Translations under genes and position numbers: made by a program
Notes under the pieces: model-generated
What the model was told of the DNA's origin: nothing
Databases searched by the model: none
What the model saw: the letters and a program-made list of their open reading frames with translations, nothing else
Assembly: GCF_029543085.1 (NCBI RefSeq)
Contig: NZ_CP119967.1
Coordinates: 5,420,501 to 5,484,500 of the forward strand
Direction: 5' to 3'
Length of the DNA stretch: 64,000 nucleotides
Source: Pseudomonas sp. A34-9
GTDB lineage: Bacteria > Pseudomonadota > Gammaproteobacteria > Pseudomonadales > Pseudomonadaceae
Part shown: in pieces, positions 1 to 64,000 of the stretch
How the letters are laid out: each line of letters starts with the position of its first letter
How positions within the stretch are numbered: position 1 is the stretch's first letter

Positions 1-66
1 CGGATCAAGAGGTGCATGACAGGCTCCGTGGGGCGGGGCCGAGCACTCTAGCATGGGATTAAAAGC

Positions 67-144
67 AAAAGATCGCAGCGTTCCGCAGCTCCTACAGGGT
101 GTACATCAATCCCATGTAGGAGCTGCCGAAGGCTGCGATCCTTT
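67..144. repeat. REP-type inverted repeat pair (GATCGCAG family)
   Basis: Two inverted copies of the AAAAGATCGCAG...GCAGCTCCTACA palindrome flank a short spacer containing TGTACATCAATCCCATG. The pair lies just downstream of the hpt stop codon. The same element recurs near 15.2, 27.8, 29.2, 47.4 and 57.1 kb. It may act as an mRNA-stabilising or terminating hairpin for hpt, but no clear T-run follows it. Confidence 0.85.
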
Positions 145-152
145 GATCTTGC

Positions 153-710
153 TTACATGCCTTTAACAGCAAAAATCCCGTTGGCATTGCGCCAGTAGCC
201 TTTGTAGTCCATGCCGTAACCGAAGATGTAGCGGTCGATGCACGGCAGGCCGACGAAATCGGCTTTCAAGTCAGGACGCGCCTTGCGGTCGTGATCCTTG
301 TCGATCAGCACGGCAGTGTGCACTTTGCGTGCGCCGGCGTGTTTGCAGAAGTCGATGATCGCGCCGAGGGTGTGCCCTTCGTCGAGGATGTCGTCGATGA
401 TCAGCACGTCGCGGTCGATGAACGAGACTTCCGGCTTGGCTTTCCAGAACAGGTCGCCGCCGCTGGTTTCATTGCGATAACGGGTCGCGTGCAGGTAGGA
501 CGCTTCCAGCGGGAATTGCAGATGCGTCAGCAGTTTGCCGGAGAAAATCAGGCCGCCGTTCATCACGCAGAACACCACCGGGTTGCTGTCAGCCAGTTGT
601 TCGTTGATTTGTGCACCGACGCGGGCGATGGCGGCCTCGACTTCAGATTCGGTGTACAGGCAGTCAGCCTCTCGCATGATTTGACGGATATGCTCGAGAT
701 CAGCGGACAT
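153..710 (-). CDS. hpt: Hypoxanthine-guanine phosphoribosyltransferase
   Basis: Purine salvage enzyme that transfers the phosphoribosyl group of PRPP to hypoxanthine or guanine in the cytosol. The 185-residue protein carries the type I PRTase PRPP loop (VLIIDDILDEGHTLGA) and the upstream FCVMNGGLIFSGKLL segment typical of HGPRTs. I chose the ATG at 710 (MSADLEHIRQ) because GGAGAG lies a few bases upstream; the frame stays open to 779 but that extension looks non-coding. It is divergent from upp, so the two salvage enzymes share an intergenic region that contains a perfect palindrome. Confidence 0.9.
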   Translation of the reverse strand: MSADLEHIRQIMREADCLYTESEVEAAIARVGAQINEQLADSNPVVFCVMNGGLIFSGKLLTHLQFPLEASYLHATRYRNETSGGDLFWKAKPEVSFIDRDVLIIDDILDEGHTLGAIIDFCKHAGARKVHTAVLIDKDHDRKARPDLKADFVGLPCIDRYIFGYGMDYKGYWRNANGIFAVKGM

Positions 711-802
711 GGCGCTCTCCAGGGGGTTGGCGGAATTGGAAAAGCGGGCAAAGGTACGCATCCCGCCCGGTCGAATCAAGCCTTAATGGACTAACGTACA
801 GA

Positions 803-818
803 ATGTCCTATAGGACAT
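803..818. promoter_or_regulatory. Perfect 16-bp palindrome between hpt and upp
   Basis: ATGTCCTATAGGACAT is a perfect inverted repeat, followed at 831-838 by a second small palindrome, GATTAATC. It lies in the 164-bp region between the divergent starts of hpt and upp and could be an operator serving either gene. No regulator is identified; this is inferred from symmetry and position only. Confidence 0.4.
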
Positions 819-874
819 CACCCTCGGATAGATTAATCTAGGCCGGTTTTTTTGCCCGCCGCCGGAGTTTTTCC

Positions 875-1513
875 ATGCCCATCCTCGAGATCCGCCATCC
901 GCTGATCCGCCATAAACTCGGCCTGATGCGCCGCGCCGATATCAGCACCAAGAATTTCCGTGAGCTCGCTCAGGAAGTCGGCGCCCTGTTGACCTATGAA
1001 GCTACAAAAGATTTGCCGCTGGAGTCCTACGATATTGCAGGCTGGTGCGGCACCGTGTCGGTCGAGAAGATCGCCGGCAAGAAGATCACCGTCGTGCCGA
1101 TCCTGCGCGCCGGTATCGGCATGCTCGAAGGCGTGCTGAGCCTGATCCCGGGTGCCAAGGTTTCCGCGGTGGGCGTCGCCCGCAACGAAGAAACCCTGCA
1201 AGCGCACACTTATCTGGAAAAACTGGTTCCGGAAATCAATGAACGCCTGGCGATGATCATCGACCCGATGCTCGCCACCGGCAGCTCGATGGTGGCGACC
1301 ATCGACCTGCTGAAGAAAGCCGGTTGCAAGGACATCCGCGCGATGGTGCTGGTTGCCGCGCCGGAAGGCATTGCCGCCGTAGAAAAGGCTCACCCGGACG
1401 TGACCATCTACACCGCGTCCATCGATGAGCGCTTGAACGAGCACGGTTACATCATTCCTGGGCTTGGCGACGCCGGTGACAAGATCTTCGGCACCAAGCA
1501 GAAGGACGCGTGA
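875..1513 (+). CDS. upp: Uracil phosphoribosyltransferase
   Basis: Converts uracil and PRPP to UMP in pyrimidine salvage. The 212-residue protein starts [20 protein letters not shown], as is usual for bacterial Upp, and has the PRPP-binding loop [17 protein letters not shown] and the C-terminal uracil-binding region [23 protein letters not shown] ribosome-binding site precedes the ATG. The stop overlaps the start region of uraA, so uptake and phosphoribosylation of uracil are co-transcribed. Confidence 0.96.
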
Positions 1514-1515
1514 CC

Positions 1516-2790
1516 ATGCAGCAAGAGTTCAACGATCCGCTCTGGCGCACGGTGCTGTCCGGCGCCCAGATGCTGTTCGTGGCTTTCGGCGCCCTGGTGC
1601 TGATGCCGCTGATCACCGGCCTTGACCCGAACGTGGCACTGTTTACCGCGGGTCTGGGGACGATCCTGTTCCAGATCGTCACCGGGCGTCAGGTGCCGGT
1701 GTTTCTGGCGTCGAGCTTCGCTTTCATCACGCCGATCATTCTCGCCAAGGGCCAATTCGGCCTCGCCGCGACCATGGGCGGTGTGATGGCAGCCGGTTTC
1801 GTCTACACCTTCCTCGGCCTTGCCGTGAAGATCAAAGGCACGGGCTTCATTGACCGCTTGCTGCCGCCGGTGGTGATTGGTCCGGTGATCATTTCCATCG
1901 GTCTGGCCATGGCGCCAATTGCCGCGAACATGGCGATGGGCAAGGCTGGCGATGGTTCTGAACTGATCCACTACCAGACCGCGATGATGATCTCGATGCC
2001 GGCGCTGCTGACCACGTTGATCGTGGCGGTGTTCGGTAAAGGCATTTTCCGTCTGGTGCCGATCATCTCGGGCGTACTGGTCGGCTTCGGCATGGCGTTC
2101 TATTTCGGCGTGGTCGACACGGCGAAGATTGCCGCTGCGCCGTGGTTCGCGATTCCGCATTTCACCGCGCCGGAGTTCAACTGGCAGGCGATTCTGTTCA
2201 TCGTTCCGGTAGCGTTGGCCCCGGCCATTGAGCACATCGGTGGCGTGATTGCCGTCGGCAGCGTGACTGGCCGCGATTACCTGAAGAAGCCAGGCCTGCA
2301 TCGCACCCTGCTCGGTGACGGCATTGCCACCACCGCCGCCGGCCTGTTCGGCGGTCCGCCGAACACCACCTACGCCGAAGTGACTGGCGCAGTGATGCTG
2401 ACCAAGAACTACAACCCGAAAATCATGACCTGGGCGGCGATCTTTGCCATCAGCCTGGCGTTCATTGGCAAGTTCGGCGCGCTGCTGCAGAGCATTCCGG
2501 TGCCGGTGATGGGCGGGATTTTGTGCTTGCTGTTCGGCTCGATTGCAGCGGTGGGGATGAACACCCTGATCCGTCACAAGATCGATCTGGGCGAAGCACG
2601 CAATCTGGTGATCGTGTCGGTGACGTTGGTGTTCGGCATTGGCGGTGTGCTGGTCGGCACCGGCACTGGCCCGGATGATTTCGGCCTCAAAGGCATCGCG
2701 CTGTGCGCGGTGGTGGCGATTGCGCTGAACCTGATTCTGCCGGGCAATGATGGCTGGAAGAACAAGAAGGCGGATGAGCCGCTGATCTAA
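1516..2790 (+). CDS. uraA: Uracil permease (NCS2 family)
   Basis: Inner-membrane uracil:proton symporter of the nucleobase:cation symporter-2 family. The 424-residue protein is hydrophobic throughout, with about 12-14 membrane segments. It has the family substrate-site region (VALAPAIEHIGGVIAVGSVTG) and the NTTYAEVTGAV motif in the second half. I prefer the ATG at 1516 (MQQEFNDPLW); a GTG at 1510 in the same frame is possible. It follows upp without a gap, forming the upp-uraA operon. Confidence 0.95.
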   Translation: MQQEFNDPLWRTVLSGAQMLFVAFGALVLMPLITGLDPNVALFTAGLGTILFQIVTGRQVPVFLASSFAFITPIILAKGQFGLAATMGGVMAAGFVYTFLGLAVKIKGTGFIDRLLPPVVIGPVIISIGLAMAPIAANMAMGKAGDGSELIHYQTAMMISMPALLTTLIVAVFGKGIFRLVPIISGVLVGFGMAFYFGVVDTAKIAAAPWFAIPHFTAPEFNWQAILFIVPVALAPAIEHIGGVIAVGSVTGRDYLKKPGLHRTLLGDGIATTAAGLFGGPPNTTYAEVTGAVMLTKNYNPKIMTWAAIFAISLAFIGKFGALLQSIPVPVMGGILCLLFGSIAAVGMNTLIRHKIDLGEARNLVIVSVTLVFGIGGVLVGTGTGPDDFGLKGIALCAVVAIALNLILPGNDGWKNKKADEPLI

Positions 2791-2797
2791 CCCTGAG

Positions 2798-2901
2798 TGA
2801 TCGTTCCCACGCTCTGCGTGGGAATGCCTCTAGGGACGCTCTGCGTCCAGTGACGCGGAGCGTCACGGGCTGCATTCCCACGCAGAGCGTGGGAACGATC
2901 A
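2798..2901. repeat. Large inverted repeat (TCGTTCCCACGC family)
   Basis: TGATCGTTCCCACGCTCTGC and its reverse complement form the arms of a 104-bp palindromic element, with further internal pairing around GGACGCTCTGCGTCC. It fills the space between the convergent uraA and hemH genes and ends one base before the hemH stop, so it can fold in both transcripts and may act as a bidirectional 3' hairpin. Only one copy is in this window. Confidence 0.8.
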
Positions 2902-3927
2902 TCACAGCGCCAGCGGCGCTCGTTCGCAGAGGGTCGCCAACGCCTTCGCCCATTGCCGGTCGTCGTTCAGACACGGCACCAGCACCAACTCCTCGCCCCC
3001 CGCTTCGCGGAACTGTTCCTTGCCGCGATCACCAATTTCCTCCAGGGTCTCGATGCAGTCGGCAACAAACGCCGGGCACATCACCAGTATCTTCTTCACG
3101 CCGCTTTTCGCCAGCTCATCCAGGCGCGCTTCGGTGTACGGTTCGATCCACTTCGCCCGCCCCAGACGCGACTGAAACGACACCGACCACTTGCCCTCCG
3201 GCAAGCCCATGCGCTCGGCGAACAACGCCGCTGTCCGCAGGCATTGCGCGCGATAACACGTCGCCAATACCGCAGGCGAGGCGTTCTTGCAGCAGTCCTC
3301 ATTCTTGAAGCAATGATTGCCACTCGGATCGAGTTTGGTCAGGTGCCGCTCAGGCAAACCGTGGAAGCTCAGCAGCAAGTGATCGTAGTCCTGCTGCAGA
3401 TGCGGCCGGGCGCTTTCAACCAGCGCATCGAGGTACTCCGGCTGATCGTAGAATGGCTGCAGCACCGACAATTGCACGTCGAGTTTCTTCTGGCGAATCA
3501 CCCGTTTTGCTTCTTCGATGACTGTGGTCGTGGTGCTGTCGGCGAACTGCGGATAGAGCGGCGCCAGCGTGATGCGCTTGTGCCCCGCCGCCACCAGTTT
3601 GAGCAGGCAGGTTTCAATCGATGGCTCGCCGTAACGCATGGCCAGCTCTACCGGGCCGTGGGTCCATTGCGTGGTCATCTGCTGCTGCAGACGACGGCTG
3701 AGCACCACCAGCGGCGAGCCCTCCTCCCACCAGATCGAGGCGTAAGCGTGGGCCGACTGTTCTGGACGCTTGACCAGGATCAGCGACACCAGCAGACGCC
3801 GCACCGGCCATGGCAGGTCGATGACGTACGGGTCCATCAGGAATTGATTGAGGTAGCTGCGTACATCGGCCACTGAGGTTGAGGCCGGGGAACCCAGGTT
3901 GACCAGAAGCAAAGCGTGATCGGTCAT
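2902..3927 (-). CDS. hemH: Ferrochelatase
   Basis: Inserts ferrous iron into protoporphyrin IX, the last step of protoheme synthesis. The 341-residue protein starts [16 protein letters not shown] and shows the ferrochelatase core [11 protein letters not shown], with the conserved metal-site His, and the downstream [18 protein letters not shown] segment. The ATG at 3927 is chosen over upstream in-frame codons because family members begin this way. It lies 13 bp after the TIGR01777 gene and is probably co-transcribed with it. The stop abuts a large palindrome. Confidence 0.95.
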
Positions 3928-3940
3928 GCAACGTCCTATT

Positions 3941-4843
3941 TCAGAGGCGGCCGGAGAGATCGTCCAGAGCCGCGCGTAAATCCGTGAACTGGAAAGTGAA
4001 ACCCGCTTCCAGCAAGCGTGCCGGGATGGCCTTCTGGCCGCCGAGCAACAACAAAGACATCTCACCGAGGCCGACTTTCAATGCCAGCGTCGGCATCGGC
4101 ATGAACGCCGGGCGGTGTAGAACGCTGCCCAGCGTCTTGGCAAATTCGCGATTGCGCACAGGTTGCGGCGCGCACGCATTATAAGGACCAGTGGCCTGCT
4201 CGCGGTGCAGAAGAAAATCAATCAGGGCGATTTGATCGTTGATGTGAATCCACGGCATCCACTGCCGACCATTGCCCAAAGGCCCGCCCAGCCCGAGTTT
4301 GAACGGCAACAGCAAGCGCGACAAAAAGCCGCCCTCGGCCGACAGCACCAGCCCGGTTCGCACCAGCACCACGCGGACACCCAGGGCTTCGGCGCGCAGC
4401 GCGGTTTCCTCCCAGGCAATGCACAACTGGCTGGCGAAGTCATCGATCACCGGCGGTGATTCTTCCGTCAGCTCGCGCTCACCGCCGTCGCCGTACCAGC
4501 CGATCGCCGAACCGGAGATCAGCAGCGCCGGTTTTTGTGCACGCGTTTCCACCCAGGCCAACAGGGTTTCCGTGAGGGTGATACGGCTGCTCCACAGCAA
4601 CGCTTTGCGGCGATGAGTCCACGGCCTATCGGCAATCGGCGCACCGGCCAGATTGATGATCGCGTCCACAGACGCTTCGCCGAGGTCTTCCAGACGCGCA
4701 ATACCACGCACCTGCGCACCACAGATTTTCGTGACTTTCTCCGGTTTGCGGCTCCACACCGTCAGGCGGTGGCCCTGCCCCAACCAGTGTCGGCAGAGCT
4801 GACGCCCGATCAAACCAGTACCGCCGGTCAGCAATATGTGCAT
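3941..4843 (-). CDS. TIGR01777-family epimerase (SDR-type, YfcH-like)
   Basis: NAD(P)-binding protein of the extended short-chain dehydrogenase type. The N-terminus [17 protein letters not shown] holds the GGTGxIG dinucleotide loop. [20 protein letters not shown] is diagnostic of the TIGR01777/YfcH family, whose substrate is unknown. The C-terminus has the family DUF1731-like tail ([17 protein letters not shown]). At 300 residues it is full length. It is upstream of hemH in the same direction, but a heme-related role is not established. Confidence 0.85.
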
Positions 4844-4965
4844 GACATCTTCCTCGCGTGGCGTTTAACCCGGATCACTAGTCTATTTTTATAAGCAGGG
4901 ATCTTTTCAATCGGGCAGGCTCTATTGTTTAACCATAGGCCAAGCTGTCAGAACGAGAACGTTAG

Positions 4966-6239
<1,274 letters not shown>

Positions 6240-6250
6240 CCACCGCCCCC

Positions 6251-6342
6251 CTGTGGGAGCGAGCCTGCTCGCGAACGCGGTGTGTCAATCAATGCATTTG
6301 TTGAATGTTATTCCGTATTCGCGAGCAAGCTCGCTCCCACAG
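6251..6342. repeat. REP-type inverted pair (GTGGGAGCGAGC family)
   Basis: CTGTGGGAGCGAGCCTGCTC and its near-perfect inverted copy are separated by a spacer of about 45 nt. It sits after the renalase/TIGR02450 unit and before the next promoter, as expected for an intergenic REP doublet (REPIN). Similar copies lie at 42.9, 50.4 and 63.5 kb. Confidence 0.85.
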
Positions 6343-6368
6343 GAATTGCGTCCAATCGCAAAAAAACC

Positions 6369-6392
6369 TATACAAATGATTTGACTTGTACA
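6369..6392. promoter_or_regulatory. LitR/PplR-type operator, site 1 of the photolyase operon
   Basis: TATACA-N12-TGTACA, 49 bp upstream of a second copy with the same spacing. It fits the TRTACA-N12-TGTAYA consensus that I recall for Pseudomonas LitR-like light-responsive repressors. The regulator is probably the MerR-type protein encoded within the operon. The consensus is from memory and should be checked. Confidence 0.6.
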
Positions 6393-6417
6393 CCCATGAA
6401 TCTATGCTGAAGAAAGT

Positions 6418-6441
6418 TGTACAGAGACACAGCTCTGTACA
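6418..6441. promoter_or_regulatory. LitR/PplR-type operator, site 2 of the photolyase operon
   Basis: TGTACA-N12-TGTACA, about 20 bp upstream of the first start codon of the operon. TTGTAC at 6417 may double as a -35 hexamer, with TATAGA at 6444-6449 as a candidate -10, so binding here would block polymerase. Confidence 0.6.
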
Positions 6442-6461
6442 GGTATAGATTCGAGGTGTCC

Positions 6462-7424
6462 ATGTCAGATCCTTGCGCAGCCAAACCAAAAATCGCCATC
6501 AGCGCCTGCCTGCTCGGTGCCGAGGTGCGCTACAACGGTGGGCACAAGGAATCGCGACTGTGCAGCCGTATCCTCACCGAGCATTTCGACTTTGTCCCTG
6601 TATGCCCTGAAGTCGCCATCGGTCTGGGCATCCCGCGCGAACCCATCCGCCTCATTGGCGAGGCCGAGCATCCACAAGCGGTCGGCACGGTAAACCCGTC
6701 GATCAACGTTACCCAGCCATTGGCTGAGTACGGCACGAAAATGGCCGCCGAACTTAATGACATCTGCGGCTACATCTTCATGCAGCAATCGCCGTCCTGC
6801 GGCCTGGAGCGGGTCAAGGTCTACCACGCCAACGGCGCCCCGGTGAACGGCGGCGGGCGCGGGATCTACGCCCAGGCGTTCTGCGCCCGCCATCCGGATT
6901 TGCCGGTGGAAGAAGCCGGGCGACTCAACGATCCGGTGCTGCGCGAGAACTTCATCACCCGCGTGTTCGCCTACAGCGAATGGCAACACGTCCTCGCCGG
7001 GGGCCTGAGTCGTCGCGCCCTCACCGAATTCCATTCGCGCTACAAATACTTGCTGATGGCCCACAACCCGCTGCAATACAAAGCGCTGGGCAAACTGCTC
7101 GGCAACATGGCCGATACCGATCCCGTCGAACTCGGCCCCCGCTACTTCTGCGAACTGATGGCAGCCTTGAAAAAATGCGCCACACGCGGCACCCACAGCA
7201 ATGTCCTGCAGCACATCAGCGGTTATCTGAAACAGGCGATCAGCGCCGAAGACAAACAGGAAATGCAACACGTCATCGGCCAGTACCGCCAAGGCATCGT
7301 GCCGCTGGTAGTGCCGTTGACCTTGCTCAAGCATCACTTTCGCCTCCATCCGGATTCGTACATCGCGCAACAGGTTTACCTGCAACCGCACCCGGAAAAC
7401 CTCAGTCTGCGAAACGCAATCTAA
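6462..7424 (+). CDS. DUF523 and DUF1722 (YbgA-type) protein
   Basis: 320-residue two-domain protein. The N-terminal DUF523 half has Cys-rich motifs (ISACLLGAEVRYNGGHK, VCPEVAIGLGIPREPIRL, QQSPSCGL). The C-terminal DUF1722/YbgA half contains SRYKYLLMAHNP and a helical tail. Function is unknown; conserved cysteines may bind a metal or cluster. It is the first gene of the overlapping operon; YbgA is also next to photolyase in Enterobacteria, which supports a link with light damage. The following ATG overlaps its stop. Confidence 0.85.
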   Translation: MSDPCAAKPKIAISACLLGAEVRYNGGHKESRLCSRILTEHFDFVPVCPEVAIGLGIPREPIRLIGEAEHPQAVGTVNPSINVTQPLAEYGTKMAAELNDICGYIFMQQSPSCGLERVKVYHANGAPVNGGGRGIYAQAFCARHPDLPVEEAGRLNDPVLRENFITRVFAYSEWQHVLAGGLSRRALTEFHSRYKYLLMAHNPLQYKALGKLLGNMADTDPVELGPRYFCELMAALKKCATRGTHSNVLQHISGYLKQAISAEDKQEMQHVIGQYRQGIVPLVVPLTLLKHHFRLHPDSYIAQQVYLQPHPENLSLRNAI

Positions 7425-8365
7425 TGAATGACAAACTCGATACCAGCGCCCAGGAAGACCTGGGCGCGGATTTTAAAAAAGCCCTCGACGAGGGCTGGCT
7501 GCCGATCCGCGAAGTCGCCCGGCAGACCGGCGTCAATGCCATCACTCTGCGCGCGTGGGAACGCCGCTACGGGCTGGTCGTGCCGCAACGCACGCCCAAG
7601 GGTCACCGGCTGTATTCGGCCGAACACGTGCAACAGATTCTGACCATCCTCACCTGGCTCAACCGTGGTGTTGCCGTCAGTCAGGTCAAACCGCTGCTCG
7701 ACGCACCGCAGGCGTTCAGCGAATCCGTGGAGAACGACTGGCAGCGCTTGCGCCAAACCCTGCTCACCGCCGTCACCCAGCTCAATGAACGCAGCCTCGA
7801 CGACAGCGTCAATCAGGCCATGGCGCTCTATCCGCCACGCACGCTGTGCGAGCAATTGCTGATGCCGTTGCTGGCGGAACTGGAGCAGCGCTGGCAAGGC
7901 CAGTTCGGCGCGCAGATGGAGCGGGTGTTCTTTTATTCGTGGTTACGCAGCAAATTCGGCGCACGCATCTACCATAACAATCGTCAGTTGAATGGCGCCC
8001 CGCTGTTGTTGATCAATCATTCCGACCTGCCACTGGAACCTCATCTGTGGCTATGCGCGTGGCTGATCAGCAGCGCCGACTGTCCGGTGCAAGTGTTTGA
8101 CTGGCCGCTGCCGGCTGCCGAACTGGCGCTGGCGATCGAACATCTACAAGCCCGTGGCGTACTGCTGTATTCCAGCAAATCCATAAACCTTGCGCAGTTG
8201 CCCAAGCTACTGAACGGAGTCAGTTGTCCAAAAATGCTGGTCGGACCAACGGTATGCATCCACCACGCCGAGTTGTCCGTAAAAACCTCTGAGATGGCTG
8301 ATGTGTTCCTGGCTGAAGACGCGCTTCTGGCGCATCAGGAACTCGTTCAGCGTGGGCTGATTTAA
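7424..8365 (+). CDS. MerR-family regulator, LitR/PplR type
   Basis: 313-residue transcription factor. The N-terminal MerR helix-turn-helix reads LPIREVARQTGVNAITLRAWERRYGL (about residues 26-51) followed by GHRLYSAEHVQQI. The C-terminal half resembles the cobalamin-binding domain of CarH/LitR photoreceptors. The His of the usual W-x9-EH motif appears replaced (E166-R167), while the later E-x-H (E205, H207) remains but without the following Gly. It therefore probably does not bind adenosylcobalamin conventionally and may sense light through a partner. It is the likely autoregulator of this operon through the TGTACA sites. It overlaps both neighbours. Confidence 0.85.
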   Translation: MNDKLDTSAQEDLGADFKKALDEGWLPIREVARQTGVNAITLRAWERRYGLVVPQRTPKGHRLYSAEHVQQILTILTWLNRGVAVSQVKPLLDAPQAFSESVENDWQRLRQTLLTAVTQLNERSLDDSVNQAMALYPPRTLCEQLLMPLLAELEQRWQGQFGAQMERVFFYSWLRSKFGARIYHNNRQLNGAPLLLINHSDLPLEPHLWLCAWLISSADCPVQVFDWPLPAAELALAIEHLQARGVLLYSSKSINLAQLPKLLNGVSCPKMLVGPTVCIHHAELSVKTSEMADVFLAEDALLAHQELVQRGLI

Positions 8366-9831
8366 TGGACGCCGTGAGTGCCGACATGCAATTGATCTGG
8401 CTGCGCAGCGACTTGCGCCAACATGACAACACTGCCCTCGCGGCTGCCGCAGCGCGCGGCCCGACGGTCGCCGTGTACCTGTTGAGCCCGCAGCAGTGGC
8501 TGGAACATGACGATGCGCCGTGCAAGGTCGACTTCTGGCTGCGCAACCTGCGTGAGCTGAGCGCAAGCCTTGGCAAGCTCAACATCCCGTTGCTGATTCG
8601 CACTGCAAACCATTGGGATCAAGCCCCGGCGGAACTGCTCAAACTCTGCCGCCAGCTGAAGATAGCGGCGGTTCACGTCAATGAAGAATATGGCGTCCAT
8701 GAAAGCCGTCGCGATGCAGCAGTAGGCGAAACGTTAAAGGCCGAGGGCATCACGTTTCACAGCTATCTCGACCAGTTGCTGTTCAAACCCGGCAGCGTGC
8801 TGACCAAGACCGAGAGTTACTTCAAGGTGTTCAGTCAGTTCCGCAAAGTCTGTTACGAACGCCTGCATCGCTCGATGCCTGCGTTGGTCAAGGCCCCAGG
8901 CAAACAGGCAAAACTTGCCATCGACAGCGACCCGATTCCCGACTCAGTGAAGGGTTTCTCGACGCCGAGCCAGACCTTGCGCGATCTATGGCCCGCCGGT
9001 GAACAGGAAGCCCGGCGCCGCCTCGACACCTTCACCGACGCGCAGATCGACTACTACCAGAGCGAACGCGACTTCCCGGCCAAACCCGGCACCAGTCAGC
9101 TCTCGGCGTATCTTGCTGCCGGGGTGATCTCGCCACGGCAATGCCTGCACGCCGCCCTGCAAAGCAATCAGGGTGAATTCGAAAGCGGCAAGGTCGGTGC
9201 GGTTACCTGGATCAACGAGCTGCTCTGGCGCGAGTTCTACAAACACATTTTGGTCGGCTATCCACGTGTCTCACGCCACCGTGCGTTTCGCCCGGAAACC
9301 GAGGCGCTGGCCTGGCGTGATGCGCCGGACGATCTTGCCGCATGGCAAGAAGCGCGCACCGGTCTGCCGATCATCGACGCGGCCATGCGCCAATTGCTTG
9401 AAACCGGCTGGATGCACAATCGCCTGCGCATGATCGTGGCGATGTTCCTGACCAAAAACCTGCTGATCGACTGGCGCGAAGGCGAGCGTTTTTTCATGCG
9501 CCACCTGATTGATGGTGATCTGGCGGCAAACAACGGTGGCTGGCAATGGAGTTCGTCGACGGGCACCGATTCGGCGCCGTACTTCCGCATCTTCAACCCG
9601 CTGAGCCAGTCGGAAAAATTCGACAGCGAAGGCCTGTTCATCAAGCACTGGCTGCCGGAACTGGCCGACCTCAACAAAAAAGAAGTGCACAACCCGGCCA
9701 ACCTCGGTGGCTTGTTCGGCGCCGCGGACTACCCGTCACCGATCGTCAACCTCAGCACCTCGCGCCAGCGGGCACTGGCGGCCTTCAAGAATCTGCCTTC
9801 GCGTACGTCTACAGGAGGCGATGATGAGTGA
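8365..9831 (+). CDS. phrB: Deoxyribodipyrimidine (CPD) photolyase
   Basis: Blue-light-driven repair enzyme for cyclobutane pyrimidine dimers. The N-terminal antenna domain begins LIWLRSDLRQHDNTAL. The C-terminal FAD domain contains TSQLSAYLAAGVISPRQC, GWMHNRLRMIVAMFLTKNLL and DGDLAANNGGWQWSSSTGTD, typical of class I photolyases. The 488-residue product uses the ATG that overlaps the previous stop (TAATG); an ATG at 8386 (MQLIWLRSD) would give 481 residues and matches the family start better. It is the fixed point that ties this operon to photodamage. Confidence 0.95.
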   Translation: MDAVSADMQLIWLRSDLRQHDNTALAAAAARGPTVAVYLLSPQQWLEHDDAPCKVDFWLRNLRELSASLGKLNIPLLIRTANHWDQAPAELLKLCRQLKIAAVHVNEEYGVHESRRDAAVGETLKAEGITFHSYLDQLLFKPGSVLTKTESYFKVFSQFRKVCYERLHRSMPALVKAPGKQAKLAIDSDPIPDSVKGFSTPSQTLRDLWPAGEQEARRRLDTFTDAQIDYYQSERDFPAKPGTSQLSAYLAAGVISPRQCLHAALQSNQGEFESGKVGAVTWINELLWREFYKHILVGYPRVSRHRAFRPETEALAWRDAPDDLAAWQEARTGLPIIDAAMRQLLETGWMHNRLRMIVAMFLTKNLLIDWREGERFFMRHLIDGDLAANNGGWQWSSSTGTDSAPYFRIFNPLSQSEKFDSEGLFIKHWLPELADLNKKEVHNPANLGGLFGAADYPSPIVNLSTSRQRALAAFKNLPSRTSTGGDDE

Positions 9832-10246
9832 ATTCCTGCGCCGCTTCGCCCGGCAATTTTCAGCGTTGAACAAAGACAACCTGCAAAGCCTGGGCGAGCT
9901 GTACAGCAATGACATTCACTTCACCGATCCGCTGCACGAGGTGCAGGGACTCACACAGCTACGCGAATATTTCGGCGAGCTGTACGCCAACGTCAGCGAG
10001 CTGCGTTTCGACTTTCATGGTTTCGACCAGATCGGCGACGGCGAAGGCTACCTGCGCTGGCTCATGAGTTATCGCCACCCGCGCCTGGCGGGTGGCCGCG
10101 TGATTCGTGTCAGCGGCTGCTCGCATCTGTTGTGGCACGACAAGGTTTATCGCCATCGGGATTATTTCGATGCCGGGGCGCTGCTGTATGAACACTTGCC
10201 AGTATTGGGCCGGGTCATCGCCTGGCTGAAAAGGAGAATGGGATGA
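9824..10246 (+). CDS. NTF2-like (SnoaL-type) protein
   Basis: 140-residue cone-fold protein with the pattern FARQFSALNKDNLQSLGELYSNDIHFTDPLHEVQG, as in nuclear-transport-factor-2-like and SnoaL domains. A strong AGGAGG lies 5 nt before the ATG at 9824. The gene overlaps the photolyase end by 8 bp and the following SDR start by 4 bp. A substrate-binding or isomerase-like role in the lipid branch of the operon is possible but not shown. Confidence 0.8.
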   Translation: MSEFLRRFARQFSALNKDNLQSLGELYSNDIHFTDPLHEVQGLTQLREYFGELYANVSELRFDFHGFDQIGDGEGYLRWLMSYRHPRLAGGRVIRVSGCSHLLWHDKVYRHRDYFDAGALLYEHLPVLGRVIAWLKRRMG

Positions 10247-11025
10247 GTCGTACACCTCCACGGCGTTATTGGTTGACCGGGGCCAGCAGTGGCATCGGCG
10301 CGGCGCTGGCTGAAGAGATCCTGAAAACCGGTGCACATCTGGCCGTCAGTTCTCGCCAGGTCGCACCGCTCAAGGTCTTGTCGCAACGCTATCCAGGGCA
10401 GGTCCTGGTGGCGCCGGGAGACCTGACCAACAGCCAGACGGTTCGAGAAATCGGTGAGCGCATCGCCGAAGACTGGGGTTCGCTGGACTCGGTGATTCTC
10501 AACGCTGGCACCTGCGAATACGTGGATGCCAAGCAGTTCGACTCCTCGATCATCGAACATGTGGTGCGCACCAATTTGCTCGCCAGCAGTTATTGCATCG
10601 AGGCCGCCCTGCCGCTGCTGCGCAAAGGCACCGCGCCGCATCTGATTGGCGTGGCCAGTTCGGCGACCTACCTGCCGCTGCCACGGGCCGAAGCCTACGG
10701 GGCCTCAAAGGCAGGTTTGCGTTACCTGTTCGAATCGCTGCGCATCGATCTGGCCGACGAAGGCATTGAAGTAACGGTGGTCAGCCCCGGTTTCGTTGAA
10801 ACACCGTTGACCGCCAAAAATGATTTCCCCATGCCCTTGAGCTGGCCTGTGGATAAAGCCGCGCGGCACATCTTCGCCAAGCTCAAGGACCGGCCGCTGG
10901 AGATCGCCTTCCCGGCGCTGTTCATGGCCGCGCTGTGGCCGCTTTCGAAACTGCCGGCACGCGTCCAACTGGCGATCGGCAAGCGCATGGTGCGCAAATC
11001 ACCTCCGCTGACGGATCCGACATGA
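10243..11025 (+). CDS. Short-chain dehydrogenase/reductase
   Basis: Classical SDR of 260 residues. WLTGASSGIGAALAEEI is the TGxxxGIG cofactor loop, SVILNAGTCEYVDAK contains the NAG motif, and GVASSATYLPLPRAEAYGASKAGL holds the catalytic Ser, Tyr and Lys (YxxxK). The substrate is unknown. It is in overlapping order with the FAD oxidoreductase, DUF1365 and Cfa-like genes, a set I recall from photo-oxidative stress regulons of alpha-proteobacteria and pseudomonads. Confidence 0.88.
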   Translation: MSRTPPRRYWLTGASSGIGAALAEEILKTGAHLAVSSRQVAPLKVLSQRYPGQVLVAPGDLTNSQTVREIGERIAEDWGSLDSVILNAGTCEYVDAKQFDSSIIEHVVRTNLLASSYCIEAALPLLRKGTAPHLIGVASSATYLPLPRAEAYGASKAGLRYLFESLRIDLADEGIEVTVVSPGFVETPLTAKNDFPMPLSWPVDKAARHIFAKLKDRPLEIAFPALFMAALWPLSKLPARVQLAIGKRMVRKSPPLTDPT

Positions 11026-12269
11026 AAATCGCCATCGTCGGCAGCGGGATCGCCGGACTGACTTGTGCCCACCTGCTCAATCGCCGGCACGAGGTCACGG
11101 TGTTCGAGGCCAGCGACTGGGTCGGTGGCCACACGCACACCGTCGACGTCACGGTCGCAGGACGGCAGTACGCCGTCGACACCGGCTTCATCGTGTTCAA
11201 TGACTGGACCTATCCGAACTTCATCCGCCTGCTCAGCCAGCTCGGCGTAGCGTTCAAGCCGACGCAAATGAGTTTTTCGGTGACCGACCCGGACACCGGC
11301 CTGGAATACAACGGCAACAACCTCAACAGCCTCTTCGCCCAGCGCAGCAATCTGTTGTCACCGGGGTTCTGGGGCATGTTGCGCGATATTCTGCGCTTCA
11401 ACAAAGAAGCCCAGCGAGACCTGGTTGAACTGCGCATCGGCGCCGACACCACCCTCGACGACTACCTCAAGGCTGGCGGCTACGGTGAACGCTTCATCCT
11501 GCATTACATCGTGCCGATGGGCTCGGCGATCTGGTCAATGCCGATGGCGGAAATGCTCAATTTCCCGCTGCAATTTTTCGTGCGGTTCTTCAAGAACCAT
11601 GGACTGTTGTCGGTCAGTGATCGTCCGCAGTGGCAGGTCATCGAAGGCGGTTCCAGCACCTATATCGCGCCGTTGACGGCAGCATTCAAAGACAGGATCC
11701 GCCTCAATTGTCCCGTAACCCGGGTCGATCGCGATGGGCATGGCGTAGTTATCCACAGCCCGGCAGGTCTCGAACACTTCGATCAGGTGGTGTTCGCCTG
11801 CCACAGTGATCAAGCGTTGAAACTGCTGGCAGTCCCAAGCGATGCCGAACGCGCGATCCTCGGTGCCCTGCCCTACGCCGACAACGAAGTGGTACTGCAC
11901 ACCGACACGCGCTTGTTGCCGACGCGAAAACTGGCCTGGGCGAGCTGGAACTATCGGCTCAGCGGCGCCGGCCACACCCACGCCGCTGTCACCTACGACA
12001 TGAACATTCTGCAGGGCATTCAGAGCGACACCACGTTTTGTGTCAGCCTCAATCAGAGCGCCGGCATCAGCCCCGACAAAGTGCTCGCCCGCTACACCTA
12101 CGCCCATCCACAGTTCAGCCTCGCCGCAGCGGCCGCACAGCAACGCTGGGGCGAACTGGATGGCGCGCAACACACGCATTATTGCGGCGCCTATTGGGCC
12201 AACGGTTTCCATGAGGACGGTGTCGTCAGCGCCTTGCGCGTGGCCGCCGCGTTCGGGGAAACCCTATGA
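11022..12269 (+). CDS. FAD-dependent amine-oxidase-type oxidoreductase
   Basis: 415-residue flavoprotein with an N-terminal FAD loop (IAIVGSGIAGLTCAHLL), the following FEASDWVGGHTHT motif and the C-terminal CGAYWANGFHEDGVVSAL contact. It belongs to the NAD(P)-binding/amine-oxidase group found beside DUF1365 and Cfa-like methyltransferases. By context it may be the desaturase partner (UfaD-like) for methylated unsaturated or furan fatty acid synthesis, which is an inference from gene order. It is coupled by ATGA overlaps on both sides. Confidence 0.85.
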   Translation: MKIAIVGSGIAGLTCAHLLNRRHEVTVFEASDWVGGHTHTVDVTVAGRQYAVDTGFIVFNDWTYPNFIRLLSQLGVAFKPTQMSFSVTDPDTGLEYNGNNLNSLFAQRSNLLSPGFWGMLRDILRFNKEAQRDLVELRIGADTTLDDYLKAGGYGERFILHYIVPMGSAIWSMPMAEMLNFPLQFFVRFFKNHGLLSVSDRPQWQVIEGGSSTYIAPLTAAFKDRIRLNCPVTRVDRDGHGVVIHSPAGLEHFDQVVFACHSDQALKLLAVPSDAERAILGALPYADNEVVLHTDTRLLPTRKLAWASWNYRLSGAGHTHAAVTYDMNILQGIQSDTTFCVSLNQSAGISPDKVLARYTYAHPQFSLAAAAAQQRWGELDGAQHTHYCGAYWANGFHEDGVVSALRVAAAFGETL

Positions 12270-13081
12270 ACAGCGCTCTGTACAGCGGCTGGATCGGCCA
12301 TCGGCGTTTCTCGCCACGCCGCCATGAGTTCCGCTACCGGATCGGTTTGCTCTACCTCGATCTCAGTGAACAGGACGCGGTGCTTGAACTGTCGCCTCTG
12401 GCCGGGCGCAGTCGCTTTGCTCCATTTTCGTTTCGCGAAACGGACTATCTCAAGGCATTCACCGGCCGCGGCATGCGCCTGATCGATGCCGTGCGGCAGC
12501 AGGTCGGCATCGCCATCGGCCATGAACCGCAAGGTTCGATCTGCCTGCTGACCCAGGCGCGCAGTTGGGGATTGTCGTTCAATCCGGTGAGTTTCTTTTA
12601 CTGCCATGAGGCCGACGGGCAACTCGCCGCAATCGTCTGCGAAGTCACCAACACGCCGTGGCGCGAGCGTTATCACTACGTGCTGCCGGCGCGCACACCT
12701 GTCGACCTGCACGATTTCCACCAGCACTTCGCCGTGGCCAAGGCCTTTCACGTTTCGCCGTTTTTGCCGCGCGATCTCGAATACCGCATGAGCTTCAGCC
12801 CCGCCGCGCAAAACCTCGGCGTGCACATGGCCGACTGGCAAGGCGAACACAAACTGTTCGATGCGACGCTCAATCTGCAACGCGAAAGTCTTGATCGCCG
12901 CAGCCTGCACCGTTACTTGCGGCGCTTTCCGTGGATGACCGCGAAAACAGCCTTGGCGATTTACTGGCAGGCACTGCGCCTGCTGCTCAAACGCGCACCG
13001 CTCTTTGCTCATCAGGCTGCCGACGGCAGTTTTCAAACCGCCACCGTGCCTCCCAAGGAGCACCGCCATGAAATCCTCTAG
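12266..13081 (+). CDS. DUF1365 protein
   Basis: 271-residue protein starting MNSALYSGWIGHRRFSPRRH, with the family core SFNPVSFFYCHEADGQLAAIVCEVTNTPW and the SPFLPRDLEYRMSF segment. Function is unknown, but the family almost always sits between an FAD oxidoreductase and a Cfa-like methyltransferase, as here. It overlaps the preceding stop (ATGA) and the next start by 14 bp. Confidence 0.87.
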   Translation: MNSALYSGWIGHRRFSPRRHEFRYRIGLLYLDLSEQDAVLELSPLAGRSRFAPFSFRETDYLKAFTGRGMRLIDAVRQQVGIAIGHEPQGSICLLTQARSWGLSFNPVSFFYCHEADGQLAAIVCEVTNTPWRERYHYVLPARTPVDLHDFHQHFAVAKAFHVSPFLPRDLEYRMSFSPAAQNLGVHMADWQGEHKLFDATLNLQRESLDRRSLHRYLRRFPWMTAKTALAIYWQALRLLLKRAPLFAHQAADGSFQTATVPPKEHRHEIL

Positions 13082-14333
13082 TCTGTCGGTCAGTCGGTTC
13101 AGCGCCAACGGTTTGACCGGATCGCTGCTGCGTCGCGGCGTGTTGCGCCAATTGGCGCAGCTCAAACACGGGCAATTACTGGTGGTCGAGGATGGCGAAC
13201 GACTGATGTTCGGTACGCCGGGCAGTGCCTTGCTCGGGGAAATCCATGTGCTCGACTCGGCCGTCTGGGGCATGGTTGCCGGCAACGGTTCGATTGGTGC
13301 CGGCGAGGCCTTTATTCACGGCTATTGGAGTTCACCGGATCTGACGGCGGTGGTTCGCGTATTCGTCAGCAATCTCGACGTGCTCGATGCCATGGAGGGT
13401 GGCCTGGCCCGCCTCGGCCGGCCGTTGGTGCAAGGCCTGCACTGGCTCAACCGCAATACGCGTAAGGGGTCGCAAAAGAACATCGCCGCGCACTACGACC
13501 TCGGCAACGATCTGTTCGAGCAATTTCTTGATCCGACCATGATGTATTCGGCGGCGCAATTTCTCACCCCTGAAGACAGCCTTGAGCAGGCGCAGCTGAA
13601 CAAGCTGGAGCGGATCTGCCAGAAGCTTGCGCTCAAACCCGCTGATCATTTGCTGGAGATCGGCACCGGTTGGGGCAGCATGGCGCTCTACGCCGCGCAG
13701 AATTACGGTTGCCGGGTAACCACCACGACATTGTCGAAAGAGCAGTACGCGTATACCGCGCAACGCATCGAACAATTGGGTTTGCAGGATCAGGTCACGC
13801 TGCTGCTCAAGGACTACCGTGATCTCAGCGGCGAATACGACAAACTGGTGTCGATCGAAATGATCGAAGCGGTCGGTCACCGCTTCCTGCCGACCTACTT
13901 CAAACAGTGCGCGCACCTGCTCAAGAGCAACGGCCTGATGCTGATTCAGGCGATCACCATTCGTGAGCAACGCTATGAACAGGCAAAGCGCGGCGTCGAC
14001 TTTATCCAGCGTTACATCTTCCCCGGAGGCGCTCTGCCCAGCGTGCAGAAAATGCTCGAAGTGGTCAGCCGCAACACCGACATGAATCTGTTGCACATGG
14101 AGGATTTCGGCCTGCACTACGCCCGCACCCTGCGCCTGTGGCACGAGAACTTCCGCCGCGCGCACGTCCGCTTGAGCGAGTTGGGCTACGACGATTATTT
14201 CCTGCGGCTGTGGGAGTTTTATCTGTGTTACTGCGAGGGCGGCTTCCTCGAACGCACCATCGGCACCGCGCAATTGCTGCTGGCCAAACCGGCCGCGATG
14301 ACCGCGCCGCTGCTCGGACGCTTCGATGCTTGA
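13068..14333 (+). CDS. Cyclopropane-fatty-acid-synthase-like methyltransferase
   Basis: 421-residue S-adenosylmethionine-dependent enzyme acting on unsaturated phospholipid acyl chains. The Cfa signature AHYDLGNDLFEQFLD is followed by the SAM loop LLEIGTGWGSMALYAAQNYG and VSIEMIEAVGHRFLPTYF. It could make cyclopropane rings or, by operon context, methylate the double bond as UfaM does for furan fatty acids; sequence alone does not decide. The ATG at 13068 has AAGGAG upstream. It overlaps the DUF2878 gene by 8 bp. Confidence 0.88.
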   Translation: MKSSSLSVSRFSANGLTGSLLRRGVLRQLAQLKHGQLLVVEDGERLMFGTPGSALLGEIHVLDSAVWGMVAGNGSIGAGEAFIHGYWSSPDLTAVVRVFVSNLDVLDAMEGGLARLGRPLVQGLHWLNRNTRKGSQKNIAAHYDLGNDLFEQFLDPTMMYSAAQFLTPEDSLEQAQLNKLERICQKLALKPADHLLEIGTGWGSMALYAAQNYGCRVTTTTLSKEQYAYTAQRIEQLGLQDQVTLLLKDYRDLSGEYDKLVSIEMIEAVGHRFLPTYFKQCAHLLKSNGLMLIQAITIREQRYEQAKRGVDFIQRYIFPGGALPSVQKMLEVVSRNTDMNLLHMEDFGLHYARTLRLWHENFRRAHVRLSELGYDDYFLRLWEFYLCYCEGGFLERTIGTAQLLLAKPAAMTAPLLGRFDA

Positions 14334-14817
14334 GCGTGTCGCCAATGCCGTGTTGTTCCAGATCGGCTGGCTGACCTGCGTGCTCGGCGGCAACAGTTTG
14401 TGGTTGCTGCTGGCGTTGGCGGTGCTGGTGATTCATCTGCGCTGGATCAGCAGTTGGGCCGCCGAGGGGCGCCTGGTGTTGAGCGTGGTGATTGTCGGCA
14501 CGGCGGTGGACAGCGTTTTGCGCGCGGCGGGCGTGTTCGAATTTCAGGATCAGTCGCCGCTGATTCCGTTATGGCTGATGCTGCTCTGGGCGTTGCTCGC
14601 GACCACCTTGCGTCACTGCCTGGCCTGGAGCGCGCGGCCCTGGTGGCTGGCGAGTGTGCTCGGCGCCGTCGGTGGCGCGCTGTCGTATTACGGTGGCGGG
14701 CGACTGGCCGGCGTGCAATTTCCCTATGGTGAACTGCCGACCCTGATCGGCATCGGACTACTCTGGGCGCTGCTGTTTCCGCTGCTGCATGCGATGGCGC
14801 GGCGACTGACGCACTGA
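14326..14817 (+). CDS. DUF2878 integral membrane protein
   Basis: 163-residue protein with about five hydrophobic segments (for example FQIGWLTCVLGGN, LWLLLALAVLVIHL, LWLMLLWALLATTL). It matches DUF2878, a family of unknown function found with Cfa and DUF1365 genes. It is the last gene of the nine-gene overlapping operon that starts at the DUF523 gene. Confidence 0.82.
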   Translation: MLERVANAVLFQIGWLTCVLGGNSLWLLLALAVLVIHLRWISSWAAEGRLVLSVVIVGTAVDSVLRAAGVFEFQDQSPLIPLWLMLLWALLATTLRHCLAWSARPWWLASVLGAVGGALSYYGGGRLAGVQFPYGELPTLIGIGLLWALLFPLLHAMARRLTH

Positions 14818-14869
14818 GCGTCTGTCAGACCTTTCACACACGCATCGGTCGCTGCCTTACACTGGCGCC

Positions 14870-15175
14870 ATGAAAACCATCCCCCACCAGCAAATCGCCG
14901 AACCGGCCGTCACCTGCTCGACTTGCGCAGCGTGCTGCTGTCAGCTTGAAGTGATGCTGATCACCGACACCGGCGTGCCTGATCGCTTTATCGATACCGA
15001 TGAGTGGGGCGGCGAAGTGATGCTGCGTCTGGACGACGGCTGGTGCGCGGCGCTGGATCGCGACAGCATGATGTGCACGATCTATGAGAAACGCCCGCTG
15101 ATCTGCCGCGAGTTTGAAATGGGCGCGCCGGAGTGCATTGAAGAACGCAAAGGCATCACGACCGCCTACCGCTGA
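14870..15175 (+). CDS. YkgJ-family cysteine-cluster protein
   Basis: 101-residue protein with a dense Cys cluster (TCSTCAACCCQLE, about residues 15-27) and later cysteines in WCAALDRDSMMCTIYEKRPLICREF, the zinc- or iron-chelating pattern of the YkgJ/UPF0153 family. Function is unknown. It starts 53 bp after DUF2878 and may be read from the same operon or from a local promoter. Confidence 0.85.
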   Translation: MKTIPHQQIAEPAVTCSTCAACCCQLEVMLITDTGVPDRFIDTDEWGGEVMLRLDDGWCAALDRDSMMCTIYEKRPLICREFEMGAPECIEERKGITTAYR

Positions 15176-15182
15176 TTTAAAG

Positions 15183-15266
15183 CAAAAGATCGCAGCCTTC
15201 GGCAGCTCCTACAGGAGAAATCATTCCCATGTAAGAGCTGCCGAAGGCTGCGATCTTTTGATCTTT
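15183..15266. repeat. REP-type inverted pair (GATCGCAG family)
   Basis: Inverted AAAAGATCGCAGCCTTCGGC arms are separated by a spacer with AGAAATCATTCCCATG. It lies between the convergent YkgJ and pagL genes and ends in a T-rich run, so it may also serve as a terminator. Confidence 0.85.
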
Positions 15267-15267
15267 T

Positions 15268-15786
15268 TTACAGCGGCATTGTGTAATGCAGCGAGTAACT
15301 TTCTACACCGTCGTTGCTGCTGGCCAGGCCGGCGTTGGAATAGTGCGTCGCACGAATCCCGACTTCATGCCCGCCATTGAAACGCAGACCAAAACCGAAG
15401 CGGTCTTCAAACTGGAAGGAGCCGCCGAGATTGTTGGATTCGTACTTGGTATTGGAAAACGCCGCTACACCAATCCCCGCCTCTACATACGGTTTAACCG
15501 ATTGACCGGCAAACTCGTAAACAAATACCGGAGAGAACGACAGGCTGTTGTTGCTGGACGTCTTGTCGCCTTCCCAGTAGGTGTAGGCACCGCTCCAGTA
15601 ACCGGTCAGGCGACCGACGTCACTTTGCAGCCAGCTCTTGTCCCAGTCGAAATTCATGCCCAGGCGATAGGTCATGGTCGAGTCGCTGGTGGCCCCCACC
15701 GCGAACTCCACGCCTGCCGCTTGTGCAGTAATACTTTGCCCCATCAGTGCGGCCGCAATCGCGGCCAAGCAGAATAGTCGCTTCAC
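15268..15786 (-). CDS. pagL: Lipid A 3-O-deacylase (PagL)
   Basis: Outer-membrane beta-barrel esterase that removes the 3-O-acyl chain of lipid A. The 172-residue precursor has a signal peptide (MKRLFCLAAIAAALMG...AQA), alternating barrel strands and the PagL active site HYSNAG with H148 and S150, plus E162 fourteen residues after the His, which completes the His-Ser-Glu triad. It ends with an aromatic barrel strand (SLHYTMPL). It is downstream of murI in the same direction, separated by an AT-rich gap of about 110 bp that may hold its own promoter. Confidence 0.9.
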   Translation of the reverse strand: MKRLFCLAAIAAALMGQSITAQAAGVEFAVGATSDSTMTYRLGMNFDWDKSWLQSDVGRLTGYWSGAYTYWEGDKTSSNNSLSFSPVFVYEFAGQSVKPYVEAGIGVAAFSNTKYESNNLGGSFQFEDRFGFGLRFNGGHEVGIRATHYSNAGLASSNDGVESYSLHYTMPL

Positions 15787-15898
15787 GTTGAAACTTCCTT
15801 TTCCGGAACGATCGTTTGGTTTTCTAGATAACTCTCCGCTATAGAAGCTAGCGCCTGCTTAGAAGTTCAGCTGATTTTTTAGTTATTTCACATTTTTT

Positions 15899-16690
15899 TT
15901 ACAAACTGAATTTCTGCACTTCGCCGGCAGCTTGCCCCAGTAGCGGCAGGATCTTTTTGAAGTACGCAGGATCCGCGCTGGTCCAGAATCTGACCGGCTG
16001 GTTCGGGCCGGCAGCGAGCAAGTCACGCTCCGCCAAAAGCCGCTGAAGTTGCCGCGCCACAGCAGCGCCGGTATCGATCAGGCTGATGTCCTCGGGGATC
16101 ATCGACTTGAGCATTGGCTTGAGAAAGGGATAGTGGGTGCAGCCCAGAATGATCGTGTCACAACCGCTGGCCAGCAATGGCTCGACATAACGTTGCAGCA
16201 ACTGACGCAACTCGGCGCTGTGCAGATCGCCGCTTTCAATCAGCTCGACCAGGCCGGGGCATGGCTGGGTGATCACGCGTACGTCAGTGGCAAAGCGATC
16301 GAGCAGCGCGGCGAACTTGGCGCTCTGCAACGTGCCTGTGGTGGCGAGCACGCCGACCACACCGCTGCGGGTCGCAGCCGCGGCCGGTTTCACTGCTGGC
16401 TCCATGCCGACAATCGGCCAGTCGGGAAAATCACCGCGCAACTCGGCGACAGCTGCCACCGTGGCGGTATTACAGGCCAGCACCAGGGCCTTGGCGCCTT
16501 GCTCGCGGAAAAACCCGGCCATCACGCTGCAACGCTGGCGAATGAACTCCGGGGTTTTCTCGCCATAGGGAATGTGCCCGCAATCGGCGAAGTACAGTAG
16601 CGATTCATCGGGCAACAGATGCTGGATCTCCGCCAATACCGACAGACCGCCGACACCGGAATCGAACACCGCGATCGGTGCCTCACGCAT
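15899..16690 (-). CDS. murI: Glutamate racemase
   Basis: Makes D-glutamate for peptidoglycan. The 263-residue enzyme has the two catalytic cysteines in their usual motifs, ACNTAT (C73) and GCTHYP (C184), and an N-terminal [14 protein letters not shown]. The ATG at 16690 is chosen because the family starts just before this segment; it overlaps the end of moeB by 8 bp. It is the last gene of the hemA-prfA-prmC-moeB-murI run. Confidence 0.95.
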
Positions 16691-17438
16691 GGCGCGATCC
16701 ACAGACAGTGCAACCCGGATCACGCTTGACCCGCAGTTCCCGGAAGCGCGAACCCAGGGCGTCGATCAGCAACAAGCGCCCCACCAGCGGCTCGCCGAAA
16801 CCGACCAGCACCTTCAAGGCTTCCAGCGCTTGCAGACTGCCGACCAGCCCGACCAGCGGCCCGACCACACCGGCTTCGCTGCAGGTCAGTTCGGCTTCGC
16901 TGCCGTGCCCGTACAGGCAGTGGTAGCACGGACTTTCCGGGCGACGCGGGTCGAATACCGACAGTTGCCCTTCCAGACGGATCGCCGCACCGCTGACCAA
17001 AGGCTTGCACGCGGCCACACACGCCGCATTGACCGCTTCGCGGGTGGAGAAGTTATCGGAACAGTCGAGCACCAGATCCACCGCTGTCACGGCAGCCGCG
17101 AGAGAATCCTCGTCCAGCGCCTGACGATGGGCGATCAGTTCAATCTCGGGGTTGATCGCGGCCAGACGCTTGAGCGCCGAGTCGACCTTGCTCATGCCGA
17201 CGCTGTCGGTGTCATGGATGATCTGGCGTTGCAGGTTGGTCAGATCGACCGTATCGAAATCCGCCAGATGCAGTTCGCCGACACCCGCCGCCGCCAGATA
17301 CAGCGCAACCGGCGCACCGAGACCGCCAAGGCCGACGATCAACACACGACTGTCCTTGAGCTTCAACTGCCCGTCGATGTCGATGTGTTGCAGCAGAATC
17401 TGCCGGCTATAGCGCAGCAATTCCTGATCATTCAGCAC
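16683..17438 (-). CDS. moeB: Molybdopterin-synthase adenylyltransferase (MoeB/HesA)
   Basis: E1-like enzyme that adenylates the MoaD C-terminus before sulfur transfer in molybdenum-cofactor synthesis. The 251-residue protein has the nucleotide loop [18 protein letters not shown], the [14 protein letters not shown] motif, and CxxC zinc pairs represented by SPCYHCLYG and [10 protein letters not shown]. It overlaps prmC by 7 bp and murI by 8 bp. Confidence 0.93.
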
Positions 17439-18262
17439 GGCAGGCGCCCCAGACTGATGCGTTGATGGCCGCCCAGATCGGTGCGGCTGTGGACTTCTTC
17501 AAAACCGCGCGTGAGCAGCAGATCGCGCACGGCTTCGGCTTGATCATAGCCGTGTTCGAGCATCAGCCAGCCACCTGCTTGCAGATGATCCGGGGCCTGC
17601 GTAACGATCAGACGCAGATCGTCGAGACCGTCTTCACCGGCGACCAGCGCACTGGCCGGTTCGAAACGCACATCGCCTTCGACCAGATGCGGATCGGCGG
17701 CGGCAATGTACGGCGGGTTGCTGATGATCAACTGGAAGCGCTGACCTTCCAGCGCGCTGAACCAGTGGCTGCTCAGCACGGTGGCATTGTTCAAGTGCAG
17801 TCGCTGGCGATTGCGTTCAGCCAAGGCTACGGCCTCGAGCACACGATCCACCGCTGTGACTTTCCACGCCGGACGTTCGCTGGCCAAGGCCAATGCGATC
17901 GCGCCGCTGCCAGTGCCGAGGTCGAGCACGTTGGCCGGGGTTGCGGGGAGCAATTCCAGCGCTGCTTCCACCAGCAATTCAGTGTCCGGGCGCGGGATCA
18001 GCGTGTGCGGCGCGACTTCCAGATCGAGCTTCCAGAAACCCTGCTGACCCAGAATGTAGGCCACCGGCTCACCGCCACGGCGACGTTGCAGGTATTCGGC
18101 AAACGTCAGCGCCGCTTCACTCGGCACGATGCGTTCGGGCCAGGTGTGCAGAAAACTGCGCGATTTGCCCAAGGCCGCCGCGAGGAGCAATTCGGCGTCA
18201 AGACGCGCGGTGGGCGAGTCCGGCAGTTCGGCGGCGCGCAACAGGCTGGCAATGATGGTCAT
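17432..18262 (-). CDS. prmC: Peptide chain release factor N5-glutamine methyltransferase
   Basis: Methylates the Gln of the GGQ motif in release factors RF1 and RF2. The 276-residue protein has the SAM loop VLDLGTGSGAIALALA and the NPPY catalytic motif at residues 182-185 (IISNPPYIAA). It directly follows prfA, its substrate, whose stop is adjacent to its start. Confidence 0.95.
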   Translation of the reverse strand: MTIIASLLRAAELPDSPTARLDAELLLAAALGKSRSFLHTWPERIVPSEAALTFAEYLQRRRGGEPVAYILGQQGFWKLDLEVAPHTLIPRPDTELLVEAALELLPATPANVLDLGTGSGAIALALASERPAWKVTAVDRVLEAVALAERNRQRLHLNNATVLSSHWFSALEGQRFQLIISNPPYIAAADPHLVEGDVRFEPASALVAGEDGLDDLRLIVTQAPDHLQAGGWLMLEHGYDQAEAVRDLLLTRGFEEVHSRTDLGGHQRISLGRLPC

Positions 18263-19345
18263 TTATTCACCTATCGCTGCGAGTTGGTCAGCCTGGTATT
18301 CGGCCAGCAACGGCTCGATCACCGCTTCAACGCCACCGGCGAGAATTTCATCGAGCGAATACAGGGTCAGGTTGACGCGATGGTCAGTGACCCGGCCCTG
18401 CGCAAAGTTATAGGTGCGAATACGCTCGGAACGGTCGCCGGAACCGACGAGCAGTTTACGTTCGCTGGCGATGGCATTCGCCGCCGCTGCGGTTTGCTGA
18501 TCGTTAAGCTTGGCCGACAGCCAGGCCATCGCACGGGCGCGGTTCTTGTGCTGGGAACGTTCTTCCTGACACTCAACCACGGTGCCGGTCGGCATGTGCG
18601 TGATGCGGATCGCCGAGTCAGTAGTGTTGACGTGCTGACCACCGGCCCCGGAAGAGCGATAGGTGTCGACGCGCAAATCCGCCGGGTTGATCTCGATGGC
18701 TTCGCGCTCATCCGGCTCGGGCAACACCGCCACGGTGCAGGCCGAGGTGTGGATACGGCCCTGGGATTCAGTGGCGGGTACACGCTGTACGCGGTGCGCG
18801 CCGGATTCGAATTTCAGCTTGCCGTAAACGTTGTCGCCTTCGATGCGCGCGATGACTTCTTTATAGCCACCGTGTTCGCCTTCGTTTGCCGAAAGGATCT
18901 CCACGCGCCAGCCACGTCGCTCGGCGTAACGCGAGTACATGCGGAACAAATCGCCGGAGAAGATCGCCGCCTCATCGCCTCCCGTGCCGGCGCGAATCTC
19001 GAGATAGACGTTGCGGCCGTCATTCGGATCCTTGGGCAGCAACATGCGTTGCAGATCACCCTCCAGCGTGATCAGCAATTCCTTGGCTTCGCGGACTTCT
19101 TCCACGGCCATTTCACGCATGTCCGGGTCGCTGTCCTTGAGCAACGCCTGGGCGCCTTCCAGATCGCCTTGTACGCTGAGCAGCTTTTTATAGGCTTGCA
19201 CGACCGGCTCGAATTCGGCGTATTCCTTGGAATAAGCGCGGAACTTGGTCTGATCGGCAATGACTTCGCCGTCGCCGAGCAGCGCGGTCAGTTCCTCGAA
19301 ACGATCCTGGAGGGTGTCCAGCTTATTGAGCAGTGACGCTTTCAT
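18263..19345 (-). CDS. prfA: Peptide chain release factor 1
   Basis: Recognises UAG and UAA and triggers peptide release. The 360-residue protein contains the GGQ motif at 235-237 ([10 protein letters not shown]), whose Gln is modified by PrmC, and the RF1-type codon-recognition tripeptide P-A-T at about 190-192. The long N-terminal helical domain precedes these. It overlaps the end of hemA by 4 bp. Confidence 0.97.
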
Positions 19346-20628
19346 TGCGGTTTTTTATCCGAAAAGCTATCCGGTGAGCCCTCAAGGGCAAAGAGTTCCT
19401 GGGCCATGGCCAGCGCATCGAGGCGGCCTTCGGCAGAAAGCTTTTTCAATTGCACGCTGGGCGCGTGCAACAGTTTATTGGTCAGGCCACGGGCCAATTG
19501 TCCGAGCACGTCTTCAGCGTTGCCGCCGTTGGCCAGCAGACGCAGGGCTTTTTGCAGCTCTTCGTCGCGCAGGCGTTCGCTCTGTTGACGATAGGCCTTG
19601 AGCACATCGACCGCCGCCAACTCGCGCAGGCGCACCATGAAATCATCGGCGCCGACCGAAACCATCTCTTCCGCTGCCTGGGCTGCACCCTGACGGCTCT
19701 TGAGGTTTTCGGCGACCACTTCGTGGAGATCGTCGACGCTGTAGAGGTAAACGTCGTCCAACTCGCCGACTTCCGGTTCGATATCGCGGGGAACGGCGAT
19801 GTCGACCATAAAGATCGGCTTGTGCTTGCGCAGCTTCAACGCGCTTTCCACCGCGCCTTTGCCGAGAATCGGCAACTGACTGGCGGTCGAACTGATCACG
19901 ATATCGCTGCGCACCAGTTCTGCCGGGATGTCCGACAGCAACACCGCGTGAGCGCCGAACTGTTCAGCCAGCTGACTGGCGCGTTCCAGCGTGCGGTTGG
20001 CGACGACGATGCGCTTGACCCCCAGCTCGTGCAAATGGCGTGCAACCAGGGTGATGGTCTCGCCGGCGCCAATCAGCAGGGCCTGACTGCGTTGCAAGTC
20101 GCTGAAAATCTGTTTGGCCAGGCTGACTGCGGCAAATGCCACGGACACCGGGTTTTCACCAATCGCAGTGTCGGTACGCACCTGTTTGGCGGCATTAAAC
20201 GTTGCCTGAAACAGTCGCCCCAGCAGCGGGCCGATGGTGCCGGCCTCGCGGGCCACGGCGTAGGCCGACTTCATCTGACCGAGAATTTGCGGTTCGCCCA
20301 ACACCAGCGAGTCGAGCCCGGAGGCGACGCGCATCATGTGACGAACTGCCGCATCATCTTCATGCACATAAGCACTCGCACGCAGCTCATCGAGGCTTAA
20401 ATGGTGATAGTCGGCCAGCCAGCGCAGCACGATATCGGCAGAAAGCTGATCCTGTTCTATATAAAGCTCACTGCGATTGCAGGTCGAGAGGATCGCAGCT
20501 TCGCGGCTGTCGGTCAGTCGGCAGAGCTGCTGCAAGGCTTCCACCAGCTGCTCAGGGGTAAAGGCCACGCGCTCGCGGACGTCTACTGAAGCAGTCTTGT
20601 GGTTGATACCGAGTGCAAGGAAGGCCAT
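19342..20628 (-). CDS. hemA: Glutamyl-tRNA reductase
   Basis: First committed enzyme of C5 tetrapyrrole synthesis, reducing glutamyl-tRNA to glutamate-1-semialdehyde with NADPH. The 428-residue protein starts [19 protein letters not shown] and carries the catalytic Cys50 in [10 protein letters not shown]. The NADPH domain is around [17 protein letters not shown] and a helical dimerisation tail follows. It is the promoter-proximal gene of the minus-strand operon and is divergent from the TPR lipoprotein. Confidence 0.96.
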
Positions 20629-20722
20629 TCAAAGTCGCTGATGGTGACGTGAAGCCGGCAATTGTCCTACTTCGAAAGATTCAGAACAACTACCGCTGAC
20701 TATTGTCCCAATCGTCAGCCCC

Positions 20723-20728
20723 TATAAT
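20723..20728 (+). promoter_or_regulatory. Candidate -10 element for the TPR-lolB-ispE unit
   Basis: A perfect TATAAT lies about 90 bp upstream of the TPR lipoprotein start in the hemA/TPR divergent region. No -35 hexamer at 16-18 bp spacing is convincing (the nearest TTGTCC is only 14 bp away), so the assignment is tentative. Confidence 0.35.
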
Positions 20729-20810
20729 GGGCACAATTGAGTCTCGGTTATGTTTGGTCGAAGGCTTGTGTCATGATGATCCGACCGCAGGTTAGTCGTC
20801 CTCTTCCTAT

Positions 20811-22535
20811 ATGAATAGATCTTCCGCGTTGCTCCTCGCTTTTGTCTTCCTCAGCGGCTGCCAGGCCTTGGCCCCCGTTTCGCCGGACGGTACGCCGTCG
20901 GTTGAAGACACCACGCCCGCGCCTGAAAAGCCCAAGGTTTACAGCTCGTTCAGCGAGGAAACCGTTTTCAGCCTGTTGAGCGCCGAACTCGCCGGCCAGC
21001 GCAATCGTTTCGACATTGCCCTGGACAACTACGTGACCCAGGCCATCAATACCCAGGATCCGGGTGTGTCCGAGCGGGCATTCCGTATCGCCGAATATCT
21101 GGGGGCCGATCAACCGGCCCTCGATACGGCGCTGATCTGGGCGAAAAACGCTCCGGACGACCTCGAAGCGCAACGCGCCGCTGCCGTGCAACTGGCGCGC
21201 GCCGGGCGCTATGACGACTCGATGGTCTATATGGAGAAAGTCCTGCAAGGCAAGGGCGATACCCATTTCGACTTCCTCGCGCTGTCGGCGGCGGACACCG
21301 ACCAGGAAACCCGCAACGGCCTGATGAAAAGTTTCGACCGTTTGTTGCAGCGTCATCCGAACAACAGCCAGCTGATTTTCGGCAAAGCCTTGCTCTTGCA
21401 GCAGGATGGCGACAACAAAGCCGCCCTGGCCTTGCTCGAAGACCATCCGCCGGAAGAAGGCGAGATTGCGCCAATTCTGCTGCGCGCACGTCTGCTGCAA
21501 CTGCTGAACCGTGGCGACGAAGCCCTGCCACTGCTGCAAAAAAGCATCAAGAAGTACCCGGACGACAAACGCCTGCGCCTGACTTACGCGCGCATGCTGG
21601 TGGAACAGGACCGGATGGACGACGCCAAGGCCGAGTTCTCCAGCCTTGTTCAGCAATATCCTGAAGACGACGAACTGCGTTACTCGCTGGCACTTGTATG
21701 CCTGGAAGCCAAGGCCTGGGATGAGGCCAAGGGTTACCTGGAAGACCTGATCGCTCGCGAAAGCCATGTCGATTCGGCGCACCTGAACCTCGGTCGCATT
21801 GCCGAAGAACGCAACGACCCGCAGGGCGCCCTCATCGAGTACGCCCAGGTCGGCCCGGGCAATGACTATCTGCCGGCGCAATTGCGTCAGGCCGATATCC
21901 TGATGAACAACGGCAAGACCGCCGAAGCGCAAAGCAAACTCGCCGCCCAGCGCGACGAGCAGCCGGATTACGCGATTCAGCTGTACCTGATCGAATCGGA
22001 AACCCTGTCGGCCAACAAACAGGACGACAAAGCCTGGAAAGTCTTGCAGCAAGCCTTGCTGCAATATCCGGACGACCTGAATCTGCTCTACACCCGGGCC
22101 ATGCTCGCGGAAAAACGCAATGATCTGGGGCAAATGGAAAAAGACCTGCGCCTGATCATCAAGCGTGATCCGGACAACGCCATGGCCCTCAACGCGCTGG
22201 GCTACACCCTGTCCGACCGCACCACACGCTACGCTGAAGCGAAGGCGCTGATCGAGCAGGCACACCAGATCAATCCGGAAGACCCGGCGGTGCTCGACAG
22301 CCTCGGCTGGGTGAACTTCCGCATGGGCAATCTGGACGACGCCGAGAAATATCTGCGTCAGGCGCTGGAGCGTTTCCCCGACCACGAAGTCGCCGCGCAC
22401 TTGGGCGAAGTATTGTGGGTCAAGGGCAACCAGCGCGAAGCCAAACAAGTCTGGGGCAAATTCCTCAAGGATCAGCCCGACAGCACCATTCTGCGCAGCA
22501 CCATCAAGCGCCTGACCGGATCCGAGACTCTTTAA
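20811..22535 (+). CDS. Tetratricopeptide-repeat lipoprotein
   Basis: 574-residue lipoprotein. The signal peptide ends at a lipobox (FLSGC, Cys17) and the rest is a chain of TPR units, with clear helices around NNSQLIFGKALLLQQDGDNK, NRGDEALPLLQKSIKKYPDD and PEDPAVLDSLGWVNFRMGNL. It probably sits on the periplasmic face of a membrane and mediates protein contacts. It is directly upstream of lolB, 3 bp apart, an arrangement I recall as conserved in pseudomonads (PA4667-PA4668). No specific function is known to me. Confidence 0.88.
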   Translation: MNRSSALLLAFVFLSGCQALAPVSPDGTPSVEDTTPAPEKPKVYSSFSEETVFSLLSAELAGQRNRFDIALDNYVTQAINTQDPGVSERAFRIAEYLGADQPALDTALIWAKNAPDDLEAQRAAAVQLARAGRYDDSMVYMEKVLQGKGDTHFDFLALSAADTDQETRNGLMKSFDRLLQRHPNNSQLIFGKALLLQQDGDNKAALALLEDHPPEEGEIAPILLRARLLQLLNRGDEALPLLQKSIKKYPDDKRLRLTYARMLVEQDRMDDAKAEFSSLVQQYPEDDELRYSLALVCLEAKAWDEAKGYLEDLIARESHVDSAHLNLGRIAEERNDPQGALIEYAQVGPGNDYLPAQLRQADILMNNGKTAEAQSKLAAQRDEQPDYAIQLYLIESETLSANKQDDKAWKVLQQALLQYPDDLNLLYTRAMLAEKRNDLGQMEKDLRLIIKRDPDNAMALNALGYTLSDRTTRYAEAKALIEQAHQINPEDPAVLDSLGWVNFRMGNLDDAEKYLRQALERFPDHEVAAHLGEVLWVKGNQREAKQVWGKFLKDQPDSTILRSTIKRLTGSETL

Positions 22536-22538
22536 CTC

Positions 22539-23156
22539 ATGTTTTTGCGCCACGTTATTGTTTTCAGCTTCATCGCCCTGCTCGCTGGCTGCTCGGGTTT
22601 TGGCACTCGCGAATCGGTCGAGGGCCACGGCAGTCCGGCTCAATGGGCCGCGAACAAACAACAGCTGACCGGCCTCGACGGCTGGCAGATCGATGGCAAG
22701 ATCGGCATCCGCGCACCGAAAGATTCCGGTAGCGGCACGCTGTTCTGGCTGCAGCGTCAGGACTATTACGACATTCGTCTGTCCGGCCCGCTGGGTCGTG
22801 GCGCCGCTCGACTGACCGGGCGTCCGGGCAAAGTGTCGCTGGAAGTCGCCAATCAGGGTCGCTACGACTCCGAGTCGCCGGAAGCGCTGCTCGAAGAACA
22901 GCTCGGCTGGAAACTGCCGGTGTCGAATCTGGCCTGGTGGGTGCGTGGCCTGCCGGCGCCGAACAGCAAAAGTCGCCTGAACCTGGATGCGGACAGTCGC
23001 CTGGCCAACCTGGAACAGGATGGCTGGAAAGTCGAATACACCGCCTACACCGAACAAAACGGTTACTGGTTGCCCGAGCGCATCAAGCTGCACGGCACTG
23101 ACCTCGACGTGACGCTGGTGATCAAGACCTGGCAACCGCGCAAGTTGGGGCAATAA
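22539..23156 (+). CDS. lolB: Outer-membrane lipoprotein receptor LolB
   Basis: Receives lipoproteins from LolA and inserts them in the outer membrane. The 205-residue precursor has a lipobox (LLAGC, Cys18) and the LolB beta-fold region ([49 protein letters not shown]). It lies between the TPR gene and ispE with 3-bp gaps on both sides, as expected for one operon. Confidence 0.94.
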
Positions 23157-23159
23157 AGC

Positions 23160-24011
23160 ATGACCGCTGCACGCCTGACCCTGCCCTCGCCGGCCAAACT
23201 CAACTTGATGCTGCACATTCTCGGGCGCCGCGAAGACGGTTATCACGAGTTGCAGACGCTGTTTCAGTTTGTCGATTACGGCGATGAAATCACTTTTGCC
23301 GTACGTGATGACGGCGTGATTCGACTGCACACCGAATTCGCCGGCGTGCCGCACGACAGCAACCTGATCGTGCGCGCGGCGAAAATGCTCCAGCAGCAAT
23401 CCGCGTGTTCGCTCGGTATCGATATCTGGATTGATAAAGTACTGCCCATGGGCGGCGGCATCGGTGGCGGCAGCTCAAATGCAGCGACGACTTTGCTTGG
23501 CCTGAATCATTTGTGGCAGTTGGGTTGGGATGAAGATCGCCTGGCTACCCTGGGCCTGACGCTGGGTGCCGACGTGCCGGTTTTCGTCCGTGGCCATGCG
23601 GCGTTTGCCGAGGGCGTGGGTGAGAAACTGACCCCGGTGGATCCCGAAGAACCGTGGTATCTGGTGCTCGTACCGCAAGTCTCTGTAAGTACGGCAGAAA
23701 TTTTTTCCGATCCTTTGTTGACACGTAACACGCCGCCCATTAAAGTGCGCCCCGTTCCCGAGGGAAACAGTCGAAATGACTGCTTGCCGGTGGTTGCAAG
23801 GCGTTATCCAGAAGTACGTAACGCATTGGATTTGTTAGGTAAATTTACCGAAGCAAAACTCACCGGAACTGGAAGTTGTGTGTTTGGGGGCTTCCCAAGC
23901 AAAGCTGAAGCTGATAAAGTCTCGGCCCTTCTGACAGAGACCCTTACAGGGTTTGTAGCGAAAGGAAGCAACGTTTCGATGTTGCACCGAAAACTGCAAA
24001 GTCTGCTCTAA
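23160..24011 (+). CDS. ispE: 4-diphosphocytidyl-2-C-methyl-D-erythritol kinase
   Basis: GHMP kinase of the MEP isoprenoid pathway. The 283-residue protein has [13 protein letters not shown] at the N-terminus, with the conserved Lys and Asn, the ATP loop [18 protein letters not shown] (about residues 95-112) and a C-terminal [12 protein letters not shown] motif. The last third is visibly poorer in GC than the start and contains a consensus-like promoter that may serve the downstream tRNA and prs. Confidence 0.95.
23718..23746 (+). promoter_or_regulatory. Candidate sigma-70 promoter inside ispE
   Basis: TTGACA and TAAAGT are separated by 17 bp. A perfect -35 with a reasonable -10 inside a coding region, about 300 bp upstream of tRNA-Gln, suggests that tRNA-Gln and prs have a promoter of their own. 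It is inferred from hexamers and spacing only. Confidence 0.45.
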
Positions 24012-24047
24012 AGGAACCAGGTGCTCGGCACTTGATGCAACAGATAC

Positions 24048-24122
24048 AGGGGCGTCGCCAAGCGGTAAGGCAGCAGGTTTTGATCCTGCCATGCGTTGGT
24101 TCGAATCCAGCCGCCCCTGCCA
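24048..24122 (+). tRNA. tRNA-Gln (anticodon TTG)
   Basis: 75-nt cloverleaf: acceptor AGGGGCG pairs with CGCCCCT, the anticodon stem GCAGG/CCTGC encloses loop TTTTGAT giving anticodon TTG, the T-arm is GTTGG-TTCGAAT-CCAGC, and GCCA is encoded at the 3' end. It lies between ispE and prs in the same direction and is probably processed from a shared transcript. Confidence 0.97.
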
Positions 24123-24167
24123 TTTTCTATACTCATCCAGGTTACCCTCAGCCTCTAGGTACTGCGC

Positions 24168-25109
24168 GTGTCCAAGATGATGGTCTTTACGGGGAATGCT
24201 AACCCCGATCTGGCTCGGCGTGTTGTACGTCAGCTGCATATCCCTCTCGGTGACATCTCTGTCGGCAAGTTTTCCGACGGCGAAATTACAGCCGAGATCA
24301 ATGAAAACGTTCGCGGTAAAGACGTTTTCATTATTCAGCCGACTTGCGCTCCGACCAACGATAACCTGATGGAACTGGTAGTGATGGCTGATGCCTTCCG
24401 CCGCTCCTCGGCTACTCGTATCACTGCTGTTATTCCTTATTTTGGTTATGCCCGTCAGGATCGCCGTCCGCGTTCCGCACGTGTAGCTATCAGCGCGAAA
24501 GTCGTTGCTGACATGCTTACCGTAGTCGGCATCGACCGTGTTCTCACGGTTGATCTGCATGCTGACCAGATTCAGGGTTTCTTCGATATTCCGGTAGATA
24601 ACATCTACGGCTCCCCGGTTCTGGTGGATGACATTGAAGATCAGCGCTTCGAAAACCTGATGATTGTGTCCCCGGACATTGGTGGCGTCGTGCGTGCACG
24701 TGCCGTTGCCAAATCCCTGGGCGTAGATCTCGGGATCATCGACAAACGCCGTGAGAAAGCCAATCACTCTGAAGTGATGCATATCATCGGTGATGTCGAA
24801 GGGCGTACCTGTATTCTGGTCGATGACATGGTCGATACCGCCGGCACGCTGTGCCACGCGGCCAAGGCCTTGAAAGAGCATGGCGCAGCCAAGGTCTTTG
24901 CCTACTGCACACACCCTGTGCTGTCGGGTCGGGCCATCGAGAATATCGAAAATTCCGTGCTGGACGAGCTGGTGGTGACCAACACCATCCCGCTGTCCGC
25001 TGCCGCACAAGCCTGTGCACGTATCCGTCAACTGGATATCGCACCGGTTGTTGCCGAAGCGGTTCGCCGCATCAGCAATGAAGAATCGATCAGCGCGATG
25101 TTCCGTTAA
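24168..25109 (+). CDS. prs: Ribose-phosphate pyrophosphokinase
   Basis: Makes PRPP from ribose-5-phosphate and ATP, feeding purine, pyrimidine, His, Trp and NAD synthesis. The 313-residue protein begins at GTG ([20 protein letters not shown]) and contains the PRPP signature [15 protein letters not shown] and the ribose-phosphate loop [18 protein letters not shown]. It directly follows tRNA-Gln, as I recall from other pseudomonads. A strong terminator follows the stop. Confidence 0.97.
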
Positions 25110-25148
25110 GGGCCCTGCCCTTCTCGAAATGTCTCGTTGACGAAAAGC

Positions 25149-25186
25149 GCCCCGCCCCGGCATTCCTGTCGGGGCGGGGCTTTTTT
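25149..25186 (+). terminator. Rho-independent terminator after prs
   Basis: A perfect 10-bp GC stem (GCCCCGCCCC / GGGGCGGGGC) is followed by six T residues. It separates prs from rplY. Confidence 0.92.
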
Positions 25187-25250
25187 GCCCATACCGTGTT
25201 CGGCGCTGGTCGCAAACGCCACTCGGTCATGGCTATTTTGGAGATACAAA

Positions 25251-25853
25251 ATGAACGATTTTACTCTGAATGCTGAAGTGCGTTCCGACCTGGGGAAAGG
25301 TGCGAGCCGCCGCCTGCGTCGTCTCGCCGCCCTGGTTCCAGCTGTTGTTTACGGTGGCGAAAAAGCCCCTGAATCCATCAGCATGCTGGCCAAAGAAGTT
25401 GCCAAACTGCTCGAAAACGAAGCGGCTTACAGCCACATCATCGAGCTGAACGTTGGCGGCACCAAGCAGAACGTAATCATCAAAGCTCTGCAACGTCACC
25501 CGGCTAAAGGCCACGTTCTGCACGCTGACTTCGTACGCGTTGTCGCTGGCCAGAAACTGACCGCTACCGTTCCTGTGCACTTCATCAACGAAGCTGCTCC
25601 AGTGAAGAAAGGCGGCGAGATTTCGCACGTTGTTGCTGAAATCGAAGTTTCCTGCCTGCCGAAAGATCTGCCTGAGTTCATCGAAGTCGACCTGGCTAAC
25701 GCTGAAATCGGTTCGATCATTCACCTGTCGGACCTCAAAGCTCCTAAAGGCGTTGAGTTCGTTGCTCTGGCACACGGCGATGACAAGGCTGTTGCCAACG
25801 TCCACGCTCCACGTGTTGCTCCAGAAGCTACCGAAGAAGGCGCAGCAGAGTAA
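25251..25853 (+). CDS. rplY: 50S ribosomal protein L25, general stress protein Ctc type
   Basis: 200-residue two-domain L25. The N-terminal 5S rRNA-binding domain (about 1-95, starting [20 protein letters not shown]) is followed by a C-terminal TL5/CTC beta domain ([20 protein letters not shown]) and an acidic tail. TTTTGGAG precedes the ATG at 25251. The 150-bp gap to pth holds a long imperfect inverted repeat. Confidence 0.95.
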
Positions 25854-25870
25854 TTCACTCTGTCATGCCT

Positions 25871-26007
25871 GAGTGAGCAAGTAACATCGCGGACTGGAAC
25901 GTAGCGAGAAAGCGGGCGAGAACGCGGAGTTTACATCCATGGTAAATGAGCATTTTTCGTCCACTTTCGCCGCTTTTCCTGATCGCGGCGATGTTACTCA
26001 CCACTCA
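25871..26007. repeat. Long imperfect inverted repeat between rplY and pth
   Basis: The arms begin GAGTGAGCAAGTAACATCGC on the left and, on the reverse strand, GAGTGGTGAGTAACATCGCC. Similarity continues inward (AAGCGGGCGAGAA against AAGTGGACGAAAA) to a central TTTAC-ATCCATG-GTAAA hairpin, so nearly the entire 137 bp folds on itself. It looks like a MITE-like or REP-unrelated palindromic element. No ORF is inside, and it ends 17 bp before the pth start. Confidence 0.6.
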
Positions 26008-26024
26008 AAGGAAGGGCCCCTATC

Positions 26025-26609
26025 GTGACTGCCATCAAACTGATCGTTGGCCTGGGAAATCCAGGCGCCGAATACGACCAGACCCGGCATAACGCAGGGG
26101 CCCTTTTTGTTGAGCGCATCGCCCAAGCACAGAATGTGAATCTTGTGGCCGATCGCAAATATTTCGGCCTGACAGGGCGCTATTCGCATCAGGGTCAGGA
26201 TGTTCGTCTGCTGATTCCCACCACTTACATGAACCGCAGCGGCCAGGCCGTGGCGGCACTCGCCGGTTTCTTCCGCATCAAGCCTGAAGAAATCCTCGTG
26301 GCGCATGACGAACTCGACTTGCCTCCGGGCGTTGCCAAGCTCAAGCAGGGCGGCGGCCATGGCGGTCATAACGGGTTGCGCGACATCATTGCGCAACTGG
26401 GCAATCAGAATACGTTCTACCGCCTGCGGCTTGGCATCGGCCACCCGGGCGTCGCCAGTATGGTTTCAAATTTCGTCCTGGGTCGTGCGCCACGCGCCGA
26501 ACAGGAAAAACTCGATGCCAGCATCGACTTTGCCCTCGGCGTGCTGCCGGATATCCTCGCCGGTGAATGGAACCGCGCGATGAAAAACCTGCACAGCCAG
26601 AAGGCCTGA
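26025..26609 (+). CDS. pth: Peptidyl-tRNA hydrolase
   Basis: Recycles peptidyl-tRNAs that drop off ribosomes. The 194-residue enzyme starts at GTG ([23 protein letters not shown]), with catalytic His22, the HDELDLPPG Asp-containing motif and [22 protein letters not shown] upstream is the likely ribosome-binding site. It is followed 22 bp later by ychF. Confidence 0.95.
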
Positions 26610-26631
26610 CTCTACTCCGAGGGGAAACACC

Positions 26632-27732
26632 ATGGGATTCAATTGCGGCATCGTCGGCCTGCCTAACGTCGGCAAGTCCACCCTGTTCAACGCCCTGACC
26701 AAATCCGGTATCGCGGCCGAGAACTTCCCCTTCTGCACCATCGAGCCGAACAGCGGCATCGTGCCGATGCCGGATCCGCGTCTGGAAGCCTTGGCGGCCA
26801 TCGTCAATCCGAAGCGCATCCTGCCGACCACCATGGAATTCGTCGACATCGCGGGCCTCGTTGCCGGCGCCTCGAAAGGTGAAGGCCTGGGCAACAAGTT
26901 CCTCGCCAACATCCGCGAAACCGACGCGATCGCTCACGTGGTGCGCTGCTTCGAAGACGAGAACGTGATCCACGTTTCCAACAGCGTCGACCCGAAGCGC
27001 GACATCGAAATCATCGATCTGGAACTGATCTTCGCCGACCTCGACAGCTGCGAGAAGCAACTGCAGAAAGTCGCGCGCAACGCCAAGGGTGGTGACAAGG
27101 ACGCCGTCGTTCAGAAGGCTCTGCTGGAGCAACTGATCGCACACTTCACCGAAGCCAAGCCTGCGCGCAGCCTGATGAAGAACATGAGCGCTGACGAAAA
27201 GGCCGTGATCAAGGGCTTCCACCTGCTGACCACCAAGCCGGTCATGTACATCGCCAACGTTGCTGAAGACGGTTTCGAGAACAACCCGCATCTGGACGTG
27301 GTTCGCGCCATTGCCGAAGAAGAAGGCGCGATGGTGGTTCCGGTCTGCAACAAGATCGAAGCGGAAATCGCCGAGCTCGATGACGGCGAAGAGAAAGACA
27401 TGTTCCTCGAGGCCCTGGGCCTGGAAGAGCCTGGCCTGAACCGCGTGATCCGCGCCGGCTACGAAATGCTGCACCTGCAGACCTACTTCACCGCCGGTGT
27501 CGAAGAAGTCCGCGCCTGGACCGTCAAAGTCGGTGCCACCGCACCTCAGGCTGCCGGCGTGATCCACACCGACTTCGAGAAAGGCTTTATCCGCGCCGAA
27601 GTGATCGCCTACAACGACTTCATCCAGTACAAGGGCGAAGCCGGTACCAAAGAAGCCGGTAAATGGCGTCTGGAAGGCAAGGATTACATCGTCAAGGATG
27701 GCGACGTGATGCACTTCCGCTTCAACGTGTAA
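26632..27732 (+). CDS. ychF: Redox-regulated ribosome-associated ATPase YchF
   Basis: Obg-family P-loop protein that prefers ATP. The 366-residue protein has the G1 loop GLPNVGKST (8-16), an FVDIAGLV switch region, the atypical CNKIEAE in place of NKxD, and a C-terminal TGS-type domain ([15 protein letters not shown]). GAGGGG precedes the ATG. It ends the pth-ychF unit with a terminator. In PAO1 the next conserved genes are near can, so accessory DNA follows here. Confidence 0.95.
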
Positions 27733-27747
27733 GCGTTACGCCCAAGA

Positions 27748-27776
27748 AAAAGCCGCGTTTGATACGCGGCTTTTTT
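27748..27776 (+). terminator. Rho-independent terminator after ychF
   Basis: GCCGCGT-TTGAT-ACGCGGC stem-loop with an upstream A-run and a following TTTTTT, starting about 20 bp after the ychF stop. Confidence 0.9.
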
Positions 27777-27793
27777 GTGCCTGAAAGATTGTT

Positions 27794-27870
27794 AAAAGAT
27801 CGCAGCCTTCGGCAGCTCCAACAGGTGTACATCAATCCCATGTAGGAGCTGCCAAAGGCTGCGATCTTTT
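27794..27870. repeat. REP-type inverted pair (GATCGCAG family)
   Basis: Inverted AAAAGATCGCAGCC arms with the spacer GTGTACATCAATCCCATG, almost the same spacer as in the copy at 67-144. It sits between the convergent ychF and MFS genes. Confidence 0.85.
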
Positions 27871-27874
27871 GATC

Positions 27875-29092
27875 TTAGGCCTTTTTGGTGCGCGGCAAGA
27901 AAATCGCCAACACGCCAAACAACGGCAAGAACGAGCAGAGGAAATACACGTACTCAATCCCGTGCACATCCGCCAGATGCCCGAGCAACGCCGCACCAAT
28001 CCCGCCAAACCCGAACATCAAACCGAAGAACACCCCGGCAATCATCCCGACATTGCCCGGCACCAACTCCTGCGCATACACCACAATCGCCGAGAACGCC
28101 GAGGCGAGGATGAAGCCGATCACCACGCTGAGGACTGTGGTCCAGAACAGATCGACATGAGGCATCAGCAACGTGAACGGCGCAACACCGAGGATCGAGA
28201 ACCAGATCACCGCCTTACGCCCGATCTTGTCGCCAATCGGCCCGCCGAAGAACGTCCCAGCCGCCACCGCGCCCAAGAACAGGAACAAGTGCAGCTGCGA
28301 ACTGGCCACCGACAGGTCGAACTTCTCGATCAGGTAGAACGTGAAGTAACTGGTCAGGCTGGCCATGTAGAAATACTTCGAAAACACCAACAGCCCCAGC
28401 ACCACCAACGCACTGGTCACCCTGCCCTTCGACAGCCCGTGAGTCGCGGCCTGACCGGCCTTGAGCTTGAACAGATTGAGGTGATGGGCGTACCAGCGAC
28501 TGATGCGGTACAGCACGAACAGCGCAAACACCGCGAACAGGCCGAACCACGCCACGTTGGCTTGACCGAACGGAATGATGATCGCCGCCGCCAGCAACGG
28601 CCCGAACGCGGAACCTGCGTTACCGCCGACCTGGAAGGTCGATTGCGCCAGACCAAAGCGTCCACCGGAGGCCAGCCGCGCAATCCGCGAGGCTTCGGGG
28701 TGGAAGGTCGATGAACCGATACCGATCAGCGCCGCTGCCAGCAGAATCAGCGGAAAACTGCCGACCATCGACATCATCACGATGCCAATCAGCGTGCAAA
28801 TGGAGCCTACCGGCAACAGCCACGGTTTCGGATGCCGATCGGTGTGATAACCGACCCACGGCTGCAACAGCGATGCAGTCAGCTGGAAGGTCAGCGTGAT
28901 CAGGCCGACCTGAGTAAATGTCAGGCCGTAATTGGCCTTGAGCATCGGGTAGATCGACGGCAGTACCGATTGGATCAGGTCGTTGATCAAATGCGCCAGC
29001 GCCACCGCGCCGATGATACGCATCACCAATGGACTGCTTTGAGGAGCAGCAGGCGCCGAGGCAGCGGCGGTCTGAACGTTGCTGGTAGACAT
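27875..29092 (-). CDS. MFS efflux pump, fosmidomycin-resistance (Fsr) type
   Basis: 405-residue 12-TM major facilitator. The N-terminus LAHLINDLIQSVLPSIYPMLK and the GIGSSTFHPEASRIARLASGGRFG motif are characteristic of the Fsr subfamily, which exports fosmidomycin and other small molecules; loop 2 carries GYHTDRHPKP. The natural substrate is unknown. The first 22 residues are Ala/Ser/Pro-rich and cytoplasmic. It is convergent with ychF and stands alone. Confidence 0.85.
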   Translation of the reverse strand: MSTSNVQTAAASAPAAPQSSPLVMRIIGAVALAHLINDLIQSVLPSIYPMLKANYGLTFTQVGLITLTFQLTASLLQPWVGYHTDRHPKPWLLPVGSICTLIGIVMMSMVGSFPLILLAAALIGIGSSTFHPEASRIARLASGGRFGLAQSTFQVGGNAGSAFGPLLAAAIIIPFGQANVAWFGLFAVFALFVLYRISRWYAHHLNLFKLKAGQAATHGLSKGRVTSALVVLGLLVFSKYFYMASLTSYFTFYLIEKFDLSVASSQLHLFLFLGAVAAGTFFGGPIGDKIGRKAVIWFSILGVAPFTLLMPHVDLFWTTVLSVVIGFILASAFSAIVVYAQELVPGNVGMIAGVFFGLMFGFGGIGAALLGHLADVHGIEYVYFLCSFLPLFGVLAIFLPRTKKA

Positions 29093-29208
29093 GGAAGTTT
29101 CCGGACAACAGATGGGTGCACACAGGCAGGTGCGTCAATGTGCCATTTTTCAGTGCGTCAGCGCCATCCCCTTAGCCAGCTAACTAACTGATCAACGATC
29201 GATCCCTC

Positions 29209-29266
29209 CTGTAGGAGCTGCGATCTTTCAAGATCAAAAGATCGCAGCCTTCGGCAGCTCCTACAG
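29209..29266. repeat. REP-type palindrome, short-spacer form
   Basis: CTGTAGGAGCTGCGATCTT faces AAGATCGCAGCCTTCGGCAG...CTACAG with almost no spacer, so the pair folds into one long hairpin. It is upstream of the MFS gene on its promoter side. Confidence 0.8.
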
Positions 29267-29342
29267 GGGAAATCATTTTTTCCGGGAAGGTAATAGCGCA
29301 ACGCCATGGTCTGAATCTTGCCTTGCTTCATCCCTTGAACGC

Positions 29343-29406
29343 GGCGCCCTTACAAAGGGCACCGACAATGGGAAGTTTCGCTACAGAGCCGGCCTACAGA
29401 GCGGGC
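29343..29406 (+). other. Hairpin and tandem 13-mer upstream of the chemoreceptor gene
   Basis: This lies in the 413-bp gap between the divergent MFS and chemoreceptor genes. A GCCCTT-ACA-AAGGGC hairpin is followed at 29381-29406 by two adjacent 13-mers, CTACAGAGCCGGC and CTACAGAGCGGGC. They could be a transcription-factor site or part of a folded 5' leader. No gene is visible in the gap; besides this I see only the REP palindrome. Confidence 0.35.
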
Positions 29407-29505
29407 GAGAGTGAACTTTCGAGGCCTTTTAGCAGGGCACAACATCAACGTCGAACGACCGCGATGCACGCCGATGGTGCGTGGTGTCCAGAGGAGTCAT
29501 GGGGC

Positions 29506-31563
29506 ATGCAGGCTTTCCTTTCACCGGGGATCAAATTGCTGGGGCGGTTTGGCTTCGCAGGTAAATTCCAGTTGTTGTTTCTGCTGTTCATTCTGCCGTT
29601 GGCCGGCAGCCTGTTGATGATCGGCCAGGACTATCGCGACAAGCTCAATCTGATCTCCGGCGAACGCGCCGGCGTGCGCCAGTTGCTCGCGCTGGATGCG
29701 CTGGACAACCTGCTCGCCGCCCAACGTGACCGCGCCGCCCGCTGGCGCGCCACGGAAACCAATCGCCAGCCGACGCCGGCCACCCTCGCCGCCATGGGCG
29801 CGTTCGACGCGGTGCAACCGGCGGTTGTGCAAGCCACTAGCGACTTGGGCAACGCCCTGAAAAACGAAGGCGCCGAAGGCGAAACCCTTACCCGCTATCA
29901 AGCGCTGCAAACCGCACTGGGTGGCCTCGACTCGAAAAGCCTCAGCAGCGTCGGTTGGTGGCCGGACGGCTACGACCGTTTCACCAACGCCCTCAGCGCC
30001 CTGCAAGCGTTACGCGAACAGATCGTCATGGACAACCGCCTGACCCTCGCGCCATGGCTGGAAACCTATCTGCTCACGCAAATCTCCACGCAACACGCGC
30101 CGGACTTGATTGAACGCGTCGGCCGCCTTGCTGCAGTCGGCCAGGCCTCAGTCGTTTCTGGCCAGTTCACCCTGCAGAGCCGTTTGCAATTGCGCGACTT
30201 GCGCAGCCGCATCGGCGATGCCCGCGAGCAACTGGTGAAAACCGCCACGCTGCTCGAAGCACGCCTGCCGAAAGATCAGCAGAGCTGGGCCAGCCAATAC
30301 CACGACAGCCTGAAACGCCTCGACAGCGGCCTGAAGGTGCTCGACGACGGCGTGTTCGGTGGCAGCATCACGCTCAAGCCGGAAGACTTCGAGCGCAACC
30401 TCGATGCCCTGCTGACCGACCTCGCCGCCCTGCGCCAGCAATCGCTGGTGTCGCTGGATCAGCGCCTCGACGCCTACCACGGCTCGGCGATCCGTCAGTT
30501 CATCATCGTCGCGGCGATCTTCGGCTGCCTGCTGCTCGCGGCGCTGTACCTGTTCATCTGCCTGCAAGCCTCGATTCGTCGTAGCGCCAGCGGCATCACC
30601 CTGCTCGCCGAAGCCCTGCGCGATGGCAACCTGAGCCTGCAAGTGCCGGTGGTGGGCCGCGATGAGTTGGCGGCGATCAGCACCGCGCTCAACGTTGCCG
30701 TGGTGCAACTGCGCGCGAGCATGCTCGGTGTCGATCACGAAACCTCGCAGTTGAGCCATGCCGTACGCAGCCTCAACGAACACTCCAGCGGCGCTCTCAG
30801 CGAAGTCGAAGCGCAACAGTTGCAGATCAGCCAGATCGCCGCAGCCGCCACGCAATTGGCCGCCACCTCGCAAGGCGTCGCGCAAAGTTGCGAACAGGCC
30901 TCCGGCAGCGCCCAGCACACCCGGCGCATTGCCGCCGACAGCAGCCGCGACAGCCAGCGCACCACGGCGAGTATTCAGCAACTCAATCAACGTTTGAACG
31001 ACACCGCAGCGGCGTTGGGCCGGGTCAGCGAGCAAGGCCAGCAGATTCAATTGGTGGTCGACACCATTCGTGGTGTCGCCGAGCAAACCAACCTGTTGGC
31101 GCTTAACGCCGCCATCGAAGCCGCACGCGCCGGAGAACAGGGACGTGGCTTTGCCGTGGTCGCCGACGAAGTGCGCAGCCTGTCGCAACGCACACAATCG
31201 TCTACCGCGCAGATCGCTGGCACAGTCGACAGCTTGCGCGCCACGGTCAACGAAGCCGTGAGTTTGATGGAAGCCGCGTGCGGTCAGGCGCAAACCGATG
31301 CCGAGTCGGTCACCGGTCTCGGTGAGCGCCTGGGCGAAATCGCCAGCGCCGTGCAGAGCGTCACCGATACGTTGGCGCAGATCGCCACGGCAGTGGAGGA
31401 ACAGGCCAGCACCGCCGATGAAGTCAGCGGCAATATCCAGCAGGTCGATCAGGCGGCGGTCCGTTTGCTTGAAGGCGCACGGGCGGTGAATCTTGCCGCA
31501 GACACCCTCAGCCAAGGCAGCAAGGCGCTGAGTGACAACACCGCGCGCTTCCGCCTCAGTTGA
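29506..31563 (+). CDS. Methyl-accepting chemotaxis protein (membrane chemoreceptor)
   Basis: 685-residue transducer. TM1 is around residues 20-42 (FQLLFLLFILPLAGSLLMIG), followed by a periplasmic domain of about 290 helical residues, TM2 (FIIVAAIFGCLLLAALYLFICL), a HAMP segment and the cytoplasmic signalling hairpin ([40 protein letters not shown]). The ligand is unknown. I chose ATG 29506 (MQAFLSPGIK) because GAGGAG lies 9 nt upstream; the open frame reaches further. Its 3' end overlaps the convergent LysR gene by 8 bp. Confidence 0.9.
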   Translation: MQAFLSPGIKLLGRFGFAGKFQLLFLLFILPLAGSLLMIGQDYRDKLNLISGERAGVRQLLALDALDNLLAAQRDRAARWRATETNRQPTPATLAAMGAFDAVQPAVVQATSDLGNALKNEGAEGETLTRYQALQTALGGLDSKSLSSVGWWPDGYDRFTNALSALQALREQIVMDNRLTLAPWLETYLLTQISTQHAPDLIERVGRLAAVGQASVVSGQFTLQSRLQLRDLRSRIGDAREQLVKTATLLEARLPKDQQSWASQYHDSLKRLDSGLKVLDDGVFGGSITLKPEDFERNLDALLTDLAALRQQSLVSLDQRLDAYHGSAIRQFIIVAAIFGCLLLAALYLFICLQASIRRSASGITLLAEALRDGNLSLQVPVVGRDELAAISTALNVAVVQLRASMLGVDHETSQLSHAVRSLNEHSSGALSEVEAQQLQISQIAAAATQLAATSQGVAQSCEQASGSAQHTRRIAADSSRDSQRTTASIQQLNQRLNDTAAALGRVSEQGQQIQLVVDTIRGVAEQTNLLALNAAIEAARAGEQGRGFAVVADEVRSLSQRTQSSTAQIAGTVDSLRATVNEAVSLMEAACGQAQTDAESVTGLGERLGEIASAVQSVTDTLAQIATAVEEQASTADEVSGNIQQVDQAAVRLLEGARAVNLAADTLSQGSKALSDNTARFRLS

Positions 31564-32458
31564 TCACGGCCTCGGGGAAGTCCGTTTCCAGTTCGGCCTT
31601 GAGCCATTGAATAAACCACGCCACGTCCGCCGAGAGCTCGGCGGACGGCGTCAGCACGCGATAACTCTCAAGCTTCACCTGGGCGTCGACTGCGCGCACC
31701 AGTGTGCCGCTGGCCAGTTCATGCCGCACCAGCACTTCGTTGGCCAGTGCGATGCCCTGCCCGCTCTCGGCGACTGACAGCGCGTGGTCATTGTTGACGT
31801 AGAGCATGTCGGAATTGAGATGGATATCGAGGTCGTGCGCGGCGAACCACAGGTTCCACCATTCGCCATCATCGACATGGATCAGTTCGTGGCTGACCAG
31901 ATCGGCCGGGCTGTTGATCGGTGCGACGCTGGCCAGATACGCCGGCGTGCAGATCGGAAAAACCCGTGGGCAAATCAGCGCTTCCCGTGAGTCGGCATAT
32001 TGCCCGTCGAGGCCATAGACGATGCCGAGATCCGCGCTTTTGCCATCCACTTCGGTGAAGGTCGAATTCGGCTCGATCGCCAGTTTCAATCCCGGCCGCA
32101 GATGGCGCAGCGCTTCGATGCGTGGCATCAACCAGCGCTTGGCGAAACCCGGCACCACCATGATCCGCAACCAGCGCTCGGCATCTTTCGGCCGCGCCTC
32201 CTTGCCCGCCTCGATGATCAACTGCAATGCGGCGCTGATCTTGCGGTGGTACTTCTCCCCCGCCGGCGTCAGGTTGACCCCGCGCGAGGTGCGCTCGAAC
32301 AGTTGAATGCCCAACCAGTCCTCAAGCAATTTCACATGGCGGCCAATTGCAGGCTGGGTCACGTGCAAGGCTTTCGAGGCTTCGACGTAGCTGCCCAAAC
32401 GGGCGGCGGCATCAAAGGCACGCACCGCGTTGAGCGGCGGCAAACGGTGGTCGGGCAT
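31556..32458 (-). CDS. LysR-family regulator, GcvA-like
   Basis: 300-residue regulator with an N-terminal winged HTH (LNAVRAFDAAARLGSYVEAS, LHVTQPAIGRHVKLLEDWLG) and a C-terminal effector domain. The LPPLNAVRAFDAAARL start is typical of the GcvA/AmpR branch. An ATG at 32458 is used; GTG 32470 is also possible. It is divergent from the PotABCD-like operon and amidase, so these are its likely targets. The stop overlaps the chemoreceptor end by 8 bp. Confidence 0.88.
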   Translation of the reverse strand: MPDHRLPPLNAVRAFDAAARLGSYVEASKALHVTQPAIGRHVKLLEDWLGIQLFERTSRGVNLTPAGEKYHRKISAALQLIIEAGKEARPKDAERWLRIMVVPGFAKRWLMPRIEALRHLRPGLKLAIEPNSTFTEVDGKSADLGIVYGLDGQYADSREALICPRVFPICTPAYLASVAPINSPADLVSHELIHVDDGEWWNLWFAAHDLDIHLNSDMLYVNNDHALSVAESGQGIALANEVLVRHELASGTLVRAVDAQVKLESYRVLTPSAELSADVAWFIQWLKAELETDFPEAVIN

Positions 32459-32684
32459 GATTCCTGGCACCTTCGGCTGTTAAATTAACTAACACCTGCC
32501 ATGTTTAAATTGAAGTGTCGCGCCGCGCAACCCCTGGCTGATAATCGAGCCACAGCAGAACAAAAAAACAGCTGGTTTCACACCCGAACGCAATCTCGAT
32601 CCTGCCCAAAAAAATAATATCCATGGCCCGACGGCAACGCTTTGCAAAGCGAGTCGCAGGCGATGGGGGAATCGGAGGTAACGC

Positions 32685-33803
32685 ATGAATGCCCTGCATT
32701 CGCTGCAAACGCTGGCGGTCTCGATCCGCTCAGTGCGCAAGGTTTACGGTGATCCGCAGACCGGTCCGGTGGCGCTGAAAAGCATCGACCTGGACATCCG
32801 CGACAACGAATTCTTCACCCTTCTCGGCCCGTCCGGCTGCGGCAAGACCACGCTGCTGCGGATGATCGCCGGCTTCGAATTTCCCACTGAAGGCGAGATC
32901 CTGCTCTACGGCGAAAACATCGCTGATCGCCCGCCGTTCCAGCGCCCGGTCAACACGGTGTTCCAGCATTACGCGCTGTTCCCGCACATGACCATCGCCG
33001 AGAACCTGGCTTTCGGTCTTGAATCGCACCCGATGGGCAAAATCCTCACCAAGGCGCAAATCGCCGAGCGCGTACGCGAGATGCTGGCGCTGGTGCAGAT
33101 GGAACGTTTCGCCAATCGCAAACCGGCGCAACTGTCGGGCGGCCAGCAACAACGTGTCGCTCTCGCCCGCGCTTTGGCACCGCATCCAAAAGTGCTGCTG
33201 CTCGATGAACCGCTTTCCGCGCTCGACCTCAAGCTGCGTCAGGCGATGCGCGAAGAGTTGAAAACCATCCAGGCCAAGACCGGCATCACCTTCATCTTCG
33301 TCACCCACGATCAGGAAGAAGCGCTGACCATGTCCGACCGCATCGCCGTGTTGTCCGAAGGCGAAGTGCAGCAGGTTGGCCGTCCGGAAGACATCTACGA
33401 ACGGCCGCGCAATCGCTTCGTCGCCGATTTCATTGGCGAAACCAATTTCATCGAAGGCACCGTCACTCGTGTGGAAGACGGTCAGGCATGGTTCGCCGGC
33501 CCGGCGGGTCATCCGCTGCCGGCACAGCCGTGCAGCGATGTGCAGGTCGGCGCCAACGTTACGTTGTCGGTACGCCCCGAGCGCCTGCATCTGCTGCCGG
33601 CCAACAGCGAAAACGCGCTGCCGTGCCGGATCGAAGCGCAGATCTATCTCGGCACCGACCTGCAATATCAGGTCAGCCTCAGCGACGGTTCGCGCCTCAC
33701 CGTGCGCACGCCCAACTGCGTCGACCAGAGCCTGCGCTTTGCCGTCGGCTCCCAGGCCGGTCTGTTGTTCGACCGGGGAAGCGCCAGCGTCCTGCACGAT
33801 TGA
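32685..33803 (+). CDS. ABC transporter ATP-binding protein, PotA type
   Basis: 372-residue ATPase of a spermidine/putrescine-type importer. Walker A GPSGCGKTT is at 48-56, the Q-loop in NTVFQHYALFPHM, the signature LSGGQQQR at 150-157, Walker B LLLDEP at 171-176, and a C-terminal TOBE domain follows. GGAGGT precedes the ATG. It is the first gene of an operon with two permeases and a binding protein. PotA-like modules also carry opines or other amines; the substrate is unproven. Confidence 0.9.
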   Translation: MNALHSLQTLAVSIRSVRKVYGDPQTGPVALKSIDLDIRDNEFFTLLGPSGCGKTTLLRMIAGFEFPTEGEILLYGENIADRPPFQRPVNTVFQHYALFPHMTIAENLAFGLESHPMGKILTKAQIAERVREMLALVQMERFANRKPAQLSGGQQQRVALARALAPHPKVLLLDEPLSALDLKLRQAMREELKTIQAKTGITFIFVTHDQEEALTMSDRIAVLSEGEVQQVGRPEDIYERPRNRFVADFIGETNFIEGTVTRVEDGQAWFAGPAGHPLPAQPCSDVQVGANVTLSVRPERLHLLPANSENALPCRIEAQIYLGTDLQYQVSLSDGSRLTVRTPNCVDQSLRFAVGSQAGLLFDRGSASVLHD

Positions 33804-33818
33804 GCCGGAGGAATTGCC

Positions 33819-34739
33819 ATGCATGCCTTACCGATTGCCAACACGCTGGAACGCCGCAAGGCCTTCCAGAGTTTCCTCGGGGTCAGCCCGGCGCTGATCG
33901 CCATCTGTTTGTTTTTGGTGGTGCCGATCCTCATCGTCATCGGCTATTCGCTGATGGAGGCCAACCCCTATGGCGGGGTCAACAAAGTCTTCAGCAGTGA
34001 CGCCTACACCTCGCTGCTGTTCGAGCGGCAACTGGACGACAGCCTCGCGTTTGCCGACTCGTATTTGCTCATCGCTTTGCGCTCGATCGGCATTGCCGGG
34101 CTGACCACGATCATCACGTTGCTGATCGGTTTTCCGGTGGCGGTGTGGCTGGCGATGCAACCGGCGCATCGACGTGGTTTGCTGATCTTTCTGATCACCG
34201 TGCCGTTCTGGGCCAACCTGTTGATTCGCACCTACGCGTGGATTTTGCTCCTGCGTAACACCGGAGTGATCAACAACAGCCTGATGGGCATGGGCGTTAT
34301 CCATGAACCGTTGCAGCTGTTGTACACCGACGGCGCGGTGCTGCTGGGGCTGGTTTACACCTACGCGCCGTTCGTGGTGCTGCCGATTTACGCGACGCTG
34401 GAAAAGATGGATATCCGCCTGCTCGAAGCGGCGCAGGATCTCTACGCCGGACGTGTGCGCACGTTACGCAAAGTGGTTTTGCCAATCGCCAAACCGGGGA
34501 TTCTGGCCGGCGCCATCCTCACCTTCGTGCCATGCCTGGGCGCGATGATCGCCCCGGAACTGCTCGGCGGCGGCACGCGAATGATGCTCGGCAATCTGAT
34601 CTTCCGGCAGTTCAGCGATGCGCGTAACTGGCCATTTGGCGCAGCGCTGTCGCTGGTGCTGATGGCCGCGGTGATGCTGGTGTTGACCGTTTATGCCCTG
34701 CGCGCCGAACGCCAGCGCATCGCCAAAGGAGGTGCGTGA
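33819..34739 (+). CDS. ABC transporter permease, PotB type
   Basis: 306-residue inner-membrane permease with about six TM segments; the first is around ALIAICLFLVVPILIVIGYS. The cytoplasmic EAA loop is LLEAAQDLYAGRVRTLRKVVLPIAKPG, which contacts the ATPase. GGAGG lies before the ATG. It overlaps the PotC-type permease by one base (TGATG). Confidence 0.9.
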   Translation: MHALPIANTLERRKAFQSFLGVSPALIAICLFLVVPILIVIGYSLMEANPYGGVNKVFSSDAYTSLLFERQLDDSLAFADSYLLIALRSIGIAGLTTIITLLIGFPVAVWLAMQPAHRRGLLIFLITVPFWANLLIRTYAWILLLRNTGVINNSLMGMGVIHEPLQLLYTDGAVLLGLVYTYAPFVVLPIYATLEKMDIRLLEAAQDLYAGRVRTLRKVVLPIAKPGILAGAILTFVPCLGAMIAPELLGGGTRMMLGNLIFRQFSDARNWPFGAALSLVLMAAVMLVLTVYALRAERQRIAKGGA

Positions 34740-35545
34740 TGATCGGAATATTCAAACGCAAAGGGCTGGGCGTGCAGGACTTTCCCGGTTTCGGCGGCTT
34801 CAGTTTTCTGTTCTATCTGTACCTCTACGCGCCGATCGTGGTGCTGGTGGTGTTCTCGTTCAACGCCAACCAATCGGCGACGGTGTGGACCGGTTTCAGC
34901 CTCGACTGGTACCGCGCCGCGTTCGCCAATCAGGCTTTGCGCCAGGCCGCCGGCAACAGCCTGTTGATCGCGGTGTGCGCGAGCATGATCGCCACGGCGA
35001 TTGCCACCCTCGCCGCTCTCGGCACCTCGCGCGGCGCCAAGTTCAAGGGCCTGCAATTGTCGATGGGCGCAATCATGTTGCCGCTGGTGCTGCCGGAAAT
35101 TGTCGTCGGTGTGGCGACGCTCGCATTGTTCTCAACCATCGGTCTGTCCCTGGGTTACGGCAACCTGATCATTGCGCACACGGTGTTCTGCATTCCCTTT
35201 GCTTACCTGCCGATTCGGGCGCGACTGAACGATATGGACCTGTCGCTGGAGCAAGCCTCGTCCGACCTCTACGCCGGCCCGTGGCGGACCTTTCGCAAAG
35301 TGACCTTGCCGCTGCTGATGCCGGGGATTTTCTCCGGGCTGATGCTGGCCTTCATCGTCTCGCTGGATAACTTCGTGATCTCGATGATGGTCTCGCAGGC
35401 CGGCACGACAACGCTGCCGATTTTCATTTTCGGCCTGCTACGGATGGGCGTGACACCCGACGTCAACGCCGTGTCGACGCTGATCCTCGGCGTCTCGGTG
35501 CTGTTCGTCAGCCTCTCTTACCTGTTGGGCAAAAAGAACGCCTGA
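34739..35545 (+). CDS. ABC transporter permease, PotC type
   Basis: 268-residue permease with about six TM helices and the EAA loop LEQASSDLYAGPWRTFRKVTLPLLMPG. The ATG at 34739 is preceded by AAAGGAGGT; the in-frame GTG at 34736 is less likely. It completes the membrane part of the importer with the PotB-type protein. Confidence 0.9.
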   Translation: MIGIFKRKGLGVQDFPGFGGFSFLFYLYLYAPIVVLVVFSFNANQSATVWTGFSLDWYRAAFANQALRQAAGNSLLIAVCASMIATAIATLAALGTSRGAKFKGLQLSMGAIMLPLVLPEIVVGVATLALFSTIGLSLGYGNLIIAHTVFCIPFAYLPIRARLNDMDLSLEQASSDLYAGPWRTFRKVTLPLLMPGIFSGLMLAFIVSLDNFVISMMVSQAGTTTLPIFIFGLLRMGVTPDVNAVSTLILGVSVLFVSLSYLLGKKNA

Positions 35546-35572
35546 ACCTTCTACGACCTGTGGGGAAATAGC

Positions 35573-36619
35573 ATGAGCAAGTGGATAAAAAGCATCGGCA
35601 CTTCGTTGTTCCTGACATTGCCGCTGAGCATGGCCGCGAGTGTTCAGGCCGCCGAGAAACTCAACGTGGTGAGCTGGAGCGGCTACTTTTCGCCGGAGAT
35701 TCTCGCCAAGTTCCAGAAGCAGACCGGCATCGAAGTCACCGTCGATTCCTACGATTCCAACGAGACCTTGTTGGCGAAATTGAAACAGGGCGGTGCAGGT
35801 TATGACGTGGCGATTCCGTCGCACCAGTTCGTGCCGATCCTGATCAAGGAAAACCTGCTGGAGCGTTTCGACCCGGTCAAGGAACCCTACTACGCCAGCG
35901 TTGTGGATAACCTGAAAAAACCGAGCTGGGATCCGGAAGGCGCGTATTCGGTGCCGTTCATCTGGGGCACCACCAGCGTTGTGCTGGACTCCGCGCGCTA
36001 CAAAGGCCCGGCCGACAGCTACAAGGTTTTGTATGAGCCGCCGACCGAGTTGCAGGGGCGCATCAACATGTTCGACTCGGTCAGCGACATGGTCGACATG
36101 GCCAGCCTGTACCTGAACATTCCGCTGTGCAGCGAAGACCCGAAACAGATGCAACAAGTGCTGACGCTGCTCAAAGCGCAGAAGCCGTTCGTGAAAACCT
36201 ACAGCTCCAAGGCCGGCTCGATACGCGAGAACCTCGCCTCGGGTGAAATCGACATGTCGATGTTCTGGGGCGGCTCGTCGATGCGTGCCCGCGAGATGAA
36301 ACCGACGCTGAAATATCTCTACCCGAAAGAAGGCGTGCTGGCCTGGGTCGACAACATGGTCATCCCCACCGGCAGCAAGAATCCGGCGAATGCCAAGGCG
36401 TTTATTGCCTTCCTCAGCCAACCGGAAAACTCGGCGATGACGCAGAACTTCCTCAAGCACCAGAGCCCAATCAAAGGTGTCGAACCGTTCCTCGATGCAG
36501 CGCTCAAGGATGCGCCGGAACTGCACATTCCCGAAGGCACCAATGTGGTATTCAGCAAGACCTGCGGCGAAGGCGCGATCCGTCTCGCTGATCGTCTCTG
36601 GACCAACCTGATGCGTTGA
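35573..36619 (+). CDS. Periplasmic binding protein, PotD/PotF type
   Basis: 348-residue precursor with a Sec signal peptide (LFLTLPLSMAASVQA, cleavage near residue 26). The mature start EKLNVVSWSGYFSPEILAKF is typical of polyamine-type binding proteins, and FDPVKEPYYASVVDNLKKPSWDPEG and the FIWGTTSVVLDSARY region fit the family. It captures the substrate for the permeases. A terminator follows the stop. Confidence 0.9.
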   Translation: MSKWIKSIGTSLFLTLPLSMAASVQAAEKLNVVSWSGYFSPEILAKFQKQTGIEVTVDSYDSNETLLAKLKQGGAGYDVAIPSHQFVPILIKENLLERFDPVKEPYYASVVDNLKKPSWDPEGAYSVPFIWGTTSVVLDSARYKGPADSYKVLYEPPTELQGRINMFDSVSDMVDMASLYLNIPLCSEDPKQMQQVLTLLKAQKPFVKTYSSKAGSIRENLASGEIDMSMFWGGSSMRAREMKPTLKYLYPKEGVLAWVDNMVIPTGSKNPANAKAFIAFLSQPENSAMTQNFLKHQSPIKGVEPFLDAALKDAPELHIPEGTNVVFSKTCGEGAIRLADRLWTNLMR

Positions 36620-36626
36620 TCTCTAT

Positions 36627-36654
36627 CGCCCCGTCACACTGGCGGGGCGTTTTT
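36627..36654 (+). terminator. Rho-independent terminator after the binding-protein gene
   Basis: CGCCCCG-TCACACTGG-CGGGGCG followed by TTTTT. It separates the ABC operon from the amidase, which starts about 25 bp further on and may depend on read-through. Confidence 0.85.
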
Positions 36655-36679
36655 CCAGCCGTCTGAAAGGCCGCTTGCA

Positions 36680-38134
36680 ATGAACTCTAATAACATCAGC
36701 GAACTGGTCCTGTTGCAGGCCCACGAGCTCGCCGACCGCATCCGCCTGCGCCAGGTGTCCTGCCGGGAAGTGATGCAGACTTATCTTGCCCATATCGAAC
36801 GTTTCAACCCCCTGGTGAATGCGCTGATCAGCCTGCAGTCACCGGAACATCTGCTGGCTCAGGCCGATGAGCGCGATGCCGAACTGGCGCGTGGCGAATA
36901 CCGGGGCTGGATGCATGGCTTACCGCACGCGATCAAGGATCTGTCGCTGACCCAAGGCATTCGCACCACGCTGGGTTCACCGCTGTACAAGGATTTTGTG
37001 CCTGAGCGCGACGGCATCATGGTCGAGCGGATCAAGGCAGCCGGCGCGATCATTATCGGCAAGACCAACACCCCGGAATTCGGCCTCGGTTCGCAAAGCT
37101 ACAACCCGTTGTTTGGTGCCACAGGCTGCGCTTTTGATTCGAGCAAAACCGCGGGTGGCAGTAGCGGTGGCGCAGCGGCCGCACTGGCGATGCATCTGGT
37201 GCCGGTGGCCGATGGCAGCGACATGATGGGGTCGCTGCGTAATCCGGCGGCGTTCAACAACATCTTTGGCTTTCGCCCGTCGCAGGGGCGTGTGCCGTTT
37301 GATGACAGTGCTGATTTGTTTTTCGATCAGTTGGGTTACGAAGGGCCGATGGCGCGCAGCGTGAGGGATGCAGCATTGCTGTTGTCGGTGCAGGCGGGTG
37401 GCGATGCGCGGGCGCCGCTGTCCATTGCTGAATCCGGTGAGGCGTTTGCGGCGCCGTTGGAGCGGGATTTCAAAGGCACGCGGCTGGGCTGGCTGGGGGA
37501 CTTCAACGGGTATCTGCCGATGGAGCAAGGCGTGCTGTCGCTGTGTGAGAAGACCTTTGCCGATTTTGAGAGCCTTGGCTGTCACGTGGAGTCGGTGGAG
37601 CCTGGGTTCGCGCCTGAGCGGCTTTGGAACAGTTGGCGGACGTTGCGGCACTGGATGGTCGCGGGGTCTTTGGGCGCAACCTATGCCGATCCGCAGAAAC
37701 GCGCGTTGCTGAAACCGGAAGCGATCTGGGAAGTGGAAAACGGTCTGAAGCTTTCGGCCAGCGAAGTGTTCGCCGCGTCCGTGGTGCGCAGCGATTGGTA
37801 TCGGGCGATTTCTCGGTTGTTCGAACACTACGATTACCTGCTGCTGCCCAGTGCCCAGGTCTTCCCGTTCGATAAAACCCAGCCGTGGCCGACGTCGATT
37901 GAGGGCGTGGCGATGGACACGTATCACCGCTGGATGGAGGTGGTCATCCCCGGCACGCTGTCGGGTTGCCCGGTCGCCAACGTTCAGGCGGGATTCAATC
38001 CAAACGGTTTACCGATGGGCCTGCAAATCATCGGCAAGCACCAGGCCGACTTCGCTGTCCTGCAATTGGCGCATGCGTATGAACAGGTCAGCCGCTGGTT
38101 CCAGCGCTACCCTTCGCCACTGCTGAGCCAGTGA
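36680..38134 (+). CDS. Amidase (amidase-signature family)
   Basis: 484-residue amide hydrolase. The Ser-cisSer-Lys triad is visible as K86 (LPHAIKDL), S161 in GGSSGG and S185 in GSLRNPA, with the family spacings of 75 and 24 residues. The substrate is unknown. Its position behind the PotABCD-like operon and the divergent LysR regulator suggests that it hydrolyses the imported amide or a derivative. The middle of the gene has simpler, G-rich codon use compared with its neighbours. Confidence 0.88.
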   Translation: MNSNNISELVLLQAHELADRIRLRQVSCREVMQTYLAHIERFNPLVNALISLQSPEHLLAQADERDAELARGEYRGWMHGLPHAIKDLSLTQGIRTTLGSPLYKDFVPERDGIMVERIKAAGAIIIGKTNTPEFGLGSQSYNPLFGATGCAFDSSKTAGGSSGGAAAALAMHLVPVADGSDMMGSLRNPAAFNNIFGFRPSQGRVPFDDSADLFFDQLGYEGPMARSVRDAALLLSVQAGGDARAPLSIAESGEAFAAPLERDFKGTRLGWLGDFNGYLPMEQGVLSLCEKTFADFESLGCHVESVEPGFAPERLWNSWRTLRHWMVAGSLGATYADPQKRALLKPEAIWEVENGLKLSASEVFAASVVRSDWYRAISRLFEHYDYLLLPSAQVFPFDKTQPWPTSIEGVAMDTYHRWMEVVIPGTLSGCPVANVQAGFNPNGLPMGLQIIGKHQADFAVLQLAHAYEQVSRWFQRYPSPLLSQ

Positions 38135-38180
38135 TTTTGATAAACGGTTGAAAGCGTAGAAAAAATTTTTAAATTTACGC

Positions 38181-38209
38181 TTGACGCTTTCCCATTTCAG
38201 GGGAATAAT
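38181..38209 (+). promoter_or_regulatory. Promoter of tRNA-Met
   Basis: TTGACG and AATAAT are 17 bp apart, with an A/T-rich upstream tract (38160-38178) like an UP element and a GC-rich GCGCGCC discriminator just after the -10. The tRNA begins 12 bp downstream. This is the layout of a stringently controlled stable-RNA promoter. Confidence 0.7.
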
Positions 38210-38220
38210 GCGCGCCACTT

Positions 38221-38297
38221 GGCTACATAGCTCAGTTGGTTAGAGCATAGCATTCATAATGCTGGGGTCCGGGGTTCAAGTCCCTGTGTAGCCACCA
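38221..38297 (+). tRNA. tRNA-Met (anticodon CAT)
   Basis: 77-nt cloverleaf: acceptor GGCTACA/TGTAGCC, D-arm GCTCAGTTGGTTAGAGC, anticodon stem TAGCA/TGCTG with loop TTCATAA giving CAT, T-loop GTTCAAG and encoded ACCA end. The first pair G-C and the overall sequence fit an elongator Met tRNA. It has its own promoter and terminator and forms the border of the bacteriocin island, a common integration site type, although I see no attachment-site repeat. Confidence 0.97.
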
Positions 38298-38303
38298 AGT
38301 ACT

Positions 38304-38337
38304 AAAAACGGCTTACCGAAAGGTAGGCCGTTTTTTT
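38304..38337 (+). terminator. Rho-independent terminator after tRNA-Met
   Basis: AAAACGGC-TTACC-GAAA-GGTA-GGCCGTTTTTTT hairpin ending in seven T residues, beginning 7 nt after the tRNA. Confidence 0.88.
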
Positions 38338-38365
38338 ATGCCTCGAGAAAAGTCTCGGTGATCTG

Positions 38366-38590
38366 TTATTCCGCGGTAATCACCAGACACCCCTTCATCA
38401 CCCGGACTTTGACGTTCTCGTTTACCTCGAATCCTGCCTGCCGTAACCACAGGCCACGTAGCCTGATCCAGGGCACCGGTTTGGCGGGGCTGTAGGTTTT
38501 TTCCTTGGTGTGGACCGGGTAAAAGTCTGCGGCGATTTTCAACCGGCGTTCAGTGATGGGGGTTGATGACGTATGATTTGTTTTAGCCAT
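38366..38590 (-). CDS. SymE-like toxin-family protein
   Basis: 74-residue protein with the SymE core VPWIRLRGLWLRQAGFEVNE followed by VKVRVMKGCLVITAE, an AbrB-like swapped-hairpin fold. In E. coli SymE is an SOS-induced, nucleoid-associated toxin controlled by an antisense RNA; whether this protein is toxic is unknown. GGAG lies 6 nt before the ATG. It is 79 bp downstream of the XRE regulator in the same direction, both pointing away from the pyocin gene. Confidence 0.8.
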   Translation of the reverse strand: MAKTNHTSSTPITERRLKIAADFYPVHTKEKTYSPAKPVPWIRLRGLWLRQAGFEVNENVKVRVMKGCLVITAE

Positions 38591-38669
38591 GATTAGCTCC
38601 AGTTTAGCTGCTTGTGGTTAGCGGGGCCAAGGTGTTGGTGCACCTTGGTTCCGCGTTCTTTGGGTTACT

Positions 38670-39062
38670 TCAAACTTCTTTTTCTTCGTCGCTCCCTTTG
38701 TTCGCTGCCTGTGCAATCAGGGCGTCGAGCATCTGCGCAATAACCTTTTGTTGAACCTTCGAAAGCTCATTGATGGACTGCAGCCGTCGATACCACGTCG
38801 AGGTCAAACTGCGTCTGGGCGTCTCCCTGTACGAGGGAACCCCGAGCAGGTCTTCAACAGGCACGCGCAGCGCAAATGCCATCTTCACCAGTGTCGTGAC
38901 CGGCATGCTGCGCGTACCCTCCTCGTAGCCCTGAAAGGTCTGCCGGGAAAGACCTAAAGCCCGTGCAAACCGAGTCTGTGTAATCTCGTGCACTGTGCGT
39001 AGGTGAGCAATGCGACTGCCCATCGCCACCAGAAAATCGCGATCCTCATTGGAAATGCTCAT
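38670..39062 (-). CDS. XRE-family helix-turn-helix regulator
   Basis: 130-residue DNA-binding protein. The HTH is TQTRFARALGLSRQTFQGYEEGTRSMP (about residues 29-55), followed by VEDLLGVP and a helical C-terminal region (SINELSKVQQKVIAQMLDALIAQA) likely to dimerise. I chose the ATG at 39062 (MSISNEDRDF); the upstream open frame looks non-coding. It lies between the SymE-like gene and the divergent pyocin gene and may repress one or both. Confidence 0.85.
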   Translation of the reverse strand: MSISNEDRDFLVAMGSRIAHLRTVHEITQTRFARALGLSRQTFQGYEEGTRSMPVTTLVKMAFALRVPVEDLLGVPSYRETPRRSLTSTWYRRLQSINELSKVQQKVIAQMLDALIAQAANKGSDEEKEV

Positions 39063-39200
39063 GACAATGGCCGACTGGAAATAGAGTTGAATGGCAACGG
39101 ACTCATCCTTTTCATCTGAAATCCATCCTGGAAAAAAACGATAGAAACCATCCTCAAGTAAAGGCGCGTAAGTTGTCGACCTGAAAAGTCTGTAGGAGAA

Positions 39201-39290
39201 ATGCAGTCTGCTCCGCCATCCAAACCGAAAGACTACAAGCGCAAAACCCCGCTGTTTCATCTGAATCAATCGACCCAGAAGCAGCCGTAG
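39201..39290 (+). CDS. Possible 29-residue basic peptide
   Basis: A short reading frame, MQSAPPSKPKDYKRKTPLFH and nine more residues, begins immediately behind a strong TAGGAGAA in the XRE/pyocin divergent region. It is Lys-rich and recognisable to no family I know. It could be a leader peptide or chance. The rest of this 364-bp gap holds a 14-bp direct repeat (39395-39408 and 39428-39441) overlapping the pyocin start, and nothing else that I can support. Confidence 0.3.
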   Translation: MQSAPPSKPKDYKRKTPLFHLNQSTQKQP

Positions 39291-39426
39291 GAAACGGGTG
39301 CGATTCAAGTGCGAATTGGATTTTTCGTAAAATCTCGCGCCTGAAACTCACCCCATCGGTTTGCCCGAATCCCCCATCGACCGACAAGCTTCCCTGGCTC
39401 GATTCAAAGCCATACAGGGAGTTGGC

Positions 39427-40674
39427 ATGGCTCGATTCAAATCTCTTTTCGATGAAGATTGGCCTTGGAAACGTCCGAGATGGAACGGCTCGTGGGCCGC
39501 TTGGAATCCGCCTCCCCCTCCGGAGCCGGTGTACGTCGAAAAGGATGAATGGCCAACGCCCAAGCCTCGCGAAGATCAGGTGTTCGCCAAGTCCTGCACT
39601 GTGGATAACTGGTGCCGAACGGACGCCGGTACGGCACCCGAACCCGCTAGCAACTTCGGCAAGATCATGGTTGCGGGTGCCATGCTCTTTCCCTCCGCCA
39701 GCACCGCTGTCGCGACGGCAATAGGTGCCGATCTCGCCTTGGGCCGCTTGGCCGGCGGCGGGATTCTGCAACAACGCCTCAACTGGGCCATTCGCGGCGC
39801 TGCTGGGCCGGCCAGCGTGTTCATCCTCGGGATGCTGCCGACCCGAATGGGCGACGGCACGCTGCATACCGATGAACAGCTGCGCCGCATGAGCCGCGCC
39901 GCCACTCGTGTGCGCTTCCAGTTCCGGCGTGATGCCGAAGGCGCCATGCAGATTTACGGCATCCACTCCGGCGCCTCGGGCGATGACTCGGTGCGTACCG
40001 TCAAAGTCGAGTGGAACAGCGACAAGACTGCGATGGAGGCCAAGCTCAACGGCATTACGATTTTGTGGACGCCGCAACGCGGGCCACTGGGATCAATGCC
40101 GCCGCTGGTCTATCCCGAACACGGCGAGCAACTGAACACGATCCTTGTTCATCCGATTCCCGAGAACACTGATAGCCAGATAGAAGGCTTGCCGGGCGAG
40201 GACATTACTGCCGAGGATTGTATTCTCGTGTTCCCGGCAGAGACTGGGTTGAAGTCGCTGTATGTGGTGTTTTCGAAACCGGCCAGATTGACGCCGGGCA
40301 CGGTGACGGGGGTTGGGGAGGATGTATCCGGCGTCTGGTTGGAACATGCCCGGACGGGATCTGGCGCACCAATCCCAACCACTATTGCTGATTCACTGAG
40401 AGGGCGCGAATACTCTACTTTTGATTCATTCAGACGAGCCTTCTGGACCGCGGTCTCGAGAGATGGTGCGGTAGCTGGGCAGGTTAGCGATGACAGCTTG
40501 GAACGTATGCGCAACGGGAAGGCGCCGCGAGCTCGCTTGATGGATGCTGCGGGCAAGAGGATCTCTCACGAGATTCACCACGTGGAATTGATATCCGAAG
40601 GCGGCGAGGTCTATGACGTTGATAACCTGCGGATCCACACGCCAAAAAATCACGTCGAAATACACCAAGAATAG
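39427..40674 (+). CDS. S-type pyocin with HNH DNase domain
   Basis: 415-residue bacteriocin-type protein. A short Pro-rich N-terminus (WNPPPPPEPVYVEKDEW) leads into a hydrophobic Ala/Gly region, then the pyocin-S domain (about 125-300, including IYGIHSGASGDDSV). The last 100 or so residues align with colicin E2/E9 DNases: SFRRAFWTAVSRD, RMRNGKAPRARL, and the HNH motif with H384, H385, H409 and H413 (EIHHVELI...KNHVEIH). I chose the ATG at 39427 with GGGAG upstream; TTG 39361 is an alternative. No classical receptor-binding domain is evident. Immunity genes follow at once. Confidence 0.88.
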   Translation: MARFKSLFDEDWPWKRPRWNGSWAAWNPPPPPEPVYVEKDEWPTPKPREDQVFAKSCTVDNWCRTDAGTAPEPASNFGKIMVAGAMLFPSASTAVATAIGADLALGRLAGGGILQQRLNWAIRGAAGPASVFILGMLPTRMGDGTLHTDEQLRRMSRAATRVRFQFRRDAEGAMQIYGIHSGASGDDSVRTVKVEWNSDKTAMEAKLNGITILWTPQRGPLGSMPPLVYPEHGEQLNTILVHPIPENTDSQIEGLPGEDITAEDCILVFPAETGLKSLYVVFSKPARLTPGTVTGVGEDVSGVWLEHARTGSGAPIPTTIADSLRGREYSTFDSFRRAFWTAVSRDGAVAGQVSDDSLERMRNGKAPRARLMDAAGKRISHEIHHVELISEGGEVYDVDNLRIHTPKNHVEIHQE

Positions 40675-40682
40675 GGAACAGC

Positions 40683-40952
40683 ATGAACGATCCATTCATC
40701 AAACCCAGCTTTTCGGACTACACCGAACAAGACTTCGTTGAATTCGTGGACGAGATTAGAAAAGAAGATAAGGCGCCCACTGATGAGCGTGCAGATGTTT
40801 TAGTGCGGCACTTCAACTCGATTGTTGGACATCCAAGCGGGATGGACCTTATTTACTATCCAGAACCCGGAGCTGACACATCGTCCACTGGTATAGCTCG
40901 TACAGTTGCAGCATGGCGTGCAGCCAACGAACTGCCTGGTTTCAAGCAATAG
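40683..40952 (+). CDS. Colicin/pyocin DNase immunity protein, copy 1
   Basis: 89-residue inhibitor of the Im2/Im7/Im8/Im9 family. SDYTEQDFVEFVDEIRK forms helix I, the variable helix II is around DERADVLVRHFNSIVGHP, helix III is DLIYYPEPGAD with both conserved tyrosines, and the tail is AWRAANELPGFKQ. It starts 8 bp after the pyocin stop, so it is the presumed cognate immunity protein. Confidence 0.93.
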   Translation: MNDPFIKPSFSDYTEQDFVEFVDEIRKEDKAPTDERADVLVRHFNSIVGHPSGMDLIYYPEPGADTSSTGIARTVAAWRAANELPGFKQ

Positions 40953-40968
40953 GCATCGAACGCAAAAT

Positions 40969-41238
40969 ATGATCTCTCCTTTTACCAAAAACAGTATTTC
41001 GGAGTACACCGAGGCAGAATTTCTGCGTTTTATGCAGGAGATTCGAACAGCCAATAAAAATGCTTCTGACGATGTGCTTGACCCGATGTTAGATCACTTT
41101 TGCAGCATCACGGAACATCCAGATGGAACTGATTTGATCTACTACCCAGAAGATGGGGCGGACAACTCCAACGAAGCAATCACCGAAACCGTGAAAAAGT
41201 GGCGAGCCGCGAATGGACTTCCGGGCTTCAAGCAATAA
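40969..41238 (+). CDS. Colicin/pyocin DNase immunity protein, copy 2
   Basis: 89-residue paralogue of copy 1. SEYTEAEFLRFMQEIRT, a different helix II (DDVLDPMLDHFCSITEHP), conserved helix III DLIYYPEDGAD and tail KKWRAANGLPGFKQ. It begins 16 bp after copy 1. The diverged helix II, which sets specificity in Im proteins, suggests it neutralises a different DNase bacteriocin. Confidence 0.92.
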   Translation: MISPFTKNSISEYTEAEFLRFMQEIRTANKNASDDVLDPMLDHFCSITEHPDGTDLIYYPEDGADNSNEAITETVKKWRAANGLPGFKQ

Positions 41239-41295
41239 GCACCCGGGCTCTAATGACCCCGAAGCAAGATGCAAATGTTCACAGGGAAGATAGAA

Positions 41296-41550
41296 ATGGT
41301 TACTGGACAAAGCCTTTCGGATTACACAGAACAAGAGTTCATTGAACTGCTTGAGCGCATCATGGGAAACGATGAAACCGAGGAGGAAGAAAGCAGACTC
41401 GTCTTTCACTTCAATTCTATTTGCGGACATCCCGAAGGATCCGATTTGATTTTCTATCCGCCAGTGGATACCGATGATTCTGCAGAAGGCATCAACGAAA
41501 CCTTGAAGAAGTGGCGTGCCGCGAATGGACTGCCCGGATTTAAGCAATAA
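41296..41550 (+). CDS. Colicin/pyocin DNase immunity protein, copy 3
   Basis: 84-residue paralogue (93 if ATG 41269 is used; GGGAAG favours ATG 41296). SDYTEQEFIELLERIMG, acidic helix II (DETEEEESRLVFHFNSICGHP) and helix III DLIFYPPVDTD, in which the first of the two conserved Tyr is Phe. The tail KKWRAANGLPGFKQ is retained. It is an orphan immunity gene, 57 bp after copy 2. Confidence 0.9.
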   Translation: MVTGQSLSDYTEQEFIELLERIMGNDETEEEESRLVFHFNSICGHPEGSDLIFYPPVDTDDSAEGINETLKKWRAANGLPGFKQ

Positions 41551-41582
41551 GCGCTTTTTATCCCTCGAGACAACACCGAACC

Positions 41583-41697
41583 CGTGGCGAAGGGATTTAT
41601 CCCCGATGGGGTGCGAAGCGCCCCCTCCTCTTCATTGAAAATGAATGGGACTGCTGCGCAGCCCATCGGGGATAAATCCCCTCGCAACAGGACTCTG
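41583..41697. repeat. Inverted repeat (GGGATTTATCCCC family)
   Basis: GCGAAGGGATTTATCCCCGATG and its inverted copy CATCGGGGATAAATCCCCTC bound a smaller internal inverted pair around GCGAAGCGCC. It is a REP-like intergenic element between the convergent immunity genes and the DUF2817 peptidase, marking the downstream edge of the bacteriocin island. Confidence 0.75.
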
Positions 41698-41703
41698 GCA
41701 GAC

Positions 41704-42816
41704 CTAATCGGGATTCTCTGCCGACAGTGCCGCCAAACCCTTCGCCCAAATCTGCCGAGTCCGCAACCCCACCATCGCCCGCCAATCCGGATCCGCCGGA
41801 TAAAACTGCTCCAGCAGATTCAACTTGATCCCCCGCCCCGTCGCATCCAGCGGATCGCCATGCAGAAGCAGCCAATGATCATCACGCAAATGCCGATGCA
41901 CGTCTGGCCCCGGATACGTTCCGCACTCGATCACGAATGGCATCAATTGCACGTCCGGTAAAGCATTGAGCAATGCTTGCGAGGTGTAACCGGTAGCCGT
42001 CGCCGCCACTCCAGTTTCGCTCAAGGTGTCGGCGCCCGTGTGCAGCGTATAAAGCCATGGGCCGTGGATCGCTTGGGCTTGCGCCAGTGCCGGATAAGGC
42101 GCCTGGGTGATGGTGAGCAACATCGGATGACCGTATTCGCCGGCGCCGGTGTGCAGGTCGAAGCACATTACGGTTTCAGCGCCAGCCAGATGCGCGTCGA
42201 TGATTTGATGCAAGGTGCGATTCGACCAACTCGGCGCGCGACCACCGTAAAACAGTCCGTCGGGATGGCTGTGCTGACCGCCCTCGACAATCGACATCAC
42301 CGCCGGCCAGCCGTGTTCGTTGATTTGCGCATCGAGCAAGGCATCGGCGCGTTGGCGCTCGGGGCCGTTCAAGTCGCTGCACGCATAGATTTCATGCAGT
42401 GCGGCGTAAGCGCGGTTTTCCGGCAACGGCCCGGTGAAATCGAGGTGATTGCGGTTGAGGTCGATGTTGTCTTCGTTGACTCGCCGCAACCACGCGGTGC
42501 CCCATGGGTTGATCAGGTGAACCATGATTACCGCAACATCCTTGGGCAGTGAGCCGGGTTCGAAGGTTTTCAGCCATTCGATCTGACAGTCCGAACCGTA
42601 ATAGCCCTCGACGCCGTGCGTGCCGCTGAGCGCTACCAAGCGACGCTTGGCCTGCGGATCGCCGAGCACGGCGACGTCGGTGCTCAGCGGTTCACCGAAT
42701 GGCCCACAGCGCGGATGCGCGTAGGAGGTGAGCGTGGCGCCAGCGGCATTGGCGGCGGCCAGAAACTGTTCGCGTTGGGCGCGGTAGCTGGACTCGGTGG
42801 GGAACTCGTTGTGCAT
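41704..42816 (-). CDS. DUF2817 (M14-like) metallopeptidase
   Basis: 370-residue zinc hydrolase of the carboxypeptidase fold. Likely ligands and catalytic residues are H67 and E70 in SGTHGVEG, H222 in FDLHTGAGEYGH, and E297 in VIECGTYPG; DLNRN at 119-123 matches the substrate-binding Asn-Arg pair of M14 enzymes. No signal peptide is seen, so it is probably cytosolic. The ATG at 42816 fits the family start; the frame extends upstream into a REP element, which is not coding. Confidence 0.87.
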   Translation of the reverse strand: MHNEFPTESSYRAQREQFLAAANAAGATLTSYAHPRCGPFGEPLSTDVAVLGDPQAKRRLVALSGTHGVEGYYGSDCQIEWLKTFEPGSLPKDVAVIMVHLINPWGTAWLRRVNEDNIDLNRNHLDFTGPLPENRAYAALHEIYACSDLNGPERQRADALLDAQINEHGWPAVMSIVEGGQHSHPDGLFYGGRAPSWSNRTLHQIIDAHLAGAETVMCFDLHTGAGEYGHPMLLTITQAPYPALAQAQAIHGPWLYTLHTGADTLSETGVAATATGYTSQALLNALPDVQLMPFVIECGTYPGPDVHRHLRDDHWLLLHGDPLDATGRGIKLNLLEQFYPADPDWRAMVGLRTRQIWAKGLAALSAENPD

Positions 42817-42840
42817 ATCGGTCTCTTGTTGATCTCGTAA

Positions 42841-42932
42841 TTGTGGGAGTGAGCTTGCTCGCGATAGCGTCATCACATCCAACATCATTGCTGACTGACC
42901 CACCGCTATCGCGAGCAGGCTCACTCCTACAA
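42841..42932. repeat. REP-type inverted pair (GTGGGAG family)
   Basis: TTGTGGGAGTGAGCTTGCTC faces GAGCAGGCTCACTCCTACAA over a spacer of about 50 nt. It sits between the divergent DUF2817 peptidase and gamma-glutamyltransferase genes. Confidence 0.82.
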
Positions 42933-43076
42933 GGGGACGTGTGCGATCGGTCGATTGCGGTTGACCCTAGCGAACATCCGCCCCGAAAAGAAAGACAAAA
43001 ATGCCCACCGGTTTGCGTCGCGACCGAGCGGTCGATAAAGTCCCTCAGACTTTTATCCCACGGACGGAGAGCCCGC

Positions 43077-44909
43077 GTGTTTTCAGCCTTGCCCTTGAGC
43101 CGCTTTCGCCTGCCAGCCCTGACGCTGATCATCAGCGCCCTGACCCTCACCGCGTGCAACGCCCCGCCCTCCTCGACCTTGCCGCTGGCACCGGAAGCTG
43201 CCTCCGGTTACCGCACCGATCTGCAAACTCGCCACGCCAACAAACACATGGCAGCGGCTGCCAATCCACTGGCTGCTGAAGCCGGTCGGGAGATGCTGCG
43301 TCAGGGCGGTTCGGCGATTGATGCGGCGATTGCGATGCAAGCGGTATTGACGCTGGTTGAGCCGCAATCGTCCGGGATCGGCGGCGGCGCGATGATCGTG
43401 CTGTGGGACGGCAAACAGGTGCGCACGTATGACGGCCGCGAAACCGCACCGGCCGGCGCGACCGAGAAACTGTTCTTGCGCGCCGATGGCCAACCGATGT
43501 CGTTCCCGCAAGCGCAGATCGGTGGGCGTTCGGTCGGCACGCCTGGCGTGTTGCGCGCGCTGGAGATGGCGCACCAACAACACGGTCGCCTGCCGTGGGC
43601 GAAGCTGTTCGAGCCAGCGATCAAACTGGCCGAGCAAGGCTTTGCGATCTCCCCGCGTTTGTACTCGCTGCTGGAATCAGATCCAGTCATCCGCCAGTCG
43701 CCTGATATGGCCAAGTACTTCCTCAGTGCCGATGGCAGCGTCAAAGCCGTCGGCACGCGTCTGCAAAACCCGGCATTGGCGGCAGTGCTCAAACGCATCG
43801 CCAATGAAGGTGCGGACGCGTTGTACAAAGGCCCGATCGCCGAAGAAATCGTTGCCAAAGTTCAGGGCCACGCCAACCCCGGCAGCCTGTCGCTGAATGA
43901 CCTTCAAGGTTACAAAGCCAAAGAACGCGCGCCGCTGTGCACCGATTACAAACGCTGGCAGGTCTGTGGCATGCCGCCGCCGTCGTCGGGGGGGATCGCC
44001 GTGGCGCAGATTCTCGGTACGTTGCAGGCGCTGGAAACCCGCGATCCACGTCTTTCCCTGACACCGCTCAAACCGTTGAAAACCGACAAACCGGCAGGCA
44101 TCGAACCCGATCCACAAGCTGTGCATTTGATCGCTGAAGCCGAACGTCTGGCCTACGCCGACCGCGCGCAATACGTCGCCGACACCGATTTCGTGCCAGT
44201 GCCGGTCAAAGGTCTGGTCGATCCAGGTTATCTGGCGAGCCGCGCCAGCCTGATCGGCGAACGCAGCATGGGCAGCGCCAAACCGGGCACGCCGCCGGGT
44301 GTGCAGGTGGCCTACGCGCCAGACCGCTCGCCGCTGCGCATCTCCACCTCGCAGGTTGTCGCGGTGGATGACCTCGGTGGCGCCGTGTCGATGACCACCA
44401 CCATCGAAGCAGCATTCGGCTCGCACCTGATGGTTCAGGGCTTTCTGCTGAACAACCAGATGACCGATTTCTCGTTCATCCCCGAAGAGAACGGCCAGAA
44501 AGTCGCCAACCGCGTCGAGCCGGGCAAACGCCCGCGCTCGTCGATGGCGCCGACGCTGATCTTCGACCGCAACAGCGGCGAATTCCTCGCCAGCGTCGGC
44601 TCGCCGGGCGGTTCACAGATCATCGAATACGTGGCGAAAACCACCGTCGGCCTGCTCGACTGGAACCTCGACCCACAAAGCGCCATCAGCCTGCCCAACT
44701 TCGGCAGCCGCAATGGCCCGACCGAACTGGAACAAGGCCAGTTCAGCCCGGCGCTGATTCAGGCGCTGAAAGACAAAGGGCATGCGGTGAATGAAATCGA
44801 CATGACCAGCGGCACCCAGGCCATCGTGCGAGTCAAGGATGCGCAGGGGAAAGCGTCGTTGGCGGGTGGTGCGGATCCACGGCGTGAAGGGGAAGCGTTG
44901 GGGGACTGA
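43077..44909 (+). CDS. ggt: Gamma-glutamyltransferase (lipoprotein type)
   Basis: Hydrolyses or transfers the gamma-glutamyl group of glutathione and related compounds. The 610-residue precursor starts at GTG with GGAG upstream and has a lipobox (TLTAC, Cys27). It self-cleaves before the catalytic Thr, here probably T424 in ISTSQVVAVDD. The large-subunit IGGGAMIVLWDGK and small-subunit NNQMTDFSF and SSMAPTLIFD motifs are present. It is anchored on the periplasmic side of a membrane. Confidence 0.92.
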   Translation: MFSALPLSRFRLPALTLIISALTLTACNAPPSSTLPLAPEAASGYRTDLQTRHANKHMAAAANPLAAEAGREMLRQGGSAIDAAIAMQAVLTLVEPQSSGIGGGAMIVLWDGKQVRTYDGRETAPAGATEKLFLRADGQPMSFPQAQIGGRSVGTPGVLRALEMAHQQHGRLPWAKLFEPAIKLAEQGFAISPRLYSLLESDPVIRQSPDMAKYFLSADGSVKAVGTRLQNPALAAVLKRIANEGADALYKGPIAEEIVAKVQGHANPGSLSLNDLQGYKAKERAPLCTDYKRWQVCGMPPPSSGGIAVAQILGTLQALETRDPRLSLTPLKPLKTDKPAGIEPDPQAVHLIAEAERLAYADRAQYVADTDFVPVPVKGLVDPGYLASRASLIGERSMGSAKPGTPPGVQVAYAPDRSPLRISTSQVVAVDDLGGAVSMTTTIEAAFGSHLMVQGFLLNNQMTDFSFIPEENGQKVANRVEPGKRPRSSMAPTLIFDRNSGEFLASVGSPGGSQIIEYVAKTTVGLLDWNLDPQSAISLPNFGSRNGPTELEQGQFSPALIQALKDKGHAVNEIDMTSGTQAIVRVKDAQGKASLAGGADPRREGEALGD

Positions 44910-44926
44910 GGCCAGGACGCAAAGAG

Positions 44927-44957
44927 AAAAGGCTTACCATGAGGCAGGCCTTTTGTT
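44927..44957 (+). terminator. Terminator-like hairpin after ggt
   Basis: AAAAGGC and GCCTTTT flank a 14-nt centre that can pair partly, followed by GTTT. It lies about 18 bp after the ggt stop. Confidence 0.65.
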
Positions 44958-45034
44958 TAGCACACTGCGTATTTCAAATCGGGATGTTTAAAAGCTGCGA
45001 GGCAAACAGAGAACCGTCCCACAAGGTTTTCAGG

Positions 45035-45063
45035 TTGTCCGTCGGACGTCCGCTCTCTAGCCT
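45035..45063 (+). promoter_or_regulatory. Candidate promoter of the DUF6124 leader
   Basis: TTGTCC and TAGCCT are 17 bp apart. The position would start transcription near 45070, so that the folded leader at 45092-45285 is transcribed complete. The hexamers are weak, so confidence is low. Confidence 0.3.
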
Positions 45064-45091
45064 GTGCTCGTCGCTGCCAATTCAGTGACCG

Positions 45092-45285
45092 GGCCTGGAA
45101 ACCCGTGTGGTTTGAGAGCGCACGAACGCCATTCATAACGTATCCTTGCGCACCTTCATGGTGTGCACTCCGTTATGGCGGCTGTGCGCGGGAGACCTTC
45201 GGGTCTGCCGGGGTCGCTCTCTGCCCGGGTTTCCAGCCTGCGTACAGCTGCCACCCATTCGCGTGGAAACCGAATGGGTCAGCTG
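45092..45285 (+). ncRNA. Structured RNA leader upstream of the DUF6124 gene
   Basis: Nested complementary segments predict a multi-helix RNA. P1 is CTGGAAACCCG (45095-45105) with CGGGTTTCCAG (45226-45236), 11 bp. P2 is GAGAGCG (45114-45120) with CGCTCTC (45215-45221). P3 is CATAACG (45134-45140) with CGTTATG (45171-45177), enclosing hairpin P4, GCGCACC-TTCAT-GGTGTGC (45148-45166, one G-U pair). P5 is AGACC-TTCG-GGTCT (45193-45206). P6 is CAGCTG-CC-ACCCATTCG / CGAATGGGT-CAGCTG (45245-45285). The 3' edge is 26 nt before the ATG, so P6 could affect the ribosome-binding site. No known riboswitch class is recognised. Confidence 0.65.
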
Positions 45286-45310
45286 CAACCTTTCTAGAGA
45301 GAGAAGCACC

Positions 45311-45679
45311 ATGAAAAAGCCAACACCCAATCCCCCCGAAACAAACACCGACCCAACTTCTCCTTACGCCTCCATCGACAGCAAAAAACTCCACGAAGCG
45401 GCCGACCGCGCCCTCGACCACTACCTCAAACCGGCCGCCCACCTTATGGCGTCCAATCGCCCCTACGAACCGATGTACCTCGCCAACCCGGTGTACGACA
45501 CCGAATCCCTGCTGGCCAATGCCAGCGAAACGTTGGGTTCGGTCACCGAGATGCTCAACAACTTCGCCGCCGTGCTCGATACCTCGCACCGCAAGACCGC
45601 GCTGGGCATCGCGCAAATCGTCATGCTGAGTGAGCTGGCGGTGAATCAGGCGCTGGATAACGTTCAGCCAACTGCGTAA
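45311..45679 (+). CDS. DUF6124 protein
   Basis: 122-residue protein with the family pattern PPETNTDPTSPYASIDSKKL, HEAADRALDHYL, YDTESLLANASETLGSV and KTALGIAQIVMLSELAVNQA. Such proteins are abundant, in several paralogues, in Pseudomonas; function is unknown. The predicted fold is mostly helical with an unstructured N-terminus and no signal peptide. The frame is open back to 45146 through the folded leader, but the ATG at 45311 with AGAGAGAAG upstream matches the family start. Confidence 0.85.
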   Translation: MKKPTPNPPETNTDPTSPYASIDSKKLHEAADRALDHYLKPAAHLMASNRPYEPMYLANPVYDTESLLANASETLGSVTEMLNNFAAVLDTSHRKTALGIAQIVMLSELAVNQALDNVQPTA

Positions 45680-45697
45680 TTACTGCGACGCATAAAA

Positions 45698-45726
45698 AAT
45701 CCGATGCTTTTAGGGGCATCGGATTT
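45698..45726 (+). terminator. Hairpin after the DUF6124 gene
   Basis: AAATCCGATGC and GCATCGGATTT form a perfect 11-bp stem around a 7-nt loop; an A-run precedes it and only a short T-rich segment follows. It is probably a terminator for the DUF6124 gene. Confidence 0.7.
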
Positions 45727-45768
45727 ACTTACAGCCAAGGTCAAGCGAGCGATCACGACAGGCCTGAA

Positions 45769-45966
45769 ATGGAGTGGCCCGTGAACATTCGTACAATTCA
45801 TAACGAAGCGGACTACCGTGCGGCGCTCAAAATCGTGTCTGCACTTTTCGACAGCGAGCCAGAACCTGGCTCTCCTGAAGGTTATTATTTCGACGAGTTG
45901 GTCACGCTCATCGAAACCTTTGAAGCAAATCTGCTCCAGCGCTCGCTGGAGAAATGCCCAGGTTGA
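45769..45966 (+). pseudogene. Truncated HigA-like antitoxin N-terminus
   Basis: The product (65 residues from ATG 45769, 61 from GTG 45781 with GGAG upstream) reads NIRTIHNEADYRAALKIVSALFDSEPEPGSPEGYYFDELVTLIETFEANL. This matches, from memory, the N-terminal segment of HigA-type antitoxins (HTEADYRAALKEVSALVDLDP), which normally continues into a helix-turn-helix domain. Here the frame ends in unrelated residues (LQRSLEKCPG), so the DNA-binding domain is missing. No HigB toxin is adjacent. It may be a remnant or a stand-alone small protein. Confidence 0.6.
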
Positions 45967-45996
45967 AAGACGCTGAAAATGCAGCCTCTTTCAGAA

Positions 45997-46629
45997 TTAG
46001 CGATTAGCCACCAGATGCGCACCAAACAACAGATAGCAACCGCCCGCCAACCGATCCAGCCACTGTCGCGACCGCTCGTAAACTCCGGCAACACGTCGGC
46101 TGGCAAAGAACAGCGCCACGCTGCAATACCAACTGAACGACAGAGTCGCCATGGTCAGCACCGCCAGTGCCAGCAACAGTGGCGGGATGTGAGCCGGCAT
46201 GGCGGTGGCGAAGATGGTGGCGACGAACAGTGCCGATTTTGGATTGGTCATGTTGCCCAGAAAGCCCCGCCCGTAAGCGCCCAGCAACGTCTGCTCCGAG
46301 CTATCGAGCGTCCCGGAAACGATCGGCGCCTTGCGCTTGAACTGCTTGAGCCCGAGGTAGATCAGGTAACAGCCGCCGGCAATCTTGAAGCTCAGGTATA
46401 GCGTCGGCGCGGCACTGAACAGCGACTGGATGCCCAAACCGCCCGCCAACCCCCACAACACCGTGCCGCTGGCGACGCCGAGCGCCGCGACGACGCCATG
46501 TCGGCGAGAGTGGCTGACCGCCAGTTGCGCGATGTTGAAGAAGTTCGGGCCGGGCGTGACCACGGCCACCGTCCACAACAGGGCCAGCGACAGCAACGGC
46601 GCCAGATAACTCGATAGGGAAAGATCCAT
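45997..46629 (-). CDS. LysE/RhtB-family exporter
   Basis: 210-residue membrane protein with about six TM helices. The VTPGPNFFNIAQLAVSHSRRHG motif after TM1 and GGCYLIYLGLKQFKRK are typical of the RhtB/LysE amino-acid efflux family. The substrate is unknown, possibly an amino acid or homoserine lactone-like compound. It is a single gene on the minus strand, with the flavin reductase in the same direction 75 bp upstream. Confidence 0.88.
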   Translation of the reverse strand: MDLSLSSYLAPLLSLALLWTVAVVTPGPNFFNIAQLAVSHSRRHGVVAALGVASGTVLWGLAGGLGIQSLFSAAPTLYLSFKIAGGCYLIYLGLKQFKRKAPIVSGTLDSSEQTLLGAYGRGFLGNMTNPKSALFVATIFATAMPAHIPPLLLALAVLTMATLSFSWYCSVALFFASRRVAGVYERSRQWLDRLAGGCYLLFGAHLVANR

Positions 46630-46704
46630 GGGGCATGCGCCTGATCGGTTCGACGATGCCCTCTACCTTGCAACATCCGGCAATGTTTTGCCATCGACAG
46701 CCAT

Positions 46705-47304
46705 TCAGACCGCTAACGTCTTACCCACCACCGCATCGCCAATCTTCAGGAAATGCCCGCCCGCCACGTGGTGCAAGGTGCGCAAACCGTCATGCCCTTC
46801 GAAATGCCAGCGCCCGTCGCTGAACACGCGTTCATCGGCGTGGGCGGCGATGACTTCGGCGAGGAACAGGTCGTATTGCTCGTGGTTGCGCGGCTCCGGC
46901 AGCAAGCGGCATTCAAGCCAGGCGACGCAACCGTCGAGCAGCGGTGCTTCGACTTGTTCGCCGGCAAACGTCTGCAGGCCATACGCCTGAAATTTGTCCT
47001 GGCCCTGGGTCTGGGTAATGTCCAGGCCCGACGTATTGCCCACGGTTTGCACGATGTCGGCCTGATTGACGCACGGGACGTTGAGCACGAAGGTGCCGGA
47101 CGCTTCGAGCAGTTGGCGGGTCCAGGTGGATTTATCGAGAACGACGGCGACTTTCGGTGGCTCGAAATCCAGCGGCATGGCCCACGCTGCAGCCATGATG
47201 TTGCGCTGACCATCGTGGGCGGCGCTGACCAGTACGGTCGGCCCGTGATTGAGTAAACGGTAGGCTTTGTTCAGGGGCACCGGGCGGCGGTGGGAATCGC
47301 TCAT
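46705..47304 (-). CDS. Flavin reductase-like FMN-binding protein
   Basis: 199-residue split-barrel protein. NIMAAAWAMPLDFEPPKVAVVLDKSTWT and GTFVLNVPCVNQADIVQTVG fit the flavin-reductase-like domain that binds FMN and may reduce flavin with NAD(P)H. The partner enzyme and exact reaction are unknown. It may be co-transcribed with the downstream LysE-type gene. Confidence 0.86.
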   Translation of the reverse strand: MSDSHRRPVPLNKAYRLLNHGPTVLVSAAHDGQRNIMAAAWAMPLDFEPPKVAVVLDKSTWTRQLLEASGTFVLNVPCVNQADIVQTVGNTSGLDITQTQGQDKFQAYGLQTFAGEQVEAPLLDGCVAWLECRLLPEPRNHEQYDLFLAEVIAAHADERVFSDGRWHFEGHDGLRTLHHVAGGHFLKIGDAVVGKTLAV

Positions 47305-47371
47305 GGGATCTGCTCCGGGGGAAAAGGAGCCGATTGTAGCGCCAGCACTGAAGTACAGGCAGGTGAAAACT

Positions 47372-47465
47372 CTGTAGGAGCTGCGGCACGCTGCGATCTT
47401 TTGATCTAGAACCTGATCTTTAAAATCAAAAGATCGCAGCCTCGTTTCACTCGTCAGCTCCTACC
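47372..47465. repeat. REP-type inverted pair (GATCGCAG family, diverged)
   Basis: CTGTAGGAGCTGCGGCACGC and inverted AAAAGATCGCAGCC...GTCAGCTCCTAC. One arm has CTCGTTTCACTCGTC in place of the usual TTCGGC, so the copy is older or a variant. It lies between the flavin reductase start and the chemoreceptor end. Confidence 0.75.
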
Positions 47466-47480
47466 GGGGTTGTGTGCAGG

Positions 47481-48797
47481 TCAGTGAGTCAGTTGGTTGG
47501 CGAACTGGCCGACGGCATTGACGACTTTTTGCGCACCGTCCTGAATCTCCACGATTACCGTGCCCGCCTCTGCCGCCAGCGCCAGGCCTTGTTCGGCCTG
47601 GAGCTTGCCATCGGTCATCAGCGCCACGGCGTTGCGCGCCATTTCCTGGTTCTGCCGCACCACGCCAACGATCTCGTCAGTCGCCTGACTGGTACGCGAT
47701 GCCAACTGCCGCACCTCGTCCGCCACCACGGCAAAACCGCGCCCCTGCTCGCCGGCACGGGCCGCTTCGATTGCGGCGTTGAGCGCCAGCAGGTTGGTCT
47801 GTTCGGCGATGCCGCTGATGGTTTTGACGATGGTGCCGATCACCAGCGACTGCTCGTTCAGCGCCTCGATGCCTTCACCGGCGGTTTGCATGTGCTTCGA
47901 CAAGTCTCGCATCACATTGACCGCTTCGGTCACCACGGTCGTACCGCGCTGGGCGGTGCTGTCGGTTTGCTGCGAGGTGCTGTAGGCAATGTTGGCCGCC
48001 TCGGCGACGGCTTGCTCGCGGTTGACCTGATCGGTAATCACCGTGGCGAACTTCACCACTTTGTACAGTTTGTCGTTGGCATCGACCACCGGGTTGTAGG
48101 ACGCCTCCAGCCACACCGTACGACCATGGCTGTCGACACGTTTGAAGCGGTCAGCGACGAACTCGCCATTATTCAGACGACGCCAGAAGTTCTGGTACTC
48201 GGCGCTGTTGTACTCCTCCGGCGAGCAGAACATGCGGTGATGTTTGCCCTTGATCTGCGCCAGGCTGTAACCCATGCCACTGAGGAAGCGATCGTTGGCA
48301 TTCAACACATTGCCGTTGAGGTCGAACTCGATCACCGCGGTCGAACGCACCAACGCGCCGATCAGGTTTTCGTGTTCACGGGAGGCTTCAATGGTGCGGG
48401 TCAGGTCGCTGGCGAACAGCGAAATGTGCTTGATGCGCCCATCCGAAGAACGCACCGGTTGCACGATCGAACGCAGCCACGCTTCTTCACCATTGCCGCG
48501 CAACAGGCGCACGGCACCGGCGAAATGCTCGCCGCGGTTCATGGCGTTTTTGAAGCGGTGATGAAACTCGTCGGACTTCACATGCGCCGGGACGATGTCT
48601 TCAATCGCCCGACCGATCAGGTCCTGACTCTTGTAGAGCATCTCGGTGAGGAAGTTCTGGTTGACCGACTGAATGCGCCCGTCGGGCTCAAGGTTCAGCA
48701 CCAGCATCTCGCTTTCCAGGCTTTCCTTCACTTGCACAAGGCTGGAGAGTTCTTCACGAAGAGCGGCCAGCTCTTGCTTCAGGCGTTTGTTGAACAT
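47481..48797 (-). CDS. PAS-PAS chemoreceptor, BdlA-like
   Basis: 438-residue soluble transducer. A short coiled coil ([20 protein letters not shown] start) is followed by two PAS domains (about 45-150 and 165-275; [23 protein letters not shown] and [23 protein letters not shown]) and a methyl-accepting domain with [20 protein letters not shown]. There is no membrane segment. From memory it resembles P. aeruginosa BdlA, which senses redox or nutrient signals and triggers biofilm dispersion. The ATG at 48797 ([10 protein letters not shown]) fits that family. Confidence 0.87.
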
Positions 48798-48913
48798 GGG
48801 GAAGTACCGATGGGCAGGATAGAAAGCGGGATGCAGCCTAGCCATCGGCCTTGAAAAACTTTTCTGAAGAGCGCTTGCGACTCGTCAGTCAAAAATAGTT
48901 CGGGTCGGCAAAG

Positions 48914-50227
48914 TCACGCAGCTCCGGCCACCTGACACTGTTCCGAACGCGGCATGCGCGCGCCAAAATACGCCGCCGTCAGGAGGCCCACCACGCCCAT
49001 CACCGCGCAGAACATCACACAAATCCACGGGCTCCACGGCATCAGACCGATCAGCAGCAACGGTGTGATGCTGGCCCACGCGGCGTAGGCAATGTTGTAG
49101 GTGAACGATATGCCTGACGCGCGAATGCGCGCAGGGAACAAGCCGACCATCACCGACGGCACCGCACCGACCACACCGCACGCCAGACCGGCGACGGCGT
49201 AAGCCGGGCCAACCCAATCGCCGCCCATGATCAAACAGCCATACAGCACGCCGATGCCCAGCGGCAGCAGCAGGCTATACAGCATGACCGTGCGCCACGC
49301 GCCAATTCGGTCGACCAGCAATCCGGCAATCACGCAGCCTATATTGAGAAACACAATGCCCAATGCGCTGAGGGCGAAGGTGTGGCTGGCGGTCATGCCG
49401 AAGGTTTTCTGCATCATGGTCGGCGTAATCACCACGAAGACCACCACGGCCGAAGTCAGCACGCAGGTCAGCAGCATTGCCGGCAACATCGCCAGTCGAT
49501 GCTCGCGCAGAACGGTGCGCAAGGGCAGTTCGACCCGTGCCTCGCGCTGCGCTTCCATGGCCATGAACACCGGGGTTTCGCTCAGCCAGCGGCGCAGATA
49601 AATGCCGATCACACCAAAGACGCCACCGAGCAGGAACGGATAGCGCCAGGCGTAATCGAGGATCTCCGCCGGAGTGAAGACTTGAGCGAGGAACGTCGCG
49701 GTCAATGCGCCGATCAGGTAACCGAAGGTGAGCCCTGCCTGCAAAAAGCCCAGGGCATAACCGCGATGGCCGGCTGGCGCGTGCTCAGCGACGAACACCC
49801 AGGCGCTCGGCACCTCACCGCCGACCGCGGCACCTTGCAGAATGCGCAGCGCCAGCAACAACAACGGCGCGAAATAACCGATCTGTGCATAAGTCGGCAT
49901 GATGCCGATCAGCAGGCACGGCAGTGCCATCATCAAGATGCTCAGGCTGAAGACTTTCTTGCGCCCCATTCGGTCAGCGAAGTGCGCCATCAGGATTCCG
50001 CCCAGCGGCCGCGCCAGGTAACCGGTGACGAAAATCCCGAAGCTTTGCAGCAGGCGCAGCCATTCAGGCATTTCCGGCGGGAAGAACAACTGGCTGAGGG
50101 TCAGGGCGAAGAACACGAAGATGATGAAATCGTAGATTTCCAGCGCGCCGCCCAGGGCCGCAAGGCCGAGGGTCTTGTAGTCGGAGCGGCTGAACGGCGC
50201 AGGTTTGGCCGGGGATTGGGCAGTCAT
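48914..50227 (-). CDS. MFS transporter, metabolite:H+ symporter type
   Basis: 437-residue 12-TM protein. ALEIYDFIIFVFFALTLSQLFFP in TM1, GYLARPLGGILMAHFADRMGRKKVF in loop 2-3 and AVGGEVPSAWVFVAEHAPAGHRG are typical of the MHS subfamily (ShiA, ProP, KgtP relatives), which import organic acids or osmolytes. The substrate is unknown. The ATG at 50227 is chosen with the family-like start MTAQSPAKPAPFSRSDYKT. It is divergent from the AtoE gene. Confidence 0.87.
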   Translation of the reverse strand: MTAQSPAKPAPFSRSDYKTLGLAALGGALEIYDFIIFVFFALTLSQLFFPPEMPEWLRLLQSFGIFVTGYLARPLGGILMAHFADRMGRKKVFSLSILMMALPCLLIGIMPTYAQIGYFAPLLLLALRILQGAAVGGEVPSAWVFVAEHAPAGHRGYALGFLQAGLTFGYLIGALTATFLAQVFTPAEILDYAWRYPFLLGGVFGVIGIYLRRWLSETPVFMAMEAQREARVELPLRTVLREHRLAMLPAMLLTCVLTSAVVVFVVITPTMMQKTFGMTASHTFALSALGIVFLNIGCVIAGLLVDRIGAWRTVMLYSLLLPLGIGVLYGCLIMGGDWVGPAYAVAGLACGVVGAVPSVMVGLFPARIRASGISFTYNIAYAAWASITPLLLIGLMPWSPWICVMFCAVMGVVGLLTAAYFGARMPRSEQCQVAGAA

Positions 50228-50413
50228 GGCAAAGAACTCGGAAACAGGCAAAAAACCAAGGCGCCCATGGTCTACGCAAATGGGCAGATGGACAACCCGT
50301 TAGACCATAGTCATGGTTTGGCAAAAGCTGCTCACAAAACTGCGGCGCTTGATTTACTGTTTATGCCTGTCCAGCGGGACGACACCAACGCCGGCCACCC
50401 GCAGTGAACCCCA

Positions 50414-50503
50414 TGTGGGAGCGAGCCTGCTCGCGAAAGCGTCAGTTCAGGCAACCCCGATGTTGAATGTGCCGACCTCTTCGCGAGCAGGCTCGCTCCC
50501 ACA
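50414..50503. repeat. REP-type inverted pair (GTGGGAGCGAGC family)
   Basis: TGTGGGAGCGAGCCTGCTCG and CGAGCAGGCTCGCTCCCACA flank a 50-nt spacer. It fills part of the 350-bp gap between the divergent MHS and AtoE genes; the remaining bases show no other gene. Confidence 0.88.
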
Positions 50504-50579
50504 GGGAATCTCTGCGATGTCGAGATGGGCGATTGTCTCCGCGGACCACAATAACCATAAAAAATCCGAGGTATTCCCT

Positions 50580-51998
50580 GTGGCCGTTGATATCGAAGAT
50601 AGCCGCTCTGCGCGCTTTGCCCTGCGCTGTTCAAGTTTCGCCGAACGCTGGTTTCCCGACTCCTGGGTGTTCGCCGCGTTGGCGGTGATCATTGTCGCCC
50701 TGGCCACGCTGGCCATGGGCGCCAAACCCACCGATGCCGCCATGGCCTTCGGTGACGGCTTCTGGAGCCTGATTCCGTTCACCATGCAGATGGCTTTCGT
50801 GGTGATCGGCGGTTACGTGGTCGCCAGTTCGCCGCCCGCGGTAAAACTGATTGATCGCCTGGCACGCATCCCGAAAAACGGCCGCTCCGCCGTGGCCTGG
50901 GTCGCGCTGATCTCGATGGTCGCCTCGTTGCTCAATTGGGGTCTGTCACTGGTGTTCGGCGGGTTGCTGGTCCGCGCCCTCGCCCGCCGCACCGACCTGA
51001 AAATGGATTACCGCGCCGCCGGTGCTGCGGCTTATCTGGGCCTCGGCGCGGTTTGGGCGCTGGGTCTGTCGTCGTCGGCTGCGCAATTGCAGGCCAACCC
51101 CGCCAGCCTGCCGCCGTCGATCCTGTCGATCACGGGAGTGATTCCGTTCACCGAAACGATTTTTCTCTGGCAATCCGGCGTCATGCTGCTGGCGCTGATC
51201 GTGGTCTCGATCATCATCGCCTACGCCACCGCCCCCGGGCCAAACTCGGCGCGCGACGCCAAGGCCTGCGGCATCGACCCGGCCTTCAACCTGCCCCCGC
51301 TGCAGCCGCGCACGCGGCCGGGCGAATGGCTGGAACACAGTCCGCTGCTGATCATCGTGCTGGTGCTGCTGGCGGCGGGATGGCTGTTCCATGAGTTCTC
51401 GACCAAACCGGCGATCACCGCGATTTCCGGGCTCAATACTTACAACTTCCTGTTCATCATGCTCGGCGCACTGCTGCATTGGCGTCCGCGCAGTTTCCTC
51501 GATGCCGTGGCCCGTGCGGTGCCGACCACCACCGGCGTGTTGATTCAGTTCCCGCTGTATGGCTCGATTGCCGCGCTGATGACCACGGTCAAAGGCGCGG
51601 ATGCGCAAACGCTGGCGCACCACATCTCGACATTCTTCGTCAGCATCGCCTCCCACGACACCTATGCGCTGTTGATGGGCGTGTATTCGGCGATTCTCGG
51701 TTTCTTCATTCCGTCGGGTGGCGGCAAGTGGATCATCGAAGCGCCGTACGTGATGCAGGTCGCCAATGACCTGCAATACCACCTCGGCTGGGCGGTGCAG
51801 ATCTACAACGCGGCTGAAGCGCTGCCGAACCTGATCAACCCGTTCTACATGCTGCCGCTGCTCGGCGTACTCGGACTGAAGGCGCGGGATCTGATCGGGT
51901 TCTCGTTCGTGCAATTGCTGGTGCACACGCCGCTGGTGCTGGTTTTGCTGTGGGCGTTGGGGACGACATTGGCGTATACGCCGCCGGTGATGCCGTAA
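50580..51998 (+). CDS. atoE: Short-chain fatty acid transporter (AtoE)
   Basis: 472-residue membrane protein of the AtoE family, which carries short-chain fatty acids such as acetoacetate or butyrate. About 12 hydrophobic segments; WFPDSWVFAALAVIIVALATLA near the start and the C-terminal FIPSGGGKWIIEAPYVM motif are typical. I chose GTG 50580 (MAVDIEDSRSARFALRC) with GAGG 8 nt upstream; the upstream open frame crosses a REP element. No atoDA genes are nearby. Confidence 0.87.
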   Translation: MAVDIEDSRSARFALRCSSFAERWFPDSWVFAALAVIIVALATLAMGAKPTDAAMAFGDGFWSLIPFTMQMAFVVIGGYVVASSPPAVKLIDRLARIPKNGRSAVAWVALISMVASLLNWGLSLVFGGLLVRALARRTDLKMDYRAAGAAAYLGLGAVWALGLSSSAAQLQANPASLPPSILSITGVIPFTETIFLWQSGVMLLALIVVSIIIAYATAPGPNSARDAKACGIDPAFNLPPLQPRTRPGEWLEHSPLLIIVLVLLAAGWLFHEFSTKPAITAISGLNTYNFLFIMLGALLHWRPRSFLDAVARAVPTTTGVLIQFPLYGSIAALMTTVKGADAQTLAHHISTFFVSIASHDTYALLMGVYSAILGFFIPSGGGKWIIEAPYVMQVANDLQYHLGWAVQIYNAAEALPNLINPFYMLPLLGVLGLKARDLIGFSFVQLLVHTPLVLVLLWALGTTLAYTPPVMP

Positions 51999-52028
51999 AA
52001 CTGATCTGAGAGGCTAAGTCATTCCCCT

Positions 52029-52054
52029 GTGGGAGACAGCCTGCTGGCTCCCAC
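52029..52054. repeat. Short palindrome after atoE
   Basis: GTGGGAG-N12-CTCCCAC hairpin, a single REP-like unit between atoE and the phosphoesterase gene. It may serve as a 3' hairpin, but no T-run follows. Confidence 0.65.
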
Positions 52055-52155
52055 CGTTGTTTCACGGCCACCTTAAGTTGTAACCCAACCGTCACATCTC
52101 CTTGCTAGCGTCCGCCCGAAACATACTGAAACATTTAAGCAAAACGGGCTGAGAC

Positions 52156-53859
52156 ATGAGCGACGATACAACCGGCATCGACATACCCTCTTCCGCTGAT
52201 TCCGATACCCCCACCGACACCAGTCGCCGCCGCTTTCTCGGCGGCGTCGCGGTGCTTGGTGTGGGTGCGACACTGGCCGGGTGTGGCAGCGCCAGCGATC
52301 AGCCGGGCAAACCTGTGGAGCGCCCGCTGACGCCAGCCGAGCTGGACAAGGCCCTGCGCGACCAAGTGAAAACCGTGGTGGTGATCTACGCCGAGAACCG
52401 CAGTTTCAACAACCTGTTCGGTGATTTCCCCGGTGTCGAAAAACCACTGGCAGCGCTCAAGCCCGGCGACTATCAACAACGTGATCGCGACGGCTCGTTG
52501 CTGCAAACCCTGCCGCCCGTCTGGGGCGGTGTGCTGCAGATCGGCCCGCAAACCCTCGATGGCGTGACCTATCCGAGCGCCACGCAGTTTCAGGAAAACC
52601 TGCCCAATGCACCGTTCGCCCTCAAAGGCCCGAATGGCGAGGACTTGCCGTTCGGCCTGGTAACGCGCGATCTGTGGCACGTGTTTTACCAGAACCAGAT
52701 GCAGATCAATGGCGGCAAGAATGACGGTTTCGTGGCCTGGGCCGATTCCGGTGGCTTGACCATGGGCCACTACGCCCAGAGCCGCTATTCCCTGCGTCTG
52801 TGGGACGTGGCTCAGGAGTTCGTGCTGTGCGACAACTTCTTTCAGGGCGCCTTCGGTGGTTCGTTCCTCAACCACCAGTACCTGATCAGCGCCACCGCGC
52901 CGTTCTATCCAGACGCGGCCAATTCAGTGGCCAAGTCGCAGATCGCCGCGCTGCAAAGCGACGATCCGGCTGATCCGCGCCTCAAACCGCTGGAACAATC
53001 GCCGGCCAGTGCCATGAGCGGCCCGCCGCAGTTCGGCCCGAGTGCGCTGACCCCGGACGGCTTCGGCGTCAACACCCTCGCCCCGCCCTATTGGCCCACA
53101 TGGATTCGCGACCCCGAGCGCCCGGCGTATTCCAAAGCGGATCTGCCTAACGTCATGGTGCCGCAGACCCACGAACACATCGGCGACAAGCTGTCGAAAA
53201 AGAACATTGATTGGGCGTGGTATGCCGGCGCGTGGCAAGCGACGCTGGATCAGTACAAGGATTCTGGCGGTATCCCGAAAATCCCCAACTTTCAGTACCA
53301 CCATCAGCCGTTCAACTACTTCAAGCAGCAGGGCCCGGAGAACCCCGCCGAGCGCAATAAACGCCTGCGCGATGCAGGCCTGGGGGATGAGTCGAGCAGC
53401 AACAAATTCTTCGCCGATGCCGAAGCCGGCAAGCTGCCGGCGGTGAGTTTCTACAAACCCCAAGGCAACCTGAACATGCACGCCGGTTACGCCGACGTGG
53501 CCTCCGGGGATCGGCACATCGTGCGCGCGTTGAAAGTGCTGCGCGAAAGTCCGCAATGGAAAAACATGGTGGTCATCGTCACGGTCGACGAGAACGGCGG
53601 CTGGTGGGATCACGTCGCCCCGCCCAAGGGCGACCGCTGGGGGCCAGGCTCCCGGGTTCCAGCGCTGGTGGTGTCGCCGTTCGCGCGCAAAGGCACGGTG
53701 GATCACACGGTTTACGACACCGCGTCAATCCTGCGGTTGATCACCCGCGTCTTCCAGTTGGAGACCCTCGACGGCCTCAAACAACGGGACGATGCGATGA
53801 TCGCCCGGGGTCAGCAACCCATGGGTGATCTGACCAACACCCTGCATTTTCAGCTCTGA
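52156..53859 (+). CDS. AcpA-like Tat-exported phosphoesterase
   Basis: 567-residue enzyme of the phospholipase C/acid phosphatase (AcpA) superfamily. A twin-arginine motif, SRRRFLG at 23-29, precedes a hydrophobic stretch and a lipobox-like LAGC (Cys43), so it is probably exported folded and perhaps lipidated. KTVVVIYAENRSFNNLFGDF is the N-terminal metal/nucleophile region, and GGSFLNHQYLI and VTVDENGGWWDHVAPP give further active-site residues. It probably releases phosphate from organic esters or acts on phospholipids. Confidence 0.88.
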   Translation: MSDDTTGIDIPSSADSDTPTDTSRRRFLGGVAVLGVGATLAGCGSASDQPGKPVERPLTPAELDKALRDQVKTVVVIYAENRSFNNLFGDFPGVEKPLAALKPGDYQQRDRDGSLLQTLPPVWGGVLQIGPQTLDGVTYPSATQFQENLPNAPFALKGPNGEDLPFGLVTRDLWHVFYQNQMQINGGKNDGFVAWADSGGLTMGHYAQSRYSLRLWDVAQEFVLCDNFFQGAFGGSFLNHQYLISATAPFYPDAANSVAKSQIAALQSDDPADPRLKPLEQSPASAMSGPPQFGPSALTPDGFGVNTLAPPYWPTWIRDPERPAYSKADLPNVMVPQTHEHIGDKLSKKNIDWAWYAGAWQATLDQYKDSGGIPKIPNFQYHHQPFNYFKQQGPENPAERNKRLRDAGLGDESSSNKFFADAEAGKLPAVSFYKPQGNLNMHAGYADVASGDRHIVRALKVLRESPQWKNMVVIVTVDENGGWWDHVAPPKGDRWGPGSRVPALVVSPFARKGTVDHTVYDTASILRLITRVFQLETLDGLKQRDDAMIARGQQPMGDLTNTLHFQL

Positions 53860-53978
53860 GAACACGCCCTGTGAGTTTGCGCAAAAATCTGCCAATGACG
53901 GCTTCTCTGTCAAACGCGGCTGATCCACTATGAGGCGCCCCCGATACGCGGGGAACCCACGCTGAAAAGGATCTGAGC

Positions 53979-55166
53979 ATGTTCAAACTCGCAGGATTAA
54001 CCTCCCTGACACTGGCCGTCGCCGCGCTCACGCTGAGTGCGACCGCCCACGCCGATGTCGATCTGAAACTGGGCAGCAGCGAACGCGTCACCCGCCTCTT
54101 CGCTTATCCCAACAACTGCAACGTGATCTGTTACCGCAACTGGACGCTGGAACAGACCGTCGCCCATTACCTGAGCCAAAGCGTGCAACGCGATGGCTAC
54201 AAGGATGCCAAGGTGCTGGTGAAGGACGATAACGGCCAGATCTACGCCGAAATCACCGGCGTGCCGAAGGATTACGACAAACCCCTGTCGGCACTGCTCG
54301 ACGCCGGTGATCTGGCCTATAACGGCGCCAGCAAACTCAACGCCGACGGCAAATGGGCCTACAGCTGGTATTTGTTCCTGCCACTGGGCATGGCCCTGGA
54401 AAACCGTAAAAGTGTCGAGCTGCTGCACTTTCCGCCGGATTACTCGCTGACCCAGGCCCAGGATTATCTGCGTTCGAACACCACCGATCGCTGGGCCACG
54501 CTGCTGACCGACAATGGCATTGCCGCCGAGCAGACGCCGGCCTATCAAACCATCATCGACATCGCCCCGATCGCCGCGCCGTCCAATGCCGGCAGTGATC
54601 TGGAAGGCGTGTATGACTATTTCAAGGACTACCAGACCACGCTGGTCAAACAGTTCAGCCAGACCGCCAGCGGCACAACGCTGCCGATGGTCGCATTCGG
54701 CGCGCCGGTGCGTAACTGGATCAAGCAGCAATACGGGCCGACCGTGAATGTCTTGGGTCTGGCGACTATCAGCCCGAGCGAAGGTGTGAACGTGCCGGTG
54801 CTGGGTTCTAACCACCCGAGTTACATCTGGTACGCCGCCGACCCGAAGAGTTACACCGGCGACGATGCACAGGCGAAGGCTGATGCAGCAGGCCTGAAAG
54901 TCATGGGTCAGGATTTGAGTGCCGCCTGCTGGCAGGCAGGGATGGGCAGCAAACCCGGCAGCGATGCGCAGGCTACCCTCAGCAGTTGCACACAAACGTG
55001 GCAGGTCACGCAGAAAGTCAAAACCTGCGAGCTGTTTTACACCTCGATCCGCAACTTGACCCCGGAACAGGCTGCCGCCAAGTGCGCGACCACCCCGATC
55101 AAGGCCCAACTGAAGCAACTGCAGGCACCGCTGCCAGCCACCGCCGTCCCCGCCCCGCATCTGTAA
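53979..55166 (+). CDS. Secreted protein of unknown function
   Basis: 395-residue precursor with a Sec signal peptide (LTSLTLAVAALTLSATAHA, cleavage near residue 25). The mature protein has a Cys pair near the start (NNCNVICYRNW) and several C-terminal cysteines (AACWQAG, SSCTQTW, KTCELFY, AAKCATT) that suggest disulfides. I recognise no domain. It follows the AcpA-like gene by 120 bp in the same direction, so it may be a periplasmic partner. A long hairpin follows the stop. Confidence 0.75.
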   Translation: MFKLAGLTSLTLAVAALTLSATAHADVDLKLGSSERVTRLFAYPNNCNVICYRNWTLEQTVAHYLSQSVQRDGYKDAKVLVKDDNGQIYAEITGVPKDYDKPLSALLDAGDLAYNGASKLNADGKWAYSWYLFLPLGMALENRKSVELLHFPPDYSLTQAQDYLRSNTTDRWATLLTDNGIAAEQTPAYQTIIDIAPIAAPSNAGSDLEGVYDYFKDYQTTLVKQFSQTASGTTLPMVAFGAPVRNWIKQQYGPTVNVLGLATISPSEGVNVPVLGSNHPSYIWYAADPKSYTGDDAQAKADAAGLKVMGQDLSAACWQAGMGSKPGSDAQATLSSCTQTWQVTQKVKTCELFYTSIRNLTPEQAAAKCATTPIKAQLKQLQAPLPATAVPAPHL

Positions 55167-55174
55167 TGGCTCGA

Positions 55175-55214
55175 GACGTTCCCGTGTCAGCCAATGCTGA
55201 CGCGGGAAAACGTC
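55175..55214 (+). terminator. Hairpin after the secreted-protein gene
   Basis: GACGTTCCCGTGTCAGC and GCTGACGCGGGAAAACGTC form a long stem with few mismatches around a 4-nt loop. No good T-run follows, but its position 9 bp after the stop suggests a 3' stabiliser or terminator. Confidence 0.65.
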
Positions 55215-55222
55215 TAATTCGC

Positions 55223-55238
55223 CTGTCATATCTGACAG
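55223..55238. promoter_or_regulatory. Palindrome CTGTCATATCTGACAG, LexA-like
   Basis: Perfect CTGTCA-TATC-TGACAG palindrome that fits the CTGT-N8-ACAG form of a LexA box. It overlaps the CTGACA -35 hexamer (55232-55237) of a likely promoter with -10 TAATAA at 55254-55259 (16-bp spacer), upstream of the SET-domain gene. Repressor identity is inferred from pattern only. Confidence 0.45.
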
Positions 55239-55344
55239 TAGACCGGCTATACCTAATAAGACACGATTGGATCCACCGAAAGCGTTGTTGTATTGACAGG
55301 ACGTCAACCCAGGGAAGTCGCAAAGCCTTGCGACAAGGACTGTT

Positions 55345-55869
55345 ATGAATAGCCATGCCATGGCGCAATCGGCGCCACGCGATACAGAAGGCATTTACCC
55401 CTTCGCCGGTCTTCCCGTGCGACTGGGTTTTCCAGCCAGTGCCGATTTTGAAATCATCCACGATGAGTACGGCACCCCGGTGGCGGTGACAGCGCGGCGC
55501 GAATTCCTGCACACCCAGCGAATGTGCCGGGTGTCAGGGCAATTGCTGCCCTATCGCTGCCGACAGACCCGGCAACTGCTGACGGGCATCCACATTTACG
55601 ACCCGCGCTTCTGCGGATTGATCGAACACGCGTGCGACCCCAACGTATTTCTCGACATGAGCGAGTTATGGCTGTGGGCGCTGAAAGATATCCACAGCGG
55701 GGAACGGTTGACCATGGACTACGCCGCCACCGAAGACAAACTGTCGCACCAGTTCGCCTGCGGTTGCGGTTCCTCACGGTGCCGCGGGTGGATCACCGGT
55801 TTCGACGAACCACCCAGCCTCGAAGGCCAGCGCTTTCTACAGCGCTGGCGGCATTGCGGCTTGCGCTGA
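55345..55869 (+). CDS. SET-domain protein lysine methyltransferase-like
   Basis: 174-residue protein with an apparently complete small SET core. IEHACDPNVFL (93-103) corresponds to the NHSCDPN motif, GERLTMDYA (119-127) to the GEELTFDY motif, and ACGCGSSRCRGWI (138-150) to a post-SET CxCxxxxC zinc element with C139, C141 and C146. SET domains transfer methyl groups from SAM to lysine; the target here is unknown. It is monocistronic, convergent with can, with a palindromic operator in its promoter region. Confidence 0.82.
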   Translation: MNSHAMAQSAPRDTEGIYPFAGLPVRLGFPASADFEIIHDEYGTPVAVTARREFLHTQRMCRVSGQLLPYRCRQTRQLLTGIHIYDPRFCGLIEHACDPNVFLDMSELWLWALKDIHSGERLTMDYAATEDKLSHQFACGCGSSRCRGWITGFDEPPSLEGQRFLQRWRHCGLR

Positions 55870-55889
55870 AAGGCGCGTTGAAAAGCGGA

Positions 55890-56534
55890 TTACACCGCGC
55901 CGACCGGACGCAGACGATACTGCGGCGGCAATTGCTCGAAACCACTGATGGTGGTGTTGAGACTTTTCCAGCGACCGTCCTTGATGCCGTAGATGCAACC
56001 GTGGATCGACAGGCTCTGCCCGCGATGCCAGGCGTTCTGGATGATGCTGGTGTGCGCGACGTTGGCCACTTGCTGGATAACGTTGAGTTCGCACATCCGA
56101 TCAACCTGCTCTTCTTCGGTTGGCAGCTTGGCCAGTTCTTCGCGCTTTTCGTAGTACAGATCGCGAATCGAACGCAGCCAGCCATCAATCAGGCCGAACT
56201 GACGATCCTGCATCGACGCGCGCACACCGCCACAGCCGTAGTGGCCAGTGACGAGGATGTGTTTGACCTTGAGTACGTCGACCGCGTACTGGATCACCGA
56301 CAGACAGTTAAGGTCGGTGTGCAGCACGACGTTGGCGACGTTGCGGTGCACGAACAGATCGCCCGGCAGCATGCCGACGATCTCGTTGGCCGGCACACGC
56401 GCATCGGAACAACCGATCCACAGGTATTCAGGGGTTTGCTGACGCGCCAGCTTGGCGAAGAAATCCGGGTCTTCCTTGGTGATCGCGTCAGCCCAACGCT
56501 CGTTGTTATCAATCAGGTCTTGTAAGTCATGCAT
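55890..56534 (-). CDS. can: Beta-class carbonic anhydrase
   Basis: Interconverts CO2 and bicarbonate in the cytosol. The 214-residue zinc enzyme has the ligands C42, H98 and C101 and the D44-R46 dyad (IGCSDARVPANEI, VTGHYGCGGV). The ATG at 56534 (MHDLQDLIDNNERW) matches the E. coli Can start. In PAO1 its orthologue lies near ychF, so this gene marks the return to conserved order. Confidence 0.95.
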   Translation of the reverse strand: MHDLQDLIDNNERWADAITKEDPDFFAKLARQQTPEYLWIGCSDARVPANEIVGMLPGDLFVHRNVANVVLHTDLNCLSVIQYAVDVLKVKHILVTGHYGCGGVRASMQDRQFGLIDGWLRSIRDLYYEKREELAKLPTEEEQVDRMCELNVIQQVANVAHTSIIQNAWHRGQSLSIHGCIYGIKDGRWKSLNTTISGFEQLPPQYRLRPVGAV

Positions 56535-56675
56535 GCTGTAAGGCCTCAAGAAAGATGCGCTGGTATGACAGACGACCGCCCGTCGGGGTCACGCCGCCAC
56601 CGCAAGTGATTTCATTGGAATTCTCGTGTGCCCGGTGAGTCCACCTAAGTAAGGCCCACAGTATGAGGAATTGCC

Positions 56676-57080
56676 ATGACTGATTCACGACGTCCCTACG
56701 ATGCGGTGCAACCAGAACCCATTGATGATAACGAAGACCGCATGGGTTCGGTGCATGAGCTGGATTTCGACGAAGACCAACCCAGCGCGAAAATCGGTGA
56801 TGAGATCCCGGAGCGTGAGCGCGAGCAGTTGATGCCGCGTGAGCGGGTGCGCGAGGCCGGGATGACCGGGGCTTCGGTGAATGATCATGAGCCGACGGAC
56901 GATGACATGAGCCCGGAAACGCTGATTCATGAAGACGGTGCGCGGGACGCCGAAGAGGCTGGCGAAGACAATCCGGCGGACTGGGATTTGAGCCTGGTCG
57001 ATGAAGATGACATCGGCGGCGGTAATGGGCTGGATGAGGCGGAGCTGGCGCGGCGCGATCCGCTGGATGGCAACCGCTAA
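56676..57080 (+). CDS. Acidic hypothetical protein
   Basis: 134-residue, strongly acidic, probably disordered protein (DEDQPSAKIGDEIPERERE, HEPTDDDMSPETLIHEDG). Pseudomonads often have it annotated as serine kinase/phosphatase, but I see no kinase or phosphatase motif. GAGGAATTGCC lies before the ATG. It is divergent from can. Confidence 0.75.
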   Translation: MTDSRRPYDAVQPEPIDDNEDRMGSVHELDFDEDQPSAKIGDEIPEREREQLMPRERVREAGMTGASVNDHEPTDDDMSPETLIHEDGARDAEEAGEDNPADWDLSLVDEDDIGGGNGLDEAELARRDPLDGNR

Positions 57081-57093
57081 GAGTTCCGATCCC

Positions 57094-57178
57094 CTGTAGG
57101 AGCTGCCGAAGGCTGCGATCATTTGATCTTGACCTAAAAACAAAATCAAAAGATCGCAGCCTGCGGCAGCTCCTACAG
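57094..57178. repeat. REP-type inverted pair (GATCGCAG family)
   Basis: CTGTAGGAGCTGCCGAAGGC and inverted GCAGCTCCTACAG arms with a spacer containing TTGACCTAAAAACAAAATC. It lies between the convergent acidic-protein gene and rimI. Confidence 0.85.
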
Positions 57179-57185
57179 AGCAGTG

Positions 57186-57638
57186 TCAGTCAACCAGGGT
57201 GCAGGCCATGACCACGGCATCTTCACGCCCGCCCACCGCCGGATAGTAATCCCGACGCCGGCCGATCTCGTTAAAGCCATAACGCTCGTACAATTTGAAC
57301 GCCGCTGTATTGCTGTCACGCACTTCCAGAAAACACTCCCGCGCCTGCGCCGCATAGGCCCGCGACATCAGATGCTCGAGCAGCGTCAGCCCCAATCCAC
57401 GTCCCTGATTCTCAGGTTTGACGGTGATATTGAGCAGGTGCGCCTCATCCAGAATGATCTGCACCACCCCGTGGCCAACCTGTTGCTGCCCTTCGAACAT
57501 CAGCCAGATCTGGTACTTGCCCAGCCCATCCAGAAAAATCCCGCGGGTCCACGGATGGCTGTAAGCGGCGTACTCGATTTTCAGCACGGTTTCCAGATCC
57601 GCCTCGGTCATCGGGCGGAACGATACAGCGTCACTCAT
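57186..57638 (-). CDS. rimI: Ribosomal protein S18-alanine N-acetyltransferase
   Basis: GNAT acetyltransferase that acetylates the N-terminal Ala of S18. The 150-residue protein has the acetyl-CoA loop NQGRGLGLTLLEHL and the ending ECFLEVRDSNTAAFKLYERYGF typical of RimI. It overlaps the end of holD by 8 bp, the holD-rimI arrangement also seen in E. coli. Confidence 0.93.
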   Translation of the reverse strand: MSDAVSFRPMTEADLETVLKIEYAAYSHPWTRGIFLDGLGKYQIWLMFEGQQQVGHGVVQIILDEAHLLNITVKPENQGRGLGLTLLEHLMSRAYAAQARECFLEVRDSNTAAFKLYERYGFNEIGRRRDYYPAVGGREDAVVMACTLVD

Positions 57639-58416
57639 TCGATTCTTTCCAGCGCGCCATCAGCCGACGCATGGCTTGCCACACAGCGGCCTTGCGCTGT
57701 GGCTCTTCCATTAACAATTCCAGACCGGGAATGGCCCAGGCCGAGCCCAGACCTTCGATCTGCAATTCACGATTGAACGCTTCGGCGTCCGCTTCACCAG
57801 CAAAACGCACCGCTGGCAGGCCGATCAGCCACAGGCAGGCACACGGTGCGGCCTCCATTTGCACGGAAAGAAACCCCTGCACGAAATCGCGCGCCGCTTC
57901 CGGGCCTTGATCCATGGTGCCGCGATTGAGCCACGGCCAACGCACAGGCTCGCCGACAATTTGCGGTGCATCCGGCAGACCGGCGGCGCGCAGCATGTCT
58001 TTGAGCAGCAAATACGCGGGATCACGGCTCTGGAACGGTTCGCCGGTGGGTAACTCGACCAGCAGCAGGCAACGCCCGGCGCGCAGTAATTGCAGGGCGA
58101 AACGCGGTGGCGGCACCGGTGCCGGTTTGCTGACGACTGGCGTGTCGTCGGCCTCTTCCACCGGTTTGGCGTTGGTTCGCGTGCTGGCCGGCGAAGGGCG
58201 CGGCACCTCGATCTTCGGCCGTTCACTCGGACGCGCAGTCGGTGCTGCCGGTGCTTCGGCCTGCGGCGCGAGCACCATCGGCGCCTCTACCTCGGGCTCG
58301 GGCATGTCCAGCAGCTCGGGCCGCGACGGTGCGGCGAAAGGCAATTCGGTGCGCGGCAGCCAATTGACCACCTGCATGGCGTTCAAATAGGCGCGGCGGC
58401 GGGACTCGATTAGCAA
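57631..58416 (-). CDS. holD: DNA polymerase III psi subunit (cryptic pseudomonad HolD)
   Basis: 261-residue protein. The N-terminal segment RRRAYLNAMQVVNWLPR resembles RRDWQLQQLGITQWSLRR of E. coli psi, the chi/tau-binding clamp-loader accessory subunit. A Pro/Ala-rich linker (about 35-105) then leads to a C-terminal domain ending AAVWQAMRRLMARWKESNE. From memory this locus (PA4679) was shown to encode the cryptic psi of pseudomonads. To keep the conserved N-terminus I use the TTG at 58416; ATG 58377 would delete part of it. A DnaA box lies just upstream. It overlaps rimI. Confidence 0.8.
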   Translation of the reverse strand: MLIESRRRAYLNAMQVVNWLPRTELPFAAPSRPELLDMPEPEVEAPMVLAPQAEAPAAPTARPSERPKIEVPRPSPASTRTNAKPVEEADDTPVVSKPAPVPPPRFALQLLRAGRCLLLVELPTGEPFQSRDPAYLLLKDMLRAAGLPDAPQIVGEPVRWPWLNRGTMDQGPEAARDFVQGFLSVQMEAAPCACLWLIGLPAVRFAGEADAEAFNRELQIEGLGSAWAIPGLELLMEEPQRKAAVWQAMRRLMARWKESNE

Positions 58417-58428
58417 GGGTCGGCCACT

Positions 58429-58437
58429 TGTGGATAA
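58429..58437 (-). promoter_or_regulatory. Consensus DnaA box upstream of holD
   Basis: TTATCCACA on the minus strand, an exact DnaA box, ends 12 nt before the proposed holD start. It lies in the 192-bp divergent region between the replisome psi gene and the condensin operon mksFEB, so DnaA could influence either. Function is inferred from sequence only. Confidence 0.55.
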
Positions 58438-58608
58438 CTGAAGTGCGCTGATTCTACCGCCCTTCGCTCAAGATCGCCCGTTGTTGATCGATAGACTTGA
58501 CCAACACCCTGTACCCATAGAAAGCAACAGTCCGTCCCAAGAGTGAATCGCATCCTTCGTGATGCAGTACAATCGCCGCTTTTCATTGCCAACCAGCCGG
58601 GCATTCCG

Positions 58609-59901
58609 ATGATCGAACCCAAGCGCGTCTTGCGCGCCCTCGCTGAACACTGGGCACTGCTTGAGCCGCTGTGTGAGCACTTCGACCAAGGCACATTGAG
58701 CCTTAACGAACTGCGCGCGCAACTGGCCGCCCAACAACTGGACAGCACACCGCAGGACATCACCAGCCTGCTCGACGTGTGGATTCGCCTCGATATTCTG
58801 ATTCCGGTGGCGAAAAGCCCGAACCGTTTCGAGCTGAACGCGCAGATTCACGATTTCCTCGCTTACTTGCGCCGTGAACACCGCTTGGGCCTGTGCCTGG
58901 AAATCGAAGCCTATCTGCGCCACCTCGAGCGTCTGGCCGGGTACATCCAGGACGCGTTCGACATCCGCGACGGCCACGACCTCGCGCGCCAGTTGCGCCT
59001 GCTCGACATGCGTGTACGCGACGTGCTGAAGAAGCTCGACAACGACGAACAGGCCTTGGTCGCCGTCGCCGAACGTGCGAAGACCAGCGACCGGCAAATT
59101 CCGCTGCGTCAGCGTTACGCCGAAGTGCTGGCGACCTGGGACGAATACGTCGAGCCGATGATCGATCTGGTAAACGCCGACGGCGCCTTCGAACAAGGCG
59201 TGCGCAAGGTCGAAACCGTATTGCTGAAGATGCTCAGCGAACAGCAACGCCTCGGCCATCTGGTCGATGACGACATGCTGCTGCGCACCCACGCGCGCAT
59301 CCTCGAAATGCAGACCAGCGCCCAGCTGACGTTGCGTCATGCCCGCGAACTGCTGCTGCCGCTGCGTGAAGAAGCGCGTCGGCACAACGCCGTGACCCGT
59401 GGCGCCGCACTCGCTCTGGCGGCCATTCGCCGCAAAGGCATTGATGCCGTGCCGCAAGCGGCGATGCCGCTGTTTACCCGCCCGCAGAGCACCTTCCTTG
59501 GCAGCGCCAGTCAGGTCGAAGCCTACGTTTATGCCCTGGCGCGATTCGAGCCGAAACCGGCGCGCTTCCCGAAAGCGCACAAAACCCAGAAAGGCGAAGC
59601 CCCACGCGCACCGCGCACCGTGCGCGAGATGGTCGACCGTTGCGAAGAAGCCCTGCCGATGCCGGATCTGATGACCTGGCTGCTGGAGCAGGAACCGGAC
59701 GGCGCCACCGACGAATTGCTCTACTGGTTCTCGCGCCTGTCGCGGGAAAAACGCTTCAAGCGCGAGCGTCTGGAACGCCGCGAATACCACACTCATGAGC
59801 ACCAGGTCAGCCTGCGCTCCTTCGCCCTGCTCTCGGCCAGCGACAGCGCCGCCGAGGATTCTGCGAGCGCCCTCTCTGCAGGTACTGCAAATGCAACTTG
59901 A
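58609..59901 (+). CDS. mksF: Condensin subunit MksF (kleisin)
   Basis: 430-residue kleisin of the MukBEF-like Mks condensin (JetA in Wadjet naming). It starts MIEPKRVLRALAEHW with a winged-helix N-terminus (LSLNELRAQLAAQQLDSTPQDITSLLDVWIRL), followed by a long helical region (DNDEQALVAVAERAKTSD) and a C-terminal domain that binds the MksB head. A TACAAT at 58568 may be its -10. It overlaps mksE by 11 bp. Confidence 0.87.
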   Translation: MIEPKRVLRALAEHWALLEPLCEHFDQGTLSLNELRAQLAAQQLDSTPQDITSLLDVWIRLDILIPVAKSPNRFELNAQIHDFLAYLRREHRLGLCLEIEAYLRHLERLAGYIQDAFDIRDGHDLARQLRLLDMRVRDVLKKLDNDEQALVAVAERAKTSDRQIPLRQRYAEVLATWDEYVEPMIDLVNADGAFEQGVRKVETVLLKMLSEQQRLGHLVDDDMLLRTHARILEMQTSAQLTLRHARELLLPLREEARRHNAVTRGAALALAAIRRKGIDAVPQAAMPLFTRPQSTFLGSASQVEAYVYALARFEPKPARFPKAHKTQKGEAPRAPRTVREMVDRCEEALPMPDLMTWLLEQEPDGATDELLYWFSRLSREKRFKRERLERREYHTHEHQVSLRSFALLSASDSAAEDSASALSAGTANAT

Positions 59902-60592
59902 TCTTTCCGAACTGTCGCAACTCGCGCCGATCTTCCGCGAGTTGTTCAAGGGTTACCACGTCAGCCGCCGCGACCCGGAGCTGTACGCGCAACTGTCGAA
60001 CTTCCAGGATCAATACCGCACGCTGTTCAAGGCGCTGGGGTTTGAACTGGTCTGCGATACCCGTGGTTTCTACTACTTCGTGCCGGACATGGCCGCCGCA
60101 GCGGTGAACAAGACTGCCCAGCGTCTGGCGCTGTTTACTTTTATCCTCGTCGAGCATCTGGCCGACCAGGGCCGCGATCCGATCGCCGTGCTCGATGGCG
60201 GCAGCCTCGGCCGCGAAGAGTTGCCGTCGCTACTGGAGAAATACCGCGACCTGTTCATTCAGGCCGAAGTGCAAACGGTTGAAGAACTCGAAGAAAAGAT
60301 CATGCGCCGCATGACTCAACTCGGTTTCGCCGGCGAAGAAAACGGCGTGTATCGCTTCCTGCCGCCGATGCACCGTTTCCTCGACGTCTGCCTGTCGGTG
60401 CAGCAAGACCGTGATCTGGCAGCCAGCGTGCACAGCGTATTGCCGCTGCCGGCGCCGGTGCTGATCGATGAAGCGGCGGAAGCCAAATTCCTCGAAACCG
60501 ACGATCCGCTCGATCTTTCCGAATTTGAAGAGGAAAGCGAAGAAGACGCACTGGCCCGCGCCATTGCCGAAGAACAGGAGTCCGACGCATGA
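59891..60592 (+). CDS. mksE: Condensin subunit MksE
   Basis: 233-residue accessory subunit that binds the kleisin and DNA (JetB in Wadjet naming). Winged-helix features are seen in QTVEELEEKIMRRMTQLGFAGEENGVYRFLPPMHRFLD. The C-terminus is very acidic (DLSEFEEESEEDALARAIAE). The ATG at 59891 lies inside the end of mksF; its stop overlaps the mksB start (ATGA). Confidence 0.87.
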   Translation: MQLDLSELSQLAPIFRELFKGYHVSRRDPELYAQLSNFQDQYRTLFKALGFELVCDTRGFYYFVPDMAAAAVNKTAQRLALFTFILVEHLADQGRDPIAVLDGGSLGREELPSLLEKYRDLFIQAEVQTVEELEEKIMRRMTQLGFAGEENGVYRFLPPMHRFLDVCLSVQQDRDLAASVHSVLPLPAPVLIDEAAEAKFLETDDPLDLSEFEEESEEDALARAIAEEQESDA

Positions 60593-63429
60593 GCCAGGAA
60601 CGCTACGGCATCCGCCGCTTTGCCCTTTTGAACACCGCCGGTTACAGCCTCGGCCTGTTCCCGCTGGAAGAACCGTTGTCGGTCTACGGCGCGAACAACC
60701 TTGGTAAATCGGCGTCGATCAACGCCTTGCAGTTCCCGATCCTGGCGCGCATGTCCGACATGAGCTTCGGCAAGTACAGCCTCGAACAATCGCGGCGTTT
60801 CTACTTCGCGTCCGACACCAGCTACATCCTCGTCGAAGTGAACCTGCCGCACGGCCCGCACGTGATCGGCGTGGTCGGTCGTGGCCCGGGCGGTGGTTTC
60901 GGTCACCAGTTCTTCGCCTACGCCGGCAAGCTTGATCTGGCGCATTACCAGAAGAACGACACCTGCCTGCGCCAGAAAGAGCTGTTCAGCAACCTTGAGA
61001 AAGAAGGCCTGAAAGCCTACGAACTCAAGCCGGATGAGCTGCGTCGTTTGCTGGTCGGTGGTCACACGTCGATCCCGCTCGACCTGACGCTGATCCCGCT
61101 GCGCTCCACCAGTGAGCAGAGCCTGAAGACCTTCCGCGCGCTGTTCATCAACCTGCTGCACATGCGCGAAATCACTGCAGCCAAGTTGAAGCAGTTGTTC
61201 CTCGATGCCTTCGAACACAGCTTGCGTTCCGGCAGCGTCGATTACATCGCCGCGTGCGAAGAAGCCTTCCGCGACGTGCGCCGGATGGAACAGGACTACA
61301 ACTCGCTGGTGGCTGCCGGCCCGTTGGTTGAAGCACTGGCCAACGGCGTGAAACAGCGCGACGTGCTGCGCGGCAAGCTGCATCGCCTGTCGCCGCTGCT
61401 CGACTCGCTGCTCGGCACCTGGTCGGACTACGCCAGTGCGCGCAAGGAAGAGCTGACGATTCAGGCCGACCATTACCGTGGCGAGCAGGACAGCCTGCAA
61501 AACGATCAGCGCGGCGGCACCCAGGAACTGATGCGCCTGGAGCGGGAAATTTCCGGCATCCAGCGCTGGCTCGGCGAGCTGTCGGTGTTGAAGAATCGCT
61601 TCGCCCTGGTCGACGACGTCAAAGTGCTGGAGCAACAATTGCTCGCTGCCAAAGATGCCCACGACGAATTGGCTGGCGCCTTGGCGCAATCGCGTCAGTT
61701 CAGCGCTGAAGATCTGGAAGAGCGCGTGCGCGATCTGGAAAAACGCCTGAAGTCGGTGAAGCAGCAACTCGATCATGCCGACAACAACAGCTACGCCCGC
61801 CTGCGCGAAGAGTTCTCGCAACAAGACGTCGAGCGTCTGATGCGCCTGTTCAACAGCGCGCTGTTCAGCCTGCCGCTGGGCGAACACGGCATCACCCTCG
61901 ACGACGACGGCGAGTGGGTGAAGTCGGTTGAGCTGATTCTCGATGGCTTCAAAGGCGAGCGCTTTGAAGTGCCGGGCCTGTCGATCGACATCTCGCACAT
62001 CGAGCCGCCGGCCCTGCAAGCCCTGGCCGACCGTGCCGCGTTGCGCGATCAGAAAGAGCGTCTGGAAAAAGAGCTGAAACAGCTCAAGACCCAACAGGCC
62101 GTGGCCGCCGACCGCGCCGCGAGCAAGACTCAGACCGAAGCGCTTTATCAGCAAGTGCTGGATGCGCAGAAAGCACTGGAAGATTTCCGCCGCACGCAGA
62201 CCCTGAGCGCTGAAGAAGGCGACAAGCTCGAGCAACTGGCGCAGATGGAAGGCGCGCAGGACGAACTCAAGCGCTCCAGTGATGCTTTCACCGAACGCGT
62301 CCAGCAACTGTCGGCCAAGCTGCAACTGGTCGGCCGGCAGATCGCTGACATGGAAGCCAAGCAGCGCACCCTCGACGATGCGCTGCGCCGCCGTCAGTTG
62401 TTGCCGGCAGATTTGCCGTTCGGTACGCCGTTCATGGATCCGGTCGACGATTCGATGGACAACCTGCTGCCGCTGCTCAACGACTATCAGGACAGCTGGC
62501 AAGGCCTGCTGCGCGCCGATGGCCAGATCGAAGCGCTGTACGCGCAGGTGCGCCTCAAAGGCGTGGCCAAGTTCGACAGCGAAGACGACATGGAGCGCCG
62601 TCTGTCGCTGCTGATCAACGCTTACGCGCACCGTACCGATGAAGCGCTGACCTTGGGCAAGGCCCGTCGCGCGGCGGTCACCGACATCGCCCGCACGCTG
62701 CGCAACATCCGCAGCGACTACGACAGCCTCGAACATCAATTGGCGCTGTTCAACCGCGAGATCAACAAGCGTCAAGTCTCCAACCTGCAGAGCTTCCGCA
62801 TCGTCCTTGCGCCGAACAAGGAAGCGCTCAAGCACATCGACCAGATCATCCACAGCGCCGGTCAGTACGAAGAAGGCGAAACCCTCTCCGTATTCGATCT
62901 GAGCCAAAGCGCCGAGCAGGACAACAAGAACGAAGAGGCCAAGGAATACCTGGCGCGGCTGGTGGCGGCCAACCACAACCAGCTCGGCCTCAAGGACTTG
63001 TTCGAACTGGCGTTCGAGATCACCAAGGTCAACGGCCAGCCAGTGATCCACACCGACATCGACGGCGCGGCGTCCAACGGTACGACCATGACCATCAAGG
63101 CGCTGACCAACATGTACTTGTTGCTGCACTTGATGGATCGCGATCTGGCCGGTCGCGTGCGTCTGCCGTACTACCTCGACGAGGCGGCGGACATCGATGA
63201 GAAGAACCAGGCCGCATTGCTGGAAACCAGCCTGCAACTGGGCTTCGTGCCGATTCTGGCGAGTGTGAAGCCGCAGGTCTGCGCCAGTGTTGCTATCGAC
63301 CTGGAAGGCGGCAGCGGCCCGGCCGGGATCTACATTGATGAGGCGGACTGGAAGTACATCCGTCGCCATGATGTGGTGAAGGCGACGCTGAATGTTGAGG
63401 CGGATGAGCCGGAGCTGGATGCGGTTTGA
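60589..63429 (+). CDS. mksB: Condensin SMC-like ATPase MksB
   Basis: 946-residue MukB-like ATPase. Walker A GANNLGKS is at 34-41 and the distal signature region ASNGTTMTIKALTNMYLLLH and Walker B RLPYYLDEAADID lie near residues 820-870. Long coiled-coil arms (about 280-420 and 490-600) are joined by a hinge. With MksE and MksF it forms a loop-extruding complex acting on chromosome structure. The nuclease MksG/JetD that defines plasmid-defence Wadjet operons does not follow; a terminator does. Confidence 0.92.
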   Translation: MSQERYGIRRFALLNTAGYSLGLFPLEEPLSVYGANNLGKSASINALQFPILARMSDMSFGKYSLEQSRRFYFASDTSYILVEVNLPHGPHVIGVVGRGPGGGFGHQFFAYAGKLDLAHYQKNDTCLRQKELFSNLEKEGLKAYELKPDELRRLLVGGHTSIPLDLTLIPLRSTSEQSLKTFRALFINLLHMREITAAKLKQLFLDAFEHSLRSGSVDYIAACEEAFRDVRRMEQDYNSLVAAGPLVEALANGVKQRDVLRGKLHRLSPLLDSLLGTWSDYASARKEELTIQADHYRGEQDSLQNDQRGGTQELMRLEREISGIQRWLGELSVLKNRFALVDDVKVLEQQLLAAKDAHDELAGALAQSRQFSAEDLEERVRDLEKRLKSVKQQLDHADNNSYARLREEFSQQDVERLMRLFNSALFSLPLGEHGITLDDDGEWVKSVELILDGFKGERFEVPGLSIDISHIEPPALQALADRAALRDQKERLEKELKQLKTQQAVAADRAASKTQTEALYQQVLDAQKALEDFRRTQTLSAEEGDKLEQLAQMEGAQDELKRSSDAFTERVQQLSAKLQLVGRQIADMEAKQRTLDDALRRRQLLPADLPFGTPFMDPVDDSMDNLLPLLNDYQDSWQGLLRADGQIEALYAQVRLKGVAKFDSEDDMERRLSLLINAYAHRTDEALTLGKARRAAVTDIARTLRNIRSDYDSLEHQLALFNREINKRQVSNLQSFRIVLAPNKEALKHIDQIIHSAGQYEEGETLSVFDLSQSAEQDNKNEEAKEYLARLVAANHNQLGLKDLFELAFEITKVNGQPVIHTDIDGAASNGTTMTIKALTNMYLLLHLMDRDLAGRVRLPYYLDEAADIDEKNQAALLETSLQLGFVPILASVKPQVCASVAIDLEGGSGPAGIYIDEADWKYIRRHDVVKATLNVEADEPELDAV

Positions 63430-63450
63430 TCGGCGTTAGCTAAAGGCATA

Positions 63451-63488
63451 AAAAGGGCCGCGATCTGTTTGGATCGCGGCCCTTTTTT
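63451..63488 (+). terminator. Rho-independent terminator after mksB
   Basis: GGGCCGCGATC and GATCGCGGCCC form an 11-bp stem, flanked by A and T runs (extended AAAA/TTTT pairing), and end in six T residues. It closes the mksFEB operon and shows that no fourth gene follows in it. Confidence 0.93.
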
Positions 63489-63522
63489 ATGGCTTGGGGT
63501 TTGTGCTGAACGCTGAGGCCTT

Positions 63523-63613
63523 TTCGCGAGCAGGCTCGCTCCCACAGGGATCAGTTTGGAACCCAATTTTGGGTACTCCACACATCCACTGTGGGAGCGA
63601 GCCTGCTCGCGAA
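63523..63613. repeat. REP-type inverted pair (GTGGGAGCGAGC family)
   Basis: TTCGCGAGCAGGCTCGCTCC and its inverted GGAGCGAGCCTGCTCGCGAA flank a spacer that itself contains a small palindrome, ACCCAATTTTGGGT. It sits between the convergent mksB and pqiB genes. Confidence 0.87.
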
Positions 63614-63637
63614 GGCATCCTTACAGACGCCCCAAGG

Positions 63638-64000
63638 TTACTTACCAAGGGAAATCTTCGGCGCCCAGGTCAGCCACTCATCCTCAAACTTGTCGAACAA
63701 CGGGAATGTCTGCTCGGCCCGCGCCGGGTTGCCCATGCGCTCCCCGTCCGGCGTAGCAAAGGCAATCCCGCCCTGAATCGCTGTCTCCAGCGACTCGGTG
63801 CGCACCGTCAGCCCGTTGAACAACCCGATATCAAATCCGACACCGCTGGTGTTCCAGAACCGACTACCGCTGCGCACCAGCGGCGCGTATTTCGGCTCGA
63901 TCAGAATGTGCACCAACACACGATCCGCCGTCTGCCCCAGTTCGTACCCCGTCACCTTACCGACAGTAATTTCACGGTAAGTCACCGGCACTCCGGGTTT
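63638..64000 (-). CDS. pqiB: PqiB-type MCE-domain protein (3' part only)
   Basis: The window holds only the C-terminal 120 codons; the gene continues past the right edge. VPVTYREITVGKVTGYELGQTADR is the start of an MCE (mammalian cell entry) repeat, and RFWNTSGVGFDIGLFNGLTVRTESLETAIQGGIAF is typical of PqiB/YebT, which form lipid-transport tunnels across the periplasm. Partner pqiA would be expected upstream, outside the window. Confidence 0.85.
   Translation of the reverse strand, partial: KPGVPVTYREITVGKVTGYELGQTADRVLVHILIEPKYAPLVRSGSRFWNTSGVGFDIGLFNGLTVRTESLETAIQGGIAFATPDGERMGNPARAEQTFPLFDKFEDEWLTWAPKISLGK

Follow-up and report, generated by a model that had tools for sequence, protein, structure and literature searches.

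The leader of a DUF6124 gene on the chromosome of Pseudomonas sp. A34-9 is a C4 antisense RNA (Rfam RF01695) equipped with an RF03163 target, and so belongs to a class that is already described. Phage P1 silences one of its own genes by a C4 antisense RNA. From sequence comparison and computed pairing, we consider it probable (roughly 0.85) that the locus is part of a chromosomal C4 antisense system in which each leader would silence mainly its own gene. This reading is preferred because both C4 and c4-a1b1 are matched in Rfam, the elements stand in the order known from P1, and pairing follows the code of the individual unit; because orthologues at the same site with different codes still pair, and GG and CC[AT]CC ends recur in all 41 units of the genome; and because the protein encoded behind C4 at unit 6303337+ is an anti-repressor of phage type, as is the P1 target.

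Results and discussion

Identification of the leader as C4

The features of the locus are collected in Table 1; the window is the whole stretch of 64,000 nt that was analysed. The window locus carries all six P1 pairing elements in the order a1, b1, C4 (b′, a′), a2, b2, and, as is characteristic of C4, b2 overlaps the downstream gene's ribosome-binding site. This and the other units of the genome match C4 of P1 and P7 in element order, stems, loops, the position of b2 near the start codon and RNase P-like ends. In the window the 5′ hairpin begins 7 nt past the end of the promoter-like pair, the same distance from the −10 element as in P1. The loose promoter-like pattern occurred in 37 of the 41 units, 34 times with a 17-nt spacer, compared with 1.9 of 41 expected from mononucleotide shuffles. 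A strict scan for sigma-70 promoters and terminators gave no match at the window leader, which speaks against the promoter-like pair.

Table 1 Features of the DUF6124 locus (window coordinates)
Feature	Position	Strand	Basis or remark
Promoter-like pair TTGTCC (45035-45040), 17 nt, TAGCCT (45058-45063)	45035..45063	+	loose pattern
c4-a1b1 target region	45057..45109	+	Rfam RF03163, 54.8 bits (cut-off 46.7)
5′ hairpin GTCGCTG/CAGTGAC	45070..45089	+	first stem of the RF03163 alignment
a1 target CTGGAAACCCG, within CGGG...CCCG hairpin	45095..45105	+	11-bp complement of a′
b1 target GAGAGCG	45114..45120	+	7-bp complement of b′
C4 antisense RNA	45171..45258	+	Rfam RF01695, 70.6 bits (cut-off 45)
b′ loop, hairpin loop of C4 stem 3	45215..45222	+	partner of b1 and b2
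a′ junction loop and adjoining stem bases, CGGGTTTCCAG	45226..45236	+	pairs with a1 (11 bp) and a2 (8 bp)
a2 target TGGAAACC	45264..45271	+	8-bp complement of a′
b2 target AGAGAG over Shine-Dalgarno-like GAGAG	45298..45303	+	6-bp complement of b′; ends 7 nt before ATG
DUF6124 gene (122 aa)	45311..45679	+	PF19619, E 6.5e-19

The supposition of the earlier note that the RNA had gone undescribed was not borne out. C4 of phages P1 and P7 dates from 1990 and is represented in Rfam by RF01695 and RF03163; C4, listed for Proteobacteria, and c4-a1b1 are table entries in Weinberg 2010 (PMC2864571), and phage sRNAs have been reviewed (PMC12197685). IsrK of prophage Gifsy-1 (RF01394; PMC4825925) resembles the a1b1 region; it scored 29.4 bits at the window against a cut-off of 50, and the window locus is not a member of isrK, while locus L182 scored 50.5 bits. 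Unlike C4 of P1 and P7, the units described here are chromosomal, number 41 copies and are followed by DUF6124 instead of icd-ant. Unlike in a P1-type immunity module, the next gene in the window, DUF6124, has no PHROG match and is not an anti-repressor operon (icd-ant). An arrangement of one C4 per DUF6124 gene with private codes was not found in searches of the main text of open-access journal papers, where the genes may bear other names. DUF6124 itself was absent from the papers searched; DUF3077 is mentioned in one unrelated paper on furfural in P. putida (PMC9630843).

The window DUF6124 gene is preceded by a gamma-glutamyltransferase gene and followed by a LysE-family gene, neither of them phage-type. 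A 65-aa ORF without Pfam family (45769-45966) lies between the DUF6124 and LysE-family genes. Directly 3′ of the DUF6124 stop codon, a perfect 11-bp inverted repeat (45697-45726) might serve as a terminator that lacks a long T run; the terminator scan was silent there.

C4 units in the genome

We detected 41 C4 matches above the cut-off and 38 DUF6124 matches in this genome, with a DUF6124 domain less than 500 nt downstream of 33 of the 41 C4 units. Matches to a1b1 numbered 37 (21 above the cut-off), and 36 of the C4s have one. All units show GG at the RNase P position and CC[AT]CC at the 3′ end, which are sequence signs of processing, and 657 of the 697 stem 1 cells of C4 are standard pairs (41 units, fixed offsets), in keeping with the three stems of C4. 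Five of the 38 DUF6124 genes are without a C4 of their own, which counts against the best explanation. Two of these (3815956- and 3658753-) are second genes behind another DUF6124, 6360553+ has retained an a1b1 match, and 4202498+ and 907107- have neither C4 nor a1b1. The retained match (L027, G000:C1:6360324-6360376; 46.2 bits, just below the cut-off) lies ahead of its DUF6124 gene with no C4 between, and is possibly a target bereft of its antisense RNA.

Eight C4s do not lead DUF6124. DUF3077 follows at 1439753- and 364807-, unit 5298990+ is followed by a short ORF and then DUF3077, unit 6303337+ leads a Bro-N protein matching anti-repressor PHROGs (with no match found in a search of viral contigs), and the remaining four lead small proteins without Pfam family. 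The short ORF at G000:C1:5298990 (L001) shares an AAAHRAMA motif with C4-led short ORFs from other genera of the order (L150, L157, L167); it occupies the place of icd in P1, and in L001 the DUF3077 gene lies behind it. The DUF6124 copies G000:C1:882374 and G000:C1:6097747 look damaged: in one the ORF no longer follows the family frame beyond about residue 53, and the other lacks an ATG at the customary spacing from C4. Some same-strand C4 units lie 1-3 kb apart (G000:C1:3452610/3453585, 2876677/2878955, 1890035/1892989), which suggests local duplication.

Private pairing codes

With G-U pairs counted, uninterrupted duplexes of 6 bp or longer can form between b′ and b1 in 39 of the 41 units, between b′ and b2 in 40, and between a′ and both a1 and a2 in all 41. 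In every unit an exact a′ 6-mer was complemented in both a1 and a2 (1000 shuffles: mean 4.1, maximum 10). An exact b′ 6-mer was complemented in b1 in 31 units (mean 2.7, maximum 8) and, in 34 units, in the 32-nt stretch that precedes the start codon (mean 3.5, maximum 10). At the same time the sequences are diverse: a′ occurs as 23 different heptamers and the b′ loop in 40 versions. Mean energies of own pairs for b′:b1, b′:b2, a′:a1 and a′:a2 amounted to −12.8, −14.1, −18.9 and −10.9 kcal/mol, as against −6.8, −8.1, −12.6 and −8.6 kcal/mol for foreign pairs, and the own mean was reached by none of 10,000 permutations for any of the four pairings. Like the shuffles behind the exact 6-mer counts in this and other genomes, these permutations treat the units as unrelated. 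Relatedness was controlled for, within this genome, by comparison with the nearest C4 that has another loop; here the own target won by 36:5, 38:2, 33:6 and 33:7, respectively (ties of 0, 1, 2 and 1 left out).

Most of the roughly 40 C4 leaders carry a pairing code of their own that fits the gene downstream, and a private a/b code per copy would mean that each locus mainly silences itself. The own pair ranked first in 16 of 41 cases for a′:a1 and in 17 of 41 for a2 and b2 combined. Several results count against the best explanation. For a′:a2 alone, the own pair ranked first in 1 of 41 (7 of 41 with a slightly shorter region). The b′:b2 duplex of the window is just 6 bp long and ranks 8th of 41 in energy; this rank and the count of 7 refer to a set in which the start codon is missing or wrong in 5298990+, 364807- and 6097747-. 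In only 7 of the 41 C4s is the own a2 + b2 target free of non-cognate rivals within 2 kcal/mol, and three C4s have 15, 16 and 19 such rivals. Insulation of the codes is therefore incomplete.

These near-equal non-cognate targets of some C4s would suit a system in which the RNAs chiefly regulate other genes in trans, a proposal made for Acinetobacter baumannii (PMC5320573). We regard this as unlikely, since among the targets of the 41 units the own b1 and the own b2 came first in 23 cases each, with a median rank of 1. The Group 1 C4-like sRNAs of A. baumannii are similar in that 21 mutually similar RNAs with a variable loop occur in one genome, and RNA-seq gave signs of processing at GGW (PMC5320573). 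Their upstream region has very limited similarity to P1/P7, and the section devoted to them describes no pairing of C4 and gene with matched targets; here, in contrast, matched targets flank C4 on both sides.

Competing folds and proposed mechanism

The earlier note had drawn several helices by eye and held their nested complementarity to be unlikely by chance. Indeed, RNAfold placed positions 45080-45300 at −111.1 kcal/mol, compared with −80.3 ± 4.4 in 200 dinucleotide shuffles (z = −6.98), none of which was as stable, and the drawn helices were recovered in place. The 11-bp helix corresponds to a1:a′, the 7-bp inner helix to b1:b′ (GAGAGCG with CGCTCTC, 45215-45221) and the UUCG-capped hairpin to C4 stem 2, while the bulged stem ahead of the ribosome-binding site spans 45245-45285 and has a2 at and beside its loop. 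The helices exist, but they do not make up one structure: the drawn fold and C4 stem 1 (17 bp, 45176-45192 with 45237-45253) are mutually exclusive, the latter competing with a1:a′ and b1:b′. Likewise, 45092-45285 is structured as proposed, but the element begins earlier, with the hairpin at 45070-45089 included and the promoter-like pair ahead of it.

We propose that a single transcript would start near 45070 and run into the DUF6124 gene. By analogy with P1 (PMC5320573), RNase P would cut it at GG 45177, an offset taken from the P1 record, and release a C4 RNA of about 77 nt. As judged by pairing potential, its a′ could then pair with a2 and its b′ with b2 over the ribosome-binding site, and DUF6124 would, as for the P1 target (PMC5320573), stay untranslated. 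In the uncut transcript, a1 and b1 are computed to pair with the same loops and break the C4 fold; b2 would be freed by this sequestration, giving an off/on switch.

At the window leader, the minimum of −115.8 kcal/mol contains a1:a′ and b1:b′, and forcing the C4 stem gave −102.2, a cost of 13.6 kcal/mol. Over the 41 units the median cost was 2.1 kcal/mol; pairing probability exceeded 0.5 for a1:a′ in 28 units, for b1:b′ in 24 and for the C4 stem in 13. In those 13 units the C4 stem dominates over the sequestered fold, which counts against the best explanation. Unlike the window copy, the P1 leader folds as C4 in the same computation. Given this behaviour of P1 and a cost of 13.6 versus a median of 2.1 kcal/mol, the window copy represents the sequestered end of the range. 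The stability of the sequestered fold here, together with the prevalence of a1:a′ pairing, is also what a cis-only attenuator would show, in which translation would be governed by a1/b1 pairing together with the stem ahead of the ribosome-binding site, free C4 being irrelevant. Such an attenuator seems quite improbable to us, given that nearly all copies retain both target sets on either side of C4, that the RNase P-like ends do not vary among the 41 units, and that a processed RNA arises from the P1 leader, which shares this layout (P1 record annotation; PMC5320573).

Different codes at one site

At the site of the window locus, codes differ among relatives and the pairing is retained. Locus L119, aligned to the window across both flanks (88%), has b′ GTTCTCCG and b2 CGGAGAAC where the window has CTCTCT and AGAGAG. 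The L119 allele is also present in the named relatives L199, L201, L202 and L203, and the window allele in L200. A third allele occurs in L198, whose protein is 98% identical: b′ is TTACTCTGT and b2 ACAGGGTAA, with one G-U pair, and the a code is altered jointly in a′, a1 and a2 (ATTTCCAG, CTGGAAAT and CTGGAAAT). The loops of these named relatives were read by eye. Flanks match the window on both sides, LysE gene included, in L200, L202 and L203; the upstream gene and sequence beyond LysE match in L198 and L201, and the downstream side only in L199. L120 and L121 are located at another site and were excluded. Whole-leader gene conversion from a paralogue would yield the same picture as stepwise change.

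Distribution in genomes, viruses and plasmids

Of 119 genomes of the genus, 110 contain C4 (109 above the cut-off, with scoring limited to 33 candidates per genome), 95 DUF6124 (up to 43 matches) and 93 DUF3077. In a sample of 145 genomes of the order, in which the genus was represented by one further genome and the family by three, C4 occurred in 20 and DUF6124 in the A34-9 genome only. Among the 30 DUF6124 loci that scored highest in other genomes of the genus (3-kb loci), C4 exceeded the cut-off in 19 (12/20 and 7/10); the 11 loci without it count against the best explanation. All ten DUF3077-centred loci scanned, out of 20 fetched (L175-L194), had C4 above the cut-off. In the best 80 of 226 named DUF6124 loci, C4 lay at most 420 nt upstream in 78, and 48-55 nt from the start codon in 76 of these 78. 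Together with the 33 of 41 units in this genome and the joint change of loops and targets, this supports the earlier suggestion of a structured RNA common to DUF6124 genes.

The exact 6-mer test was extended to C4 loci of other genomes. At 29 such loci of the genus, an exact a′ 6-mer was complemented upstream and in a2 in 28 (shuffled 7.9, maximum 14), and an exact b′ 6-mer in the b2 region in 27 (7.3, 14), upstream in 16 (5.1, 11) and in both in 14 (1.1, 6). At 26 C4 loci of the order outside the genus, the corresponding counts were 24 for a′ (2.7, 9) and 22 (3.6, 9), 22 (5.5, 12) and 18 (1.2, 7) for b′. Two loci on cut contigs had been left out of these sets: L087, whose register was lost, of 30 for the genus, and L166 of 27 for the order. 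The 78 named loci from the best 80 of 226, a weaker test, gave 64 for a′ (26.7, 38) and 46 (9.0, 19), 68 (23.8, 36) and 17 (2.0, 7) for b′; among them the b′ loop takes 39 forms and the a′ core 8.

The earlier proposal of a riboswitch or thermosensor, to which a stable structure adjoining the ribosome-binding site would be suited, is very improbable, as the Rfam match is C4, an antisense RNA with its own targets, and as 40 distinct b′ loops in 41 units with partners following are the opposite of a conserved ligand pocket. Equally remote is a dispersed DNA repeat with incidental RNA structure, which would account for the many copies and could correspond to P. fluorescens R178 (101 bp; 18, 28 and 9 copies; PMC2718517), given that loops and targets change in match, genes are linked and the distance to the start codon is nearly fixed in the named loci.

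Carriage of DUF6124 by phages or plasmids was considered and rejected, with one match in 50,697 phage records (at the record end) and none in 72,556 plasmids. DUF6124 was present in 4 viral contigs (close relatives only), each time at most 2.5 kb from a contig end. DUF3077 matched 4 viral contigs, three of the matches lying more than 3.5 kb from an end, and C4 was upstream in all eight viral DUF6124/DUF3077 loci. In viral contig L284:9-5535 the C4-DUF3077 cassette adjoins Abi_2, DUF2971 and helix-turn-helix genes, with a cytosine methylase gene nearby.

The DUF6124 protein and wider implications

An AlphaFold2 model of DUF6124 (26 sequences; mean pLDDT 75.4, pTM 0.47) contained a confident helical hairpin at residues 64-116. 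No match at E ≤ 0.001 was obtained against PDB and viral folds; assignment of a function from structure was dropped and we claim none.

Two large families of unknown function, DUF6124 and DUF3077, thereby gain a testable regulator, and 41 natural sense-antisense sets with jointly diverged codes in one genome form a resource for measuring antisense specificity. The surprise lies in scale and coding, with about 40 units in this genome and mostly private codes. A more far-reaching joint reading, which we offer tentatively and consider rather doubtful, is that dozens of bistable RNA switches, each with an address of its own, form a domesticated repertoire in pseudomonads and serve as RNA-addressed immunity or phage sensing. 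Each DUF6124 or DUF3077 gene would then be silenced by its own C4 code, codes within orthologous loci would change in concert, and viral C4-DUF3077 cassettes could silence or de-silence code-matched chromosomal copies. If the inferred silencing holds true, a phage immunity device would have been multiplied and adopted by chromosomes.
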